Shown one piece after another: positions 1 through 64,000 of a stretch of DNA of 64,000 nucleotides. The stretch is from an uncultured Bacteroidales bacterium (GTDB lineage Bacteria > Bacteroidota > Bacteroidia > Bacteroidales > CAIXZF01), in NCBI GenBank assembly GCA_903923925.1, contig CAIXZF010000051.1:47091-111090 (forward strand), written 5' to 3'. Both the position numbers and the translations under genes were made by a program. Position 1 is the stretch's first letter. Each line of letters begins with the position of its first letter. Below the pieces are notes generated by a model. That model was given only the letters and a program-made list of their open reading frames with translations. It had not been told where the DNA came from and searched no databases.

Positions 1-1010
1 GCATCATCTTTAAGGTGACCAAAAAGTACAGGTGTAATCGGGTGAACGCCAGGAACAATTTTAAATCCTGCTTTTTCCATACCCTCCCTGAAAAGAATGG
101 TGTTCTCCTTTAGTTTGATGATAAGCTCAGTATTTTCTGAAAGGAGATTCAATACTTCGAGTGTTGCTCCTGTTATTGCCGGTGCAAGTGAGTTTGAGAA
201 CAGGTAAGGGCGCGACCGCTGTCTGAGGAATTCAACAATTTCTTTCCTGCCGGAAATGCAACCGCCTGATGCTCCGCCAAGTGCTTTTCCGAATGTTGTA
301 GAGATAATATCCACCCTGTCCATGGCATTGCAATATTCGTGTGTTCCGCGTCCGGTAGGGCCCATAAAGCCAGTTGCATGGGAATCGTCGACCATCACAA
401 TGGCATCATATTTATCAGCAAGATCGCAGATTTTGTCAACCTGGGCAATAATACCGTCCATAGAGAAAACACCATCGGTAACTATAATTTTGAACATCGC
501 ATTCTTTGCCTGTTTGAGTTTTTCTTCCAGGTCGTTCATATCGTTGTTCTTGTACCTGTAGCGCTGAGCTTTACAGACTCTCACGCCATCAATGATAGAG
601 GCATGATTTAACTCATCGGAAATGATGGCAGAATACTCATCAAAAAGGGGTTCAAAAACCCCTCCATTGGCATCGAAGGCAGAGGAAAAAAGGATAGTAT
701 CTTCCATTCCGAGGAAATCGCTCAGCTTTCTCTCAAGATCTTTATGTACCTGCTGGGTACCGCAGATAAAGCGGACCGATGCCATGCCGAATCCCCAGCG
801 GAAAAAGGCCATGTTTGATCCTGCCATAACCCTGGGATCGTTGCACAAACCGAGATAATTGTTCGCACAAAAATTCAAAACATCAAGTCCGTTACTTGTT
901 TTTATATGCACTCCCTGGGGAGTGGTCAGAATGCGTTCTTCCTTGTAAAGGCCTTCGCTTTTTATCTTTTCAATTTCCTTTTGCAGGTATTCTTTAAATT
1001 GTCCGTACAT
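1..1010 (-). CDS. kbl: Glycine C-acetyltransferase (2-amino-3-ketobutyrate CoA ligase), 3' end outside window
   Basis: Not listed as a full ORF in the track because it runs off the window edge. Reading the minus strand from the ATG at 1010 gives about 336 residues starting MYGQFKEYLQKEIEK, with no stop. The enzyme is a PLP-dependent alpha-oxoamine synthase that joins glycine and acetyl-CoA to 2-amino-3-oxobutyrate, in threonine breakdown with threonine dehydrogenase. Visible family features are the N-terminal NYLGLCNDPRV segment, the VDDSHATGF segment (PLP-binding Asp/His) and STTFGKALGGASGG around residue 240, which holds the Schiff-base lysine. The usual length is about 395 residues, so roughly 60 are missing at the C-terminus. 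It lies 57 bp downstream of cysN on the same strand and may be the last gene of that unit; no tdh is visible. The family call is secure. Kbl versus a close relative such as AONS (BioF) is decided by overall resemblance only. Confidence 0.88.
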   Translation of the reverse strand, partial: MYGQFKEYLQKEIEKIKSEGLYKEERILTTPQGVHIKTSNGLDVLNFCANNYLGLCNDPRVMAGSNMAFFRWGFGMASVRFICGTQQVHKDLERKLSDFLGMEDTILFSSAFDANGGVFEPLFDEYSAIISDELNHASIIDGVRVCKAQRYRYKNNDMNDLEEKLKQAKNAMFKIIVTDGVFSMDGIIAQVDKICDLADKYDAIVMVDDSHATGFMGPTGRGTHEYCNAMDRVDIISTTFGKALGGASGGCISGRKEIVEFLRQRSRPYLFSNSLAPAITGATLEVLNLLSENTELIIKLKENTILFREGMEKAGFKIVPGVHPITPVLFGHLKDD

Positions 1011-1067
1011 GATTGTAATTTTTTCTGGTTTAGGAGCTTCTGAGTACTTTCAGTAAAAATATAGTGT

Positions 1068-2339
1068 TTAGAGTATCATTCCGGCACCAACGGTTTCGTT
1101 CGTGGCTTCATCTATAAGGATGAGACTTCCGGTAATGCGGTTATCCTGGTATGAATCAAAAATAAGAGGTTTTGTTGTCTTCAGTGTGATTCGTGCAATT
1201 TCATTCATTTTCACAACTTTATCATCATAAATTTCATCAAGGGAGCTAATGTTTATCTTGTAAACTATCGCTTTAATAAATCCACGCACCTCATGTGTGT
1301 TGTGTTTGATGGCATATTTAGCGTTCTCCTGAAGTGGTTTGAGGTTGAACCAGCAAATCATAACATCAAGCTCCTGCGAAACAGAGGGTAGCTTTCCTCC
1401 TGCAATCATATCTCCCCTGCTGATATCGATATCATCTTCCAAAGTAATAGAAACCGACATTGGCGGGTAGGCCTGCTCAAGATCGTTTTCGAAAACATCG
1501 AGACTCTTTATCCTGCTGGTGTTAGCTGAAGGCAGAATAGTAACCTCATCGCCCTTATGGAATATACCTCCGGCAATTCGTCCGGCATATCCGCGATAAT
1601 CGTGGAATTCGTCGCTGATTGGCCGAATAACGTACTGAACAGGGAAACGTTGTTCCGTGAAATTGTAATCGCTTGTAATATCAATAGTTTCCAGCATATT
1701 CCTCAGGGTAATCCCGGTATACCAGGGCATATTTCCGGAAGGATCTACCACATTGTCGCCATGGAGAGCACTGATAGGAACATAGCGAATTTCCCTCACT
1801 TTAAGCGACTCAGTGAAATTGGCATAGCTGTTTTTAATATCGTTGTAAACCTTTTCGCTGTAGTCGACAAGGTCCATTTTATTGATACACACAATTATGT
1901 GCGGAATTCCCAGCATGGAGGCTATATACGAATGACGCCGGGTTTGCTCTATAACACCGTTTCGGGCATCTACCAGAATCAGTGCAGCATTTGCTGTAGA
2001 AGCGCCGGTAACCATGTTGCGGGTATACTGGATATGACCGGGAGTGTCGGCAATAATGAATTTTCTCTGAGGAGTGGCGAAATACCTGTATGCAACATCA
2101 ATTGTAATTCCCTGTTCTCTTTCAGCTCTGAGTCCATCGGTAAGCAGGGCAAGGTTCATATAGTCGTTTCCCTTGAGGATACTGGCTCTTTTTACTGCTT
2201 CGAGCTGATCTTCGAAAATGGATTTGCTATCGTAGAGTAACCTGCCGATGAGCGTACTCTTTCCGTCGTCCACACTACCTGCTGTAGTAAATCGCAGCAG
2301 TTCCATGTCAAGGTATCCCTTCGAGCTAAACTCCTCCAT
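1068..2339 (-). CDS. cysN: Sulfate adenylyltransferase subunit 1 (GTPase subunit)
   Basis: The 423-residue protein is the regulatory GTPase of the CysDN ATP sulfurylase, which makes adenosine phosphosulfate (APS) from sulfate and ATP in the cytoplasm. It shows the translation-factor-type GTPase motifs in order: P-loop AGSVDDGKST near residue 20, GITIDVAYRYF (switch I), DTPGH and NKMD. Beta-barrel domains follow to the C-terminus. The length matches stand-alone CysN; there is no fused APS kinase (CysC) domain, and no cysC is visible in the window. It follows cysD by 30 bp in the same direction, so the two are almost certainly co-transcribed and form the heteromeric enzyme. Start ATG at 2339 gives MEEFSSKGYLDMELLRFTTAG, which is typical for the family. 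Confidence 0.95.
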   Translation of the reverse strand: MEEFSSKGYLDMELLRFTTAGSVDDGKSTLIGRLLYDSKSIFEDQLEAVKRASILKGNDYMNLALLTDGLRAEREQGITIDVAYRYFATPQRKFIIADTPGHIQYTRNMVTGASTANAALILVDARNGVIEQTRRHSYIASMLGIPHIIVCINKMDLVDYSEKVYNDIKNSYANFTESLKVREIRYVPISALHGDNVVDPSGNMPWYTGITLRNMLETIDITSDYNFTEQRFPVQYVIRPISDEFHDYRGYAGRIAGGIFHKGDEVTILPSANTSRIKSLDVFENDLEQAYPPMSVSITLEDDIDISRGDMIAGGKLPSVSQELDVMICWFNLKPLQENAKYAIKHNTHEVRGFIKAIVYKINISSLDEIYDDKVVKMNEIARITLKTTKPLIFDSYQDNRITGSLILIDEATNETVGAGMIL

Positions 2340-2369
2340 AATTTGTGTGTGTTGAACTCACTTTGGTGG

Positions 2370-3275
2370 TTAAAAATACCCTTCTTTTTTTCTGTCTTCC
2401 ATGGCAGCTTCAGAACGTTTATCATCGGAGCGGGAACCGCGTTCGGTAACACGTGTTGCTGCTGTTTCGCTGATAATATCCTCCACAGATGAAGCGGTAG
2501 AAAGCGACAAGCCTGTGCATGAAATATCACCGATTGTTCTGCATCTTACTGTTTTTATTTCAATTTTCTCAGAGGGTTTCAGCTTCATAAAAGCTGCGGC
2601 TGCGAGCCAGACACCATCGCGGTTGAAGACTTCCCGCTGATGTGTAAAATAGAGGTTTGGCATTGGAATATTTTCGAGCAGGATGTACTGCCAGATATCC
2701 ATTTCTGTCCAGTTGCTGATCGGGAAAACGCGGAAATGTTCACCTATATTTTTACGGCCATTGAAGATATTCCAGAGTTCTGGTCTTTGGTTTTTAGGGT
2801 CCCATTGTCCAAACTCATCCCGATGGCTGAAGAAACGTTCCTTAGCACGGGCTTTTTCCTCATCGCGTCTTGCGCCACCCATTGCGGCATCGTATTTATT
2901 CGCTTCTATTGTGTCGAGTAAGGTAACAGTTTGAAGGATATTGCGGCTGGCATTAAAGCCAGTTTCTTCCACAGCACGTCCGGCATCTATTGATTCCTGA
3001 ACCAGGCCAACAACAAGCTGAACACCGAGATCCTTAACAAGCTTGTCGCGGTATTCAAGGGTTTCAATAAAATTATGACCTGTATCAATGTGCAGCAGAG
3101 GAAATGGCAACCGGGCCGGCCAGAAGGCTTTACGGGCAAGGTGTGTAAGAACTATGGAGTCTTTGCCTCCTGAAAAGAGCAGACAAGGCCTTTCAAACTG
3201 GGCTGCAACCTCCCTTATCACATAGATTGATTCTGATTCAAGTTCCCTGAGGTGTTTCAGCGTATATCCTTCCAT
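2370..3275 (-). CDS. cysD: Sulfate adenylyltransferase subunit 2 (catalytic subunit)
   Basis: The 301-residue protein is the catalytic subunit of ATP sulfurylase. The PP-loop motif LLFSGGKDSIVL sits near residue 35 and binds the ATP pyrophosphate; the segments GGARRDEEKARAKER and FPISNWTEMDIWQYI are characteristic of CysD. The C-terminus (SDDKRSEAAMEDRKKEGYF) is also typical. It starts only 20 bp after the wzc-like gene and 30 bp before cysN, so it appears to belong to a wza-wzc-cysD-cysN transcription unit. CysD proteins act in sulfate assimilation or in supplying PAPS for sulfation. The context next to polysaccharide export genes makes sulfated polysaccharide a possible but unproven destination. 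Confidence 0.95.
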   Translation of the reverse strand: MEGYTLKHLRELESESIYVIREVAAQFERPCLLFSGGKDSIVLTHLARKAFWPARLPFPLLHIDTGHNFIETLEYRDKLVKDLGVQLVVGLVQESIDAGRAVEETGFNASRNILQTVTLLDTIEANKYDAAMGGARRDEEKARAKERFFSHRDEFGQWDPKNQRPELWNIFNGRKNIGEHFRVFPISNWTEMDIWQYILLENIPMPNLYFTHQREVFNRDGVWLAAAAFMKLKPSEKIEIKTVRCRTIGDISCTGLSLSTASSVEDIISETAATRVTERGSRSDDKRSEAAMEDRKKEGYF

Positions 3276-3295
3276 CCCTAAATTATCCTATCCTG

Positions 3296-5758
3296 TCAGG
3301 TTCTTTTGAAAAAACGTTTTATTCCCTTTGCTTTTTTCTTCTTTTCGGCATCATCTCCATAATAACCATAGCCGTAACCGTAGCCATAACCGTAACCGTA
3401 ACCATAGCCGTAACCATAGCCATATCCATAGCCGTAACCATAGCCTTCATTGCCCAGCTTCACATCGTTAATCAGAATAGCTATATTCGGCAAATCTCTT
3501 GATTCAACGTCCTTTATAATGGCGCCAAATGCTTTTTTATGTGTATAAAACTGTCGTACAACAAACACATTGATGTCGGTATGCTTCATAAGCAGGAAGG
3601 AGTCTGTAACCAGGCCAACCGGAGGTGAGTCAACAATAATAAAATCATAGCGTTTTCTCAATTCTGCAAAAAGTTCTGATGTTTTATCAGAAGCAATTAA
3701 TTCGGCAGGGTTGGGAGGAATGGGGCCAGCCATTATTAGATCGAGGTTCTCGACAGGAGAGGGTTGAATAATCTGATCTATCGTACTTTTATTAATAAGG
3801 TAAGAGCTCAGACCTGCACTGTTCGATAGTCCGAAATCCTTGTAAATTTTAGGCTTTCTAAGGTCAAATCCCAGAAGAACCGTTTTCTTGCCATAAAGTG
3901 CATAAATGGAAGCAAGGTTCATGGATGTGAAGGTTTTACCCTCAGAAACCATTGTGGAGGTTACCATAATGGTGAGTTTTTCCTTCCCTTTTCCCATGAA
4001 CTGGAGGTTGGTTCTCACCGATCTGAAGGCTTCAGAAATAGCAGATTTCGGGTGGTTATAAACTACAAGCTGAGTATCCTTGTCGCTGTGAACAATATGC
4101 CCGATAGAAGGGATATTCGTAAGATTTTCAAGGTCCTTCTTTTCAACGATGGTATCGTTCATGAACTCTCTGAGGTAGATAATCAGAATTGGAATGATGA
4201 GCCCGATCAAGAGAGCAATCAAATAGTTCAAGGATGTTTTAGGATACACAAGCGTTGCCCCTCTGGCCTCATCAATAACTTTATTGTCGGAAAGGTTAGA
4301 GGCTTTCGCAATGGCAGATTCAGCACGCTTTTCGAGGAGGTAGGTGTAAATTTTATCGTTTATGTTAAATTTTCGCTGAATGTTGATGAGCTTACGTTCT
4401 GTGCCCGGGAGTTTGTTCACCTCAGCTTCAATTATTGCTGCTCTTCTGTCGAGTTCCTTTGAAGTAATATTTGAAAGGTTTATGGTATTTTGCACATTTT
4501 GCAATAAAGCTGCGGCAACCTTCTTAATTTTTTCGTTGGCAAGCTCCAGGTATGGATTTTTTTCAGTAGATCCAAGCTCGAATTGAGCCTTTTCACTAAT
4601 TAAGCCATTAATAGTTGTTACTAATCCGGCAAGTATTGGTTCTTCAATACCCATAGCAGAAGGCGCCACGATTTCATCTTTCAGCTCAGAACTTTTTTTA
4701 AGATAATCGTACAGATATTTTAAATACTTTGCCCTAAGCAGTGATGTTGTTCTTTCGCCCTCCAGCTGGCTTACTTTTCCGAATACTGTGCCAGCCTCCG
4801 TACTTAACTCCATAATTTTGTTCTGTTCGCGGAAATTCTGGAGGTTTCTCTCTGCATTGCCAAGAGAGTCGGTAATATCAGTTAATTGGCTATCAATAAA
4901 TGCAATTGTATTGATGGCCTTTTGATTTTTTTCATCAAGATCGCGCTGAATGTAGGCTTGGGCAAGTGTATTCACAAAATCCACAGCTTTTCCGGATTCC
5001 TTATTTTTAAAGCTGATGTTGAGAATAGAAGCTTCTTTGTTAAGGGTTGTTATTTCGACTCCCTTCATCTGATTCGCAAGCTGATCGATAGTGTTGAGGA
5101 AAAACTTAAAACTCTGACTACTATTGGATGAACTAAAAAAGCGAGTTCGGTTAATTTTGAAGGAGAAAAATTTTGTCTGGTATAATTCGCCGAAAGAAAG
5201 TGTTTTTTTAATTGTATTTGGCAGGGAAACGCCATCAACAACTTTTCCTTCCCTGAAATTATACAGGTTGGCCCGTTCAAGATCGCCAAATTCTATCTGG
5301 TATTTATCATCATTCAGAATCTTCAGCAATACCGGAACATTCACCAATTGCGGAAATGCGGAATCGTATTCTACTACAAAAGGACTGCATTTATAGAGTT
5401 CAATAAAACGGAATCTTCCCTCAGTCATGTAAGTAACCTGGAGATTCATAGCCATTACAGCTAAACGTGATAGTTTATACGATTGCAGAATTCCGATTTC
5501 ATTCTGGATTTTTTTCTGGGGGGCAAACATATTCATGCCACCAATAAAATCAGCACCGGCAGCTTTGTCATCTTTTACCAGGACAGTGCATGAGGTCTGG
5601 AAAATTTTCTCGGCGTAGCGGTTAAACAAGAAAGCCACTGCCATTGAAACCGACACGAAGAAAATAAAATAGTACCAACTCCGCCTGAGTTTAAACAGCA
5701 GAGCTTTTATATCGATGGTTTCTTCTTTTTGATATTCCTGTAATTGATCCACGTGCAA
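3296..5758 (-). CDS. wzc: Wzc-like polysaccharide co-polymerase / BY-family tyrosine autokinase with Gly-Tyr tail
   Basis: The 820-residue inner-membrane protein controls chain length and export of capsule or exopolysaccharide. Seen in order: a cytoplasmic N-terminus, a first membrane segment near residues 30-48 (SWYYFIFFVSVSMAVAF), a long periplasmic coiled-coil Wzz-type region, a second membrane segment near residue 510 (LIALLIGLIIPILIIYL), then a BY-kinase domain. Walker A is STMVSEGKTFTS near residue 600, Walker A' is VLLGFDLRKPK and Walker B is FIIVDSPP. The C-terminus has 14 Gly and 15 Tyr in strict alternation, followed by a basic end (KKKKAKGIKRFFKRT); tyrosine clusters are the autophosphorylation sites of this family. 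No ATG is available: an in-frame stop lies just upstream at about 5767, so translation starts at TTG 5758 or GTG 5752. It begins 2 bp after the wza-like gene, which fits translational coupling. Confidence 0.93.
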   Translation of the reverse strand: MHVDQLQEYQKEETIDIKALLFKLRRSWYYFIFFVSVSMAVAFLFNRYAEKIFQTSCTVLVKDDKAAGADFIGGMNMFAPQKKIQNEIGILQSYKLSRLAVMAMNLQVTYMTEGRFRFIELYKCSPFVVEYDSAFPQLVNVPVLLKILNDDKYQIEFGDLERANLYNFREGKVVDGVSLPNTIKKTLSFGELYQTKFFSFKINRTRFFSSSNSSQSFKFFLNTIDQLANQMKGVEITTLNKEASILNISFKNKESGKAVDFVNTLAQAYIQRDLDEKNQKAINTIAFIDSQLTDITDSLGNAERNLQNFREQNKIMELSTEAGTVFGKVSQLEGERTTSLLRAKYLKYLYDYLKKSSELKDEIVAPSAMGIEEPILAGLVTTINGLISEKAQFELGSTEKNPYLELANEKIKKVAAALLQNVQNTINLSNITSKELDRRAAIIEAEVNKLPGTERKLINIQRKFNINDKIYTYLLEKRAESAIAKASNLSDNKVIDEARGATLVYPKTSLNYLIALLIGLIIPILIIYLREFMNDTIVEKKDLENLTNIPSIGHIVHSDKDTQLVVYNHPKSAISEAFRSVRTNLQFMGKGKEKLTIMVTSTMVSEGKTFTSMNLASIYALYGKKTVLLGFDLRKPKIYKDFGLSNSAGLSSYLINKSTIDQIIQPSPVENLDLIMAGPIPPNPAELIASDKTSELFAELRKRYDFIIVDSPPVGLVTDSFLLMKHTDINVFVVRQFYTHKKAFGAIIKDVESRDLPNIAILINDVKLGNEGYGYGYGYGYGYGYGYGYGYGYGYGYGYYGDDAEKKKKAKGIKRFFKRT
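3359..3445 (-). repeat. Hexanucleotide-type Gly-Tyr codon repeat in the wzc C-terminus
   Basis: An 87-bp run encodes 29 residues of alternating Gly and Tyr, ending Tyr-Tyr. Glycine codons mix GGT, GGC and GGA, and tyrosine codons mix TAT and TAC. The DNA is therefore not a pure microsatellite, while the amino-acid pattern is exact. This suggests selection on the protein sequence, although the underlying six-base periodicity could still change length by slippage in steps of one Gly-Tyr pair. Confidence 0.95.
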
Positions 5759-5760
5759 AA

Positions 5761-6564
5761 TTATTTAAAGTAATTCAAGAGTACCATGGCCATGGTAATG
5801 GAAGAGAAGAGCAGACCGTATGGAAAAGCTTCAAATGACCATACTTTTTCGGTATACGCTTCTGCATAAAGGATATCATTGGGTCTGAGGTAGTAATATT
5901 CCGACTTGATGATATCTTTACTTGTTAGGTCGAGCAGCACGATATTGACTTTGTCATCAACTTGCCTGACAAGACGAATTTTTTTACGATTGGCAAAAGG
6001 CAGCAGATCGCCTCCTATACCCACTGCTTCAAATATGGTAAGTTTTTCCTGAAAAATCGGCTTTTTACCCGGACTTTTCCACTCCCCAAGCAAAGTAATG
6101 TTGAAACTTGTAAGTTTAATAATAATTGTGGGTTGTTTTATATATTCGCTAACCCTGTTAAACAGCTTGGTTTTTGCTTCCGACAAGGTAAGGCCAACTA
6201 CATTTACAGACCCAACAACAGGAAAATCAATAGTGCCTTCATTTGAAACAGTATAACTGGAAAGATAGGCACCACCAGATTCGCTGTTACCCATGGAAGC
6301 GTTTGAACCACCAGAAGTCAAATTGAAAATGTTATTCATCTTCTCATCAAGGCCTGTAACCCGTATATGCAGATTATCGCCCATACAGAGGCGATAGGTA
6401 CTGGCCATTGCATTTTTATTAACCTGAATTGTATCTGCCTGATTATTACCCTGCAGATATCTTATTTTCTTTTGAGAGATGCAGGAGGTGAAAACTATTG
6501 ATAATCCTACCAAAAGAATCAAAACCTTCAATAGTATGTATGATTGTATTTTCATTTTGTCCAT
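5761..6564 (-). CDS. wza: Wza/BexD-like polysaccharide export lipoprotein
   Basis: This is an outer-membrane polysaccharide export protein of the Poly_export/SLBB family. After the start comes a lipoprotein signal with hydrophobic core LLKVLILLVGLSIVF and lipobox FTSC, then the export domain (YRLCMGDNLHIRVTGLD, DFPVVGSVNVVGLTLSEAK) and an SLBB-like part (LLGEWKSPGKKPIF). A C-terminal membrane helix is predicted (FPYGLLFSSITMAMVLL). The ORF track begins at TTG 6588, but that codon lies inside a consensus promoter -7 element (6586-6593). The start is therefore more likely ATG 6564 (MDKMKIQ) or ATG 6555 (MKIQSYILL). It is the first gene of the apparent wza-wzc-cysD-cysN unit. Together with Wzc it would form the trans-envelope export channel; no glycosyltransferases or flippase accompany it here. 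Confidence 0.9.
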   Translation of the reverse strand: MDKMKIQSYILLKVLILLVGLSIVFTSCISQKKIRYLQGNNQADTIQVNKNAMASTYRLCMGDNLHIRVTGLDEKMNNIFNLTSGGSNASMGNSESGGAYLSSYTVSNEGTIDFPVVGSVNVVGLTLSEAKTKLFNRVSEYIKQPTIIIKLTSFNITLLGEWKSPGKKPIFQEKLTIFEAVGIGGDLLPFANRKKIRLVRQVDDKVNIVLLDLTSKDIIKSEYYYLRPNDILYAEAYTEKVWSFEAFPYGLLFSSITMAMVLLNYFK

Positions 6565-6585
6565 TACAGTATACACTAATATCTG

Positions 6586-6615
6586 CAAAGGTAAAAATTA
6601 TTTACTTAATACCAA
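6586..6615 (-). promoter_or_regulatory. Bacteroidota-type promoter for the wza-wzc-cysDN unit
   Basis: On the minus strand the sequence reads TTG (6615-6613), 19 bp, then TACCTTTG (6593-6586). This matches the Bacteroidota primary-sigma consensus TTG-N(19-23)-TAnnTTTG. The predicted start of transcription is near 6579, leaving a short leader before ATG 6564 and excluding the TTG codon at 6588 as a start. Confidence 0.75.
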
Positions 6616-6663
6616 TTACGTATATTAATGAGTCACTTTTTTCCATCATCTCCCCACATACCT

Positions 6664-6671
6664 TATCTTTG
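6664..6671 (+). promoter_or_regulatory. Putative -7 element (TATCTTTG) for the M14-C25-C25 unit
   Basis: TATCTTTG matches TAnnTTTG exactly and lies 66 bp before the ATG at 6738 in a divergent intergenic region. No clear -33 TTG is seen at the right spacing; a T-rich stretch near 6640 is the only candidate. It faces away from the wza promoter. Confidence 0.5.
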
Positions 6672-6737
6672 TGATATCCGGCTTGCATAAAGCAACTTTT
6701 CAGGTAAATAAATGTCTTTGAAAATATAGTTATACAT

Positions 6738-9554
6738 ATGAAGAGAATCTACACCTTACTTCTTGCCCTTGCTTTGTTTATTTCTTTTGAATCTTTCGCT
6801 CAGAAGGAAAGCGGTTCAACCGATGATGCGTATTTGTCGTATCAGCAGATGCTCGACCTGATGGACAGCATTTCGACAGCCCATCCCAACATCTGTATGA
6901 AGGTAAACCTGGGGACTTCCGCTGGTGGAAGACAGCTTGTTGCCCTTAAAATAAGCGACAATGTTACTGTGAACGAGGCAGAACCATCGATTTTGTTTGA
7001 GGGCGGCATCCATGGCGATGAACTTGTTGGCCCCGAAATGGTGGTTCGGTTTGCAAGGGAACTGTGTAATAATTATTCAACAAATTCATTCTACTCAGAA
7101 CTTATAAATTCGCGGCAGATCTGGCTTATTGCCATGATCAATCCTGATGGAAGGGTAAATAACGACCGCTATAATGAAAATGGCGTAGATGTTAACCGCG
7201 ATATGGGATATATGTGGGGTGGTGAAGGCAATAGCACAGGCGAATATTCTCAGCCGGAATCGAAAATTGTGCGGGATTTCCTTTTCAGTCATCCGCTCTC
7301 AATTTATATTTCCTACCATGCAGGAACAGAAACCATTGCTTACCCCTGGAGTTACCGTGGAAATCCTTCCGCAGAAGATGCTGCCAATGCATTTCTTGGC
7401 AACCTGTATTCAAGCACATCAGGCTACAGCAATCTCACTTACGGGCAAGGTTATATAACTATGTATGCCATAAACGGCAGCACCAAAGATATGGGTTATG
7501 GCACCAGCGGCATAATAAGCTGGTCGCTGGAAGTGTCGCTGGATAAGCAGCCACCGGCTGCTCAGATTCAGACGTATTGCGATCAGAACAGGCCTTCGAT
7601 GCTGGCAATGACCACACAGGCAGGGTATGGCTTGCAGGGTACCATTACAGATTCTGTGAGCGGAAACCCTGTATCTGCAGTTATTTCGGTGAACAGCTTC
7701 TACCCTGTTTATTCAGATACCGGGATTGGTTATTATCACAAATACCTTTTGCCCGGAACCTATACTGTTACTATTTCGGCCAATGGTTATCACAGCAAAA
7801 CTTTCCAGGCTGTATCAATTTCTGCGGCCACAGCAACGACTCTCAATGCTCAGCTTGCTCCTGAGAATATGCAGTATGCCTATAAAGTTGTTAGTTGTGT
7901 AATTCCCGGAAATAATTTTGATGATGAAGGTTTTACTCCCGCTGTTATTGGCGAAGCTGATAATGTGAGGTACAGTTTAGGTAAAGGAGGCAGCATTGTT
8001 ATTGATATGCAGAAATCAATTTCTGATGAACCCGGAAATGACATTCTGATTGTTGAAGATGATGGTGATCCGGAAGGATACAATGTTCAGGCCGGAAATT
8101 CTCCTGACGGACCCTGGACTCCGATAGGAAATGCTACAGGTACAACTGGTTTTGATTTCGCGAATGCTGCTGTTACACAAGCACGATATCTTAAGGTAAT
8201 TGACGATAATAATGGTTTATCAGCCGGAAACAATGCAGGTTTCGATCTGGATGCAATACAAGTGCTGCCCCATGCTGCTGCGGTTTACCTGCTAATGCCC
8301 AACTATAGCTTTGTTGAAACCCTTGGAAACAACAACGGACTAATAGAACCCGGCGAAGAAATTATGGTTACCGCTATGATTCTCAACAACGGAATCCTTA
8401 CAGCTGATAACACCCTGGGAATACTGAGCAGTGGTGCATCATATATTACACTACCCTCACCAAATCCAGTATTGGGGACAATTGTCTTCGGACAACTGGT
8501 GAGTGTTACATTTCCAGTTACAATAAGTGCGATGGCGCTGAATGGGAATGCATTTACAATTATGTTAAACCTTAGTGCCAATGCTGGCAGTTATACAACG
8601 GTTTTCCCACTTAATTTTTCTGTCGGTGCGCAGCTTGAGGACTGGGAAACAGGCGATTTCACTAAATACCCCTGGTCGCAGGCTGGTGATGTTCCATGGA
8701 TAATTACCACTGCAAACCCTTATGAGGGAACCTATTGTGCCAGATCAGGGATTATCAGCGATATGCAAAACACAGAACTTACGGGAACATTTACGGTTAC
8801 TGCTCCCGACAGTATTTCTTTTTACCGTAAAGTTTCCTCGGAGCTGGATTACGATTTTTTAAGGTTTTATATTGATGGAGTAGTAAAAGGACAATGGTCG
8901 GGTGCGGTAAGCTGGGGCAGGGTTGCATTCCCTCTTACTTCTGGCAGTCATACCTTCAGATGGGTCTATTCGAAAGATCAGAACACTGGCGGAGGAAGCG
9001 ATGCAGCATGGATAGATTACATTGACTTACCGCCGGTTGCTGTGCAGTCTGCTGTTAGTTTTACGCTTCCATTTAGCACATATTGTTATTATAATCCAGC
9101 AGTTACCTTAACAGGAGGCAGTCCGGCCGGAGGTACTTATTCGGGACAGGGAGTGAACAATGGCATCTTCACCCCAACAGCTGCCATGATTGGTCAGATT
9201 ATCAGCATTACCTATACTGTTACCGATACAAACGGGAACAATGGTTCGGCAAATGCCTTTCTTTTCATTGATAACTGTGTGAATATCAATGAAAAAAATC
9301 AGGAGAATTATTGTAGTGTTTTCCCAAATCCGAATTCAGGAAACTTTGCTGTAGATTTCTATTCCGAAAAAGAAGAAGCTACGTGGTTTGCACTAAGCGA
9401 TTGCCTGGGCCGGATTCTGATTTCTGAGCCTTATATTTCCTGTGCCGGAAAAAACACCAAAACCTTTTCAATTGCCCCTTTATCACCTGGTTTATATTAC
9501 CTGAGCCTTGAAACAAACAGTAGAACTATTGTGAAAAAACTAATCATTCAATAA
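6738..9554 (+). CDS. Secreted M14-family zinc carboxypeptidase with T9SS sorting domain
   Basis: The 938-residue protein has a signal peptide (LLLALALFISFESFAQ). The M14 domain shows zinc ligands in GGIHGDELVGPE (HxxE, near residue 94), INPDGRVNNDRYNENGVDVNRD (substrate-binding Arg region), SYHAGTETIAYPWS (third zinc His, near 192) and a catalytic-type Glu in SWSLEVSLDK near 264. A carboxypeptidase-regulatory-like domain follows (about 298-375), then a discoidin-like region (about 380-510) and beta-sandwich stalk domains. The end is a T9SS type A sorting domain beginning VFPNPNSGNFAV and ending KKLIIQ. The family removes C-terminal amino acids from peptides, so this one would act outside the cell or on its surface. 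It is the first gene of a three-gene unit; the next gene starts 2 bp after its stop. Unlike five other proteins of the island, it lacks the dockerin-like module. Confidence 0.9.
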   Translation: MKRIYTLLLALALFISFESFAQKESGSTDDAYLSYQQMLDLMDSISTAHPNICMKVNLGTSAGGRQLVALKISDNVTVNEAEPSILFEGGIHGDELVGPEMVVRFARELCNNYSTNSFYSELINSRQIWLIAMINPDGRVNNDRYNENGVDVNRDMGYMWGGEGNSTGEYSQPESKIVRDFLFSHPLSIYISYHAGTETIAYPWSYRGNPSAEDAANAFLGNLYSSTSGYSNLTYGQGYITMYAINGSTKDMGYGTSGIISWSLEVSLDKQPPAAQIQTYCDQNRPSMLAMTTQAGYGLQGTITDSVSGNPVSAVISVNSFYPVYSDTGIGYYHKYLLPGTYTVTISANGYHSKTFQAVSISAATATTLNAQLAPENMQYAYKVVSCVIPGNNFDDEGFTPAVIGEADNVRYSLGKGGSIVIDMQKSISDEPGNDILIVEDDGDPEGYNVQAGNSPDGPWTPIGNATGTTGFDFANAAVTQARYLKVIDDNNGLSAGNNAGFDLDAIQVLPHAAAVYLLMPNYSFVETLGNNNGLIEPGEEIMVTAMILNNGILTADNTLGILSSGASYITLPSPNPVLGTIVFGQLVSVTFPVTISAMALNGNAFTIMLNLSANAGSYTTVFPLNFSVGAQLEDWETGDFTKYPWSQAGDVPWIITTANPYEGTYCARSGIISDMQNTELTGTFTVTAPDSISFYRKVSSELDYDFLRFYIDGVVKGQWSGAVSWGRVAFPLTSGSHTFRWVYSKDQNTGGGSDAAWIDYIDLPPVAVQSAVSFTLPFSTYCYYNPAVTLTGGSPAGGTYSGQGVNNGIFTPTAAMIGQIISITYTVTDTNGNNGSANAFLFIDNCVNINEKNQENYCSVFPNPNSGNFAVDFYSEKEEATWFALSDCLGRILISEPYISCAGKNTKTFSIAPLSPGLYYLSLETNSRTIVKKLIIQ

Positions 9555-9556
9555 GC

Positions 9557-11854
9557 ATGCATACTATAAGTTTACGGAAAATATTTTTACTAATTCTGGC
9601 TGTAGTTCCCGGCATTCTTGCTTTTAATGTAAAGGCCGGTACAATACGGTATGATTATTATTTTGACAATTTTACACTCAGCAGCCGGGGAATCTATCAA
9701 AACCTGGTTTTCGGAAAAACTATACAGACTGCTGCATGCGGACAGCCCGAGTTACCATGGGCCAGTGTTTCTTTGCTGATTCCTGCAGGGGAAACAGCAA
9801 GCAGTATTGAATTTTTTGGTGAAGGCTTGGTTGAAATCCCCGGATCTGTTTTGTTGTACCCACATCAGCCTTCTGAACCCTTAAGCAAAACAACTGAGCA
9901 TCAATTCATCACTGATAAAAAAGCCTATGCATCCGCAGAAAATTATCCACGGACTTCCTGTGGAAAATTGATAACACAGTATATGAATGGGTATACACTC
10001 GCATTATCAAGTTTTACACCGGCATCATACATAGCCTCCACACGAAAGCTTTGGTATTACTCCAAAGTAACTATTGTAATCAATACAAAACCCTCAGAAA
10101 CAAAGGAAAATCTACTTTTAAGTTCTTCAAAATCAGCAATAGAAAGGGTAAAGCGTTTTGCTCAGAATCCCGAAATGCTATCGCAGTACGATTTGCCTCT
10201 CCCAGCAGATACAACTGATTATCAAATGCTTATTATTTCTCCTGAAATTTTTGCCAGTCATTTCCAGGGTTTAATTGACTTCTACCAAACACGCGGATTA
10301 AAAGTGAAAGTAAAGTCGCTCAATGTTGTTTATGCCAATTCCGCCGGGATTGATAATGCAGAGAAAATTCGGAATTACATCATCCAGGAATACCAGAACA
10401 ATGCTATTGAACATGTGTTGCTGGCAGGAGATGCAGAGCTTATGCCTTACAGAGGGCTTTACTGTGAAGTGATGTCTTCATCGCTTTATACCGATAACGA
10501 CATTCCGTCTGATATTTATTTTTCGGCACTTGACGGGAATTGGAATGCCGACAGTGACAGCAAATGGGGTGAACCCGGTGAGGAGGATCTTCTACCCGAA
10601 ATTTCGGTGGGCCGCTTTTGTGCAAGCGATATCAATGAACTCAATGTTATGTTGAATAAAACGCTGATGTACCAGCAATCGCCAGTTATTGCAGACCTTA
10701 ACAAGCCGTTGCTGGTTGGCGAAAACCTGTACAACAACCCTTTGACCTGGGGTGCCGATTACCTGGATTTGCTTATCGGTACACATTCCGATAACGGATA
10801 TACCACATCCGGTCTCGATTCCACGCAAGTATATGATACTCTGTACGACAGAGGTGCTCCGGCAGCATGGACTTATACACAACTACTGACAAAAATTAAC
10901 CAGGGTCATTCTTTTCTATATCATGTAGGGCATGCAAATACAACTTACCTGATGCGGATGTATAACAGCACTATTACGGCTGCCAATTTCAGCCAGGTAA
11001 ACGGAACAACACACGGTTTCATGCCTGTGTATTCGCATGGATGCTATTGCGGGCAATTCGATGCCAGCGACTGTATTGCTGAAAAAATGCTCTGTATTCC
11101 TAACTTTTGCAATGTTTTCATCGGGAACTCCCGCTATGGCTGGTTTAACGAAGGAACTACCGAAGGTCCGTCGCAGCATATAAACAGAGAATTTGTTGAT
11201 GCTCTCTATAATGATGGAGAAAGGGCTGTAGGAATGGCGCATACACTTTCGAAGATTGCAACGGCACCCTGGGTAACCGCTCCCGGACAATGGGAAGAAG
11301 GCGCATTGCGCTGGTGCATGTTTACCTGCAATGTGCTGGGCGATCCTGCTATGCAGATATGGACAAATCCACCTGCAACAATCAGCGGGACAGTAAGTTA
11401 TTCTAATGCTACATCAGATCCGCTCGACAGTGTAACAGTTTACCTCCACAAAAACGGCATTCTTGCCGGGCAGTATACAACGAATGCCAGTGGTGTGTTT
11501 ACATTCCCTAATGTTGCTCCCGGGGTTTATACTCTTGAGACTCAATGCAGTAAGGCATGGGGAGGCGCAGGTTCCTCTGATGCTTTAATGGTAATGAGGC
11601 ATTTTGTGCAAATGGCGTATTTGCAGGGAATTTTCCTTGCTGCAGCAGATATTGATGGAAGTCAATACATAAATTCTATTGATGCCCTGGCAATTTTAAA
11701 ACGCTTTGTCGGTATAACATCAAGTTTCCCTGTATCCGACTGGACTTTTGAGCAAAAAACCGTGACCATTGGCCTTACAGGTCAAAACACTATATATATT
11801 AAGGGTTTATGTACAGGAGACGTTAATGGCTCCTGGTTACCAAATGGAAATTGA
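9557..11854 (+). CDS. Secreted C25 gingipain-like cysteine protease ending in a dockerin-like module, no T9SS sorting domain
   Basis: The 765-residue protein has an N-terminal signal (IFLLILAVVPGILAFNVKA), a propeptide-like part and a C25 catalytic domain from about residue 220 (YQMLIISPEIFASHFQGLIDF) to DPAMQIW near 605. The catalytic pair is likely His in LYHVGHANTTY near 454 and Cys in SHGCYCGQFD near 492. A carboxypeptidase-regulatory-like domain (ISGTVSYSN...) then leads into two dockerin-like segments, AWGGAGSSDALMVMRHFVQ and ADIDGSQYINSIDALAILKR. The protein stops after GDVNGSWLPNGN. There is no PNP-type sorting domain, in contrast to neighbours that carry the same module, and no readable continuation is seen after the stop. 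It would need another route or partner to stay on the surface. It sits in the M14-C25-C25 unit with gaps of 2 and 31 bp. Confidence 0.88.
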   Translation: MHTISLRKIFLLILAVVPGILAFNVKAGTIRYDYYFDNFTLSSRGIYQNLVFGKTIQTAACGQPELPWASVSLLIPAGETASSIEFFGEGLVEIPGSVLLYPHQPSEPLSKTTEHQFITDKKAYASAENYPRTSCGKLITQYMNGYTLALSSFTPASYIASTRKLWYYSKVTIVINTKPSETKENLLLSSSKSAIERVKRFAQNPEMLSQYDLPLPADTTDYQMLIISPEIFASHFQGLIDFYQTRGLKVKVKSLNVVYANSAGIDNAEKIRNYIIQEYQNNAIEHVLLAGDAELMPYRGLYCEVMSSSLYTDNDIPSDIYFSALDGNWNADSDSKWGEPGEEDLLPEISVGRFCASDINELNVMLNKTLMYQQSPVIADLNKPLLVGENLYNNPLTWGADYLDLLIGTHSDNGYTTSGLDSTQVYDTLYDRGAPAAWTYTQLLTKINQGHSFLYHVGHANTTYLMRMYNSTITAANFSQVNGTTHGFMPVYSHGCYCGQFDASDCIAEKMLCIPNFCNVFIGNSRYGWFNEGTTEGPSQHINREFVDALYNDGERAVGMAHTLSKIATAPWVTAPGQWEEGALRWCMFTCNVLGDPAMQIWTNPPATISGTVSYSNATSDPLDSVTVYLHKNGILAGQYTTNASGVFTFPNVAPGVYTLETQCSKAWGGAGSSDALMVMRHFVQMAYLQGIFLAAADIDGSQYINSIDALAILKRFVGITSSFPVSDWTFEQKTVTIGLTGQNTIYIKGLCTGDVNGSWLPNGN

Positions 11855-11885
11855 AGATTATTTTTACCAATAACACATAAAAATC

Positions 11886-14800
11886 ATGAAAAAGATTTTA
11901 CTAAGCGGACTGCTGATGCTTGCAATTGTGAGCCTTTACGGACAAGAGCGATGGGTAAGTTTCAACGGGGGCAGTCAGGGTAAACCTGAACTTAAAATGA
12001 TTGAGAAATCAGGGACCCGTTCAATGACGCTGGAAATAAAAGTACCAGGAATGTTTGTTTCTGACGTACAGCAGAATGGCAGCAATTTCCAGCGTCTTAC
12101 GCTAACAGAAATGCAAACTACCAAGGAAGTTGGAAGGCCAGAATTGCCAATGATTAATGAGATCATCGGACTACCCGAAAACAAAATTGCGAAGGTTACA
12201 ATTCTTGAGGAAGAAAAAACTGTATTGGATAACTACCTTGTTTATCCATTCCAAACTCCAACCAAGGATATTAAACAGGCTAAACAGCCCGAATTTGTTT
12301 ATGATAAGGCATTTTATGCAGGAGGATTTACATTCCCTGCTCAGAATATTCTTGTTGAAAAGCCGGGAATCTGGAGAGATGTCCGGATCAGTGGTTTTCA
12401 TTATGTACCCTTCAGTTACAGCTCCACTACAAAGAAACTTGAGGTAACAAGCCGTATAAAAATCAGGATTGACTTCGAAAGCAGCGATACAGAAACAGCA
12501 CTTAACAGAAGCAAAGCGGTTAAACCTTTATACTACAGAATGTACAAGTCGTCTATTCTGAATTTCGGGATGATGGGATTAACAGAACTACTTTCATCGG
12601 CTGATACCTCGGTAAAATATCTTGTAATTACCAATACCACTGCTTTATCTACTATTGCTCCTTTGGTTCAGTGGAAAAATCAGCAGGGATATAAGGTTGA
12701 AGTGAGAACATTGCAGGCAGGATTCAGCCAGCCACAGGAATTTAAAGATTACATTCAGCAGTTATACAATGATGAAAACCTGGAATATGTGCTTATTGTC
12801 GGAGATGCTTATCCGAACGGAGGTGCAGGAGGCGGAGCAAACATTGTGCCTATGTACTGGTGGGCTCCAGCCTCTGAGGATCCTACGTATTCTGACAGCT
12901 GGTATACCTGTCTTGATGGTCCCGACGACCATTATGCCGACCTTGCCATTGGCCGCTTCACCTACGATAACCTTTCAGATCTTGGCGGACAGATTGAAAA
13001 AACCATGGCACATTATTTTACACCGGATGTAAGCACAAATTGGGCTGAACATTCATTGCTTGTGGCTCATATGGAGCAATATCCTCAGAAATATACACAA
13101 TGTAAAGAAGAGATCAGAACATTTACCTATGGTTTGCAGAATCCGATATTCCAGGCCTGTTATGGAGGAGCCGGAGCCGGAAACAGCGACATTGTTGACT
13201 ATATCAATAACACATCCTGCGGAATTCTAAATTACCGCGGACATGGCAGCCAGACAGAATTCTGGGAATGGGGAGCAACGGGGAGTTTCACTGCAACAAA
13301 TGTAGCTCAGCTTACAAATGCAAACCGTTTGTTTGTGTTGTTTGATGTTTGTTGCGATAACATGGATATTGTAGATTTCCCTGGTGATTGTCTCTGCGAA
13401 TCTTTCATGAAATCACCTGTAGCATCTGTGGCTATTAACGGGGCTATTATACCATCTTATACTATTCCGAATCACGATTACGACAAAGAAATGTACAAGG
13501 CTGTTTTTGAAGAAGGCATTTACAACATTGGGTATGTTACAAACTTTGCCAACATCACCGTTTTAAATGTGCATGGTACGCTGGGTCGCTCCAATGTCAG
13601 GACTTATTTATGGCTTGGTGATGCATCCTTAGAACCATGGACCAAACAGGCGATGACCCTTGTTGTGAATCACGATCCGCAGCTTTTTCTGGGAGCATCA
13701 TCAATGCAGGTAACAGTTAGCGGTCCGAACGGACCTGAGGAGCATGCAATGGTTTGTATCAGCAATGCTTCCGGTAGCATTTATGGCGTTGCATTTACCG
13801 ATGCTGCAGGAATTGCCCTCGTACAGTTCCCGGGACCTGTTCAGGATCCGGGTACCGCTAAAGTAACTGTAACTCAGCACAATTATCTTCCTTATCAGGG
13901 CAACATTGCGGTAATTCCTCAAAGCGGACCGTATGTAGTAAAAGATACTCATGTTATTAATGATGCTGCAGGCAATAATAATGGTATGCTTGATTATGGT
14001 GAAAGTATTTTACTGAGTCTGGGAGTCAGGAATGTAGGAGTTACTGTTGCAACGAATGTTACAGTGAGCATATCGAGTACCGATCCTTATGTAACAATTA
14101 CAGACAATACAGAACTTTACGGTGATGTAAATGCAAACAGTTCGGTGTCGGTTGCGAATGGTTTTGCACTCAGCGTTACGAATAACATTCCGAATGGACA
14201 TATGATTATGTTTAACATGACTGCCACAGATGGTACGAATATCTGGAGCAGCAATTTCGCTCTTCAGGGGCATGCACCAATTCTTACAGTTGGAACAGTA
14301 ACAGTTTCAGATCTTTCAGGAAATAATAATGGCAAAATTGATATTGGCGAAACTGTTGATCTTCAAATCAGCATAACTAATACTGGTTCTGCAGATGCAG
14401 CTGCTGTAATTGGCACACTATTATCGACGGATACCTACATCACAATAAATTCTGTTACACAAACTTACGGAGCAATAGCAAGTGGGGCTACAGCAATTCA
14501 AAGTTACAACATTACTGCCAGTGGTGCCACACCTCCGGGGCACTTGGCCGATTTCACCATGAATCTTGCTGCAAACCTTGGTATTAGCGGTACAGGTAGT
14601 TTTAATAAGATTATCGGACAGATTCCAATCCTCATTGTGAATTTTGATCCGAATAATAGTTCAGCTCCTGCAATGATGACAGCAATCAGCAGTCTTGGTT
14701 TAACTGCTGATCTTCAGACTTCACTTCCGGCTAATCTCAGCCAGTACAACACCATATTTATTTGTCTGGGTATTTACAGCAGTAATTATGTCTTATCAAC

Positions 14801-16250
14801 TGCCGAAGGCGATCAGCTGGCTGCCTTCCTCTCAGGCGGAGGCAAGGTATATATGGAAGGAGGCGACACCTGGGCCTTTGATACACAAACAGCGGCACAT
14901 CTGATGTTTAATATTCAGGGCGATGGTGATGGAACCTCTGATCTTGGAACAGTGATTGGTACAGTGGGGTCGTTTACCGAGGGCATGGTATTTACATATG
15001 GTGGTGAAAATAATTATATTGATCATCTTATCCCTGTAAACAATGCTTTCAACATCCTGCAGAATGGAACTCCCGCATACAATACAGGAGTTGCCTTTGC
15101 CGGAACTACCTATAAAACAATTGGTTGCTCGCATGAATTCGGTGGCTTTACAGATGGATCCTTCCCTTCAACCAAACAGGAATTAATGCATCAGTATCTT
15201 ATTTTCTTCGGATTGATGAGCGATGTGCTTTCGGCAAATTTTTCATCCTTAAATTCCACAGTTTGTGAATCAGCTACGGCAAGTTTTCAGGATGCTTCCA
15301 ATGGAAATCCAACTAGCTGGAACTGGTCGTTCCCCGGTGGTAATCCTTCCGGCAGCACACTTCAGAATCCGACTGTATCCTATGCTAATGCCGGAACCTA
15401 CGACGTTACTCTCATTGTTTCAAACGGCACAGTTACAGATACCATTCTGAAGCCCAATTATATACATGTAGTCTCTACTTTACCTGCTCCACAAATTTTA
15501 TCTACTCCTGTTCAGATCTGCCAGGGATCTCCATCAACCTACATTATATCTACAGGAACAACAGGAGCTGGTTCATATACCTGGACGCTTTCGCCTCCAA
15601 ATGCCGGAACTATAAGCGGAACTACACTTAATGCCACAATTTACTGGAATGCAATGTTTTCAGGTGCAGCTTTAGTAACAGTTAAAGCAAATAATGCCTG
15701 CGGAACAGGACCAGCATCCAATCCATTTACTATTATGGTATCGCCACTTCCTGTAGTAACATTTGCGCAAATGCCGGCGGTATGTGCAAATGTTCCCAGT
15801 GTTTTGCTTAACGGCGGACAGCCTGCGGGGGGATATTATTCAGGACCAGGAGTAAGTAGTTTATTCTTCTTTCCTCCGAATGTTACACCTGGTTTCAATA
15901 CGCTGGTTTACACTTATACAGATGCCTATGGATGCTCCAGTAGTGCGGATATGGTAATTTATGTTGATGCGTGTACCGGAATTCAGGAATCGGCTTCCAG
16001 TGGGATCCAAATCTATCCGAATCCATCCGAAGGGAAATTTACCCTTGAAGCTAATGGCATGGATGAAGGTCCGCTTACTATTACAATGGTAAATACACTT
16101 GGCGAAGCAGTTCGCGAAATTAATGCTGTTACAGTGAAAGGAAAGCTCTTAGCAGAAATTGACGGCTCAGGGCTTCCAAAAGGTATTTATCTCATTAATC
16201 TTCTTTCTTCCAAAGAAATACAGACTTTAAAAATTATTATCAAAGAGTAA
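11886..16250 (+). CDS. Large secreted C25 gingipain-like protease with GATase-like and PKD domains and T9SS sorting domain
   Basis: The 1454-residue protein has a signal peptide (LLSGLLMLAIVSLYGQ) and a gingipain-type propeptide with ELPMINEIIGLPENKIAKV. The C25 catalytic domain spans about 240-600, with likely catalytic His in NYRGHGSQTEF near 449 and Cys in LFDVCCDNMD near 488. Two CARDB-like beta domains follow (NNNGMLDYGESI, NNNGKIDIGETV). A domain resembling class I glutamine amidotransferase/ThuA folds comes next, about 912-1110 (IPILIVNFDPNNSSAP, YMEGGDTWAFD), then a PKD domain (PTSWNWSFPGG) and Ig-like stalks. The T9SS type A sorting domain starts IQIYPNPSEGKF and ends TLKIIIKE. Gingipain relatives are Arg- or Lys-specific endopeptidases; the specificity here cannot be read. 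It is the last gene of the unit before a terminator. It lacks the dockerin-like module. Confidence 0.9.
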   Translation: MKKILLSGLLMLAIVSLYGQERWVSFNGGSQGKPELKMIEKSGTRSMTLEIKVPGMFVSDVQQNGSNFQRLTLTEMQTTKEVGRPELPMINEIIGLPENKIAKVTILEEEKTVLDNYLVYPFQTPTKDIKQAKQPEFVYDKAFYAGGFTFPAQNILVEKPGIWRDVRISGFHYVPFSYSSTTKKLEVTSRIKIRIDFESSDTETALNRSKAVKPLYYRMYKSSILNFGMMGLTELLSSADTSVKYLVITNTTALSTIAPLVQWKNQQGYKVEVRTLQAGFSQPQEFKDYIQQLYNDENLEYVLIVGDAYPNGGAGGGANIVPMYWWAPASEDPTYSDSWYTCLDGPDDHYADLAIGRFTYDNLSDLGGQIEKTMAHYFTPDVSTNWAEHSLLVAHMEQYPQKYTQCKEEIRTFTYGLQNPIFQACYGGAGAGNSDIVDYINNTSCGILNYRGHGSQTEFWEWGATGSFTATNVAQLTNANRLFVLFDVCCDNMDIVDFPGDCLCESFMKSPVASVAINGAIIPSYTIPNHDYDKEMYKAVFEEGIYNIGYVTNFANITVLNVHGTLGRSNVRTYLWLGDASLEPWTKQAMTLVVNHDPQLFLGASSMQVTVSGPNGPEEHAMVCISNASGSIYGVAFTDAAGIALVQFPGPVQDPGTAKVTVTQHNYLPYQGNIAVIPQSGPYVVKDTHVINDAAGNNNGMLDYGESILLSLGVRNVGVTVATNVTVSISSTDPYVTITDNTELYGDVNANSSVSVANGFALSVTNNIPNGHMIMFNMTATDGTNIWSSNFALQGHAPILTVGTVTVSDLSGNNNGKIDIGETVDLQISITNTGSADAAAVIGTLLSTDTYITINSVTQTYGAIASGATAIQSYNITASGATPPGHLADFTMNLAANLGISGTGSFNKIIGQIPILIVNFDPNNSSAPAMMTAISSLGLTADLQTSLPANLSQYNTIFICLGIYSSNYVLSTAEGDQLAAFLSGGGKVYMEGGDTWAFDTQTAAHLMFNIQGDGDGTSDLGTVIGTVGSFTEGMVFTYGGENNYIDHLIPVNNAFNILQNGTPAYNTGVAFAGTTYKTIGCSHEFGGFTDGSFPSTKQELMHQYLIFFGLMSDVLSANFSSLNSTVCESATASFQDASNGNPTSWNWSFPGGNPSGSTLQNPTVSYANAGTYDVTLIVSNGTVTDTILKPNYIHVVSTLPAPQILSTPVQICQGSPSTYIISTGTTGAGSYTWTLSPPNAGTISGTTLNATIYWNAMFSGAALVTVKANNACGTGPASNPFTIMVSPLPVVTFAQMPAVCANVPSVLLNGGQPAGGYYSGPGVSSLFFFPPNVTPGFNTLVYTYTDAYGCSSSADMVIYVDACTGIQESASSGIQIYPNPSEGKFTLEANGMDEGPLTITMVNTLGEAVREINAVTVKGKLLAEIDGSGLPKGIYLINLLSSKEIQTLKIIIKE

Positions 16251-16269
16251 AATTGTATTGAAAAAGATG

Positions 16270-16307
16270 AAAAAGGGTGCAATTCAGACGGCGCCCTTTT
16301 TCTTTTT
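16270..16307 (+). terminator. Rho-independent terminator after the M14-C25-C25 unit
   Basis: The arms AAAAAGGGTGC and GCGCCCTTTTT (one G-U pair) flank a 10-base loop and are followed by a T-rich tail (TTTTTCTTTTT), 20 bp after the stop codon of the C25 gene. This ends the first unit of the peptidase island. Confidence 0.8.
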
Positions 16308-16362
16308 GATTCAATTAATTCAATTAATAAAGGTTAAAAAAGGGGAATCCTGCATCCGTTTC

Positions 16363-16394
16363 ATTGAATAATTTGTTACATTCTTATATTTTTG
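16363..16394 (+). promoter_or_regulatory. Bacteroidota-type promoter for the first M6 peptidase
   Basis: ATTG at 16363-16366, 20 bp, then TATTTTTG at 16387-16394 fits TTG-N20-TAnnTTTG. The predicted transcript begins near 16400. The TTG codon that the ORF track uses as start (16392) is inside the -7 element, so the start must be ATG 16419. Confidence 0.72.
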
Positions 16395-16418
16395 CGCATT
16401 AAGTTAAAATACCCTATT

Positions 16419-19400
16419 ATGAATAAACGTTTTCTGATTTTTATCGCACTATTTTATCTGTGCCTTTTCGAGTTGCCATCAAGTGTAAATGCTGCATTTT
16501 TAAGGAATGTGCCAATTAGCATACAACAGCCTGATGGACAAGTTCTTAGTGTTTTTGCATCAGGAGATGAATACCATTACCGAATCCATGATGGAAATGA
16601 TTTCACAATATTACAGAATTCACAGGGGTATTATGTATATGCTGAAAAGCAGGGTGATCAGCTCATTCCAACAACAATAATCGTAGGGCAGGCTGATGCC
16701 GCTTTAGCTGGTTTAGTTGCCGGGGTTGATATTTCAGATGCTGAGTGGAAACAACTGCGGGCTGATTTCTGGGAAAATACCCCTGCCCGGCCTGTAATTG
16801 CAGGTGCATCAGGTATTGCCACCTTAAATACAGGAACATTAAATAACATTGTTATTTATATCCGTTTCAGCGATCAAACAGAATTTTCGACTTCGCTTAC
16901 AACATATGATAATATGTTTAACAATGTTACCCTCAATTATAATTCGATGATAAACTACTTCAGCGAGGTATCTTACAATACCTTAAGTGTACCATCAACG
17001 TATTATCCATTACCCTCGGGAACAACAATTGTTTCTTATCAGGACAGTCATCTAAGAAATTATTATGTACCCTATAATGCTTCAACAAATACTATTGGTT
17101 ACAGCACAGATGCCGAAAGGACCACAAGAGAACACACCTTACTTGTAAATGCAGTAAATGCGATTGCCAGCCAGGTTCCGGCAGGGCTAAATCTCGACTT
17201 CAATAACGATGGTTATGTTGACAATGTTTGTTTTATCATTAAAGGTGCTACTACGGCCTGGAGTACACTTTTATGGCCTCACCGCTGGTCATTGTATTCG
17301 CAAACTGTAAGTATTAATGGGAAGCAGGTTTATGATTATAATCTTCAGCTTGAGGACATGACACTGAGCTCAGGTGTGGGAGTTCTTTGCCATGAAATGT
17401 TCCATTCACTTGGAGCACCCGACCTTTATCATTATACAAGTGATGGAATGAGTCCAGTGGGAGGATGGGATATAATGGAGAATAATGCAAATCCACCCCA
17501 ATCAATGGGTGCCTGGATGAAATATAAATATGGAGGCTGGATTTCAACAATACCTACAATAACTACTTCAGGAACCTATACCCTGAATCCCATCACTTCA
17601 TCAACAAATAATGTATATAAACTGGCATCCACTAATTCATCAACAGAGTTTTTTATTTTTGAATACCGACGAAAGACAGGCCCTTTCGAAAACTCTATTC
17701 CTGCATCAGGATTAATTATTTACAGGATAAATACTTTGGCCGGAGATGGCAATGCCAGCGGCCCTCCCGATGAAATTTATATTTACCGTTTAAATGGCAC
17801 AACCACCGTTAACGGCACTATTAATTCTGCCAATTTTGTAGCCGGTGGCAGGACAACTTTTAACAATACTTCGAATCCATTTTGTTTTTTCTCAGATGCC
17901 ACACTCGCCGGGTTAAATATTTCTGCTGTAACTGCTGCTAATGCAACAATATCATTTACTGTTACCATTCCCTTGGCGGCAGATTTTACAGCAAATAAAA
18001 CATCGGTATGTCCCGGACAAACTATTATTTTCACGGATCAGTCGCAGGGAGGAGCTACTTCTTGGTCATGGGCTTTCACTCCGGCCACAGTAACTTATGT
18101 TGATGGAACCTCCTCAACATCACAAAATCCTCATGTCCAGTTTAATGCATCCGGAAATTACACCGTTGCATTAACAGCAAGTGGCCCTGGTGGCACGAAT
18201 ACGAAGACAAAAACGAGTTATATTCTCGTTCAGCCTACATTATCACCCACATATACTGATGATTTTGAAAGCAACTCATTTCTCACAAACTCATGGACTT
18301 TAACTAATCCGGATGCCGGCATCACCTGGGCAATTAAAAGCGCTGTACCGGGAAACACCCCAGGAACTAAAAGTCCCTGGCTTAACTGTTATGCTTATGC
18401 AACACAAGGAGCAGTTGATTATCTGAGCACTCCACTCCTAAATTTAAGCACTTATGGAGATGCCCAGCTTACATTTAAGGTTGCATACCGGCCATACAGC
18501 AGTTCATATCATGACTCATTAAAGGTTCAGATCTATAATAATTGCGGTGAAAATCTGGTAGCAACTCCGTATGCAAAAACAGGTCTTACTTTAGGGACAG
18601 GCACATATTTAACTACAGATTATACACCTGCTGCCGCAAGTGACTGGAGAACCGAAACCGTAAGTTTGAATAGTTATACAGGAGGTGTAATTACCTTAAA
18701 GTTCAAAGCTGTCAATGATTATGGCAATAATATTTATATTGACAATGTTAATATAACAGGAACACAATTAGTTCCGAATTTTACGGCTTCTGCAACGAGT
18801 ATTTGCACCGGTTCGAATATTACTTTTACAGATCAATCGACAGGTGGTGCAACCGGGTGGCAGTGGAATTTCGGGGATGGTGGTACATCGACCACACAAA
18901 GTCCTGTGCATAGCTATGCTGCTGCCGGCGTTTATTCAGTTAGTCTGACAATTACAAAAGGGAGCGCATCCAACGTTATTACAAAAACGAATTACATTAC
19001 AATCAGCTCCGGAAATGCTGTTTCTGTGAGCATTAATACCAGTCAGAGCTGGCCATCCTGCCAGAGTAGTTCGGTTACTTTTACAGCAGTTCCGGTAAAT
19101 GGAGGTGCAGGACCGGTATATCAATGGAAAGTAAATGGTGCGAATAGTGGTACAAACAGTAGTACTTTTACCTATGCACCTTCAAATAACGATATAATCA
19201 GCTGTGTACTTACATCAAATATTGCTTGTCCGGGAGGGAATCCTGCAACATCGAACACAATTACCGCCTTGGTTACAAATCTTTTAGCTGCCAGCGTCAG
19301 TATTTCAAATTTACCAGTGGGAACAATTTGTGAAGGAACTACAGTTGCATTTACTGCTATTCCGGTAAACGGAGGTGCAAGCCCGGTTTACCAGTGGAAA

Positions 19401-22400
19401 GTAAACGGTATAAATGCAGGAACAAATGCCACTGCTTACAGTTATGCACCAGCCAATAACGATCAGGTTTCCTGTGTTATGACTTCGAATGCAAGTTGCG
19501 CCAGTGGGTCGCCTGCAACTTCAAATATTATTCAGGAAACAGTAAATCAGATACTACCAGTTTCGGTAAGTATTGCAGGCAGTCCAGCCGGTGCGGTTTG
19601 CTCAGGGAATTCAGTTAGCTTTACAGCAACTCCAACAAATGGTGGATCAACACCAGCATACCAATGGAAAGTGAATGGCACGAATTCAGGAACCAACTCA
19701 AATATATTCAGTTACGTACCCGCAAATAATGATCAGATAAGCTGTGTTCTTACATCTAATTCATCCTGTGGTACCGGGTCGCCAGCTACTTCTAACAGTA
19801 TTCAGCAAATAGTAAATACAATACTTCCGGTATCAATAAGTATTACTGGTATTCCTTCAGGAACGATTTGTTCAGGGACATCCGTGAGCTTCACAGCAGT
19901 TCCAGTAAATGGAGGAGGTACACCAGTGTATCAATGGAAAGTAAATGGTGTGAATGCAGGAACTAATTCCGTTGCTTTTAGTTATATTCCTTCGAACAAT
20001 GACCTGGTTTCTTGCGTTTTGACATCAAATGCAAGCTGTGTCTCCGGATCGCCGGCCATTTCGAATACAGTTCAACAGTTGGTTGATCCATCACTGCCGG
20101 TTACAGTGAGTATTTCTGGTAGTCCATCAGGAACAGTTTGCCCGGAGACTACTGTTATTTATACTGCCGTTCCAATAAATGGTGGAACCACACCAGCTTT
20201 CCAGTGGAAAGTAAACGGAAGCAATACCGGGACCAATGCCAACACTTTCAGTCATGTGCCTCTTAATGGTGATTTAGTTTCTTGCGTTCTGACTTCCAAT
20301 GCTGTTTGTGCTTCAGGCTCACCGGCCACCTCAAATACGGTTACCATGGTTGTTAACCCTTCACTTCCGGTTACTGTCAGCATTTCCGGCAGTCCTTCAG
20401 GGGCGATTTGCTCAGGGACCTCTGTTATTTATACTGCTGTTCCAACAAACGGTGGAACCACACCAGCTTACCAGTGGAAAGTAAACGGAAGTAATACCGG
20501 GACAAATGCCAACACTTTCAGTCATGTGCCTGTTAATGGCGATCTGATTAGTTGCGTGCTAACTTCCAATGCTGCTTGCGCTTCAGGCTCACCGGCGACT
20601 TCGAATACGCTTACCCAGGTGGTAAGTGCTAGTTTGCCAGTGTCTGTCAGCATTTCCGGCAGTCCTTCAGGGGCGGTTTGCTTTGGGACCAATGTTATTT
20701 ACACTGCTGTTCCAACAAATGGCGGAACTACGCCTGCTTATCAGTGGAAAGTTAACGGAAGCAATACCGGTACCAATGCAAATTCGTTAAGTTTAGTACC
20801 TGTAAATGGTGATTTAGTTAGTTGTGTTCTGACTTCCAATGCTGCTTGTGCTTCAGGTTCGCCTGCTACCTCGAATACGGTTACCATGGTTGTTAACCCT
20901 TCACTTCCGGTTACTGTCAGCATTTCAGGCAGTCCTTCGGGAGCGGTTTGCTCTGGAACCTCTGTTATTTATACTGCCGTTCCGACAAATGGCGGAACTA
21001 CGCCAGCTTACCAGTGGAAAGTAAACGGAAGCAATACCGGTACTAATGCAAATTCGTTTAGTTTGGTACCTGTAAATGGTGATATAGTTAGTTGTGTTCT
21101 AACTTCCAATGCTGTTTGCGCCTCTGGCTCACCGGCAACTTCGAATACGCTTACTCAAGTTGTAAGTGCAAGTTTGCCAGTGTCTGTCAGCATTTCTGCT
21201 ACTCCTTCAGGGACAGTTTGCCAGGGCTCAACAATAATTTTTACTGCTACACCTCAAAATGGAGGTAGCAATCCTTCAATCCAATGGTACAGAAATAGTA
21301 TTCCAATTCAAACCGGAGCCCTGTATACAACCAGCACTCTTAATAACAACGATATAATTGAAGCCTCTCTTACTTCAAATCTAGCCTGCACTTCTAATAA
21401 TCCTGCCTCATCAAATATAATAATAGCCCAGATTCAGGCACTCCTGCCCCTAAGCATTTCGATTTCAAGTCAGCCAAATGGCCCCATTTGTCAGGGCGCA
21501 ACAGTTAACTTCTCGGCTAGTATTATAAATGGCGGCCCCACAGCTCAGGTTCAATGGTTTAAAAACGGGAATGCAGTGGCAACGGGTTTAAGCTGGAGTT
21601 CAAACACACTAAGTAATAACGATGAAGTTCATGCTGTTCTTTCCTCATCTGAATTATGCCTCATTAACAACCCTGTTACATCAAATAGTTTAGCACTTTC
21701 TGTTCTTTCAATTCCGGTAGTTAATCTTGGGAATGATACAATAATTCCTTTCAATTCAACTCTCCTCCTCGATGCCGGTGGTGCTTATACATCCTACTTA
21801 TGGTCTACCGGGGCAACAACTCCATCAATCAGCGTTGCAAATAGTGCTACGTATGGCGTTACTGTTTCAAATTCTGCAAACTGTTCTGCAAGCGATGCCA
21901 TTCTTGTACAAGTTGGATATGATAGTTTTTCGGGCTACGTTTACTATAATAATTTCAGCCAGACACCACTTTCCGGAGTAACAGTTCGCCTGAAACAAGG
22001 TAGCAATGTAGTCAGGTTTGCTTCTACAAATTCGGCCGGTTTCTATACGATTGATAATTATCCTTTCGGAAATTATACAGTTGATGTACTATGCATGAAA
22101 CCCTGGGGCGGAGTAAATTCTACTGATGCTCTTCTGATCCTGAAACATTATGTTGGGATGATCCAACTTACAGGTGTACGTCTGCTTGCTGCTGATGTTG
22201 TAAATAACGGTTATGTTAATACTGTTGATGCCCTTGCTGTACAAAAACGTTTTATAGGGTCCATTTCTACATTCCCTGCAGGTGACTGGTATTTTGAAAA
22301 CCCTTACCTGGTACTTGATGGCAGCATTTCTGTTACTCAGGATATCAAAGGCTTATGCTATGGCGATGCTGATGGATCATACAATCCTCCTGCTAAATCA

Positions 22401-23087
22401 ACTGAAGATATTCAGCTTGTAAATAAAGGCGAGTTATCCGGAATATCCGGTCAATCAATGAATTTGCCTGTCAGGGTAAACGAAAACATTTCTGTTGCTG
22501 CAATAAGTCTCAGCTTAACTCTGGAAAACAATCAACTTAATATTTCCGGAATTCTTGGTCCAGATGGGTCCTCAGACGATTTGGTTTGGTCAAGAAATGG
22601 GAATTCTCTTAGTATTTCATGGGTAAGTCTTTCTCCGGTTAACCTACAAAAAAATGATGCCCTGATTACAATAATTTGCCATTCAAATGAATCCCCTTCA
22701 TTTGAAGCATTCACACCTTTTTCATCCTGTTCAGGCGAAATTGTTGATTTCAATGCAAATAAATATGATATCTCTTCATTATCGATACCTTCTGTTCATC
22801 TGAACGGTATTGACACTGGTTATTCCGTAAATTGTGCTCCAAATCCATTTTCCGACAATATTGCAATCAATTTTGCAACAATTACCGATGAACGATTTAC
22901 CTTGAGCATTCTTGATCCGGAAAGCAGGGTATTGTGGCAAACCAATGAAGTTTTAACAAGCGGAAAACATACGATTTATTGGGATGGTACTGACCTTTCG
23001 GGAAACCGCATTAATAACGGAGTGTACTTTCTTAAAGTAAGTAGCGAGAAGTTAAATACTGTTATCCGAATATTAAAAATCGATTAA
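16419..23087 (+). CDS. Giant secreted M6 (immune inhibitor A-like) metalloprotease with ten Ig-like repeats, dockerin-like and cohesin-like modules and T9SS sorting domain
   Basis: About 2222 residues from ATG 16419 (MNKRFLIFIALFYLCLF signal). The M6 catalytic domain carries the zinc motif HEMFHSLGAPD near residue 324. A PKD domain (ATSWSWAF) follows, then a MAM/jelly-roll-like domain (SYHDSLKVQIYNNCGEN) and a second PKD domain (WQWNFGDGG). Next come ten tandem 90-residue Ig-like repeats (about 866-1765), an Ig-like unit (LWSTGATTPSISV), a carboxypeptidase-regulatory-like domain and two dockerin-like segments (WGGVNSTDALLILKHYVG and NNGYVNTVDALAVQKRF, about 1890-1960). A cohesin-like beta domain occupies about 1985-2115. 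The C-terminus is a FlgD-like T9SS sorting domain (CAPNPFSDNIAI ... IRILKID). It is paralogous to the next gene; both share the first 770 residues or so in domain order, and this one differs mainly by the Ig array. Confidence 0.9.
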   Translation: MNKRFLIFIALFYLCLFELPSSVNAAFLRNVPISIQQPDGQVLSVFASGDEYHYRIHDGNDFTILQNSQGYYVYAEKQGDQLIPTTIIVGQADAALAGLVAGVDISDAEWKQLRADFWENTPARPVIAGASGIATLNTGTLNNIVIYIRFSDQTEFSTSLTTYDNMFNNVTLNYNSMINYFSEVSYNTLSVPSTYYPLPSGTTIVSYQDSHLRNYYVPYNASTNTIGYSTDAERTTREHTLLVNAVNAIASQVPAGLNLDFNNDGYVDNVCFIIKGATTAWSTLLWPHRWSLYSQTVSINGKQVYDYNLQLEDMTLSSGVGVLCHEMFHSLGAPDLYHYTSDGMSPVGGWDIMENNANPPQSMGAWMKYKYGGWISTIPTITTSGTYTLNPITSSTNNVYKLASTNSSTEFFIFEYRRKTGPFENSIPASGLIIYRINTLAGDGNASGPPDEIYIYRLNGTTTVNGTINSANFVAGGRTTFNNTSNPFCFFSDATLAGLNISAVTAANATISFTVTIPLAADFTANKTSVCPGQTIIFTDQSQGGATSWSWAFTPATVTYVDGTSSTSQNPHVQFNASGNYTVALTASGPGGTNTKTKTSYILVQPTLSPTYTDDFESNSFLTNSWTLTNPDAGITWAIKSAVPGNTPGTKSPWLNCYAYATQGAVDYLSTPLLNLSTYGDAQLTFKVAYRPYSSSYHDSLKVQIYNNCGENLVATPYAKTGLTLGTGTYLTTDYTPAAASDWRTETVSLNSYTGGVITLKFKAVNDYGNNIYIDNVNITGTQLVPNFTASATSICTGSNITFTDQSTGGATGWQWNFGDGGTSTTQSPVHSYAAAGVYSVSLTITKGSASNVITKTNYITISSGNAVSVSINTSQSWPSCQSSSVTFTAVPVNGGAGPVYQWKVNGANSGTNSSTFTYAPSNNDIISCVLTSNIACPGGNPATSNTITALVTNLLAASVSISNLPVGTICEGTTVAFTAIPVNGGASPVYQWKVNGINAGTNATAYSYAPANNDQVSCVMTSNASCASGSPATSNIIQETVNQILPVSVSIAGSPAGAVCSGNSVSFTATPTNGGSTPAYQWKVNGTNSGTNSNIFSYVPANNDQISCVLTSNSSCGTGSPATSNSIQQIVNTILPVSISITGIPSGTICSGTSVSFTAVPVNGGGTPVYQWKVNGVNAGTNSVAFSYIPSNNDLVSCVLTSNASCVSGSPAISNTVQQLVDPSLPVTVSISGSPSGTVCPETTVIYTAVPINGGTTPAFQWKVNGSNTGTNANTFSHVPLNGDLVSCVLTSNAVCASGSPATSNTVTMVVNPSLPVTVSISGSPSGAICSGTSVIYTAVPTNGGTTPAYQWKVNGSNTGTNANTFSHVPVNGDLISCVLTSNAACASGSPATSNTLTQVVSASLPVSVSISGSPSGAVCFGTNVIYTAVPTNGGTTPAYQWKVNGSNTGTNANSLSLVPVNGDLVSCVLTSNAACASGSPATSNTVTMVVNPSLPVTVSISGSPSGAVCSGTSVIYTAVPTNGGTTPAYQWKVNGSNTGTNANSFSLVPVNGDIVSCVLTSNAVCASGSPATSNTLTQVVSASLPVSVSISATPSGTVCQGSTIIFTATPQNGGSNPSIQWYRNSIPIQTGALYTTSTLNNNDIIEASLTSNLACTSNNPASSNIIIAQIQALLPLSISISSQPNGPICQGATVNFSASIINGGPTAQVQWFKNGNAVATGLSWSSNTLSNNDEVHAVLSSSELCLINNPVTSNSLALSVLSIPVVNLGNDTIIPFNSTLLLDAGGAYTSYLWSTGATTPSISVANSATYGVTVSNSANCSASDAILVQVGYDSFSGYVYYNNFSQTPLSGVTVRLKQGSNVVRFASTNSAGFYTIDNYPFGNYTVDVLCMKPWGGVNSTDALLILKHYVGMIQLTGVRLLAADVVNNGYVNTVDALAVQKRFIGSISTFPAGDWYFENPYLVLDGSISVTQDIKGLCYGDADGSYNPPAKSTEDIQLVNKGELSGISGQSMNLPVRVNENISVAAISLSLTLENNQLNISGILGPDGSSDDLVWSRNGNSLSISWVSLSPVNLQKNDALITIICHSNESPSFEAFTPFSSCSGEIVDFNANKYDISSLSIPSVHLNGIDTGYSVNCAPNPFSDNIAINFATITDERFTLSILDPESRVLWQTNEVLTSGKHTIYWDGTDLSGNRINNGVYFLKVSSEKLNTVIRILKID
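19014..21713 (+). repeat. Ten exact-length 270-bp tandem repeats (90-residue Ig-like units)
   Basis: Units begin at 19014, 19284, 19554, 19824, 20094, 20364, 20634, 20904, 21174 and 21444. All are exactly 270 bp with no insertion or deletion. Conserved positions include SxSISxxPxG, one Cys near the start, NGGxxPxxQWxxN, and a second Cys in the SCVLTSN segment. Units 5-9 are the most alike in DNA. Linkers alternate between a VVNPSLPVTV type and a VVSASLPVSV type, giving a 540-bp superperiod. Units 9 and 10 are diverged and lack the QWKVNG form. Confidence 0.95.
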
Positions 23088-23105
23088 TCATTCCATACTA
23101 ATCGT

Positions 23106-23113
23106 TACATTTG
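23106..23113 (+). promoter_or_regulatory. Putative -7 element (TACATTTG) for the second M6 peptidase
   Basis: TACATTTG matches TAnnTTTG and lies 33 bp before the ATG at 23147. No good -33 TTG is visible at normal spacing. The same octamer, followed by TC, stands before the next gene as well. Confidence 0.5.
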
Positions 23114-23146
23114 TCTTTTTTCCCGATTTGAGACCATAATCCAATA

Positions 23147-26100
23147 ATGATGCAGAAAAATTCTTTTAATATAATTAGTTGCCTGATTATCATAGCAATG
23201 CTAATTTCAGGTAGCACGTTTGCTGCCTTTTTAAAAAATGTTCCCGTAAAAATTAATCAGCCTGACGGAACAGCGCTCAATGTTTTTGCATCTGGTGATG
23301 AGTATTATTATCGGATGCATGATGCCGAAAACTATACCATTACCCGCGATCCGCTTACTGGATATTATGTTTATGCCTCAATACTTAATGATGAGCTGGT
23401 TCCAACCGATTATGTTTTAGGAGAAATTGATCCTCATCTAACTGAATTGCAAGCTGGTATATGTATTTCTTCAACAAAATGGGCGCAGCTCCGTCATGAT
23501 TTCTGGGAAAATACTCCTGCAAAAACGCCAAATGGAATAAATAACCTTGGTCCTTTATCAAGCGGAACGATTAACAACGTTGTAGTTTATATCCGCTTCA
23601 GCGATCAGCCTGAGTTTACAAACAATGTGGCATATTATGATGCAATGTTCAACAACACAGCTCCTTCAGCAAACTCCATGTACAATTATTACAAAGACGT
23701 TTCATATAACACCTTGTTTATCAATTCCTCCTATTTTCCGTCACCTTCTGGAACTGTTATTGTTTCATACCAGGATCCTCATGAAAGAAATTATTACGTA
23801 CCCTTTGATACACTGACCAATCCCACAGGATATCATTCGAATGAAAGGACAAGCCGGGAACACGCACTGCTTACAGCTGCCATAAATGCTATTGCCAGCC
23901 AGGTTCCGGTGGGTTTGAACATTGATCATGACAATGATGGATATGTTGATAATGTCTGTTTCATTATCAAAGGAGGAACTACTGCCTGGTCAACTTTGCT
24001 CTGGCCACACCGTTGGGCTCTGTATTCAACAAGTGCATATATTAATTCGAAACAGGTCTGGGATTACAACTTTCAGCTTGATGATTTTCTGACAGGATCT
24101 GCAAACGGAGTTCTTTGCCATGAAATGTTCCACACCTTAGGCGCTCCCGATCTTTATCACTATGCCGGTGATGGAATGTCGCCGGTCGGAAGCTGGGATA
24201 TAATGGAAAACAATGCCAACCCTCCGCAATCTATGGGAGCTTACATGAAATATCAATATGGTAACTGGATTAGCAGCATACCGGCAATAACAAGCAGTGG
24301 AACCTATACATTAAATCCTATAACTTCTTCAACCAACAATTGTTACAAACTTTATTCACCAAATTCAACAACCGAATTCTTTGTATTTGAATTCAGAAAG
24401 AAAACCGGAACTTTCGAAAATTCAATCCCGGGATCTGGCTTATTGATTTATAGAATAAACACTACGGTTGGCGCAGGAAATGCTGGTGGACCGCCAGACG
24501 AGGTTTATGTTTACCGGCCAGGTGGATCTCCAAGCAGCAACGGCTCAGTTAGCATGGCAAATTTCAGCACTGAAACCGGCAGAGTTGAGCTAAATAATTC
24601 GACAAATCCTTATGCTTTTTTCACTGATGGTTCATTGGCGAATATTGATATTTCCAATGTAACTTCTTCAGCCGGAGGAACTATTTCGTTCACAGTGAAT
24701 GTAGGCACAGCCGCGAATTTCACCGCAAATAAAACCAATACCTGCCCGGCTTCAACAGTAGTTTTTACCGATCAGTCGATAGGTTTACCAAGCAGCTGGT
24801 TGTGGACATTTACACCCAATTCCGTAACTTACGTTGACGGAACAAGCGCAGCATCGCAAAACCCTCATGTTCAATTTAATGGTACCGGACAGTATACTGT
24901 TGCACTAACTGCGAACGGTCCTGGCGGCTCAAACACGAAAACAAAAACAAATTTCATTACTATTCTTAACCTTCAGGCTTTACCTTTTGCCGACGATTTT
25001 GAGTCGAACCTGTTTACAACAAACAACTGGACTATAGAAAACCCGGATAATGCGATAACATGGGCACTTGCAACAGTTGGTGGCAATACCCCCGGAACTA
25101 AGGCTGCCTCTTTGAATTTCTATGATTATGGCTCACAGGGACAACACGATAATTTGATTTCTCCTCCGATAAATCTCAGCGGAAGTACGAATCCAAAACT
25201 AACATTTAAAGTAGCTTACAGGCAATACAATAGCGATTATCATGACTCCTTGAAGATTATGCTCTATTCAGACTGCGGCGAAACTTACATCTCCACTCCG
25301 TATTCAAAAACCGCTAGTGTTCTTGCTACAGGTGCTGCAACTACCAATTCATTTACCCCTTCACTTGCAAGCGATTGGAGAACAGATACCGTAAGCCTTT
25401 CGGGGCTTTCCGGAAATGTTATCATTAAATTTCTTGCCATTAACGATTATGGGAATAATCTTTATATCGACAACATCAATGTATCTGGTTTAGCATACGT
25501 AACGTTATCAGGAAGTGTAACTTACCTGAACACTGCCAATACTCACCTCGACAGCACCAATATAGTACTTAAACAGGGTGATGCAACTATTCAACAAACC
25601 TCTACTGATGGTGCAGGAAACTATAGTTTTTCCAATGTAGCTCCGGGAACTTATTCTCTTGTTTCTTCATCCACAAAAAAATGGGGTGGTGTTAATTCAA
25701 CAGATGCACTGCTTATTATGAAGCATTTCGTTGGAATGTCTACACTGACAGGTTTAAAAATGAAAGCAGGCAGCGCCGATTTAAATCCGGCCATTAACTC
25801 TATTGATGCATTGATGGTACAAAAACGGTCTGTCAGCCTTATCACTTCATTCCCCGTTGGTGACTGGACTTTTACAGTGCCAACCGTGGTAATTCAGAAT
25901 CCGGTTCCTTATACTCAGAACATTAATGGATTATGCGTGGGCGATGTAAATGGCTCCTACATTCCGGCTACAAAAACAGAGCCTTCTGTTGAATTAATGA
26001 GGGCAGGCGAAATTGTTGCAAGCTCTGTTGGAGCAGTTGCAATTCCTTTTACTGTTAGCGAGGCTTTAAGCATTGGTGCAGTTTCTCTTTCCATCGAATA

Positions 26101-26671
26101 CCCTGAAACGTATAAAATTCTGAACGTGAATATTCCACAGGGTCAGAAAGATAATCTTGAATGGCGTCTTGATAAAAACCATATTCTGATCTCATGGTAT
26201 AACATTAATCCCATGAATTTAAAAGCTGGAGATGTGTTGCTTGAACTCATCGTTATGCCGGCATCTGCTTCGCCACAAGCCTCCGATTTCATTCTTACTA
26301 TGGATGCTTCCTCCGAACTGGCTGATCAGGATGCAGTTACACTCAATAACGTACAAATTCTCTATCCAAAATTGATAAATAGTATTGAAAATCTTACTAT
26401 TGACTGCGGAAATTATCCTAATCCATTTAGCAACACTACTACAATCTGGTTTAACACTCATGAAAACGGTAATGTAACTATCTCTTTGTATACTGTTGAT
26501 GGAACTCTTATCCGCACTATTTATGATGAATATACAACCTCCGGAGAGCACCGTATTTTGTGGGATGGAAAAGACATTAATGGGGTAAACCTTCCTTCGG
26601 GAGTGTATTATTATCACCTATTATTGAATAAAAATCAGCTTACCAGGAAAATTCTTCAAATGCACAATTAG
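23147..26671 (+). CDS. Secreted M6 (immune inhibitor A-like) metalloprotease with dockerin-like and cohesin-like modules and T9SS sorting domain
   Basis: The 1174-residue protein has a signal (IISCLIIIAMLISGSTFAAF). The M6 catalytic domain has HEMFHTLGAPD near residue 324, the same position as in the preceding paralogue. A PKD domain (PSSWLWTF) and a MAM/jelly-roll-like domain (DYHDSLKIMLYSDCGE) follow. Then come a carboxypeptidase-regulatory-like domain, dockerin-like segments KKWGGVNSTDALLIMKHFVG and LNPAINSIDALMVQKR (about 844-905) and GLCVGDVNGSYIP. A cohesin-like beta domain covers about 950-1075, and the end is a FlgD-like T9SS sorting domain (CGNYPNPFSNTT ... RKILQMHN). It looks like the ancestral short form of its upstream neighbour without the Ig array, or a deletion derivative of it; the tandem gene pair implies duplication. 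M6 proteases cleave extracellular proteins; the substrate here is unknown. Confidence 0.9.
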   Translation: MMQKNSFNIISCLIIIAMLISGSTFAAFLKNVPVKINQPDGTALNVFASGDEYYYRMHDAENYTITRDPLTGYYVYASILNDELVPTDYVLGEIDPHLTELQAGICISSTKWAQLRHDFWENTPAKTPNGINNLGPLSSGTINNVVVYIRFSDQPEFTNNVAYYDAMFNNTAPSANSMYNYYKDVSYNTLFINSSYFPSPSGTVIVSYQDPHERNYYVPFDTLTNPTGYHSNERTSREHALLTAAINAIASQVPVGLNIDHDNDGYVDNVCFIIKGGTTAWSTLLWPHRWALYSTSAYINSKQVWDYNFQLDDFLTGSANGVLCHEMFHTLGAPDLYHYAGDGMSPVGSWDIMENNANPPQSMGAYMKYQYGNWISSIPAITSSGTYTLNPITSSTNNCYKLYSPNSTTEFFVFEFRKKTGTFENSIPGSGLLIYRINTTVGAGNAGGPPDEVYVYRPGGSPSSNGSVSMANFSTETGRVELNNSTNPYAFFTDGSLANIDISNVTSSAGGTISFTVNVGTAANFTANKTNTCPASTVVFTDQSIGLPSSWLWTFTPNSVTYVDGTSAASQNPHVQFNGTGQYTVALTANGPGGSNTKTKTNFITILNLQALPFADDFESNLFTTNNWTIENPDNAITWALATVGGNTPGTKAASLNFYDYGSQGQHDNLISPPINLSGSTNPKLTFKVAYRQYNSDYHDSLKIMLYSDCGETYISTPYSKTASVLATGAATTNSFTPSLASDWRTDTVSLSGLSGNVIIKFLAINDYGNNLYIDNINVSGLAYVTLSGSVTYLNTANTHLDSTNIVLKQGDATIQQTSTDGAGNYSFSNVAPGTYSLVSSSTKKWGGVNSTDALLIMKHFVGMSTLTGLKMKAGSADLNPAINSIDALMVQKRSVSLITSFPVGDWTFTVPTVVIQNPVPYTQNINGLCVGDVNGSYIPATKTEPSVELMRAGEIVASSVGAVAIPFTVSEALSIGAVSLSIEYPETYKILNVNIPQGQKDNLEWRLDKNHILISWYNINPMNLKAGDVLLELIVMPASASPQASDFILTMDASSELADQDAVTLNNVQILYPKLINSIENLTIDCGNYPNPFSNTTTIWFNTHENGNVTISLYTVDGTLIRTIYDEYTTSGEHRILWDGKDINGVNLPSGVYYYHLLLNKNQLTRKILQMHN

Positions 26672-26682
26672 ATCCTTTTTCC

Positions 26683-26690
26683 TACATTTG
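26683..26690 (+). promoter_or_regulatory. Putative -7 element (TACATTTG) very close to the third C25 gene
   Basis: TACATTTG ends 7 bp before the ATG at 26698. If transcription starts about 5-7 bp downstream of the element, the mRNA would be leaderless for that ATG, or would have a leader of about 13 nt for the in-frame ATG at 26710. No -33 TTG is seen at correct spacing. Confidence 0.45.
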
Positions 26691-26697
26691 TCGTCAT

Positions 26698-29600
26698 ATG
26701 AAAATTATTATGACAAAAGCTTCTCTTTTATTCGTATTTGTCTTTCTATCGTTTCAGGTCTGGAGTATTGATATCCAGGTACGTCAGGATAAGAAAACAG
26801 GCATAGCAGTCGGTGAGAATACTGTTTATCATTTTCAGGCTGTTAATAAGGTATCCTCCTTCAAAACCATCACAGTTGCGACTCCTTTAGGGAACTTTAC
26901 GGATCTGATTATTCCGGAGTTTTCATTTACATCGCAAGCAGGTTCACCCAAATTGCCTGTATCTGCGAATCTTATTGAAGTTCCTTTTAATGCTGATATT
27001 CAGGTAAATATAATCGATTATTCTTTTGTGGATTATAATCTTGATGATCTGAACCTCTTTCCTATACTTCCTGCTCAGCCACCGCTGCGAAAATCCGGAA
27101 ATGCAGATTCTCCATTCATTTACGATTCTCTTGCATATTCTTCAAACAGTTTTTATCCATCAGCTCTTGCTGAGGCCACGGTTGTCGGAATTTCCCGTGG
27201 ATTAAGACTTGGCAGACTTCAGGTGAATGCAGTTCAGTACAATCCGGTAACTCATGTATTAAGAGTTTATTCGGAAATTAAACTTGATGTTGTTTTTCTT
27301 CATCCTGATATTCAGCTTACACTTAATGAAAAGAAAAAGAACGAATCGCCTTTTTTCAGAGGAATAAACATGCAGATATTGAACCATCAGCAGGAACTTG
27401 ATGCCCCGCTTGATACTATAATCCAATATCCTGTTAAATATGTAATTGTGTCGGCAGCTGCATTTCAATCGGCACTTCAGCCATTTGTAGCCTGGAAGAA
27501 GAAAAAGGGGTTCACCGTTGTTGAAGCCTATACTGATAATGCAGCTGTTGGTTCAACAACTACCAGCATTAAAAATTATCTGCAAGGCCTTTACACCTCA
27601 GGTACTCCTTCTAATCCGGCACCTTCATTTGTTCTTTTTGTAGGAGATGTAGCACAGCTTCCCACATTTGCCGGTAGCCTTGGTACCCACCCAAGCGACC
27701 TTTACTATTGCGAATACACCGGCGACCATCTTCCCGAGATGTATTACGGACGGTTTTCGGCAAATTCGGTTGCGCAACTGCAGCCACAGATCGACAAAAC
27801 TCTCGAATACGAGCAATACCTGATGCCCGATCCTTCCTTTCTGGGGAATGATGTTATGATAGCAGGAAGCGACCCAACGTATGGCCCTTCACATGCAAAT
27901 CCTCAGATTACTTATGGAACAAGCACTTATTTCAATCTGGCTCACAACCTCACATCGCATACATATTTATATCCGAATTCAGGCAGCCAGGCTGTACAGA
28001 TCAGGCTCGATGTAAACAGCGGCTGCTGCTTTGCCAACTACACAGCGCATGGAAGCGAAACAGGATGGGCAGATCCATCTTTCCAGACCACGGATGTTCC
28101 GGCGATGACCAATGCTCATAAATATCCTTTAATGGTTGGAAATGCATGTCTTACGAACAAGTTCGATTATACTGAATGTTTTGGTGAAGCCCTGCTCAGA
28201 GCAGCAAACAAGGGCGCAATCGGTTATATTGGGGCTTCAGACTATACCTATTGGGACGAAGATTTTTATTGGAGTTGCGGCGCGAAACCTATTGTTGCCA
28301 ACCCAACATATTCTGCATCTACACTTGGAGCATTCGACCGAACGTTCCACGATCATGGAGAAGCTTACAGCAAATGGTTTACTACCCAGGGGCAGATGGT
28401 TTATGCCGGAAATCTTGCGGTTGTTCAGGGTTCTCCTTCGTCGGCAGATTACTATTGGGAAATTTATCACCTCATGGGAGATCCTTCCCTTTCAATATAT
28501 TATTCTGTACCTCCACAATTAAGTGTAACCTATAACAGCATTCTTCCTCCCGGTACTACCAGTTTCACTGTGAATACTGAACCTTATGCCTATTGTGCAC
28601 TATCTGCTTCAGGTGTTCTGCATGGTGCAAAACAGGCAAATGCCAGTGGGCTTGCTGTAATTCCGATAACTGCTTTTTCCTCTCCAATAACAGCAGATGT
28701 TGTTGTCACCAAACAGAATTTTCAACCCTTTATCGGCACTGTAAGTGTGTCAACTCCCAACACTCCGGTAATTGTGTACCAGAGCAACAGCATATCCGAT
28801 CCTGCTGGAAATAATAACAATAAAATGGATCCCGGTGAAACGGTTTCCCTGACAATCAATTTACAGAACATTGGCAGTATGCAGGCAAATTTACTCCTGG
28901 GTACCCTGACTTCAGCAAGCAGTTATATTACAATCAATACCAACAACATCTCATTTGGAAGCATTGCCGGTGGTTCCAGCGGTTTCGCCTCATTTAGCGT
29001 TTCTATTTCACCCTCAGCTCCCCAGGGACACATTGCAGATTTTACAATCAGCATTAACGGTTCAAACGGAATTACAGCAACAGCTTCCTTCAGCCATATG
29101 GTTGGACAAATACCGGTTCTGATAATAAATTGGGATGGAAATAATACTGCAGCCTCTTCTATTCAAACGGCAATAGAAGCCAACAGTGTCAATTGTCAGG
29201 TTGTAACAAGTCTTCCAGCCAGTCTGACAAGCTATTCAGCACTCTTTGTTTGTCTTGGAGTTTACAGCAATAACCATATATTGAGTGCTGCCGAAGGATC
29301 TGCAATTGCAGCATTTATCAACAGTGGCGGAAGAGCTTATATTGAAGGTGGCGATACCTGGTTTTACGATACTCCGACTACTGCTCACCCTTTATTTAAA
29401 ATAACAGCTGAATCTGATGGAAGTAGCGATCTTTCAACGCTTAATGGGCAGTCCTCCTCTTTAACTCAGGGTCAGAGCTTTGCCTACAGTGGCGATAATA
29501 ACTGGATCGACCATATTGTTCCGCAATCCGGTAGTACAGCATTCACAATATTCAACAATCTGAATCCAGCCTATGGAACAGGAGTGGCATATAATGGAAC

Positions 29601-32292
29601 CACATATAAAACTATTGGTGTTTCTCATGAATTTGCCGGTCTCACAAATGGAACTTTCCCTTCAACCCGTAATGAACTGATGCATCGTTATCTCGATTTC
29701 TTTGGACTCTTACCCACAGACCTTGTTTCAAACTTTACCGTTAACAACACTATTGGATGCACAGGAAATACATTGAATTTTACTGACCTCTCAACAGGAA
29801 ATCCTACTTTCTGGAGCTGGTCGTTCCCTGGCGGATCTCCTTCAACTTCCACTTTACAGAATCCAACAGTAACGTATAACATTGCAGGCACTTACAATGT
29901 TACGCTTACTGTAACAAATTCAAGCGGTTCCAACTCGCTTACAAAAAGCAATTACATTACAATTAATGCTCCTCCGGTTATTACTCTTCAGCCTGTTAAT
30001 GCTTCTGCAGTGGAATATAGTAATGCTTCTTTCACGCTTGTGGCTCAGAATGCTACAACTTATCAATGGCAGTACAGCAGCAACAATGGAACTACCTGGA
30101 ATAATCTCTCAAATTCAGGAGGTTATTCCGGAACAACAACCGCTTCTTTGCTTATTACCGCGGTGGTACCAACACTGAATAATTACAAATACCGCTGCCT
30201 GGTTTCCGGTACCTGCCTGCCTGCACAAACCTCTTTTGCTGCCACACTCACCGTAACACCTTTGCCAACTATCTTATGTACCGCCGGCAATTTCACCGGC
30301 TGCTCAGGTTCTGTTTCAGTACCTGTTAATGTTACAAATTTTAATGCGGTTGCAGCTGTTTCATTAACAATGATAATTAACGGCTCTCTGCTCACATATT
30401 CAGGTGTATCGAATGTAAATCCTGCCTTACTTAATGGCTCCTTACTTGTTAACCAGAGTGGGAACATATTGGTTGTTTCCTGGTTTTCGCTAAGTGTTGC
30501 CAGCCTGGGAAATGGCACATTGTTTAATTTGAATTTCAATGGAAACTTCGTTGGAGCGGGAACTATCAACTGGGATTCTCAAACCCCTGGAAATTGCCAG
30601 TTTAGCGGATTCAGCGGGAATGTAATTCCAGCAACTTATGTTAATGGTTCTGTAACTGTAAGCGGAATGTCAACCCCGGTAAGCGTTAGTATTGCTGCGG
30701 AGCCTTCAAGTCCGGTTTGCGCTGGAATACCCGTTTCGTTTATGGCTGCTGCCACCAATGGCGGAAGTTCACCGGTTTTTCAATGGAGACTTAACGGTAC
30801 TGCGGTCGGAACCGGAGATAGCTGGTCATCCTCAACCCTGCAAAACGGAGATGTAATAAACTGCCGGCTTACATCGAGCCTGGGTGGTTGTACACTAAAT
30901 AACCCTGCTTTTTCAAACTCACTTACTGCCGTCATTCATCCAAAGCCAACCCCAAATCTGGGAAACGATACCTTACTCCCAGCAGGAAGTACTGTAATTC
31001 TCAATGCTGGGGCAGGTAGTTTATATTACAATTGGTCGACCGGAGCTACTACTCAAACAATAACGGTTACGAATACTGGTACCTACAGCGTTACGGCGAC
31101 CACTCAGTATGGATGTTCAGCCTCAGATACTGTTCATATTACAATAGGCATTACCAGCATTTCAGGAACTGTATATTATGATAACAGTTTTCTGACCCCG
31201 ATTGCCGCGGCAACTGTTAATCTGAAACAGGGAAATACGGTAATGGTATCAACCACTACAAATGCCGCTGGCCAATATTCTTTTAATGAAGCCCCAATCG
31301 GGACATTTACTTTAAATCCATCATCGACCATAGCCTGGGGTGGGGTGAATGCAACAGATGGCTTGTTAATTCTCAAACATTTCGTTGGGATTACACATCT
31401 CACAGGAATCAGGCTAACAGCCGCTGATGTGGATAATTCAACTGCAATTAATTCCATTGATGCCCTTGCTACACAGAAACGATTTACAAATATGATCACT
31501 GCTTTTGCTGCCGGAGACTGGGCTTTTGAAAAACCTTCAATTACAGTTAACGGACTTGCGGCCCAGGTAGTGAACATCAGATCCTTATGCTACGGAGATG
31601 TTAATGGGTCCTATATTCCGTCCGTACGAACTGATTATACTTTCCCTGTTCAACACAGCGGAACCATTGAAACTGCTGCTTTTAAAACAATTAACTATCC
31701 AATTTATCTGAGTGAACCAATGCTGCTGGGCGCCATCAGCCTCATAGCAGATATCCCTGAATATCTTCAAATCATCGATGTGAAAGGTCCTGACGGAAGC
31801 CTCGAAGATGTTGTCTGGAATTACACAAACGGGAAATTATTTCTTTCCTGGTACTCGCTGGAAAACATTTCACAAACACCGGATAAGGCCTTATTTACTT
31901 TGAAAATGCAGGTAAATACCAGTGAAACCGAGCTGTTAACTTCATTTTCTCCAGAAATAATTGGTGAACTCGCTTCACCTGAGGCCACTATCCTAAGTCC
32001 TTCCACCCTTTTAATGCCAGCATTGAGTTTTCCATCCGAAGAATTCAATCTCTCCCCGAATCCTTTCAATACAAATACAACACTTACGTTTTCACTAATT
32101 GAGAACTCTTCGGTTATTGTAAGTATTCTTAGCCTTGATGGCCGTCAAATCAGAAAAATTGCTGATGCAGCATATACAAAAGGGAATCACAGCATTTCGT
32201 TTGACGGGCATCAGCTTGCCGAAGGCTTATTTTTACTGAAGATTGAAACAGGGAATAAGACTCAGTATCTGAAGTTTATTAAGACAAGGTAA
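26698..32292 (+). CDS. Giant secreted C25 gingipain-like protease with two cohesin-like domains, a dockerin-like module and T9SS sorting domain
   Basis: The 1864-residue protein starts at ATG 26698 or the in-frame ATG 26710 (MTKASLLFVFVFLSF signal). It has a propeptide region and a C25 catalytic domain of about 245-600, with His in TAHGSETGW near 449 and Cys in GNACLTNKFDYTE near 481, the clearest gingipain-type active site of the three. CARDB-like and GATase/ThuA-like domains follow (about 800-1000, IEGGDTWFYD), then PKD (FWSWSFPGG) and Ig-like domains. A cohesin-like domain spans about 1191-1320 (SVPVNVTNFNAVAAVSLTM). An Ig unit of the type repeated in the giant M6 protein comes next, then regulatory-like and dockerin-like segments (WGGVNATDGLLILKHFVG and DNSTAINSIDALATQKRF). 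A second cohesin-like domain covers about 1650-1770, and the T9SS sorting domain is LSPNPFNTNTTL ... YLKFIKTR. It shares most modules with the 1454-residue C25 protein but adds the cohesin/dockerin parts. Confidence 0.9.
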   Translation: MKIIMTKASLLFVFVFLSFQVWSIDIQVRQDKKTGIAVGENTVYHFQAVNKVSSFKTITVATPLGNFTDLIIPEFSFTSQAGSPKLPVSANLIEVPFNADIQVNIIDYSFVDYNLDDLNLFPILPAQPPLRKSGNADSPFIYDSLAYSSNSFYPSALAEATVVGISRGLRLGRLQVNAVQYNPVTHVLRVYSEIKLDVVFLHPDIQLTLNEKKKNESPFFRGINMQILNHQQELDAPLDTIIQYPVKYVIVSAAAFQSALQPFVAWKKKKGFTVVEAYTDNAAVGSTTTSIKNYLQGLYTSGTPSNPAPSFVLFVGDVAQLPTFAGSLGTHPSDLYYCEYTGDHLPEMYYGRFSANSVAQLQPQIDKTLEYEQYLMPDPSFLGNDVMIAGSDPTYGPSHANPQITYGTSTYFNLAHNLTSHTYLYPNSGSQAVQIRLDVNSGCCFANYTAHGSETGWADPSFQTTDVPAMTNAHKYPLMVGNACLTNKFDYTECFGEALLRAANKGAIGYIGASDYTYWDEDFYWSCGAKPIVANPTYSASTLGAFDRTFHDHGEAYSKWFTTQGQMVYAGNLAVVQGSPSSADYYWEIYHLMGDPSLSIYYSVPPQLSVTYNSILPPGTTSFTVNTEPYAYCALSASGVLHGAKQANASGLAVIPITAFSSPITADVVVTKQNFQPFIGTVSVSTPNTPVIVYQSNSISDPAGNNNNKMDPGETVSLTINLQNIGSMQANLLLGTLTSASSYITINTNNISFGSIAGGSSGFASFSVSISPSAPQGHIADFTISINGSNGITATASFSHMVGQIPVLIINWDGNNTAASSIQTAIEANSVNCQVVTSLPASLTSYSALFVCLGVYSNNHILSAAEGSAIAAFINSGGRAYIEGGDTWFYDTPTTAHPLFKITAESDGSSDLSTLNGQSSSLTQGQSFAYSGDNNWIDHIVPQSGSTAFTIFNNLNPAYGTGVAYNGTTYKTIGVSHEFAGLTNGTFPSTRNELMHRYLDFFGLLPTDLVSNFTVNNTIGCTGNTLNFTDLSTGNPTFWSWSFPGGSPSTSTLQNPTVTYNIAGTYNVTLTVTNSSGSNSLTKSNYITINAPPVITLQPVNASAVEYSNASFTLVAQNATTYQWQYSSNNGTTWNNLSNSGGYSGTTTASLLITAVVPTLNNYKYRCLVSGTCLPAQTSFAATLTVTPLPTILCTAGNFTGCSGSVSVPVNVTNFNAVAAVSLTMIINGSLLTYSGVSNVNPALLNGSLLVNQSGNILVVSWFSLSVASLGNGTLFNLNFNGNFVGAGTINWDSQTPGNCQFSGFSGNVIPATYVNGSVTVSGMSTPVSVSIAAEPSSPVCAGIPVSFMAAATNGGSSPVFQWRLNGTAVGTGDSWSSSTLQNGDVINCRLTSSLGGCTLNNPAFSNSLTAVIHPKPTPNLGNDTLLPAGSTVILNAGAGSLYYNWSTGATTQTITVTNTGTYSVTATTQYGCSASDTVHITIGITSISGTVYYDNSFLTPIAAATVNLKQGNTVMVSTTTNAAGQYSFNEAPIGTFTLNPSSTIAWGGVNATDGLLILKHFVGITHLTGIRLTAADVDNSTAINSIDALATQKRFTNMITAFAAGDWAFEKPSITVNGLAAQVVNIRSLCYGDVNGSYIPSVRTDYTFPVQHSGTIETAAFKTINYPIYLSEPMLLGAISLIADIPEYLQIIDVKGPDGSLEDVVWNYTNGKLFLSWYSLENISQTPDKALFTLKMQVNTSETELLTSFSPEIIGELASPEATILSPSTLLMPALSFPSEEFNLSPNPFNTNTTLTFSLIENSSVIVSILSLDGRQIRKIADAAYTKGNHSISFDGHQLAEGLFLLKIETGNKTQYLKFIKTR

Positions 32293-32388
32293 ACGTTGAT
32301 CAGAAAAGAATTATAGGTTATTTTCGGATAAGCTTTAAGGTTCTAGTGGTTCCAATGTATGGCATTTGGGTTCTAATTTAGCGTTTCA

Positions 32389-32438
32389 CCTCGAACAAGC
32401 TCCCCTTCTCCTCGAGGAGAAGGGGAGCTTGTTCGAGG
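32389..32438. repeat. Perfect 50-bp palindrome without spacer
   Basis: Two 25-base arms meet at a central CTCGAG-type dyad with no loop and no mismatch; the pairing stops exactly at A/A on the two sides. The inner arms are CCCCTTCTCCTC and its complement. It lies about 100 bp after the giant C25 gene and is followed by TTTTTTAA only about 12 bp later, so it may act as a terminator or be a REP-like dispersed palindrome. Read as RNA it would form a very stable hairpin with a minimal loop from either strand. Confidence 0.9.
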
Positions 32439-32461
32439 ATATTTTCAACGTTTTTTAATAA

Positions 32462-32780
32462 CTATATCATATTTTCCTAAATGAATGGATATCCATTGTT
32501 TGCCTTGCTGATACAAGGTGTCAATTGTTGCTAAATCAGCACTGCTGCCAATAGTTTTGATAACACATTACCGGCCTTTGCTCTTGTCGATGACCTGGAC
32601 ACTTACGATACCACTTGGGTTCTTTTTCTTCCGGACATACATGCCCACAAAAATATCTTTTTTTTACCCGGAACACCCAAACAGCTGTCCCAAAATACAC
32701 ATGTTATTGTTAATGAGGCTATTGAAAAACAGTACCTTAAAAAATATCGAAGTCAGGAGAACATTTCATTATTGCCTTAG
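32462..32780 (+). pseudogene. Degenerate coding relic, family not recognised
   Basis: Three consecutive segments read like protein but in different frames. They are LNEWISIVCLADTRCQ (from about 32480), NSFDNTLPAFALVDDLDTYD and following residues (from 32550), and after a shift near 32695, VNEAIEKQYLKKYRSQENI ending at TAG 32780. The shifts occur near short homopolymers. No start codon or intact ORF covers them; the track's 108-residue ORF only follows part of the path. I do not recognise the family. The rest of the 32293-33048 gap holds the 50-bp palindrome, a 9-bp hairpin around the relic's stop codon and the promoter of the next gene. Confidence 0.4.
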
Positions 32781-32971
32781 GGCAATAATGATTCCTACAC
32801 CGCATTTTCTCTTAACATTAAAGCCCTCTGGGCTATATATGTAATTCAATGTAATAGATTTGAAGTTCAGAAAAAATTATTTTATTGATTCTGCAATATT
32901 CTGAAACATAACCTTTGTTTATTACCATACTGGTTCTATATTAATTTTGTACTGAACTCTACTGCAAGCCC

Positions 32972-33004
32972 TTGATCCTTAATGAGCAAAAAGGTGTACA
33001 TTTG
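32972..33004 (+). promoter_or_regulatory. Bacteroidota-type promoter for the SBBP protein gene
   Basis: TTG at 32972-32974, 22 bp, then TACATTTG at 32997-33004, 44 bp before the ATG at 33049. The -7 octamer is identical to those before the second M6 gene and the third C25 gene. Confidence 0.65.
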
Positions 33005-33048
33005 AAGTAGTTTTGAACCTTTATTCAAATGATTAAAACCCCTTTCCT

Positions 33049-34704
33049 ATGAGTAACATAATGAGGGTCTTGTTCTTATTATTTATGACAACGTTCGTAA
33101 TTATTGTTCAAGCACAAACTTTGGATTGGGTAAAACGTATTGGGGGCCCGGGCTGGGATGCAGCATATTCCTTAACATTCGATAAATCCTATAACATTAT
33201 TCTAACAGGCTCATTCAGAGATACTGTAGATTTTGATCCAGGCTCCAATTCAAGTTATCTGTATGCCGATTCTGTAAATTACGCATTTGTCGCAAAATTT
33301 GACCCTGTTGGCAATTTCCTTTTTGCTAAAAGTTATGGAGGACCTGGTTATGCAGGTGGAAGTTGTGTAACAATTGATGAAACAGGCAATATTTATATAT
33401 CTGGAACTTTTGTGGATAGTGTCAATTTTGACAATGGACCAGGATCCTTCTATCAATATTCATATGGGCTTTTTGATTTTTTTATCCTGAAACTTGACTC
33501 CTTAGGAAATTTCCGATGGGTAAAAACTCTTGGCGGAGCAGGTTTAGATAATGCTTATAGTCTTGCCGTTAATAATAAAGGAGATTTATTTGTGACAGGA
33601 GAATTTTCTGAATCAGTAGATTTTGATCCTGGTGCTGGTGTTGAAATCAGGATTTCTTCTGGTTATGAGGATATCTTTCTGGTTTGCCTTGATACTGCTG
33701 GTAATTTTCAATGGGTTGAAACTACTGGTAATTCACTTCATGATAAGGGATTATCTGTTACAACAGATGCAGATGGAAATCCCTTGCTAATAGGGGGGTT
33801 CTCAGAAACCGTAGATTTTAATCCGGGATCAGGCATTACTAATTTAACGTCCACTGGTTGGTTTGATATGTTCATCCAGAAACTTGATACTTCTGGACAT
33901 TTATTATGGATAAAAAGATGTGGAGGGACAGGAATGGTTTTTGGCGATGACATTCAATTAGACTATTTAGGAAATATTATTACAACTGGGTCTTTCAACT
34001 TTACCGCCGATTTTGATCCCGATACCAGTATTACAAGTCTGATTTCTCACGGAAATGATGATATTTTCATTCTAAAACTTAGTCCTTCAGGGGAACTAAT
34101 ATGGGCAAAATGTATTGGTGGAACTATCTGGGATATGGGTGTAAATTTAGCCATAGATTCAGCAAATAATATTTACTTAACTGGTCTATTTTATGACTCC
34201 GTTGATTTTGATCCGGGAGTAGCTGTTCATATGGTTCATAGTTCTCTCTATGAAAATATTTTTATTCTTAAATTGGATTCAGCAGGAAATTTCAAATGGG
34301 TACGCTCAATGGGTGGTGAAGGCAGTGACAGAGGTCTCAGTATTGATGTTGATAAATCGGGCAATGTTTACACTTGTGGCTGGTTTGAAGGTAGTGTTGA
34401 TTTTAATCCGGGATCAGGTAGTGCAAATTTCCTTTCCAACGGAGATAAAGATATTTTTATACAGAAACTCGTACCATGTGGTTCTTTCGATACTACTTTG
34501 ATCCAGAACGGGATAAATCTTACTGCAACAATTTCCGGAGCAACCTATCAATGGATTAATTGCCTGAATGGCTGTGTTGCAATTCAAGGTGCTACCTGGC
34601 AATCATTTACTATTGAACTGAGCTCACAACCTGGATTATATCTTATGAATTTGAAATCTAATGGTAAAACAATCCAAAATTCATACATAGTGAAAAATAA
34701 TTAA
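33049..34704 (+). CDS. Secreted SBBP-type beta-propeller protein with shortened C-terminus
   Basis: The 551-residue protein has a signal peptide (LFLLFMTTFVIIVQAQ) followed by about eight repeats of roughly 50 residues. Each repeat has a Gly-Gly start (RIGGPGWDAAYSL, TLGGAGLDNAYSL), an 'xxNIYxTGxFxxSVDFDPG' core and a 'DIFIxKLDxxGNFxWVK' end, which is the pattern of SBBP beta-propeller repeats common in Bacteroidota surface proteins. The tail has an Ig-like start (ATYQWINCLNGC) joined directly to a segment that looks like the last strands of a T9SS sorting domain (PGLYLMNLKSNGKTIQ). The middle of both domains seems absent, which suggests an internal deletion. Function is unknown; such propellers usually mediate binding. 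It lies between the protease genes and a dockerin-bearing hydrolase and has its own promoter. Confidence 0.75.
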   Translation: MSNIMRVLFLLFMTTFVIIVQAQTLDWVKRIGGPGWDAAYSLTFDKSYNIILTGSFRDTVDFDPGSNSSYLYADSVNYAFVAKFDPVGNFLFAKSYGGPGYAGGSCVTIDETGNIYISGTFVDSVNFDNGPGSFYQYSYGLFDFFILKLDSLGNFRWVKTLGGAGLDNAYSLAVNNKGDLFVTGEFSESVDFDPGAGVEIRISSGYEDIFLVCLDTAGNFQWVETTGNSLHDKGLSVTTDADGNPLLIGGFSETVDFNPGSGITNLTSTGWFDMFIQKLDTSGHLLWIKRCGGTGMVFGDDIQLDYLGNIITTGSFNFTADFDPDTSITSLISHGNDDIFILKLSPSGELIWAKCIGGTIWDMGVNLAIDSANNIYLTGLFYDSVDFDPGVAVHMVHSSLYENIFILKLDSAGNFKWVRSMGGEGSDRGLSIDVDKSGNVYTCGWFEGSVDFNPGSGSANFLSNGDKDIFIQKLVPCGSFDTTLIQNGINLTATISGATYQWINCLNGCVAIQGATWQSFTIELSSQPGLYLMNLKSNGKTIQNSYIVKNN

Positions 34705-34741
34705 GTCTATTTTTAAGAATATCTGTATTCTTTAGGATTGC

Positions 34742-34775
34742 TTGTACAATTTCCCTCAAAGGTTCCGTAACTTTA
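34742..34775 (+). promoter_or_regulatory. Probable promoter for the SGNH-like dockerin protein
   Basis: TTG at 34742-34744, 23 bp, then TAACTTTA at 34768-34775 (one mismatch to TAnnTTTG), 26 bp before ATG 34802. The TTG that the ORF track takes as a start codon is the -33 element in this reading. Confidence 0.45.
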
Positions 34776-34801
34776 TACCAAATTCCTCAAACTTAACCGA
34801 A

Positions 34802-36070
34802 ATGAAAAGAATCCTTCCGCTCGTAATCATTCTGCTTCTCTTTGTTCTTTGCACAGAATCATTTGCCCAGCAACTAAAATTCCGACATGGAACATTCTTC
34901 CATCATTCAACAGGTGAAAATATCTGGGGGCCGAACGGAAGCTCTACAAGTGTGCCCCTGCAAATTGCTGCCTATAATCAATTGAATAATCTTACAGGCA
35001 CTGATTCCTTGTATTTGAACGAAACCTGGTTCCCGGTTTCTGCCGACAATGAGTGGTCCACCTGGCACACAATTTTCCTTGATAATATGCCTGAACATAT
35101 GTGCGCATATTGTTTAACTAACCCGATTATTATGATTAAAAGCTGCTATCCCTCCTCTAATATTACAGCAATTGGAAGTGCAGCAGATACCTTAACACCC
35201 ACCCTAAAAACCGTTTACAACTACAAATGGCATTGGAGAAAAATCATTCATTTTTTTAGTACTCATCCAGAACATTTCTTTGTTATCTGGACTAACGCGC
35301 CTTTAGTACAGGAGGCCACTAATTCAAACGAAGCACTGCTTTCCCATTCCTTCAGCAAATGGGCGAAAGATACCCTTGCCAACAGCCTCGACGCCACTTT
35401 CGGTACATTTCCGCCGAATGTCTACGTTTTCGACTTCTTCCACATTCTGTCAAATGAGAACCACTATCTTAATCCGAATTATGCTGTTTCTCTTCATGAC
35501 AGTCATCCGAATGCTGCTGCAACCGCTCTTGTTGCACCCATGCTTGTAAACGAAACCTTCGACCATGCAATTGCCTACGAAGCCACTCTTGAAGTTAAAA
35601 CAATTTCAGGCCATGTGACCTACGATAATACTGCCTTAACACCTTTGTCGAATCAGAAGGTTTATCTTAAGGAAGCCTGTTGTACTATTGTTGACTCTAC
35701 ACTAACCGATGCCACTGGTTTCTATTCATTCGCCGATATTCCGGCCGGGAGTTACAACATTGTAGTAAGCTGCACCAAACCCTGGGGTGGCGTAAATTCA
35801 GATGATGCCCTTGTAATTTTGAAACATTACGTGGGATTAATCCCTCTCAATGGCTTACGGCATCTTGCAGGAAATCCAACAAATACCCACTTCATCAATG
35901 CTACAGATGCTCTTATGACAGCCAAACGCTTTGTTGGCCTGATAAACAATTTTCCAACAGGCGATTGGACTTTTGAACTATCCTCAATAACATTCACCGG
36001 CACAGCTGATGTTACAGCCGATATCAAAGGTATCTGTTACGGCGACGTAAACGCTTCATATATTCCATAA
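34802..36070 (+). CDS. Secreted SGNH-hydrolase-like protein ending in a dockerin-like module
   Basis: The ORF track starts at TTG 34742; ATG 34802 gives a clean signal peptide (MKRILPLVIILLLFVLCTESFAQ) and about 422 residues. The N-terminal domain has FFHHSTGENIWGPNG near the start and LHDSHPNAAATALVAP near residue 225. These resemble the nucleophile block and the Asp-His block of SGNH/GDSL hydrolases, although the spacing DSH is not the canonical DxxH. The C-terminal part is a carboxypeptidase-regulatory-like domain, then dockerin-like segments WGGVNSDDALVILKHYVG and TNTHFINATDALMTAKRF, ending GDVNASYIP. As in the 765-residue C25 protein there is no T9SS sorting domain. The dockerin part is clear by comparison with four neighbours; the hydrolase call is tentative. 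Confidence 0.7.
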   Translation: MKRILPLVIILLLFVLCTESFAQQLKFRHGTFFHHSTGENIWGPNGSSTSVPLQIAAYNQLNNLTGTDSLYLNETWFPVSADNEWSTWHTIFLDNMPEHMCAYCLTNPIIMIKSCYPSSNITAIGSAADTLTPTLKTVYNYKWHWRKIIHFFSTHPEHFFVIWTNAPLVQEATNSNEALLSHSFSKWAKDTLANSLDATFGTFPPNVYVFDFFHILSNENHYLNPNYAVSLHDSHPNAAATALVAPMLVNETFDHAIAYEATLEVKTISGHVTYDNTALTPLSNQKVYLKEACCTIVDSTLTDATGFYSFADIPAGSYNIVVSCTKPWGGVNSDDALVILKHYVGLIPLNGLRHLAGNPTNTHFINATDALMTAKRFVGLINNFPTGDWTFELSSITFTGTADVTADIKGICYGDVNASYIP

Positions 36071-36119
36071 TCAGCAAACTAACTAACTAAAGCACCAGCC
36101 CCTCGCAAGACAAATTCTG

Positions 36120-36692
36120 ATGAATAAATCCGTTTTCCGAATACATTTTCTTCCCTTTGTTCAATGGTTTAGCTTAATGATTCTGTCGGCAATAACGATA
36201 GATTATATCTTTCATAGGTACCACCTTGTTTCAGTTGGCCGGTATTTTGGGCTGATTGGTACATTAATTATATTAAGTTCCTTCATTTATTCGGCAAGAA
36301 AAAGAAGATTGATTTCATCAGGCTCACCAAAAAAACTGCTGATGTCGCATGAATATCTCTCCTGGGGAGGATCCATTCTGATTCTTGTTCACGCCGGTAT
36401 CCATTTTAACGCTCTTCTTCCCTGGCTGGCAGTTTTACTGCTAATAATCTCAGTAGCTTCAGGACTGGTAGGAAAATTTCTCCTGAAGAAATCCAATGAA
36501 ACCTACAAAGAAAAACTACAGAAATTAATCGACTCCGGTCATTCTCCGGATGAATCTGAAAAAAAGCTTTTTTTCGATTCAATTACTGTAGACTTAATGA
36601 AAAAGTGGAGAAAAGTACATATGCCCATTACCTTGCTTCTAGGAGTATTAACACTCATCCATATCATTACAATTGTAATGTTCAATATATGA
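36120..36692 (+). CDS. Cytochrome b-like integral membrane protein
   Basis: The 190-residue protein has four or five hydrophobic segments (FLPFVQWFSLMILSAITI, YFGLIGTLIILSSFIY, GGSILILVHAGIHF, LAVLLLIISVASGLVG, LLLGVLTLIHIITIVMF). Histidines are placed in membrane-facing pairs: MSHEYLSW and LVHAGIHF in one region, RKVHMPIT and LIHIITI in another. This suits b-type haem ligation, as in small quinol-oxidising cytochrome b proteins. The next gene overlaps it by ATGA and encodes a multihaem cytochrome c. The pair would pass electrons between the quinone pool and periplasmic acceptors or donors. No closer family name can be given from sequence alone. Confidence 0.6.
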   Translation: MNKSVFRIHFLPFVQWFSLMILSAITIDYIFHRYHLVSVGRYFGLIGTLIILSSFIYSARKRRLISSGSPKKLLMSHEYLSWGGSILILVHAGIHFNALLPWLAVLLLIISVASGLVGKFLLKKSNETYKEKLQKLIDSGHSPDESEKKLFFDSITVDLMKKWRKVHMPITLLLGVLTLIHIITIVMFNI

Positions 36693-37456
36693 AAAATCTA
36701 CTTATCATATTGGTGATCATTACTATTATTGCCCTATCATTTATATATCCACATATGATGTTTAATCCTGGTAAACTGGTTCATGGCCATCAGGATATAA
36801 AGAACAACTGTCTGGCTTGCCATCAGCCATTTTGGGGTATTAATGATCAAAAATGCATCGGCTGTCACAAACTCTCCGAAATCGGGAAGAAAAATCCTTT
36901 GTCAGCCTCCATTATCAATTCAGAAGAAAAAATACTTTTTCATGAGAAGCTGAAAAATCAGGAATGCACCGCCTGTCATACAGATCATAAAGGTATAAAC
37001 CCTCAGACCTCTATAAGCAAATTCGACCACAGCATGATAGCAGGAATGAATATGAATGATTGTTCTTCCTGCCATACTAAACCGGCTGATTCTTTCCATG
37101 CTTCACTTAAGGAAAACTGTATCAAATGCCATACAACCAGCCTTTGGAAGCCTGCAACATTCGATCATTCGGCATGGTTCATTCTCGACAACGATCACAA
37201 TACCGATTGTAAAACCTGCCATATAACTTCCAATTTCAAAGCCTATACCTGCTATGGATGTCACGAACATTCAGAAAGTAAAATGTATGAAGAACATTCG
37301 GAGGAAGGAATTTCCAATATCTCAGATTGCATATCTTGTCATAAAAGTGCTAATAAAAATGAGATCAAATCGCGGGAAAATATCAATGAAAATCGCAATA
37401 AGAATGAAAACGATAATGTAAAAAAGAAAAAAGAATCTGGCGAGGATGATGATTAG
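36689..37456 (+). CDS. Octahaem c-type cytochrome, membrane-anchored or exported
   Basis: The ORF track starts at 36605, inside the upstream gene; ATG 36689 overlaps that gene's stop codon (ATGA) and gives the N-terminal hydrophobic segment MKNLLIILVIITIIALSFIY. The roughly 255-residue product contains eight CxxCH haem-binding motifs (CLACH, CIGCH, CTACH, CSSCH, CIKCH, CKTCH, CYGCH, CISCH) plus extra His residues such as FDHS that can be sixth ligands. The spacing resembles class III/c7-type cytochromes. The C-terminus after the last haem is a highly charged Lys/Glu/Asn tail (KKKKESGEDDD). The tight overlap with the cytochrome b-like gene suggests a two-protein electron-transfer unit. Confidence 0.88.
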   Translation: MKNLLIILVIITIIALSFIYPHMMFNPGKLVHGHQDIKNNCLACHQPFWGINDQKCIGCHKLSEIGKKNPLSASIINSEEKILFHEKLKNQECTACHTDHKGINPQTSISKFDHSMIAGMNMNDCSSCHTKPADSFHASLKENCIKCHTTSLWKPATFDHSAWFILDNDHNTDCKTCHITSNFKAYTCYGCHEHSESKMYEEHSEEGISNISDCISCHKSANKNEIKSRENINENRNKNENDNVKKKKESGEDDD

Positions 37457-37458
37457 AA

Positions 37459-37599
37459 TTGCATGAACCTATTTTCGATCTGGAATTAGAATCAGGTGAA
37501 GTTATTTCACTATTAGTATATACAAAGTCTGATTGGAAAAATGAAAACAGAATTTCTCCACTTTTTATGAATGTAAAGAAGGAAGGAATCCTGATTTAG
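37459..37599 (+). pseudogene. 3' remnant of an MNT-type nucleotidyltransferase (antitoxin) gene
   Basis: An open stretch of 46 codons ending at TAG 37597 reads LHEPIFDLELESGEVISLL, then PLFMNVKKEGILI. This resembles the C-terminal part of minimal nucleotidyltransferases, which typically end with a conserved 'nV.kEG' motif. The N-terminal part with the GSxARG active site is missing. The remnant begins only 2 bp after the cytochrome stop codon. It is followed in the same frame by a HEPN-like relic, the standard gene order of MNT-HEPN toxin-antitoxin pairs. Confidence 0.55.
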
Positions 37600-37917
37600 A
37601 ACAATGAAAAAGGTAGCCTGAACTCTAGTATTAACTGGCTATATTATTCTGCCTTCTATGCAACAATTGCATTGTTGCTTAATCACGAAATTGAAGTAAA
37701 ATCACACAATGGAGGAAAACAAAAACTGGGCGAAGAATCTGAGGGCTCTGTAAGATCTATCATGAAACCAGTTGATTTAAGGTTCTTTTACGTTGATAAT
37801 TACCGGTATCCTGCTGGAAAAGAACTATTTGATAAGGTAAATACCGGAGATGAAGTTTATGTGCATATCTCTCCATTATTGTTTCCATTATCGTCTCCCT
37901 TCAAATATCTTTCTTAA
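37600..37917 (+). pseudogene. HEPN-domain protein remnant
   Basis: After the TAG of the MNT-like relic, the same frame continues as NNEKGSLNSSINWLYYSAF..., with YYSAFYATIALLLNHEIEVKSHNGG typical of HEPN domains (YYAxFxAxxALL followed by a KxH). It continues through LRFFYVDNYRYPAGKELF to TAA 37917. The first 15-20 residues expected before the YYxAF motif are absent, and no ATG precedes it; the track uses TTG 37672, inside the domain. Together with the upstream fragment this looks like an MNT-HEPN locus reduced by an internal deletion. The remaining 57 bp up to the next gene show nothing. Confidence 0.55.
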
Positions 37918-37974
37918 TTTTAAGCCCGGAAATCATAACTGCTATCGTATTAATAGAATTAAATTCAGTTTCTT

Positions 37975-40029
37975 ATGAAGAAAATATTCGTAGTAATGGC
38001 ACTTTTCATCGCTGCCATCAGCCTCATTACCTGCAAGCCTATGCAAAAGAAAATCACAAAGCCGGCCTCAACTGTAAGTCAGAATGCAGTTGATAATGTT
38101 ATTAAAGAACTTAGTTCGAAATATACCGAAACTCCCAAACTCCGCATCGAACGCGGCGTTCAGCAGGTAGCTTCTCTTTGGATGAAGAGCGATGGCTCTG
38201 AAAAAGATTTTGAAACCTTCTGTCAGCAGAATTTCACCGCCAGCGAGCAAAGCCTCGATAGCCTTTTCCAGAAGCTGCAAACCAACTTCGAAGTACTCTA
38301 TGGCAATTTTAACAAAATCGGAATGGATCTCCGCAGAGGCCTCGACATTGACCTGGGTCCTGTTCAGCCTATTGATGAGATGTTCGGCGCTTATTCTGTT
38401 GGAGCGCACCTCACCGACGATTTCTATGCTAACAAGATTGCCTTTGTAGTGGCGCTTAACTTCCCTTTCTATTCCCTTAACGAAAAGAACGATCTCGGCC
38501 CTACCTGGTCGCGCAAACAATGGGCTTACGCCAGAATGGGCGACATTTTCACCTCCCGTGTTCCGGCAGAAATTCAGCAGAATGCCTCCGCTGCTTACAC
38601 CAAAGCCGATTCATACATCTCTGAATACAACATCTTCATGGGTAATCTCGTGGACAAAAACGGCAAAACCTTCTTTCCTGCCGATATGAAACTCATTTCT
38701 CACTGGGGTTTGCGCGACGAACTTAAATCGCATTATGCCGATAAAGACGGTGGTCTCGAAAAACAGAAAATGGTATACGAGGTTATGAAACATATTATTG
38801 CACAGGATATTCCTGAAACCGTGATCAACAACCGTGAGGTTCAATGGGATCCTTACGAAAACAAGGTTTACAAGGATAAAAAAGCTGTAGAAGCAAAGCC
38901 TGAACCAGATACCCGCTATAAAATGCTGCTCAATAATTTCCTTGCACAAAAAGCAATGGATCCATACAATCCGGCATATCCTACGTTCATGCAGCGCTCA
39001 TTTGAGCTTGGTATGGAAATACCAATGGTAGAAGTTGAAAAACTTTTCATAAACCTCTGTTCATCACCGGAAGTTAAAGAGGTGGCTGCACTCATCAGCA
39101 AACGCCTTGGCCGCCCTTTACAGCCTTTCGATATCTGGTACGACGGTTTTAAAGCCAGAGGCGGAATCAGTGAAGAAGAACTCACTAAAATTACACAGGG
39201 CAGGTATCCTGACCCAATGGCCTTCCAGAAAGATATGCCAAATCTCCTCGAAAAACTTGGTTTTACAAAAGAAAAAGCTGCCTTCATCGCCTCTAAAATA
39301 GTTGTCGACCCTGCCCGCGGTTCTGGTCATGCTGCTGGTGCTGCAATGAAATCGGATGTGGCTCACCTGCGTACGAGGGTTGTTGCAAAAGGAATGAATT
39401 ACAAGGGTTACAATATCGCCGTTCACGAATTCGGCCATAATGTAGAGCAAACCCTCTCACTGCAGGATGTCGATTACTATATGCTCAACGGTGTACCTAC
39501 AACTGCTTTCACTGAAGCTCTTGCCTTCATCTTTCAGAAACGCGATCTCGAATTGCTTGGTAAAACCGATAAGGATCCGAACAAAGCACACCTCATGGCG
39601 CTCGATAATTTCTGGATGAGCTACGAAATAATGGGCGTATCCCTTGTGGACATGAAGGTCTGGAAATGGATGTATGCCAATCCAACCGCTAAGCCAGAAC
39701 AACTAAAAGCAGCTGTTATTGCTGCTGCTAAAGAAGTCTGGAATCAGTTTTATGCTCCGGTTTTCGGTTCTAAAGACGAACCAATTCTCGGCATTTATTC
39801 GCATATGATCGACAATCCGCTATACCTCTCCTCCTACCCTGTCGGGCACCTTATTGATTTCCAGGTGGAACAGCAGATAAGTTCCAAAAAATTTGCTCCC
39901 GAAGTTATCCGGATGTATACCCTTGGCCGCTTAACACCGGAAGTTTGGATGAAACAAGCAGTTGGAGCCCCGGTAGCAATTGAGCCTCTGCTTAAAGCAA
40001 CAGATGCTGCACTGAAAATTGTTCACTAA
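37975..40029 (+). CDS. Zinc metallopeptidase lipoprotein, M3-like
   Basis: The 684-residue protein has a lipoprotein signal (VVMALFIAAISLITCKP; lipobox LITC). The zinc motif HEFGHNVEQ lies near residue 483, with a likely third ligand Glu about 30 residues later in TTAFTEALAFIF. This layout, HExxH plus a downstream Glu, and the helical character of the rest fit the thimet/oligopeptidase F (M3) group. A late Tyr/His segment (YLSSYPVGHLIDFQ) could supply transition-state residues. It would be anchored in the envelope and could cut the peptides released by the secreted proteases upstream. Codon use is richer in GC-ending codons than the giant protease genes nearby. Another gluzincin family cannot be excluded. 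Confidence 0.65.
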   Translation: MKKIFVVMALFIAAISLITCKPMQKKITKPASTVSQNAVDNVIKELSSKYTETPKLRIERGVQQVASLWMKSDGSEKDFETFCQQNFTASEQSLDSLFQKLQTNFEVLYGNFNKIGMDLRRGLDIDLGPVQPIDEMFGAYSVGAHLTDDFYANKIAFVVALNFPFYSLNEKNDLGPTWSRKQWAYARMGDIFTSRVPAEIQQNASAAYTKADSYISEYNIFMGNLVDKNGKTFFPADMKLISHWGLRDELKSHYADKDGGLEKQKMVYEVMKHIIAQDIPETVINNREVQWDPYENKVYKDKKAVEAKPEPDTRYKMLLNNFLAQKAMDPYNPAYPTFMQRSFELGMEIPMVEVEKLFINLCSSPEVKEVAALISKRLGRPLQPFDIWYDGFKARGGISEEELTKITQGRYPDPMAFQKDMPNLLEKLGFTKEKAAFIASKIVVDPARGSGHAAGAAMKSDVAHLRTRVVAKGMNYKGYNIAVHEFGHNVEQTLSLQDVDYYMLNGVPTTAFTEALAFIFQKRDLELLGKTDKDPNKAHLMALDNFWMSYEIMGVSLVDMKVWKWMYANPTAKPEQLKAAVIAAAKEVWNQFYAPVFGSKDEPILGIYSHMIDNPLYLSSYPVGHLIDFQVEQQISSKKFAPEVIRMYTLGRLTPEVWMKQAVGAPVAIEPLLKATDAALKIVH

Positions 40030-40046
40030 ATTTTACAAGGATTAAG

Positions 40047-41348
40047 TTGAACAGTATCCTCTCCCCTTCCAGAATAATCCTGCTAACAGGCTTATTCCTT
40101 ACTTTAGTTACTGCCAATATAAACTGGGGTGGAAACAGATGGAAAAGCATCATCGAGAATGATGCTCAGGCCTATTATGCTTACCTTCCTGCTGTTTTTA
40201 TTTACCACGATTTGAATTTCGGCTTCTTCGAAACCGTTGAAAAAGAATACTTCCCCGACACCTGGTTCGATTACCGGAATGCCATAGGCAACGTTAAAGT
40301 TAACAAGTATTACTGCGGAACCGCCCTGGCACAACTCCCGTTTTTCCTCACAGTACATATGTTCTGTAGTGGCGACGGATCCAACGGCTGGGGAAAACCC
40401 TACATGATTATGATCAGCCTGGCAGCAATTGTATGGCTACTTATAGGCTTGTTCTTCCTTTCTAAGCTGCTCAGGCTTTACAACATACACGATGCGATAA
40501 TCAGCGTGGTAATTCTGCTGGAAGTATTTGGAACACACCTGTTTTACTACACCATCGGTGAACCCGGAATGTCGCATGTTTATTCCTTCGCATTTATCGC
40601 GATGTTTCTTTATTTCGGAAAAAGGCTGTTCATTAAACCCTCTGAAGCCTCAACATATATCTTACTGGCACTATGTCTTGCTTTCACAATAATTATTCGT
40701 CCTGTAAACGGATTAGTCGTTTTAAGCCTTCCTTTCCTGGCGGGTAGTTCACAGGCACTTGTAAAAACCACACTTGATTTCCTAAAGAAACCTTCCACAA
40801 TAGTTTTATCAGCTGTTATTTTCCTGTTTGTTGTTTGTATCCAGCTGATTATTTACAAAATTGCAAGCGGAAGCTTCTTCATCTATACTTATGCAAATGA
40901 AGGATTCAACTTTTTCCAGCCACATTTCCTGGCCATACTGTTCAGCTATAAAAAAGGGCTATTCCTTTATACACCTCTCTTGCTGATTTCTCTTTCCGGA
41001 TTTTATATTCTCTGGAAGAAAAATCGTTTTGAATTATTCAGCCTTCTGTTTTTTTTGATCGTTCTGAATTTCGTGCTTTCCAGCTGGTGGATGTGGTGGT
41101 ATGGTGGTAGTTTTTCTTCCAGGGTTTATGTTGAATTTATCCCGGTATTTATGGTTCTTCTTGGCATATTTATCAATAGCATTGAAAAACCTGCTGCTAA
41201 AAGGCTTTTCATTACCTTTGCCCTTCTTGTGGCTATGCTTTGCCAGATACAAACATATCAATACCGGAAAGGTACAATACACTGGGATTCAATGACTAAA
41301 GAATTATACTGGCAAAGGATTTTAGAAGCGGGCCGGCTATTCAGGTAA
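40047..41348 (+). CDS. Polytopic membrane protein, GT-C glycosyltransferase-like
   Basis: The 433-residue protein has about ten hydrophobic segments (IILLTGLFLTLVTAN, IMISLAAIVWLLIGLFFL, AIISVVILLEVFGTHLF, STIVLSAVIFLFVVCIQL and others). The N-terminal loop contains ENDAQAYYAYLPAVFIY, whose acidic residues in the first extracytoplasmic loop recall GT-C type glycosyltransferases; WWMWWYGGSFSSRVYVE near the C-terminus is also common in such proteins. There is no ATG near the start: TTG 40047, 17 bp after the peptidase stop, is the only sensible start and gives MNSILSPSRIILL. It is probably co-transcribed with its neighbours. Substrate unknown. Confidence 0.6.
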   Translation: MNSILSPSRIILLTGLFLTLVTANINWGGNRWKSIIENDAQAYYAYLPAVFIYHDLNFGFFETVEKEYFPDTWFDYRNAIGNVKVNKYYCGTALAQLPFFLTVHMFCSGDGSNGWGKPYMIMISLAAIVWLLIGLFFLSKLLRLYNIHDAIISVVILLEVFGTHLFYYTIGEPGMSHVYSFAFIAMFLYFGKRLFIKPSEASTYILLALCLAFTIIIRPVNGLVVLSLPFLAGSSQALVKTTLDFLKKPSTIVLSAVIFLFVVCIQLIIYKIASGSFFIYTYANEGFNFFQPHFLAILFSYKKGLFLYTPLLLISLSGFYILWKKNRFELFSLLFFLIVLNFVLSSWWMWWYGGSFSSRVYVEFIPVFMVLLGIFINSIEKPAAKRLFITFALLVAMLCQIQTYQYRKGTIHWDSMTKELYWQRILEAGRLFR

Positions 41349-41371
41349 TAACAAGGTTAAATTGATATACT

Positions 41372-42220
41372 ATGCTTTACATCAGGTGTAATAATTGCGA
41401 TAAACTAAATCACTTTAAAACCGAATACCTAACCTTCTGTGAACATTGTGGTAAGAAACTCAGGGATAATTTCCCGGACTGGAAGCAGAAACACCCGGGA
41501 AAAAGCCTTGAAAATTTTAAGGAGCAGGTTTGTGTTACTGAGGATGCAAAATTAGCAGACAATACCCTTGTAAAGAAGAAAAAACCAGCCGTAAGCAGGA
41601 AAGCAATTATTATTACCGCCGGAGTTATTGCAGGAGTTGCATTTATAATTACAATGAGAATTGCAGGTCCAATGCTGATAGAAAAGGCTCTGGACACTGT
41701 ACGCAATCTGAGTTACTTCCAGGAAAAGTGGGAAAAAGCTACCTATGGGAAATACGGCCTTTCCGTTGAAACCCCTGGTAAATGCCGTGAAACAAAAGTA
41801 GAGCTTCCACCCGAAGTACAGCCTATGGTTGAAGACTTTGCAATTTTTGAATACATTGGTATCGACGGAATAAATGTTCTGGTAACTACCGGCAAATACC
41901 GCCCTGAATCTGGTGGAGCAAACATTACCAACGCTGCCAATGGAGCTATTTCCAATATCCGGATGCAAGCTGGTGTAACAAATGTCGATTTTTCTGAGAC
42001 TCCCTTTGGAAAATCAGGAGTTCCGGGAATCCGCCTCGATGGTTCTGCTAATGAAAACGGGAAAGATCAGGCCTTTCTGGTGGTAATCTGCTGTAAGGAT
42101 CTAAACCTGTGGCAGCTTACAATTTCCTACCCTGTGAACAGCGAAAAGCTCAAACGCGACGCAGAACGGATTGTGCAGTCGATGTCAATCGATTACAACC
42201 CAAATCTAAAATCGCTATAG
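41372..42220 (+). CDS. Zinc-ribbon membrane protein of unknown function
   Basis: The 282-residue protein starts with a zinc-ribbon pattern, CNNCDKLNHF then CEHCGKKL (two CxxC pairs within the first 30 residues). A linker follows, then one membrane segment (AIIITAGVIAGVAFIITM, about residues 73-92) and a soluble C-terminal domain with WEKATYGKYGLSVETPGKC and QLTISYPVNSEKLKRDAERIVQSM. The C-terminal domain looks like a small alpha/beta stress- or PsbP-like fold, but I cannot name it. It follows the GT-C-like gene by 23 bp. The A/T-rich tandem repeat begins 13 bp after its stop codon. Confidence 0.55.
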   Translation: MLYIRCNNCDKLNHFKTEYLTFCEHCGKKLRDNFPDWKQKHPGKSLENFKEQVCVTEDAKLADNTLVKKKKPAVSRKAIIITAGVIAGVAFIITMRIAGPMLIEKALDTVRNLSYFQEKWEKATYGKYGLSVETPGKCRETKVELPPEVQPMVEDFAIFEYIGIDGINVLVTTGKYRPESGGANITNAANGAISNIRMQAGVTNVDFSETPFGKSGVPGIRLDGSANENGKDQAFLVVICCKDLNLWQLTISYPVNSEKLKRDAERIVQSMSIDYNPNLKSL

Positions 42221-42233
42221 ACCTTCAATGATT

Positions 42234-42343
42234 CACTTTTTCACTTTTTCACTTTTTCACTTTTTCACTTTTTCACTTTTTCACTTTTCACTTTTCACTT
42301 TTCACTTTTCACTTTTCACTTTTCACTTTTCACTTTTCACTTT
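42234..42343. repeat. Minisatellite with period change from 8 to 7 bp (TTTTTCAC to TTTTCAC)
   Basis: CAC triplets start at 42234, 42242, 42250, 42258, 42266, 42274 and 42282 (8-bp spacing), then 42289, 42296, 42303, 42310, 42317, 42324, 42331 and 42338 (7-bp spacing). The repeat fills the convergent space between the zinc-ribbon gene and purN. Its right end forms the last codons and the stop codon of purN on the minus strand. Confidence 0.95.
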
Positions 42344-42904
42344 AAAAACTTCCTTCTCTATCACCTGAGGATAAAATTCATATTCATAGGGATGAATTCT
42401 TGCCGCAAGCGTGTCAGGTGTATCATTTCGCATAACCGGGCAACGGGTCTGATAAATAATATCCCCTTCATCATAATTGCTATTTACATAATGAATCGTG
42501 ATACCGCTCTCCCTGTCACCTGATTCAATTACAGCTTTATGTACATTATTTCCATACATGCCTTTGCCGCCATATTTCGGTAACAAAGCAGGATGAATGT
42601 TTATGATTTTCCGATCCCATGCTTCAAGAATAGTTGTTGGAATCAACAGAAGAAATCCTGACAGCACAATAAAATCAACTTCGCATTCTCTGAGCTTATC
42701 CAAAACAATACTGCTTTCATTAAGCTCACTGGCAGTAAATACAAAGGATGGAATATTAAGAGCTTCTGCTCTGTTCAGTACATTTGCAGTAGGGTTGTTG
42801 CTGAGGATCAGGCAAATATTAACATCGGGACTATCCGTAAAATATTCCGCAATTCGTTGTGCATTGCTGCCGTTACCTGATGCAAAAATGGCTATGTTTT
42901 TCAT
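42323..42904 (-). CDS. purN: Phosphoribosylglycinamide formyltransferase
   Basis: The 193-residue enzyme transfers a formyl group from 10-formyl-THF to GAR in purine synthesis. It has the substrate-binding FASGNGSNAQRI at the N-terminus, VLSGFLLLIP, INIHPALLPKYGGKGMYG with the catalytic His, and SGITIHYVNSNYDEGDIIYQ with the catalytic Asp. The last residues, VKSEK, and the TGA stop are read from the adjoining minisatellite, so the native C-terminus has been replaced or extended by repeat sequence. It is the last gene of a GT2/TPR/purN minus unit, 11 bp after the TPR gene. Confidence 0.95.
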   Translation of the reverse strand: MKNIAIFASGNGSNAQRIAEYFTDSPDVNICLILSNNPTANVLNRAEALNIPSFVFTASELNESSIVLDKLRECEVDFIVLSGFLLLIPTTILEAWDRKIINIHPALLPKYGGKGMYGNNVHKAVIESGDRESGITIHYVNSNYDEGDIIYQTRCPVMRNDTPDTLAARIHPYEYEFYPQVIEKEVFKVKSEK

Positions 42905-42915
42905 TTAAATGTTTA

Positions 42916-44862
42916 TTATTTCTTTTTTAATATTTGCTCCAGTGCTGCTGAAAAATCTGGTAAAATACTTACTCCCAGTCGTTTTGCTGTTTCAACATCA
43001 GCAGCAGCTTTGGTATAATCTTTCAGATTGTAATATGAAAATGCTCTGTCCTGGTAGAAGGAACCATAGTCAGGTGCGAGCGCAATGGCTTTGTTAAACG
43101 ATTCAATTGCTTCCAGTTGTTTTCCTTGCTCCTGCAAGATACGACCAATTTCATCGTAAACACCATCATGTTCAGGTTTAAATTTCAAATATTCCCTGAA
43201 GGATAAAATAGATTCATCGTATTTCTTCATTGCTTTCAGGGTGATGGCTTTGTTAAGCCAGGAATTATCGAGATCTGGCTTCAGACGCAGTGCTTCATCG
43301 AACATCAGTAAGGCCTCTTCATACCGGCCTGCACGGGTATATATTGCACCCAGGTTAGCACGTACTTCACCATTCCTGGGATTTAAACCCAGTACTTTTT
43401 CATAATCTTTAGAAGCCAGGCTATCCTTACCCTGATTAAAATAAATATTTCCCCTGTTTATATAAGCCATATACTTCTCAGGATAAAGCCGTATTGCACG
43501 GTTGTAATCTTCCAGAGCCAGGTCTATCTGATCGTGCTGCTTGTACCACAATCCACGGTTTACAAGCGCAAACTGAACTGGTTCATGCTGAATCACATTA
43601 TCCATTACCGTGAACGAATTCTTCCAGGTGCCGGCATAATTATTTGCAGAAATGCCCAGTATCAACAAGTAAACAAGTATAACTCCAATCACCGGATTCA
43701 GGTATTTTCTCCTCTTTTCATAAATCCACCAGACTCCATATCCCAGCATAAAACCATATGCAAGGGAAGAAACATAAATATAGCGGTCGGCAGTTATCGT
43801 TTCACGCACCGAAACCACCGCAAGTAATAAGGCAAACAAAATATTACTCATGAAAAATCCAAGTGCAAAAAACTGAATTCTCTGCTTGCGAATGAGAAAA
43901 TAAATCAGTCCTCCGGCAACGAACAGAAAGGATAACAGATTAAAATAAAATATCGGACCTATGTCGGAAGCAGGCCTGATTGCATAATTCAGATACAGAC
44001 CCGTTGGTGCGATCATCGAAAACAAATAATGAGTAAGTGCCTGTGCGCTATAGGTAATCTTATCAGCTAAGCTAAACGGAGTTGATTCAATACCGGTCCT
44101 GTCGGCTGCTGTTGATGATAGTGCTACATAGGCAAATACAAGTGAAATCAAAACGAAGGGTATTTTTTCAAGAATCACTTTTGCGCTTAAAAGCTTCCTT
44201 TCTGAAAAATAGTCAATAAGAATTAGAGTAGCAGGCAATGCTACTGCCTGTTCCTTTGAGAAACAGGAAAGCAGATAGGCTCCCAGCGACAGCAATAAAA
44301 GGTAAATTTTTCCATTTCTGCAGTACTTGAGGTAGGAAATTACAGAAAGAAAGAAAAACATGGCATATAGTCCAATTTTGAAAGAAGCAGCAGCCCATGC
44401 AATAGTTTCAACATTCATGGCATGCATGCCGAATATGGCAGCAGCAATCAGTGCCGGGTAAAACTTGCCGAGCAGAAGATATACCAGCCAAAATGCCAGA
44501 AGCGTATTTGCCAGGTGAATTAATAAAGCTGCCAGGTTATATAAAAATGGTTTGTCGCCCGAGATCCGGTAAATTATTCCACAAGCCGCAGTTGCCAGTG
44601 GAGAATACTGTTCTTCATAAGATTTACTGAAAGCCTCTGCCATCGTTTTTGGGTTGAAATTCTTAACATATGGATTGTCAAGAATATACAGTCCATCGTC
44701 ATAATTAATGAATTCCTTTTTCAACACCGGACTATAGGCAAGACTCACTGCCAGGAGCAAGCCAGCCAACCATGGAATCCATGATACAAAACTGCTTTTC
44801 CCCTGCGTGGAATTCGTTTTCTTACTAATCGGCCCTCCCTTTTGTTTTCCTTCTTTCTTCAT
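42916..44862 (-). CDS. TMTC-like membrane protein: GT-C-type transmembrane part plus TPR repeats
   Basis: The 648-residue protein has about ten membrane segments in its first 400 residues and a first extracytoplasmic loop with FINYDDGLYILDNPYVKNFN. This acidic loop motif is shared with O-mannosyltransferase-like TPR proteins. From about residue 420 there are roughly six tetratricopeptide repeats (FALVNRGLWYKQHDQIDLALEDY, AYINRGNIYFNQGKDSLASKDY, VRANLGAIYTRAGRYEEALLMF, and others). It lies between a polyprenyl-phosphate glycosyltransferase and purN on the same strand. The GT2 neighbour would provide a lipid-linked sugar donor, and this protein may be the transferase that uses it; that link is inference. 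Confidence 0.75.
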   Translation of the reverse strand: MKKEGKQKGGPISKKTNSTQGKSSFVSWIPWLAGLLLAVSLAYSPVLKKEFINYDDGLYILDNPYVKNFNPKTMAEAFSKSYEEQYSPLATAACGIIYRISGDKPFLYNLAALLIHLANTLLAFWLVYLLLGKFYPALIAAAIFGMHAMNVETIAWAAASFKIGLYAMFFFLSVISYLKYCRNGKIYLLLLSLGAYLLSCFSKEQAVALPATLILIDYFSERKLLSAKVILEKIPFVLISLVFAYVALSSTAADRTGIESTPFSLADKITYSAQALTHYLFSMIAPTGLYLNYAIRPASDIGPIFYFNLLSFLFVAGGLIYFLIRKQRIQFFALGFFMSNILFALLLAVVSVRETITADRYIYVSSLAYGFMLGYGVWWIYEKRRKYLNPVIGVILVYLLILGISANNYAGTWKNSFTVMDNVIQHEPVQFALVNRGLWYKQHDQIDLALEDYNRAIRLYPEKYMAYINRGNIYFNQGKDSLASKDYEKVLGLNPRNGEVRANLGAIYTRAGRYEEALLMFDEALRLKPDLDNSWLNKAITLKAMKKYDESILSFREYLKFKPEHDGVYDEIGRILQEQGKQLEAIESFNKAIALAPDYGSFYQDRAFSYYNLKDYTKAAADVETAKRLGVSILPDFSAALEQILKKK

Positions 44863-44914
44863 ATCAATTTAAATTTACGTCAGTACATTTCCACTCCAGC
44901 AAAACAGCATCCTT

Positions 44915-45841
44915 TCATACCTTTTCTCTCACAAAATAAAGCGGCCTCGACTTCGCCTGAACAAAAATCCTGGCAATATATTCACCGATAATACCTATGC
45001 TTAACAATTGAGCACCACCAAGTACCAGCACCACCAGAAGCAAAGATGTCCAGCCAGGAATAGTAGCTTTTGTAAAGTGCTGGTAAATTGCATAAACCGA
45101 ATAAATCAGCCCGGTTATAATAGCTAAAACGCCAAGGTAAAACGAAATTCTCAAAGGTTTTGGAGAAAATGATGTTATTGCATCCAATGCAAAGCGCATC
45201 ATTTTCCGGAAGGTATATTTACTTGTTCCTGAAAATCTGGCCGGAGCATTGTAAAAGATCGCTGTCTGCCTGAATCCCATCCAGCTGATAAGACCGCGGG
45301 TAAAGCGGTCGCTTTCGGGTAAACGGATAAATGCATCCACAACCATGCGGTTCATCAGGCGGAAATCGGCAGCACCCGGAACTATTTTCACATCAGACAA
45401 GCGTCGCATCAGCCGGTAGAACATTGCGGAGGTGATGTTTTTGATAAAGCCTGCTCCTACGGTATCTCTTCTGATTGTATTGACGATATCAAAGCCTTTT
45501 GAATATTCCTCCAGCAGATCATTGATAATTGCTGGTGGATGCTGAAGATCGCAATCCATGGTAATTACGAGCTCACCTTCCGAGAGCTCGAGTCCGGCCA
45601 TTAGAGCAATCTGATGTCCGAAATTACGAGATAACGAAATCCCTCTCACTTGTGGATCCCTGGAAGCCATTTCCTTCACAATTTGGAAAGAGCTGTCGGT
45701 ACTTCCATCGTCTACAAAAATAATTTCACAGGATTTGCTCAACTTCAGAAGTACTATTTTTAATTCTTCATAGAGTTTCTGCAAATTACCTTCTTCATTA
45801 AAGAGCGGAATTACAATACTAATTTCTTTAGTCAAAGTCAT
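44915..45841 (-). CDS. GT2 family polyprenyl-phosphate glycosyltransferase (DPM1/GtrB-like)
   Basis: The 308-residue protein has a GT-A domain with IVIPLFNEEGNLQKLYEEL at the N-terminus, IIFVDDGSTDSSF (nucleotide binding) and ITMDCDLQHPPAI (DxD-type metal site). Two C-terminal membrane helices follow (FYLGVLAIITGLIYSVYAIY and WTSLLLVVLVLGGAQLLSIGIIGEYIARIF). This is the layout of enzymes that move a sugar from a nucleotide sugar to undecaprenyl phosphate at the inner face of the membrane. It starts the GT2/TPR/purN unit; the next gene follows after 52 bp. The sugar is not predictable. Confidence 0.88.
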   Translation of the reverse strand: MTLTKEISIVIPLFNEEGNLQKLYEELKIVLLKLSKSCEIIFVDDGSTDSSFQIVKEMASRDPQVRGISLSRNFGHQIALMAGLELSEGELVITMDCDLQHPPAIINDLLEEYSKGFDIVNTIRRDTVGAGFIKNITSAMFYRLMRRLSDVKIVPGAADFRLMNRMVVDAFIRLPESDRFTRGLISWMGFRQTAIFYNAPARFSGTSKYTFRKMMRFALDAITSFSPKPLRISFYLGVLAIITGLIYSVYAIYQHFTKATIPGWTSLLLVVLVLGGAQLLSIGIIGEYIARIFVQAKSRPLYFVREKV

Positions 45842-46013
45842 AATTTATCCATTAAAATCAAGCCTTCAGACAATACTGTTGCGAAGGTTACCGAATAAAA
45901 TGCAATAATAATCTAAAATTAATACAAATTTTATCAACCTATTCGCAGAATTATTAATTGGCTGGAATAGCATGAGTTAAGAAAATAAAATTTAATATTT
46001 TTTAACTTTTTTT

Positions 46014-46042
46014 TTGCATGTATCCGATTATTATTATTTTTG
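46014..46042 (+). promoter_or_regulatory. Bacteroidota-type promoter for acpP-fabF-rnc
   Basis: TTG at 46014-46016, 18 bp, then TATTTTTG at 46035-46042 matches TTG-N-TAnnTTTG, 26 bp before the ATG at 46069. It lies in the 227-bp divergent space to the GT2 gene. The early start in the ORF track (46018) is inside the promoter and is rejected. Confidence 0.75.
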
Positions 46043-46068
46043 CACCCCCAAACCTAAAACAATTTAAC

Positions 46069-46305
46069 ATGTCAGACATTGCAACAAGAGTTAAAGCTAT
46101 CATAGTTGATAAGCTTGGTGTAGACGAAAGCGAAGTAACCACTGAAGCCAGTTTCACCAATGATCTGGGTGCTGATTCACTCGACACTGTTGAGCTGATT
46201 ATGGAATTCGAAAAGGAATTCAATATTGCTATTCCTGATGACCAGGCAGAAAAAATCAGTACTGTTGGAGATGCAATCTCCTATATCGAAAACAATACAA
46301 AGTAA
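46069..46305 (+). CDS. acpP: Acyl carrier protein
   Basis: The 78-residue protein from ATG 46069 ([20 protein letters not shown]) carries the phosphopantetheine site in [18 protein letters not shown], with the modified Ser in DSL. It is acidic and of the usual length. It is followed after 22 bp by fabF and then rnc, the common acpP-fabF-rnc arrangement. The ORF track adds 17 N-terminal residues that overlap the promoter. Confidence 0.97.
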
Positions 46306-46327
46306 GTAAAACTTTACCTTCTCCTTA

Positions 46328-47581
46328 ATGCAGTTAAAGCGCGTTGTAGTTACCGGGCTTGGCGCTGTAACGCCATTGGGTAATAATGTTGCCGATTATT
46401 GGCACGGATTGATCAATGGAGTTAGTGGTGCCTCCCCGATAACGAGGTTTGACGCCTCAAAGTTTAAGACACAGTTCGCCTGTGACGTCAAAAATTTTGA
46501 TCCCTTGCAGCATCTCGACCGCAAGGAGCTTCGTAAATTTGATCCATATGCTGTTTACGGTATGGTAGCTTCGCATGAAGCTATACTGGACTCAGGTTTG
46601 GATCTCGATCGTATCGACAAAACCAGGGCCGGAGTAATCTGGGCATCTGGAATTGGCGGTCTTTTGACATTCCAGGAAGAAATAATGGAATTCGGTCGTG
46701 GCGACGGAACCCCCAGGTTCAGCCCTTTCTTTATCCCTAAAATGATTGCAGATATAGCCTCAGGCCATATCTCAATTCGTTACGGCTTTATGGGACCGAA
46801 TTTTGCAACTGTTTCTGCCTGTGCTTCTTCGGCTAACGCCTTAGTAGATGCATTAAATTATATCCGGCTTGGCAAAGCAGATATTTTTATCAGTGGAGGC
46901 TCTGAAGCAGCGCTCACCATGTCGGGTATCGGAGGTTTTAATGCATTGCATGCCCTTTCTACCAGAAATAGTGACCCAACTACTGCTTCCCGCCCCTTCG
47001 ATAAAGACCGCGATGGTTTCGTACTCGGCGAAGGCTCAGGTTCACTGATCTTCGAAGAACTCGAACATGCCCTGGCCAGAGGAGCAAAGATTTACGCTGA
47101 AGTTGCCGGAGGCGGACTTTCTGCTGATGCTTACCATATGACTGCACCACATCCTGAAGGACTTGGCGCAATCAATGCAATGCGCGAAGCAATGAAGGAT
47201 GCCGGTATGGTGCTTGAAGATATTGATCATATCAATACCCACGGTACTTCAACACCACTTGGCGATATTGCCGAAACTAAGGCTATCGTTTCTGTTTTCG
47301 GAGATCTTGCATACAAGATTAATATCAATTCAACCAAATCCATGACAGGTCACCTGCTTGGTGCTGCCGGAGCTATTGAATCTATCGCCTGCATACTTGC
47401 AGTTAAGAACGATATCGTTCCTCCTACCATCAACCACTTTACGGATGATCCTGAAATCGACAGCAAACTCAACCTTACTTTTAATACTGCCCAGAAACGC
47501 ACAGTGAATACCGCGCTTACCAATACCTTTGGTTTCGGAGGACACAATGTGAGTGTTATATTTAAAAAATACGTGGATTAA
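46328..47581 (+). CDS. fabF: Beta-ketoacyl-ACP synthase II
   Basis: The 417-residue condensing enzyme of fatty-acid elongation starts MQLKRVVVTGLGAVTPLGNNV. It has the active-site Cys in VSACASSANALVDAL, the two catalytic His residues in INTHGTSTPLGD and KSMTGHLLGAAGAIES, and the C-terminal NTFGFGGHNVSVIF. It follows acpP by 22 bp and overlaps the 5' end of rnc. Confidence 0.97.
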   Translation: MQLKRVVVTGLGAVTPLGNNVADYWHGLINGVSGASPITRFDASKFKTQFACDVKNFDPLQHLDRKELRKFDPYAVYGMVASHEAILDSGLDLDRIDKTRAGVIWASGIGGLLTFQEEIMEFGRGDGTPRFSPFFIPKMIADIASGHISIRYGFMGPNFATVSACASSANALVDALNYIRLGKADIFISGGSEAALTMSGIGGFNALHALSTRNSDPTTASRPFDKDRDGFVLGEGSGSLIFEELEHALARGAKIYAEVAGGGLSADAYHMTAPHPEGLGAINAMREAMKDAGMVLEDIDHINTHGTSTPLGDIAETKAIVSVFGDLAYKININSTKSMTGHLLGAAGAIESIACILAVKNDIVPPTINHFTDDPEIDSKLNLTFNTAQKRTVNTALTNTFGFGGHNVSVIFKKYVD

Positions 47582-48335
47582 ACTATTGACTATTAGCCTT
47601 CTCCGGCCTTTTTCAAAAAAAACGAAAGACAAAGCTCTTGCCGCGTCAATTCGGAATATTTTCGGTTTTAAACCCGGCAATATTTTTCTTTATAAGTTAG
47701 CATTCCGGCACAAATCTGCCGCTGTTGATCTCAATAATTCAGTCAAAGTTAGTAATGAACGCCTTGAATATTTGGGCGATGCCATTCTTAGTGCTATTGT
47801 TGCCGACTTCCTGTTCAAACTCTTCCCGCTCAAAGACGAAGGCTTTCTCACCGAAATGAGATCCAAAATGGTAAGCCGTGTACAACTCAATAAACTCGCC
47901 CAAAAACTCGGATTGGAACGCTTCATAGAATCCCAGCAGGAAAACTTTGGCACTAACCGCTCCATGATGGGCGATGCATTCGAAGCCTTTATTGGTGCAT
48001 TATATATTGACAAGGGTTATAAATTCACCCAGAAAGTACTGTTAAACAATATAATTGCCCACCATTACAATATCGAAGAAATACAAACTACAGAGGTAAA
48101 TTACAAGAGCCGCCTTCTCGAATGGGCACAGAGGGAAAAGAAAACTCTCGAATTTGTAGTAATCACGGAAACAGGAAACAGCCACAACAAACAATACCTC
48201 GTGGAAGTTGTAATCGATGGCCAGCCTATCTGCCGTGCCACCAATTTCTCTATCAAAAGCGCCGAACAACTTGCCGCAGAAAAGGCCTACGATATTTCGG
48301 CAAATAAACCGCTGCCTACTGAATCGCAGGCGTAA
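47553..48335 (+). CDS. rnc: Ribonuclease III
   Basis: The roughly 250-260-residue protein has the RNase III signature NERLEYLGDAILSAIVADFL, the second metal-binding region MGDAFEAFIGALYIDKGY, and a C-terminal double-stranded RNA binding domain (YKSRLLEWAQREKK ... SAEQLAAEKAYD). It processes rRNA precursors and structured transcripts. No ATG exists near the start. The choices are GTG 47553, overlapping fabF by 29 bp, or TTG 47586, just after the fabF stop. Either leaves the catalytic domain complete. Confidence 0.95.
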   Translation: MLYLKNTWIKLLTISLLRPFSKKTKDKALAASIRNIFGFKPGNIFLYKLAFRHKSAAVDLNNSVKVSNERLEYLGDAILSAIVADFLFKLFPLKDEGFLTEMRSKMVSRVQLNKLAQKLGLERFIESQQENFGTNRSMMGDAFEAFIGALYIDKGYKFTQKVLLNNIIAHHYNIEEIQTTEVNYKSRLLEWAQREKKTLEFVVITETGNSHNKQYLVEVVIDGQPICRATNFSIKSAEQLAAEKAYDISANKPLPTESQA

Positions 48336-48386
48336 TCAGAAGAATAATTCCAGGGTTATGTGAAGGGGGACTTACTCAGGGATGGT

Positions 48387-48590
48387 TTAATATTTATCAT
48401 TGGCAGCATTAGTTTGAGATTTTGCAAATTCTATGGCACGGTGTAGCTTGTCGGCAAACCACTCCTTGCTGGGTAGTTCAGTAAGATATTGTGCTACTTT
48501 TATTTTTTTTCATCAAGCATCAGCAATACTATATGTTCGGTATTTCCTTCACTACAAAGCAATAGGCCCATGGGTTTTGGTTTTGACGTA
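48387..48590 (-). pseudogene. C-terminal remnant of a DUF1016/YhcG-like PDDEXK nuclease
   Basis: On the minus strand the sequence reads PMGLLLCSEGNTEHIVLLMLDEKK then a stop; shifting by one base at an A-run continues as IKVAQYLTELPSKEWFADKLHRAIEFAK to TAA 48387. The combination 'xxGLxLCxExxxE.I.LL.LD' followed by 'VAxYLTELPxKExxxxKLHxAI' is characteristic of the C-terminus of the YhcG/DUF1016 nuclease family. One base is missing in the homopolymer, and the rest of the gene is absent, so this is a truncated, frameshifted relic. The remaining parts of the 48336-48673 gap show nothing else that I can support. Confidence 0.65.
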
Positions 48591-48673
48591 ACGCAAACCG
48601 GAGGCAAAGGGCAAAACCTATCTTTTGAAATATTCATCAATGTTTTCTTTTATGAGCACATTTCAAATTCATA

Positions 48674-51600
48674 CTATTTCAACAGCAAAACACTTCCCTT
48701 GTATTTCTTGATGTTTTCGTTAACAGGTTTTAGCTTAATGAAATAAACATAAACTCCGGTTTCGCAGATCTTACCGCTGTTATTTTGGGCACCATTCCAT
48801 GGCATGGAAGGGTCGGTAGTTTGATAAACAAGGGCGCCCCAGCGGTTAAATATCGACATTTCATATTTATTATCTGTTCCCCAGTTTATTCCGAAAGGCC
48901 CGAAATAATCATTCACTCCATCGTCGTTAGGGGTAAAGCTGTTTGGAATATAGAATGTAAAGAAATCGTGGATGTTTACAATATTGTAAATTGTATCGGA
49001 ACAGCCCATCTCATTGAGTGCTATAAGCTGCACAATGTAGGTTCCGGTGTCGGAATAAACATGATTTGGCGAAAGTGCAGTATCCGTTCCACCGTCGCCG
49101 AAATCCCATTGATAGGATGTGGCATACAATGAAGTATTATCGAAGAAAACTTCCGGATTAATGATGGTGGTATTATCAGGATTTGCAACAAAACCAGCTG
49201 TAGGGATCTTCCATACTTTTACGTAAGCCGGATATTCAATTTCGTTTTCACAACCGGCCCCGGTAACTACCTTCACACTTACTGTATAACTTCCTGTATT
49301 GTAATACGTATGCAAGGGATTCTCCATAAGAGAACTGTCCCCATCACCAAATTTCCAGATAATATCCTGTGGTGGCGGATCAATGGTGCTGGTAAAATCA
49401 ACTGCCAGTGGCTGGCAGCCCTGCAATGGAATGCCATAAAACTGAATATCTGGTATTTTATTGAAAATCAGATTGATGGAATCGATACTTAAACAACCGT
49501 ATTGATTGGTAACCTTTACCCAGTAATTACCCGTACTTGTGGCCGGATAAGACTGCATAGAGTTTCCATTCTGCCATTGGTAAGAATTAAAGGTAAATCC
49601 CGGACTGATCCATAAGGTATCAAATCCACAAAGTGCAGTGTCGCTTCCAAGATAGGGCTGTGGCATTGGGTTTACAACCACAATTAAGGAGTCGGAGGAG
49701 GAGCAGTTGTGCGATGTAACTGTAAGATAATAATATTGGGCATTCGCAGGCTGTACGTTTATGTTCTGAGTGTTTGCTCCTGTACTCCAGTGATACTCCA
49801 ATCCGCCGGAACCATGCAGGTTCAGATTCTGTCCGTTACAAATACTGGTATCGGGACCGGCATAAGCCAGCGGAATCTGATTTACGTTAATGGTAACCGT
49901 GTCCTTTCCGGTACAGGCATTTGTAGTAACGGAAACTATATACGTTGTTGTATCTCCCGGTATAACATTGAATGCAGCGAGAGTGGAGCCGTTATTCCAA
50001 TGGTAGCTGCCTCCATTGAAGGCCTGTAAATAAATAGTATCGCCATTGCAGATGGTTGTATCCGGCATTAAGCCGGGGTCGGGTATTGGTTTTACAAGTA
50101 CCTGAAAAAGTGTGTCGTAATTACAGCCGTAGTCATCCGTTATTTGAACATTATAGGTATAATTGCCCGGCAAAGTGGGCTTAATTAAGGCCGTAGAATC
50201 TGTTTCCGATGTAATAAACGGACCAGTCCAGGTGGCATGATCCATAAATACATTATATCCCCAGTTTGTAGGTAAAAGTGTTGGATCAAGGTTCAGCTGC
50301 CACCAGAATACCCAACCATTGTCGGCACCCCAGTAGTCGCAGACCTGAAGGTTCCAGGTTCCGTTAAGCGGACAGCCAATTAAACTGTTGAACGACTGAC
50401 CAGGTTTGAAAACACCGCTATCCAGCATAGTATATGGAAGTCCCGGTACCAGGGCACCCATTCCGGAACCTGCGTAAACATTCATTGAATCCCAGGTTGG
50501 TGTCATCGACCAGCAATAGGTCCATCCGTAGCCTGCAGGATTCTGAACCGGATTTGTGATGCAGGAAGGAGGTGAGGAACAGTCGCAGGAAGGATCATTA
50601 TCTCCGCTTGGTCCCATACAAGGCTCTCCCAGGTATGCACCTCCCGATTGAATGTATTTTTTTACGTTGGAATATTGTCCGTTCGGACAGATAATTCTCA
50701 TGTTCAAATCGCCAATGAATGAATGTTCCATATTCACACAAACCGAAGCAATATCGGAGGCATTAGATACCGCCTGCCCGGGGTTAAAACAATTGAATGT
50801 GACATATGTATTATAGCACATACCTCCAATGGCACCTCCATCGGGAATAAATGTTGCGCTGTCGTACCTTAAGCTCGACGACTGATGATGCGAAATCGGA
50901 TCAATCAAAACTGTGGAATTATCGTTGTACCCCACTTTAAACTGCAAACTGTCGCCCAGGCAAATTGAAGGTGGTACTGTTACCTGGCTTATCGGGTTTC
51001 CTGCAACACGCACTCTGAGACCCAGTGCATTCATTGAGAAACAACCACGCTGATCAACAATTTTCAGGGTAACATCATACCCTCTTACGGAGTCGTAAAC
51101 ATGTTTAACGAGCAACCCGGAATCAACAGTATTATCACCGAAATTCCAGTAAAAACGGCTTGCCGGATCCTCCTGATGATATGCAAAATCGTTTTGCGGA
51201 TAAACGCCAAGAGCCGATAAAGTTATTGTATCACCATGGCAATTATTGATATACATGGAATCCAGAGGAGGGCTAAGGTTTATGGTATCAAGAGCTGCAA
51301 CGATTTTCTGACAAGGTTCAATACAGGAAATTTGTGCATTCCATCCTGCTCCGTGGAGGGTGCCATTTGATTTGAAAGAAAAGGTAAGGCATCCTGTCAT
51401 ATTCAAAATAGTAGCCCAAACAGGTGTCAGGGAAAGGCCGTTGTTGTTGTTAAATTTTCCGATGAGCGGATCCTGATCTGTCATCCCATCATACACATAA
51501 AGCGTATCGGAAGTATGCACATCAAAATTGGCAAAATAAACCTTTGTATAAGTGCTAACAGGGTTGTTAGAACAGATTATCAGCTGGTTTAATTCATTTG

Positions 51601-51742
51601 GCCCATAATTATTATTTCCTCCCGCATCAACAAAAGTGCCCTGACAGGTAAACACAAAAACCGAATCGGCGATATTATACACCTGCCCGAACGATATTAG
51701 TGAAAGGAATGTAAACAACAATGAAAAAAGTAGTTTTTTCAA
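48674..51742 (-). CDS. Secreted CUB / P-domain / PKD protein with CHU_C (T9SS type B) C-terminus
   Basis: The 1022-residue surface protein has a signal peptide (LLFSLLFTFLSLISFGQ). A CUB-like domain occupies about 25-145 (SDTLYVYDGMTDQDPLIGKF). A PKD unit (FYWNFGDNT) and a proprotein-convertase P-like domain with MEHSFIGDLNMRIICPNGQ and GTWNLQVCDYWGADNGWVFWW follow. Ig-like 'LxxxYxWSTGANTQNINV' units and two more PKD domains (IWKFGDGDSS, YQWDFGDGG) come next. The end is a gliding-motility-associated domain IPNSFTPNDDGVNDYF ... YKGSVLLLK. In Bacteroidota this end marks type B T9SS cargo. The start must be TTG 51742: an in-frame stop lies six codons upstream and no ATG is available. It has no catalytic motif and is likely an adhesin or matrix protein. 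Confidence 0.85.
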   Translation of the reverse strand: MKKLLFSLLFTFLSLISFGQVYNIADSVFVFTCQGTFVDAGGNNNYGPNELNQLIICSNNPVSTYTKVYFANFDVHTSDTLYVYDGMTDQDPLIGKFNNNNGLSLTPVWATILNMTGCLTFSFKSNGTLHGAGWNAQISCIEPCQKIVAALDTINLSPPLDSMYINNCHGDTITLSALGVYPQNDFAYHQEDPASRFYWNFGDNTVDSGLLVKHVYDSVRGYDVTLKIVDQRGCFSMNALGLRVRVAGNPISQVTVPPSICLGDSLQFKVGYNDNSTVLIDPISHHQSSSLRYDSATFIPDGGAIGGMCYNTYVTFNCFNPGQAVSNASDIASVCVNMEHSFIGDLNMRIICPNGQYSNVKKYIQSGGAYLGEPCMGPSGDNDPSCDCSSPPSCITNPVQNPAGYGWTYCWSMTPTWDSMNVYAGSGMGALVPGLPYTMLDSGVFKPGQSFNSLIGCPLNGTWNLQVCDYWGADNGWVFWWQLNLDPTLLPTNWGYNVFMDHATWTGPFITSETDSTALIKPTLPGNYTYNVQITDDYGCNYDTLFQVLVKPIPDPGLMPDTTICNGDTIYLQAFNGGSYHWNNGSTLAAFNVIPGDTTTYIVSVTTNACTGKDTVTINVNQIPLAYAGPDTSICNGQNLNLHGSGGLEYHWSTGANTQNINVQPANAQYYYLTVTSHNCSSSDSLIVVVNPMPQPYLGSDTALCGFDTLWISPGFTFNSYQWQNGNSMQSYPATSTGNYWVKVTNQYGCLSIDSINLIFNKIPDIQFYGIPLQGCQPLAVDFTSTIDPPPQDIIWKFGDGDSSLMENPLHTYYNTGSYTVSVKVVTGAGCENEIEYPAYVKVWKIPTAGFVANPDNTTIINPEVFFDNTSLYATSYQWDFGDGGTDTALSPNHVYSDTGTYIVQLIALNEMGCSDTIYNIVNIHDFFTFYIPNSFTPNDDGVNDYFGPFGINWGTDNKYEMSIFNRWGALVYQTTDPSMPWNGAQNNSGKICETGVYVYFIKLKPVNENIKKYKGSVLLLK

Positions 51743-51799
51743 AATATCTGAGTTTTTTTATGATTCGCCTTTACCGGCACCTTCAGAATAGATTCTTAC

Positions 51800-51807
51800 C
51801 AAAGTTA
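51800..51807 (-). promoter_or_regulatory. Putative -7 element (TAACTTTG) for the CUB/PKD gene
   Basis: On the minus strand TAACTTTG (51807-51800) matches TAnnTTTG, about 58 bp before the TTG start codon at 51742. No convincing -33 TTG is visible. Confidence 0.4.
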
Positions 51808-51911
51808 CAATGAATATTTAATATTTAAAAATGCCTATATAAAAAACAAATTCTTCCAAATTCCTGCCAGTATTTTTTCGTTAATTTTACATTTCCTTAG
51901 AAGGACTTCCT

Positions 51912-52370
51912 ATGGCTAAGAAATTACAACTTCGGTCTGAACCAGAATCTGAATACCAGCTTATAGGAATAGTTTGTATGTTGAAGGATTACAGGCTGAC
52001 TTACCACCTGAACAAGCATCTTTTTCTCGATCTTGTAAAAAAAGATGACCTGAATGCCGAAGCCATAAATCCCGGAAAAGCTGTTAATTTCTCCTTTTAT
52101 TATTTTGAAGAAACAGGAAACCGCATTAAATTTTACCTGATTGGGAATAAAAATGAAAATGGAATGCTGCTTTCAGAATTCCGGCAGGCAGATTACTTCC
52201 TGCTTATTAACGGGCTTTTCCCGAGTGAATCAATGGACAAATATTTGAAGACAATCCGTGATTTACCTTCGGTGATGACAGCCTACAAAATCGATGTTAA
52301 TAAATATAAAAAGCTCGATACCTTTTTCTCAGATATCGAGCTTCATACCATCCCTGCAAAGAAGGAATAA
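51912..52370 (+). CDS. IPExxxVDY family protein
   Basis: The 152-residue cytoplasmic protein has no signal or membrane segment. The segment MLLSEFRQADYFLLINGLFP corresponds to the motif that names the family (Ile-Pro-Glu-xxx-Val-Asp-Tyr), here in the variant LSEFRQADY. It is preceded by NFSFYYFEETGNRIKFYLIGNK. The family is confined to Bacteroidota and has no known function. ATG 51912 is chosen because it is the first start after an AT-rich leader. The neighbours are a surface protein gene on the other strand and a convergent alcohol dehydrogenase gene. Confidence 0.7.
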   Translation: MAKKLQLRSEPESEYQLIGIVCMLKDYRLTYHLNKHLFLDLVKKDDLNAEAINPGKAVNFSFYYFEETGNRIKFYLIGNKNENGMLLSEFRQADYFLLINGLFPSESMDKYLKTIRDLPSVMTAYKIDVNKYKKLDTFFSDIELHTIPAKKE

Positions 52371-52382
52371 GACTTTTTGAAT

Positions 52383-53525
52383 TTATACCGACATCAATTC
52401 CAGTAATTTATCATAATCGGCCTCACTAAGCTGATGATTCATGCCGCTTACTTTATTCTTTGAAAGTGTATCGCGGATGAGCTGATGTTTGCTGTTATCG
52501 ATTCCAACCTGACTTAAGCGCACAGGGCTTTCGGTTTTGCTGAAAAATGCTTCCAGTTTTTTAGCAGTATCCTCGGGGCTGTCAGCTCCGAAGATTTCTT
52601 TGCCAAGTTCTGTAATCCGCTCGGGAATACGATCAGACATCAACCTTATCCATGCAGGATAAGCAATTGAAAGTGAGGCACCATGAGGAACATCATACAA
52701 AACAGAAAGTACATGGCCAATCCCATGAACTCCCCAGTCACCATAGGTTCTGCCATGCATAGTAAGACCGTTCAGTGCCATGGTTGCGGCATACATTATT
52801 TTTCCGCGAAGTTCAACATTCGATAAATCAGTTAAAAGTTCAGGGCCGTAATTAATTGCCTCATGCACAATAGAATACACAAAGCGATCTGGTAAAGAAG
52901 CTTCACCTTTGCCGAAATAATTCTCCAGCGCGTGCGCAATCAGATCGGTAATACCAAAAGAAGTATAATTCTGAGGTACACTAACTGTATATTGTGGGTC
53001 CAGAAAGGAATGTTTCGGATACATAAGATCATGCCCATAACCTATTTTATTTTTCGACCTGTTGTTCTGAATAACGGCAAACTTGTTCATTTCTGTACCG
53101 GTAGCTGCCAGGGTAAGAACGGCAATAACCGGAATCGCCTCTTTTGGCTTTGCTTTTCCGGTAAAGAAATCCCAGGCACTATGAAATGCAGGTGTGCCAA
53201 TAGAAATAGCCTTAGCAGAGTCGATAACACTACCTCCGCCAACAGCTACAATGCAATCAATGTCCTTTAACTTTCCAAGCGCAGAAGCTGAATCCACATC
53301 CTCAATAACCGGGTTAGGGCGAATACCACTGTATTCATAAATCCGGAGCTTCTCTTTTTCAAGCTGACTGATTACAGTTTCATAAAGCCCGGTTTCCTTA
53401 ATGGATCCTTTTCCATAAACAAACAGAACTCTTTTCCCGTAAGAAGCAACAACACTGCCAAGGTCCTTAAGTACATCTCTGCCAAAGTGAAGAATCGTTG
53501 GATTATATGCTATAAAATTTTCCAT
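52383..53525 (-). CDS. Iron-containing alcohol dehydrogenase (YqhD/BDH-like)
   Basis: The 380-residue group III dehydrogenase has nucleotide-binding GGGSVIDSAKAISIG near residue 95. Metal ligands are in GITDLIAHALENYF (Asp and His) and in MHGRTYGDWGVHGIGHVLSVLYDVPHGASL (His residues); the last segment is the signature of the NADPH-dependent butanol/aldehyde reductase branch. It would reduce aldehydes to alcohols, or the reverse, in the cytoplasm. Start ATG 53525 gives MENFIAYNPTILHFG, usual for the family. It stands alone on the minus strand. Confidence 0.92.
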   Translation of the reverse strand: MENFIAYNPTILHFGRDVLKDLGSVVASYGKRVLFVYGKGSIKETGLYETVISQLEKEKLRIYEYSGIRPNPVIEDVDSASALGKLKDIDCIVAVGGGSVIDSAKAISIGTPAFHSAWDFFTGKAKPKEAIPVIAVLTLAATGTEMNKFAVIQNNRSKNKIGYGHDLMYPKHSFLDPQYTVSVPQNYTSFGITDLIAHALENYFGKGEASLPDRFVYSIVHEAINYGPELLTDLSNVELRGKIMYAATMALNGLTMHGRTYGDWGVHGIGHVLSVLYDVPHGASLSIAYPAWIRLMSDRIPERITELGKEIFGADSPEDTAKKLEAFFSKTESPVRLSQVGIDNSKHQLIRDTLSKNKVSGMNHQLSEADYDKLLELMSV

Positions 53526-53570
53526 GTAACAAATAGTGATAATATCGTTTTTTTAAAACCTGTAGTGGCT

Positions 53571-53578
53571 CAAAGATA
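53571..53578 (-). promoter_or_regulatory. Putative -7 element (TATCTTTG) for the alcohol dehydrogenase
   Basis: On the minus strand TATCTTTG (53578-53571) lies 45 bp before ATG 53525. There is no clear -33 TTG. It faces the divergent promoter of the lipoprotein-caspase unit. Confidence 0.45.
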
Positions 53579-53622
53579 AAAAACATTCCGGAACACCACG
53601 TTGATATTTGCTTGTTTCTGCG

Positions 53623-53655
53623 TTGATGATTATTGGGTTTTAAGTCTTATATTTG
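53623..53655 (+). promoter_or_regulatory. Bacteroidota-type promoter for the lipoprotein-caspase unit
   Basis: TTG at 53623-53625, 22 bp, then TATATTTG at 53648-53655, 35 bp before ATG 53691. Confidence 0.68.
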
Positions 53656-53690
53656 ACATGAAACTATAATTAACTTAGACCAGGATCATT

Positions 53691-54692
53691 ATGAGCATCA
53701 AATCAACTTCTGTAAATTTGCTGATAATCATGCTACTAATAATGGTTGGAAGCACATCCTGTTCCACATCCTACAAATACTCGCACAAGAAAAACAGGGA
53801 ACAGGTGAGTATTCATGTGGATGAAGATCCTATGTATTTTAATCAAAAAGATCTCCTGGCGCAGAAATTCGATTCCAAACAAGTTACCCGTGGTGTTTTT
53901 CTGGCAGTTCCTTTCATCGGGCAGGCCATTTCCTATGCAACAAATTCTGTGAAAACTTTCATACAGTCCGACAAAACAAAATATTTCGCGAAATATGGTG
54001 CCGGAAAATCACAGTTGTTCTTTTATAATACCATTTCGACCACAAATTTTATTGACCCTTCAGGGATGCAATTCAAGGGGTTCAAGCTGATCCGGACTGT
54101 TGAAAATAGCGATCATAAAACAGATACCGCTTTTTATGCAAGCTTTTCCGTTGATCTGTCAAACCCTTATGAAATAGTTAATAATTCATCTTTCCGCCTG
54201 AAACTCGATTCTTTAAACGTTAAGTACTCAAAGGCAAAAGTCAGTGGAACAAATTATTATCTCCCCTGGAAATGGTTTACTAAAAACCGCCACCGCCTAA
54301 ATTTAGATATACAGATTGCTGTTCGTTCGTCATGGATAACAGAACAAACCCAGATTTACAACAACATTGAACTAGGAACATTCACTCTTAGTTTACGGAA
54401 TATTCCACTGGATCCCGAAGCCAGTGACTACAAACAATATTACGATCGCGTTAAAGACACAGTGCTAAGCGGTAATTGTTTTCTTGTACCCCGTTCCTTT
54501 GCCAATATGAAAGGTGAATCTGCCCAATTAAGCAAATGCTGGAGTCAGGGGCTATACGAAATCAGTGCAAATGTGAATGAAGCCGGGAAGCCGGGTTTGG
54601 TTACACCTGTGCCGAACAGTTACGATTTTATAATGAGCCAGTTCCAGTTCTACCTCATGAACCAGGTTGTTCCAAATATGAAATTTCCCTGA
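53691..54692 (+). CDS. Lipoprotein of unknown function coupled to a caspase-like gene
   Basis: The 333-residue protein has a lipoprotein signal (LLIIMLLIMVGSTSCSTSY; lipobox GSTSC). The rest is a soluble domain I do not recognise, with AVPFIGQAISYATNSVKTF, NYYLPWKWFTKNRHRLNLDIQIAVRSSW and a C-terminal FIMSQFQFYLMNQVVPNMKFP. Its stop codon overlaps the start of the next gene by one base (TGATG), so the two products are probably made together. The lipoprotein could anchor or receive the caspase-fold protein at the envelope. That is inference from the overlap only. Confidence 0.6.
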   Translation: MSIKSTSVNLLIIMLLIMVGSTSCSTSYKYSHKKNREQVSIHVDEDPMYFNQKDLLAQKFDSKQVTRGVFLAVPFIGQAISYATNSVKTFIQSDKTKYFAKYGAGKSQLFFYNTISTTNFIDPSGMQFKGFKLIRTVENSDHKTDTAFYASFSVDLSNPYEIVNNSSFRLKLDSLNVKYSKAKVSGTNYYLPWKWFTKNRHRLNLDIQIAVRSSWITEQTQIYNNIELGTFTLSLRNIPLDPEASDYKQYYDRVKDTVLSGNCFLVPRSFANMKGESAQLSKCWSQGLYEISANVNEAGKPGLVTPVPNSYDFIMSQFQFYLMNQVVPNMKFP

Positions 54693-56518
54693 TGAACTTA
54701 CGACATAGTTTTTGCCCAAATATCGGCACATTCGTACATTCGCCTCCAAAAGTCATCAGTTCCTGGTATATTTTGCTTTTCCTGGTTTTCAATAGTAGCC
54801 AGTTGTTTAGCCAACAGTCAAAACTTGCCCTGCTCGTGGGCGAATCACGTTACGATTCAGCCACCGGCTGGGTCCGCCTTCATGCCTTCAAGGACATTGA
54901 AATCGTTAAAAAGGCACTGCTCTATCATGGTTTTGCCGACAGCAATATCCTTGTTATCCAGGATCATGATGCCACAAAAGGAAAAATAATTGCCGCATTC
55001 AATAAACATCTCCTCGGCCGGTCTGCGGCTGGAGATATCGCTTTTTTCTACTATTCCGGGCACGGGCAGCGTGTTCAGGATAAAAACGGTGATGAAACAG
55101 ACGGCTACGACGAATCCTTTGTTCCCGTTGATGCTCCGCAGAAATATCAGCGAGGAGTATACGAGGGCCAGAATCACCTTACGGATGATGAATTCAATAA
55201 CCTCCTCCAGCCCTTGAGAAATAAGCTTGGAACAAAAGGGACTGTATTGGTTGTAGTTGATGCCTGTTTTTCAGGAAATATTACCCGTTCCTTCCTTTCA
55301 GCTGTGGCCCGTGGCAGCAGTGTTCTCATGGCAGGGCCAGACTACAAACCGGCCAGCCAGGTAAAAAACAATTATTCAGCTTCGGATTTTTCGCAGGCAG
55401 AACAAGCTGATCGTTCTCCAGAGTCTCAGATGATCACTTTAACGGCCTGCCGCGATTATGAAACCGCATTCGAGCTTTCGGACTCTTCAGGCGGTGTTTT
55501 TACCTCTGCGTTCACCAAATGCTTGTTAAACACCACAGAAATGATCAGTTACGATCAGCTCTATAAGAATATCTGCATAGCAATGGCCGACGACCCAAGG
55601 CAGAATCCCACGATTGAAGGCAGCGCCAATCTGAGTGTTTTCGGAAACACTCAGATTTTATCAAGTCCTTCCCCGAATATCTTTAAGAAATTATCCTTAG
55701 CTGATACTGTTATCAGCCTTTGCATTAAAATCACCAATCCCAGGCTATCAGCTTCAATAACCTCCGCACTTGAAAATTGTTCCTTTATAAATATTTCTAA
55801 AGAAACTGCAGATTTATACCTTTTCGACAGTCTGGTAAATGGAAAATCCTGTTATTGGCTCACAAACACTATGGGACTATGTTTGGATCAGGATTGTATT
55901 GACAGTACTTCGGCAGGAAAATCTGAAAATCGTTCATGGAACACACTGACTTATAGCATACTGCAGTACTTACAGGCAAGAAACCTGAACAAAACGATTC
56001 TTTATTGCAGGGAGTTACAATCCGAACTGCAGCTGATTCCGATCTCCGAAATAAATAAGGATCCTTATCTCTTCAATGCAAAAACAGAATTTGCAGTAGG
56101 TGATACCTTTACGTTCAGGCTGAAAATTAAAGGTCCGGCCGGGCGTTTTGCCTTTTACAGCCTGGTAAATATTTCAAACGGCAGTAAAACTTCATTGCTT
56201 CGCCCAACAGCCGACAAAGGCCCCGACGAATTCCGTTGTCCGCTTAATGAATTTGTAACCTTGAAGAATGAGAGGTTTGTTTTTTCTGATGCCGGTAAAG
56301 AAACTTTCCTGCTGATCTGTTCCGATGAACCCATCGACCTGAAATATCAGTTTACTGAACCAAGCAACATAACTGCCAAACGCGGTGAAGTAAGCTTTTC
56401 ATTCAATCAGCTGAATGCTGCCCTAAAAACCACACAGAAGCGTGCCCTCAGTAGTCCCAAAATCAGCGTATTTAACCTGCCGGTGGTAGTTAGGAGTTCT
56501 AACTACTTTTTTAAATGA
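54692..56518 (+). CDS. Exported caspase-fold (C14/metacaspase-type) peptidase
   Basis: The 608-residue protein has an N-terminal hydrophobic segment (WYILLFLVFNSSQLFSQQ) after a 25-residue lead, suggesting export. The caspase-like p20 domain runs from KLALLVGESRY near residue 46, through catalytic His in AFFYYSGHGQRV near 125 and the metacaspase-like insert DGYDESFVPVDAP, to catalytic Cys in VVVDACFSGNITRS near 190. It continues to LTACRDYETAFE and FTSAFTKCLLN. The C-terminal half (about 340-608) contains a beta-rich DUF4384-like segment (FAVGDTFTFRLKIKGPAGRFAFYSL), often fused to such peptidases. The start overlaps the lipoprotein stop by 1 bp. Its 3' end overlaps the convergent WD40-caspase gene by 16 bp. 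Confidence 0.85.
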   Translation: MNLRHSFCPNIGTFVHSPPKVISSWYILLFLVFNSSQLFSQQSKLALLVGESRYDSATGWVRLHAFKDIEIVKKALLYHGFADSNILVIQDHDATKGKIIAAFNKHLLGRSAAGDIAFFYYSGHGQRVQDKNGDETDGYDESFVPVDAPQKYQRGVYEGQNHLTDDEFNNLLQPLRNKLGTKGTVLVVVDACFSGNITRSFLSAVARGSSVLMAGPDYKPASQVKNNYSASDFSQAEQADRSPESQMITLTACRDYETAFELSDSSGGVFTSAFTKCLLNTTEMISYDQLYKNICIAMADDPRQNPTIEGSANLSVFGNTQILSSPSPNIFKKLSLADTVISLCIKITNPRLSASITSALENCSFINISKETADLYLFDSLVNGKSCYWLTNTMGLCLDQDCIDSTSAGKSENRSWNTLTYSILQYLQARNLNKTILYCRELQSELQLIPISEINKDPYLFNAKTEFAVGDTFTFRLKIKGPAGRFAFYSLVNISNGSKTSLLRPTADKGPDEFRCPLNEFVTLKNERFVFSDAGKETFLLICSDEPIDLKYQFTEPSNITAKRGEVSFSFNQLNAALKTTQKRALSSPKISVFNLPVVVRSSNYFFK

Positions 56519-59500
56519 AACACAAACTGCCCGTACATATGTCCGACATTCTGTATCGGGCCCCAAACAGGAAGCTGATTCGCGTTGTTTCCAACAGCAC
56601 TGATAACCCTGGCGCTCAGATCTCCGATAGAGAGGTCCTCACGGGCATCTTTCAGGAAACTTATTAAACTCCAGGCAAAAGGACTGTGTCCACTGCCGTT
56701 TATCTCATCATCAACATTTTCTTCCCTCCCGCTGGCAAGTGCATAGCGCGAACGCGACTCCTCCAGTTTATCAAGGGATGTTGTTGGAGCTCCTCTTTCA
56801 CTCAACACAAGCGTTCCTGAATAACAGGCATCCATAATTAAAAGAATATGTTTGGCTTTAATCGCTTTTATATAGGTCACAATCTGGCTGTTCTGAATAT
56901 AATCTGTGCGCATACCAATCCTGGCGTTGTAAGGAATCCAGTATCCTTCGTTAACCTTTTTGTCCTTAAATCCATGCCCGGCATAATACACCAGCAATTT
57001 ATCATTCTCATTCAGGGTATCAATCAGGCGTTCAAACTTCGAATCCAGACTCTCCTTTGTAAAATCTTCATTTAGCAGCTCAAAAGTATGCTCCTTTGTA
57101 AACTGGTATTTTTCCCATAACAGGTTCTCAAGATCCCTCACATCCGAAACCGGAGTTTTTAATTTTGGCCAGTTGGTATAGTTATTTACGCCTATCATCA
57201 GCAGGTAACTCTCTCCTGTAATTTTATGTTCAATAGGTTTATTCACCGAAATTTCCTTTACTCCCCTTTGCCAAGCCTCTGCCTGTTTTTGTTTTTCCTG
57301 CTGAGCTAAGGCTTCAGTTTCAGCAGCTTTTGCCTGTGACTCAAGCACCAGCGAACACTCTATACTGTAATTCGGCATTCCTGCCACAAGATTCAGGTAT
57401 TCAAATTGCTTTAAACTCCCTGAATACCGTTGCTCTGCCTTTACTATTACGGTTCTCCAGTTATCCTTCAGAAGAGATTCAAAAGCAGGATTTCCTTTGG
57501 GGATATATTTCTTACCTTTTACAAATACCCAATACTTTTTCTTAATCTGATCAAAGCATTTTATCGAATCAATCTTCACTTCAACGAGGGTCTTTGAATT
57601 GAAAAATGCCTGGCGGAATTCATCTGAAATCGATTTAGAACAATTATCGATTACAGTTTTTAACTTCTGTTGATTATCCTCTACCCTGAGCTTGTAATCT
57701 TCAAGCCTTTCAGCATAGGTTTGCTCCGAATAATCAAGTTTTATCTTACTGATATTGATACTTAAACAATTCAGCAAATCATGAAAATCATTCTGAATTG
57801 CATCGTTTGCATTCAATTGCAGGGTATCTTTTAATTTAAACTCATACTCAGGATTAGGCTTATATACCTTCGAAATGATTTCGTAGGCGCTCGGAAGATC
57901 ATCAAGAAAAATAAAGGCGATACCGCGCAAGAAATGAAGATCATAATTCTTTGGTTGTATTCTCAGTAAGCGGCCTATTGCAAGCTGTGCCTCTTCATTC
58001 GATTTCTGTGAAAGCAGATAGGCAAATGCAGAACCAAGCATTACATCTCTTTCTGTTTGATCGTTTGTCTGCAGCTCAGTAAAATACTCCTGAGCCTCGG
58101 CATAATTAGCTGTAAGCAATGCTGTAAAAGCAATGTATTTTTTTTGCCCCGGGTAGTTTTTGTTTTGCTCTCCCAAAAGTTTCAGGTCGGCATAGGATTT
58201 GAAATAATTTTTAATGGAATAATAACAAAGACTTCGGTTCATGAGAAATTCCGGTTTTCTCTGCTTGGAAATAAGCAGGGTCAGGTCCTCAATTGCCTCC
58301 TGGTATAAGCCTGCCTTTTTCATTGCTAATGCTCTTAAAAGGCGGTAATTATCAGGGTTTCTCGAATAGGCCATTGCGCTATCTATTGCCTTCCTGCACT
58401 CCGAATATCTTCCCAGATTAAACAGTATCATCCCTTTCAATCCCCAGCAAAGTGAATCCTGAATGTATAGTCTGCCAATAGTATTGCAATCGGCAAGCGC
58501 ATCCTCATTGTTGTTCTTCTCATAGTTAATCTTACAACGCTCAAGTAAGGCCTCCTTCCCTAAGGGTCTGTATTTCAGCGCATCGGTAAAGTCTGCAAAA
58601 GCGTCGGCCTGTTTCCTTAGTTTTAAACGAATCATACCGCGCTTATAATAATAATCGTAACCCGGAAATATTTCAATAGAATGGCTGCAATATTCCTCAG
58701 CCTTACCTAAATTAAAATTATTAGACGCAAGTTCTCCCTGGTTCGATAACCATTGCGACAGAATTCTTCGCAGATCAAAATACTGAACTGTTATGTAATC
58801 CTTATTAATAGCAAGATATTTACCGTTGCTGGAAATTATAGCCCTTGGAAGATTCGGGCCGGTAGGACCACCCTCCGAACTAAAAATTAATTGCCCTTCA
58901 GGAACATACCATATCCTTACAGCCATATCCATCGACCTGCTCACAAGATATGGGCCCTGGGGAGCAAATACCAGGCAGCTTATCGTTGTAGTAATGTCGT
59001 GAATACCTTTTACAAACTTTCCCGTTTCGAGATCGAATATTTCTATTGTTCCGGATTTAAACCCTATTGCCAGATAAGCGTCATCCGGACTCACAGCGAC
59101 TGCCGCTACTTCATTTTTCTGCTCATTAAAAACAAGATATGAATCACTGGATTTTGCTTTGTTTACGCAGCTAACCGAATTATCATCAAGAACGGTAATA
59201 ATTCTATCAGATTTATTGCAAAGCGCGAACATTTTCACATTCCCGGTTACCGGATCTGCACCACTGCTAACAACCTCCTTGGATGGCCAGCTCCATTTCA
59301 TTAACTTATTATTATCGAGGAAATAAAGTGTATTTCTTTCGAATATGCTGAATTCAAAACTTTTAACCTCAGACCGTGATTCGATTACATCAATAATTGT
59401 TCTGCCTCCACGTGTAACGAAAATCTTGTCGCCCCAGGTCTGAAAGGCAACATAGTCGTCGATTGGTGAAGTTAAAATTCGTGTAATTATTCTCCCGTCA

Positions 59501-59733
59501 GCAACGCCTGTAAGAGTTGTCAGGCTCCGATCCTGTATGTTGTGAACTACCAGTAATTTATCGTTTCCATAGCTGATAATTGTATCGCCACCATGAGAAA
59601 ATGCTATTGCGGAAATCGATTTAGTATGAGCCTGGTATTTGTATATTTCCTGTGCATTGCCAACCTTAAAAATAAAAAGGAAAATTAGTGCAATTGCACA
59701 TCTGCTATAAAATCTAATCCCCCTGTTTTCCAT
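56503..59733 (-). CDS. Exported WD40-TPR-caspase-fold protein
   Basis: The 1076-residue protein has a signal peptide (CAIALIFLFIFKVGNAQ). WD40-like repeats span about 30-310 (SISAIAFSHGGDTIISYG, VAAVAVSPDDAYLAIGFKSG, MAVRIWYVPEGQLIF). About seven tetratricopeptide repeats follow (about 335-640; YYYKRGMIRLKLRKQADAF, PEFLMNRSLCYYSIKNYF). A helical linker leads to a C-terminal caspase domain (about 850-1076): YLLMIGVNNYTNWPKL, His in LLVYYAGHGFKDK, Cys in ILLIMDACYSGTLVL and GSGHSPFAWSLISFL. This order of sensor, scaffold and protease resembles cytoplasmic death-type proteins, but the signal peptide places it outside the cytoplasm. It begins 12 bp after the helical-repeat gene, and its 3' end overlaps the other caspase gene. 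Confidence 0.88.
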   Translation of the reverse strand: MENRGIRFYSRCAIALIFLFIFKVGNAQEIYKYQAHTKSISAIAFSHGGDTIISYGNDKLLVVHNIQDRSLTTLTGVADGRIITRILTSPIDDYVAFQTWGDKIFVTRGGRTIIDVIESRSEVKSFEFSIFERNTLYFLDNNKLMKWSWPSKEVVSSGADPVTGNVKMFALCNKSDRIITVLDDNSVSCVNKAKSSDSYLVFNEQKNEVAAVAVSPDDAYLAIGFKSGTIEIFDLETGKFVKGIHDITTTISCLVFAPQGPYLVSRSMDMAVRIWYVPEGQLIFSSEGGPTGPNLPRAIISSNGKYLAINKDYITVQYFDLRRILSQWLSNQGELASNNFNLGKAEEYCSHSIEIFPGYDYYYKRGMIRLKLRKQADAFADFTDALKYRPLGKEALLERCKINYEKNNNEDALADCNTIGRLYIQDSLCWGLKGMILFNLGRYSECRKAIDSAMAYSRNPDNYRLLRALAMKKAGLYQEAIEDLTLLISKQRKPEFLMNRSLCYYSIKNYFKSYADLKLLGEQNKNYPGQKKYIAFTALLTANYAEAQEYFTELQTNDQTERDVMLGSAFAYLLSQKSNEEAQLAIGRLLRIQPKNYDLHFLRGIAFIFLDDLPSAYEIISKVYKPNPEYEFKLKDTLQLNANDAIQNDFHDLLNCLSINISKIKLDYSEQTYAERLEDYKLRVEDNQQKLKTVIDNCSKSISDEFRQAFFNSKTLVEVKIDSIKCFDQIKKKYWVFVKGKKYIPKGNPAFESLLKDNWRTVIVKAEQRYSGSLKQFEYLNLVAGMPNYSIECSLVLESQAKAAETEALAQQEKQKQAEAWQRGVKEISVNKPIEHKITGESYLLMIGVNNYTNWPKLKTPVSDVRDLENLLWEKYQFTKEHTFELLNEDFTKESLDSKFERLIDTLNENDKLLVYYAGHGFKDKKVNEGYWIPYNARIGMRTDYIQNSQIVTYIKAIKAKHILLIMDACYSGTLVLSERGAPTTSLDKLEESRSRYALASGREENVDDEINGSGHSPFAWSLISFLKDAREDLSIGDLSARVISAVGNNANQLPVWGPIQNVGHMYGQFVFHLKK

Positions 59734-59745
59734 TTGTATAATTAA

Positions 59746-62037
59746 TTAAATCCCGAATGCTTTCCGGATTTCATCCGGTTTCTTTAACTTCCTGAGTTCT
59801 TTTACAAGGTTCGGATCTTCACTTTCAGCATAAGTACTGATCTTTTTTAACAGTACTTCCAGCGATTTACCGCTGCTGAAACATGCCTTTGGATCCCTCT
59901 CGTTTTTATATAGTTTATAGTAATAATCGTATGCCTTTTTACCCTTCTTATATATCGTTTTCTGCTTTTTGTTTTTGGCAAAAAGCGATACAAAATGTGA
60001 ATATTCTTCCAGAATTTTCTTTTCCACTACAATCAGGTCAGCTAACTGTTTCTTTAAATCTGATATCCGCTGTTCAATTTTCTGGCCTGCTGCAAGCTTC
60101 TGGTTGAGGCTTTTCAGGTCGCGGAACTCATCTTTCTGCTTTTTTAAAGGTTTAATTTCTGATTCATACAAACCGGGAAATTGCTTTTTATAATCCGCTT
60201 CCAGCAAGGGTATCTTTCTGTCGGTAATGGTATCAATTGCTACTAATTGCGGATAATTTACCGAAAGATTTTCAAGTTGCTCAAGAATTTTTTTACCAAG
60301 TCCTATTCTTTCTGTAATCACATCCTTCTTCTTGTATTCCGAATATGATTTGGCAATGTCACTGATTTCATTTTTCCTGATCTCAGGGTAACGCTTTTTG
60401 TAAACCTTATTCTCCTCCTGAATCTTCAGATCAATAGAAAGAAACTGTTTTTGAAGTATTGAAAACTGCTCATCAAGTGTGGTCAGTTTCTGCAGAAACG
60501 ACTGCCCCTTGTCAACTTTCTGCTCTACAGTGGAACTGTTTTTAAATTTGGTTATCTCCACATCATAAGGCTCTACGTCCTTCTTATATATGGCCTTGTA
60601 TGTTTTGCTGTATTCATCCCTGACCTTTACAAAATAGATCTGAATCTTGGTGTCATAATAATTCAGACTGTCTATTTGCTCTGAAAACATCGAAAGACTT
60701 GTGATAATTTCCTTGCCCTTGCTGATTCTGGGAACAAGTGCATCCTGTGTTTTAAATTCCTCTGCTTTCTGTTCAATCGGTATTATCTGGTTGTTATATA
60801 TATTCGGTTGTTTGTTCTTGTAGATATCAATAATTGAAGGCAGCTTTTCCTGAATTAATGTTTGGTAGCGTTGCAGTGTATCGTATTTTGACTTCAGATT
60901 TTTAAGCTCCTTAATGTAGAAATTACCAGCCTCCATCTTTAATTGCAATGAATCAGACTGGTCATAATCCTCGCCTTTGCCAGAATAATAGGACAGATCA
61001 GATTTAAAAAAACCTTGATAATTCTTACTGAAATCGCCCAGTATTTCCTTCTCTTTCTCTATTATCAAACTATCGAGCTTGTTTAACTCATTGTATTTTT
61101 CAAGATAAATTGATAGCGATTTTAAAAGGGAGGAACCCTGATGAATCCGTTTTTCAAGTTCAAATTCCTGTCTGTTTGATGCCCTGAGATCAAGCAGCGG
61201 TTTGATCTTTTTCATATAAAGTACGGAATACCTTACTTTCCCCGAATAGTTGGCGAGAAGCTTTTCTTCAACAACTTTTAATGAACTGTCGGTTTGAATT
61301 ACTTTCCTGAGTTGTGGTTCAAGCACATTTAAGGTCTTGACAAGCTTAAAACCTTCTAAATATTTAGCTTCCAGAGAATCTATTTCCTGGTACCTGGAGA
61401 TTCTGCCGGCAAAATCTGCAAGGTTTGTTTCGTAAACCTCTGGTATTTTTATCTTGTAAAATTCCTCGGCGGTTTTCTTGAAATTGGTAAGAGAATCATC
61501 ATTTGCAGTATATTCCGGATAATCCTCTAAAAGGCTTATATACTTATATGTTAGAAAATTTAGTTGTTTTGAAAGGCTTGGTATTTCTGTTCCTGCTGCA
61601 CTTTTATCAGGTTTGAGGGATTCCAGTTTTTTTAGTTGATTCAGGTAAAACCTATCGAGTTTTTTGTTCATAAGGTTTTTCGAAATTGAATCAATCAGTT
61701 TCAGCTGATAAGGAACAAAATACTCCATAGTAATATCCTTGGGAGCACTGATAAAGTATAAGGTATCGAATTTCGTATTTTCCTGTTTATGATGAAAAAT
61801 CAACTGCATGTACGATTCTTCATTCCTGTAATCCCAGATAACCGAAATTAATCCGTTCTCCTGTCGTTTGAATTTTTTGCCAAAGGGAACCCCGTTCCTG
61901 TAATTTATTTCTTCCGAAATAATCCTGTTCTGAAAATACGTTCTTGAGGGTCCGTTTTGTGGTAAAGCATGATCCTGTGCAAAACCATTGAGTCTGATGA
62001 CAACAGTAATTAGCAGCAATAAAATGATATTTCTCAT
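59746..62037 (-). CDS. Exported helical-repeat protein of unknown family, partner of the WD40-TPR-caspase
   Basis: About 763 residues from ATG 62037, which gives the signal peptide MRNIILLLLITVVIRLNGFAQ; the ORF track's earlier start adds 23 residues without function. A beta-rich N-terminal part is followed (about 180-720) by an apparently novel repeat of about 85-90 residues, each with a 'Y.kxxPxxYxxxIxP' line, then 'EF', then 'xxRIxxGKxILxxLxxL' and charged helices. Examples are KIPEVYETNLADFAGRI, QPNIYNNQIIPIEQKAEEF, YPEIRKNEISDIAKSYSEY and FPGLYESEIKPLKKQKDEF. The repeats are rich in Lys, Glu, Leu and Tyr and are probably coiled coil or alpha solenoid. I recognise no family. It is the first gene of a two-gene unit with the caspase protein 12 bp downstream. 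Confidence 0.65.
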   Translation of the reverse strand: MRNIILLLLITVVIRLNGFAQDHALPQNGPSRTYFQNRIISEEINYRNGVPFGKKFKRQENGLISVIWDYRNEESYMQLIFHHKQENTKFDTLYFISAPKDITMEYFVPYQLKLIDSISKNLMNKKLDRFYLNQLKKLESLKPDKSAAGTEIPSLSKQLNFLTYKYISLLEDYPEYTANDDSLTNFKKTAEEFYKIKIPEVYETNLADFAGRISRYQEIDSLEAKYLEGFKLVKTLNVLEPQLRKVIQTDSSLKVVEEKLLANYSGKVRYSVLYMKKIKPLLDLRASNRQEFELEKRIHQGSSLLKSLSIYLEKYNELNKLDSLIIEKEKEILGDFSKNYQGFFKSDLSYYSGKGEDYDQSDSLQLKMEAGNFYIKELKNLKSKYDTLQRYQTLIQEKLPSIIDIYKNKQPNIYNNQIIPIEQKAEEFKTQDALVPRISKGKEIITSLSMFSEQIDSLNYYDTKIQIYFVKVRDEYSKTYKAIYKKDVEPYDVEITKFKNSSTVEQKVDKGQSFLQKLTTLDEQFSILQKQFLSIDLKIQEENKVYKKRYPEIRKNEISDIAKSYSEYKKKDVITERIGLGKKILEQLENLSVNYPQLVAIDTITDRKIPLLEADYKKQFPGLYESEIKPLKKQKDEFRDLKSLNQKLAAGQKIEQRISDLKKQLADLIVVEKKILEEYSHFVSLFAKNKKQKTIYKKGKKAYDYYYKLYKNERDPKACFSSGKSLEVLLKKISTYAESEDPNLVKELRKLKKPDEIRKAFGI

Positions 62038-62178
62038 TCTATTTATTTTTATGCAATTTAAGATAGTTTTAGAATTCATCGCAGAAATGACAATAATACC
62101 TAACAAACACTATGTATTTTTAAACAAACTGCAGTATTTTCACAATAAACACATCAAACTAAAAGCTGGAACAAGGGA

Positions 62179-62209
62179 TTGAATCACTTTCATTTTTTTT
62201 ATATCTTTA
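62179..62209 (+). promoter_or_regulatory. Probable promoter for the FISUMP gene
   Basis: TTG at 62179-62181, 20 bp, then TATCTTTA at 62202-62209 (one mismatch to TAnnTTTG), 46 bp before ATG 62256. Confidence 0.5.
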
Positions 62210-62255
62210 ATCTCGAACTAATAATAACATTCTTTAATGTTTTAATTGTTTCTTT

Positions 62256-63587
62256 ATGAAATCAATGCTTCTGGTTTTTTCCTTAATTAGCCTGTCTCTT
62301 TTATCAACAGCTCAAGTCACACAACTCAAATTTACAGCACTTTTAAATGGATCATACATCGCATTAGACAGTATCCGTACTAAAAACCTCACACATCCCG
62401 GAGATACAGTTCTCTATTGGCCTGATACAACGCTGGTGCTGGGATATGTTGGTATTAATGAACCCGGAAGCTATACCGGAGATTTCAGCCTTAAACTTTT
62501 AGTGGAAAACCCTGTTTGTGAAACAACAAAATTCCAAATAATAACAGCAGAAAATGCTTCTGTTTTCATACGCGTATCAGATATTGCAGGAAAGGCAACG
62601 ATCGAACGCAAAGTATTTCTTTCGGCGGGTATTCATACATTTACCTACAAGCCTGCGTATCGGGGAGTAAGCATTGTTTCTGCATCGCTGAATTCCCTGA
62701 CTAAATCGCTGAAAATAATCTATGCCGGAACAGAAAAAGGGATGCCAATATTAGCAGAAAATGGGGTTGATGGGAATAGCAACCTGCAAAAAACAATTAA
62801 TTCCTCACTATCATTTATCTACGCTGCTGGTGATATGCTGAAATTTACCGGATGGTATCACGGAATAAATGCCGTTCTTACAGCAGCACCTTTATCAAAC
62901 GCTTTATATGTTTTCAATTATAGCCTGAATGCACCCTGCCCGGATGAGCCACAATTTATTTATGGCGGTCAGGTTTACACTACAGTGCAAATCGGATTAC
63001 AATGCTGGATGAAGGAAAATCTGAATATAGGAACCATGGTACCCAGCATTTATACACAAGGTAGCTCACATTCTTATTGCAGTAATAACGGGATAATTGA
63101 GAAGTACTGTTTTAATAATGATCATACAAATTGTGATATCTACGGTGGATTATATGATTGGGATGAAATGATGCAATACACATCAACTGCCGGATCACAG
63201 GGAATATGCCCAATTGGGTGGCATATTCCAACAGATCAGCAATGGTGTACACTGATATCATACCTTAATCCCGGATATAATTGCAATCATTGGGGATACT
63301 CTGGTTCCGACGCCGGTGGTAAACTTAAGGAAACAGAATATAACCACTGGTTGTCGCCTAATCTGGGAGCCACGAATGAATCCGGGTTCACTGCCTTTGG
63401 CGGAGGTCACAGAGAAGCGTTTGGAAATTTTATAAACTTTAATTATGACGGCAGTTTTTCAACCTCCTCAGAGAATACGCCAACTAAATCCATATTTTGG
63501 TTTATGTGGTCCAATTATGAATATGCAGCCCGGCAATTTGGAGATAAAGTGCTCGGCTTATCTATTCGTTGCCTGAGAAATGATTAA
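62256..63587 (+). CDS. Secreted FISUMP-domain protein
   Basis: The 443-residue protein has a signal peptide (MLLVFSLISLSLLSTAQ). An N-terminal beta domain of about 210 residues is followed by a Fibrobacter-succinogenes-major-paralogous (FISUMP) domain from about 225 to the end. Signature pieces are YTTVQIGLQCWMKENLNIGT, DIYGGLYDWDEMM, GICPIGWHIPTDQQWCTL, GGKLKETEYNHW, NESGFTAFGGGHR and LGLSIRCLRND. The FISUMP domain ends the protein, and no T9SS sorting domain follows. The family is common in Bacteroidota and Fibrobacteres surface proteins; no enzymatic role is established. It stands alone, divergent from the caspase unit. Confidence 0.88.
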   Translation: MKSMLLVFSLISLSLLSTAQVTQLKFTALLNGSYIALDSIRTKNLTHPGDTVLYWPDTTLVLGYVGINEPGSYTGDFSLKLLVENPVCETTKFQIITAENASVFIRVSDIAGKATIERKVFLSAGIHTFTYKPAYRGVSIVSASLNSLTKSLKIIYAGTEKGMPILAENGVDGNSNLQKTINSSLSFIYAAGDMLKFTGWYHGINAVLTAAPLSNALYVFNYSLNAPCPDEPQFIYGGQVYTTVQIGLQCWMKENLNIGTMVPSIYTQGSSHSYCSNNGIIEKYCFNNDHTNCDIYGGLYDWDEMMQYTSTAGSQGICPIGWHIPTDQQWCTLISYLNPGYNCNHWGYSGSDAGGKLKETEYNHWLSPNLGATNESGFTAFGGGHREAFGNFINFNYDGSFSTSSENTPTKSIFWFMWSNYEYAARQFGDKVLGLSIRCLRND

Positions 63588-63626
63588 ATTTCTTTAGAGT
63601 TATCTCAATAACTATCTACGTGCCTT

Positions 63627-63688
63627 AAAAAGAAAGTCAATCATACCAGTAACCGCATAAGCGACCTCGTCTGGCGCGGCATCAAACC
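63627..63688. repeat. 62-bp direct repeat, copy 1
   Basis: Starts AAAAAGAAAGTCAATCAT and ends ATCAAACC. It matches copy 2 (63939-64000) at 59 of 62 positions, 312 bp apart. It is followed by a GC-rich stretch with small inverted repeats (GCCTG/CAGGC at 63701-63721 and AGGCC-ACGC-GGCCT at 63742-63755), different in base composition from the surrounding AT-rich DNA. Confidence 0.9.
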
Positions 63689-63938
63689 AGCACGAAGTTA
63701 GCCTGCCCCGAAGCGTCAGGCACAGTCGCGTTGTGGTTACGAGGCCACGCGGCCTTGAGCGAACTGGTCCTCTAACCTTTGAAAGAAGCCAGAAGAGAAC
63801 TTATATAAAGTTAATGGGAAATACTCCGATTTAAACAGAAAGTGTAGCACATTGACCTCTGTACCAAGCCAAAGCTTAATGTAACAATTTACCCGTTTAC
63901 CAAGGTAATAATCTAGCAATCAAAGGGCATTTAGTCCT
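63689..63938. other. Non-coding or unrecognised spacer between the two direct repeats
   Basis: The first 90 bp are GC-rich with two short hairpins and an outer GGTTA/TAACC pair (63735-63739 and 63773-63777). The remaining 160 bp are AT-rich. The track's 60-residue minus ORF (63737-63919) uses a TTG start and matches nothing I know. This may be one unit of a cassette-like or dispersed repeat array that continues beyond the window. Confidence 0.4.
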
Positions 63939-64000
63939 AAAAAGAAAGTCAATCATTCCAGTAACCGCATAAGCGACCTCGTCTGGCGCAGTATCAAACC
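63939..64000. repeat. 62-bp direct repeat, copy 2 (cut by window end)
   Basis: Differs from copy 1 at three positions (CATACC/CATTCC, and GCGGCATC/GCAGTATC). The window ends exactly where the GC-rich hairpin part would begin, so the repeat unit may be longer. Confidence 0.9.

Follow-up and report, generated by a model that had tools for sequence, protein, structure and literature searches.

Two caspase-fold genes, each with a partner gene, lie side by side in the genome of an uncultured Bacteroidales bacterium. The locus raises the question of whether the four genes form one system and where in the cell this system would act. We analysed it within a stretch of 64,000 nucleotides (the window), taken from an assembly of 4.6 Mb in 117 contigs. 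A sequence-only reading had described two convergent units and the spacing of their genes, and the open reading frame (ORF) coordinates reproduced every junction to the base (Table 1). We propose that the four genes form one functional module of the cell envelope that serves proteolytic signalling, and we give this reading an even chance of being correct.

Table 1. Features of the four-gene locus and other regions of the window (window positions)
Feature	Position	Strand	Remarks
Four very large ORFs	11886-32292		same strand; 1454, 2231, 1174 and 1864 aa
PKD-repeat protein gene	48674-51742		~2 kb from the cluster; exported; CHU_C type IX sorting domain; proprotein-convertase P-domain match
TATATTTG	53648..53655	+	matches the Bacteroidota -7 consensus TAnnTTTG; the lipoprotein gene starts 35 bp downstream; weak, with the motif present 58 times in the window
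Lipoprotein gene	53691..54692	+	exact ORF, 333 aa; Cys24 lipid-accepting (codon 53760-53762); family undescribed
TGATG stop/start overlap, lipoprotein/metacaspase	54690..54694	+	1-bp overlap
Metacaspase gene	54692..56518	+	exact ORF, 608 aa; signal-like N-terminus; caspase domain aa 44-310; C-terminal region DUF4384-related
Metacaspase catalytic residues	55061..55267	+	His124 (55061-55063), Cys192 (55265-55267)
Tail-to-tail overlap of both caspase genes	56503..56518	.	16 bp; not conserved in G001
WD40-TPR-caspase gene	56503..59733	-	exact ORF, 1076 aa; signal-like N-terminus FKVGNA/QE; WD40 ~aa 36-324; TPR ~aa 363-616; caspase aa 845-1056
WD40-TPR-caspase catalytic residues	56824..56976	-	His920 (56974-56976), Cys970 (56824-56826)
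Gap between the two minus-strand genes	59734-59745	-	12 bp
Helical-repeat protein gene	59746..62037	-	exact ORF, 763 aa; exported; without Pfam family

Both caspases matched the Pfam family Peptidase_C14, with 79.1 bits for the metacaspase and 63.8 bits for the WD40-TPR-caspase (curated cut-off 21.4). The WD40 and TPR repeats of the latter were confirmed by Pfam. Complete His–Cys dyads had been claimed for both proteins, and we found them at H124/C192 and H920/C970. The dyad was intact in 88 of 93 metacaspases and 11 of 12 WD40-caspases. Enzymes of the metacaspase/orthocaspase type owe their Arg/Lys specificity to acidic S1 residues; Asp68 and Asp190 of the window's metacaspase align with Asp residues of metacaspases. 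Its nearest solved structures by sequence were the protein GSU0716 and metacaspases, and those of the WD40-TPR-caspase were MALT1 (caspase domain, E 1.7e-6) and metacaspases. DUF4384 exceeded its cut-off only in a homologue of the metacaspase (L110), not in the window protein. Judged from these sequence features, both caspases look active.

For the synteny analysis, each of the four proteins was searched in 148 genomes, nearly all from the same order. Apart from the window's genome (G000), these included one genome of the same family, G001, which belongs to a different genus. In G001, the genes for the lipoprotein, the metacaspase, the helical protein and the WD40-TPR-caspase are contiguous and run in one direction, with gaps of 3, 60 and 8 bp. 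Identities between the two genomes were ~37% for the lipoprotein, 43% for the metacaspase (caspase part), ~30% for the helical protein and ~27% for the WD40-TPR-caspase. Conserved synteny had been named beforehand as a check, and it was found: the renewed clustering of the four genes in G001 rules out chance as the reason for their linkage. A lipoprotein, a metacaspase and a WD40-caspase also cluster together in G027 and G378, and the complete set is known from two genomes only, G000 and G001. A functional link between the four genes is supported. The lipoprotein and metacaspase are probably translationally coupled through the TGATG overlap, and similarly tight junctions occur at two other loci (1-bp overlap in L127, 4-bp overlap in L136).

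The same comparison bears on the idea that the locus holds two independent neighbouring units, the lipoprotein with the metacaspase and the helical protein with the WD40-caspase, which have no joint function. In the window, they stand on opposite strands and face each other, and paralogues of the helical protein occur away from caspases. The contiguous, co-directional set in G001 and the clusters in G027 and G378 argue against independence, which we consider very improbable. Since G001 keeps the set together but in one direction, the linkage is real, and the convergent overlap is a local rearrangement. The overlap had been put forward as a meaningful feature; this part of the sequence-only reading is not supported, and a role of the overlap as a regulatory device was rejected, because it is not conserved in G001.

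The lipoprotein (lipobox VGSTS/C24) scored over the threshold of no Pfam or NCBIfam model and had no sequence match in the PDB. AlphaFold2 with 21 rows yielded a confident beta-rich core (mean pLDDT 76, core blocks mostly ~87–95), while an earlier 6-row model was weaker. Foldseek comparison of the lipoprotein model with the PDB gave no match at E<=0.001. The single sequence found no match in the genome contigs. A lipoprotein-only profile gave 6 matches in 393 genomes of the order and 13 in 395 genomes of the class, with the window's own genome counted in both. The gene lies within three genes of a caspase gene in G000 (twice), G001, G027, G378, G202, G681, G559, G428, G585 and G546. No caspase is nearby in three genera, represented by G468, G676 and four genomes that share a genus. 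Counted per genus, the lipoprotein stands beside a caspase in 9 of the 12 genera with testable loci, where G681 and G559 form one genus and G583 (contig end) and the weak G244 match are left out. PF00656 was present in 62 of 149 genomes of the order, with a few copies in each, so that about 2 to 5% adjacency would be expected by chance. The binomial probability of the observed count is ~2e-14 to 4e-10, the latter value for 5%.

A phylum search added one more genus, with a remote lipoprotein copy and no caspase; remote copies with no caspase nearby occurred in G754/G962. All these occurrences, with G468, G676 and the genus of four genomes, count against the signalling reading and mean that the lipoprotein has other roles too. 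In one genus (f172, L130–L133), the orphan lipoproteins have a conserved context of a 611-aa protein and short housekeeping-like genes, with no caspases. The weak profile match in G244 is a 503-aa protein (L112:7288-8799), located in what appears by eye to be an FHA/kinase-like cluster. A Lys/Arg-rich stretch after the lipidated Cys was considered as a caspase site and rejected, as lipoproteins that have no caspase nearby share it.

The helical protein likewise scored over the threshold of no Pfam or NCBIfam model. G000 and G001 are the only genomes in which it is clustered with caspases. Among the relatives whose surroundings were read, homologues elsewhere do not stand beside caspases; we therefore rejected the helical protein as a core part, and it looks like a family-specific addition. 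A paralogue on another contig of G000 (C107, L085:8068-10353) lies beside the gene of a 724-aa exported protein, with no caspase nearby, and has relatives in six other genomes of the order.

The N-terminal export signals claimed for the locus stood up to inspection. The lipoprotein has its lipobox and the other three proteins have signal-like N-termini, which recur in homologues. Export-like N-termini were present in 92 of 92 testable metacaspases and 9 of 10 WD40-caspases, as against 2 of 22 sigma-factor controls, as judged by eye and by a permissive heuristic that 54% of unrelated neighbouring ORFs also pass. A T9SS C-terminal sorting domain (Por_Secre_tail or CHU_C) was absent from all four proteins according to Pfam and NCBIfam. 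The CHU_C protein encoded next door serves as a positive control and shows that this tag is in use. Surface lipoproteins are marked by an LES, in which acidic residues occupy positions of about +3 to +6 from the Cys (PMC5080379). The lipoprotein has no LES: in CSTSYKYSHKKNRE, the first acidic residue is at +14. With no T9SS domain in the four proteins and no signal for surface export in the lipoprotein, the module is predicted to be periplasmic. Of the two locations first proposed, periplasm or surface, the periplasm is therefore the better supported. Gene linkage, dyads and export signals are read directly from the DNA, and the mature proteins would presumably act in the periplasm.

Two further explanations start from export. 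According to the first, the caspase pair trims other exported proteins during their processing or maturation. Clan CD peptidases, namely gingipains and PorU, act in the Bacteroidota envelope, and this likeness counts for the explanation, as do the export of both caspases, their predicted Arg/Lys-type specificity and the T9SS cargo in the same window. However, regulation is a better match than bulk processing for the WD40-TPR architecture and for the many ECF sigma/anti-sigma neighbours (see below), and no conserved cargo-gene neighbour was recognised. We regard this role as rather improbable. The second explanation takes the proteins for exported scavenging or quality-control proteases with no signalling role. 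Secreted cysteine proteases are common and no regulator is linked in the window, but caspase-fold enzymes cleave selectively, and bulk degradation would presumably need neither sensor-type repeats nor a dedicated lipoprotein. Scavenging has hardly any probability in our judgment.

We then return to the signalling module and the wider setting of its metacaspase. We read 80 loci of metacaspase relatives (L139–L218), mostly from Saprospiraceae, Chitinophagaceae, Flavobacteriales, Cytophagales and Bacteroidales. The metacaspase relatives in these loci carry export signals and have exported TPR-CHAT, trypsin-like and M48-related proteases in their vicinity, and exported caspases were common across Bacteroidota. 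Neighbour families within three genes of a caspase were counted over all loci read, with one member of each annotated; as the loci had been chosen by metacaspase or lipoprotein, the counts describe neighbourhoods and not a random sample. The families were TPR-CHAT (31 loci), a 513-aa family with no Pfam match in the tested member (24), ECF sigma factors (23), anti-sigma-like membrane TPR proteins (17), a small exported protein, CHASE2 and FecR-like proteins (13 each; the last named by eye, with no Pfam match), the lipoprotein (11), M48-related (10), trypsin-PDZ (7) and trypsin-like proteins (6). A further lipoprotein family, remotely similar to the first (hhalign 96%), adjoins caspases in 5 of the 80 loci; one or the other family is present in only 6 of 80. 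One cluster that unites a lipoprotein, a sigma factor, a metacaspase and CHASE2 belongs to the culturable Cesiribacter andamanensis (L145). The neighbourhoods of exported metacaspases give the impression of an extensive protease network of the envelope that has not been described.

The window's cluster neither contains nor adjoins a gene for a sigma factor or an anti-sigma protein, and CHASE2 proteins are missing from both G000 and G001; these absences speak against the signalling reading. On another contig of G000 (C72, L229:9336-14005), an ECF sigma factor and an anti-sigma-like membrane TPR protein are encoded beside a convergent gene for an exported TPR-CHAT protease, and the same trio occurs in G001 (L230:9232-13869). 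For the anti-sigma-like proteins, a single membrane span is predicted, which leaves the TPR part outside. Their K/R content is 10% outside the membrane and 19% inside. With no basic enrichment outside, composition suggests no cleavage site, and a basic juxtamembrane site was rejected. The third caspase of the genome (C45, L086:1361-3361) combines a kinase-like domain and a caspase with one membrane span between them, and its gene adjoins a paralogue of the lipoprotein gene. If the kinase part is taken as inside, the single span places the caspase outside the cytoplasm. The catalytic loop reads, by eye, HLGLSPEK instead of the usual HRDLKPEN; the domain may be a pseudokinase, as it has no HRD motif.

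Such neighbourhoods also suggest cell death or defence in the envelope, where sensor-triggered caspase executioners would destroy proteins of the periplasm or the membrane and kill either the cell itself or a neighbouring one. In their caspase, CHAT and trypsin-like neighbours, the loci recall the conflict systems described in PMC7159879 and PMC8195603. Extracellular fratricide has been suggested in PMC3501461, and the PADLOC caspase profile matches both caspases. Against this, no known effector such as a pore-former or nuclease was recognised in or beside the cluster, and the conservation and tight spacing also suit stress control. We consider this explanation unlikely.

For the signalling reading, a possible course of events can be outlined. 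The lipoprotein would anchor the metacaspase at the membrane as its docking partner, regulator or first substrate. The WD40-TPR-caspase would be a protease whose repeats serve as sensor/adaptor or scaffold and encounter damage to the envelope or a foreign ligand. Activation would occur through self-cleavage or through one caspase cutting the other, and limited proteolysis after Arg/Lys would follow, with the metacaspase as executor. The output is suggested by the relatives only: there, an ECF sigma factor could be freed from the membrane-spanning TPR anti-sigma protein, or, alternatively, local envelope damage and cell death could result. We infer the interactions, the order of events, the substrate and the output in this scheme.

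The set was then compared with known systems. MALT1-type paracaspases, the best PDB sequence match of the caspase domain of the WD40-TPR-caspase, are eukaryotic and intracellular and have other accessory domains. Craspase reportedly combines the TPR-CHAT protein Csx29 with a linked sigma-factor regulator. The likeness lies in a caspase-family protease with a repeat sensor and a possible sigma-factor output, but the window has no linked CRISPR genes and its proteases are exported. For prokaryotic metacaspases, the part of the 2012 survey by Asplund-Samuelsson considered here (PMC3501461) names WD40 and TPR among the commonest extra domains, interprets N-terminal helices as possible signal peptides and reports multi-metacaspase operons in Bacteroidetes. 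An exported caspase linked to WD40 or TPR repeats is thus not unusual, contrary to the sequence-only reading. The caspase fold and HC dyad are shared, but that part of the survey mentions neither a lipoprotein partner nor a conserved set of exported genes, and does not place the proteins in the periplasm.

EACC2 caspase systems include CHASE2, trypsin-like peptidases, ECF sigma and TPR genes (PMC8195603). The envelope module would work along similar lines, but the caspases themselves are exported in the Bacteroidota loci. There, CHASE2 is a separate gene, absent from G000/G001, and no EACC2 or TRADD-N domain was recognised. As the caspase domain of the metacaspase directly follows the signal-like segment, an N-terminal EACC2 domain does not fit. 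The linked ECF sigma and TPR genes of EACC2 systems are missing at the window's cluster; many relatives have them, and in G000 they are unlinked. The two-gene EACC1 membrane systems (PMC7159879) resemble the locus in having a caspase with a membrane-linked constant gene just upstream, but EACC1 has a transmembrane helix, whereas the window's partner is a lipoprotein. The EACC1-associated caspase model gave 41.6 and 78 bits for the two caspases, below its cut-off of 140.

No literature match was found for the four-gene set (subscription papers and supplements lay outside the scope), and the original impression of a system not obviously described holds for this set and for the lipoprotein family. 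What is new relative to known caspase systems is the combination of exported proteases and their own lipoprotein, with no linked sigma or CHASE2 genes. To our knowledge, the bacterial caspase-type systems with outputs worked out all act in the cytoplasm. As a broader picture, possible but doubtful, Bacteroidota may have a periplasmic, inflammasome-like network of metacaspase, WD40-TPR caspase, TPR-CHAT, trypsin-like and M48-related proteases. The lipoprotein family would be its membrane platform or first substrate, and the network would connect through the inner membrane with ECF sigma factors and a kinase-like caspase fusion; the window would hold a compact version. Caspase signalling would gain a place in the bacterial envelope through a conserved exported set that has a lipoprotein family of its own. 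The four genes are a small, testable set, which points to a protein family without annotation and may help to explain the large number of caspase genes in many environmental Bacteroidota.
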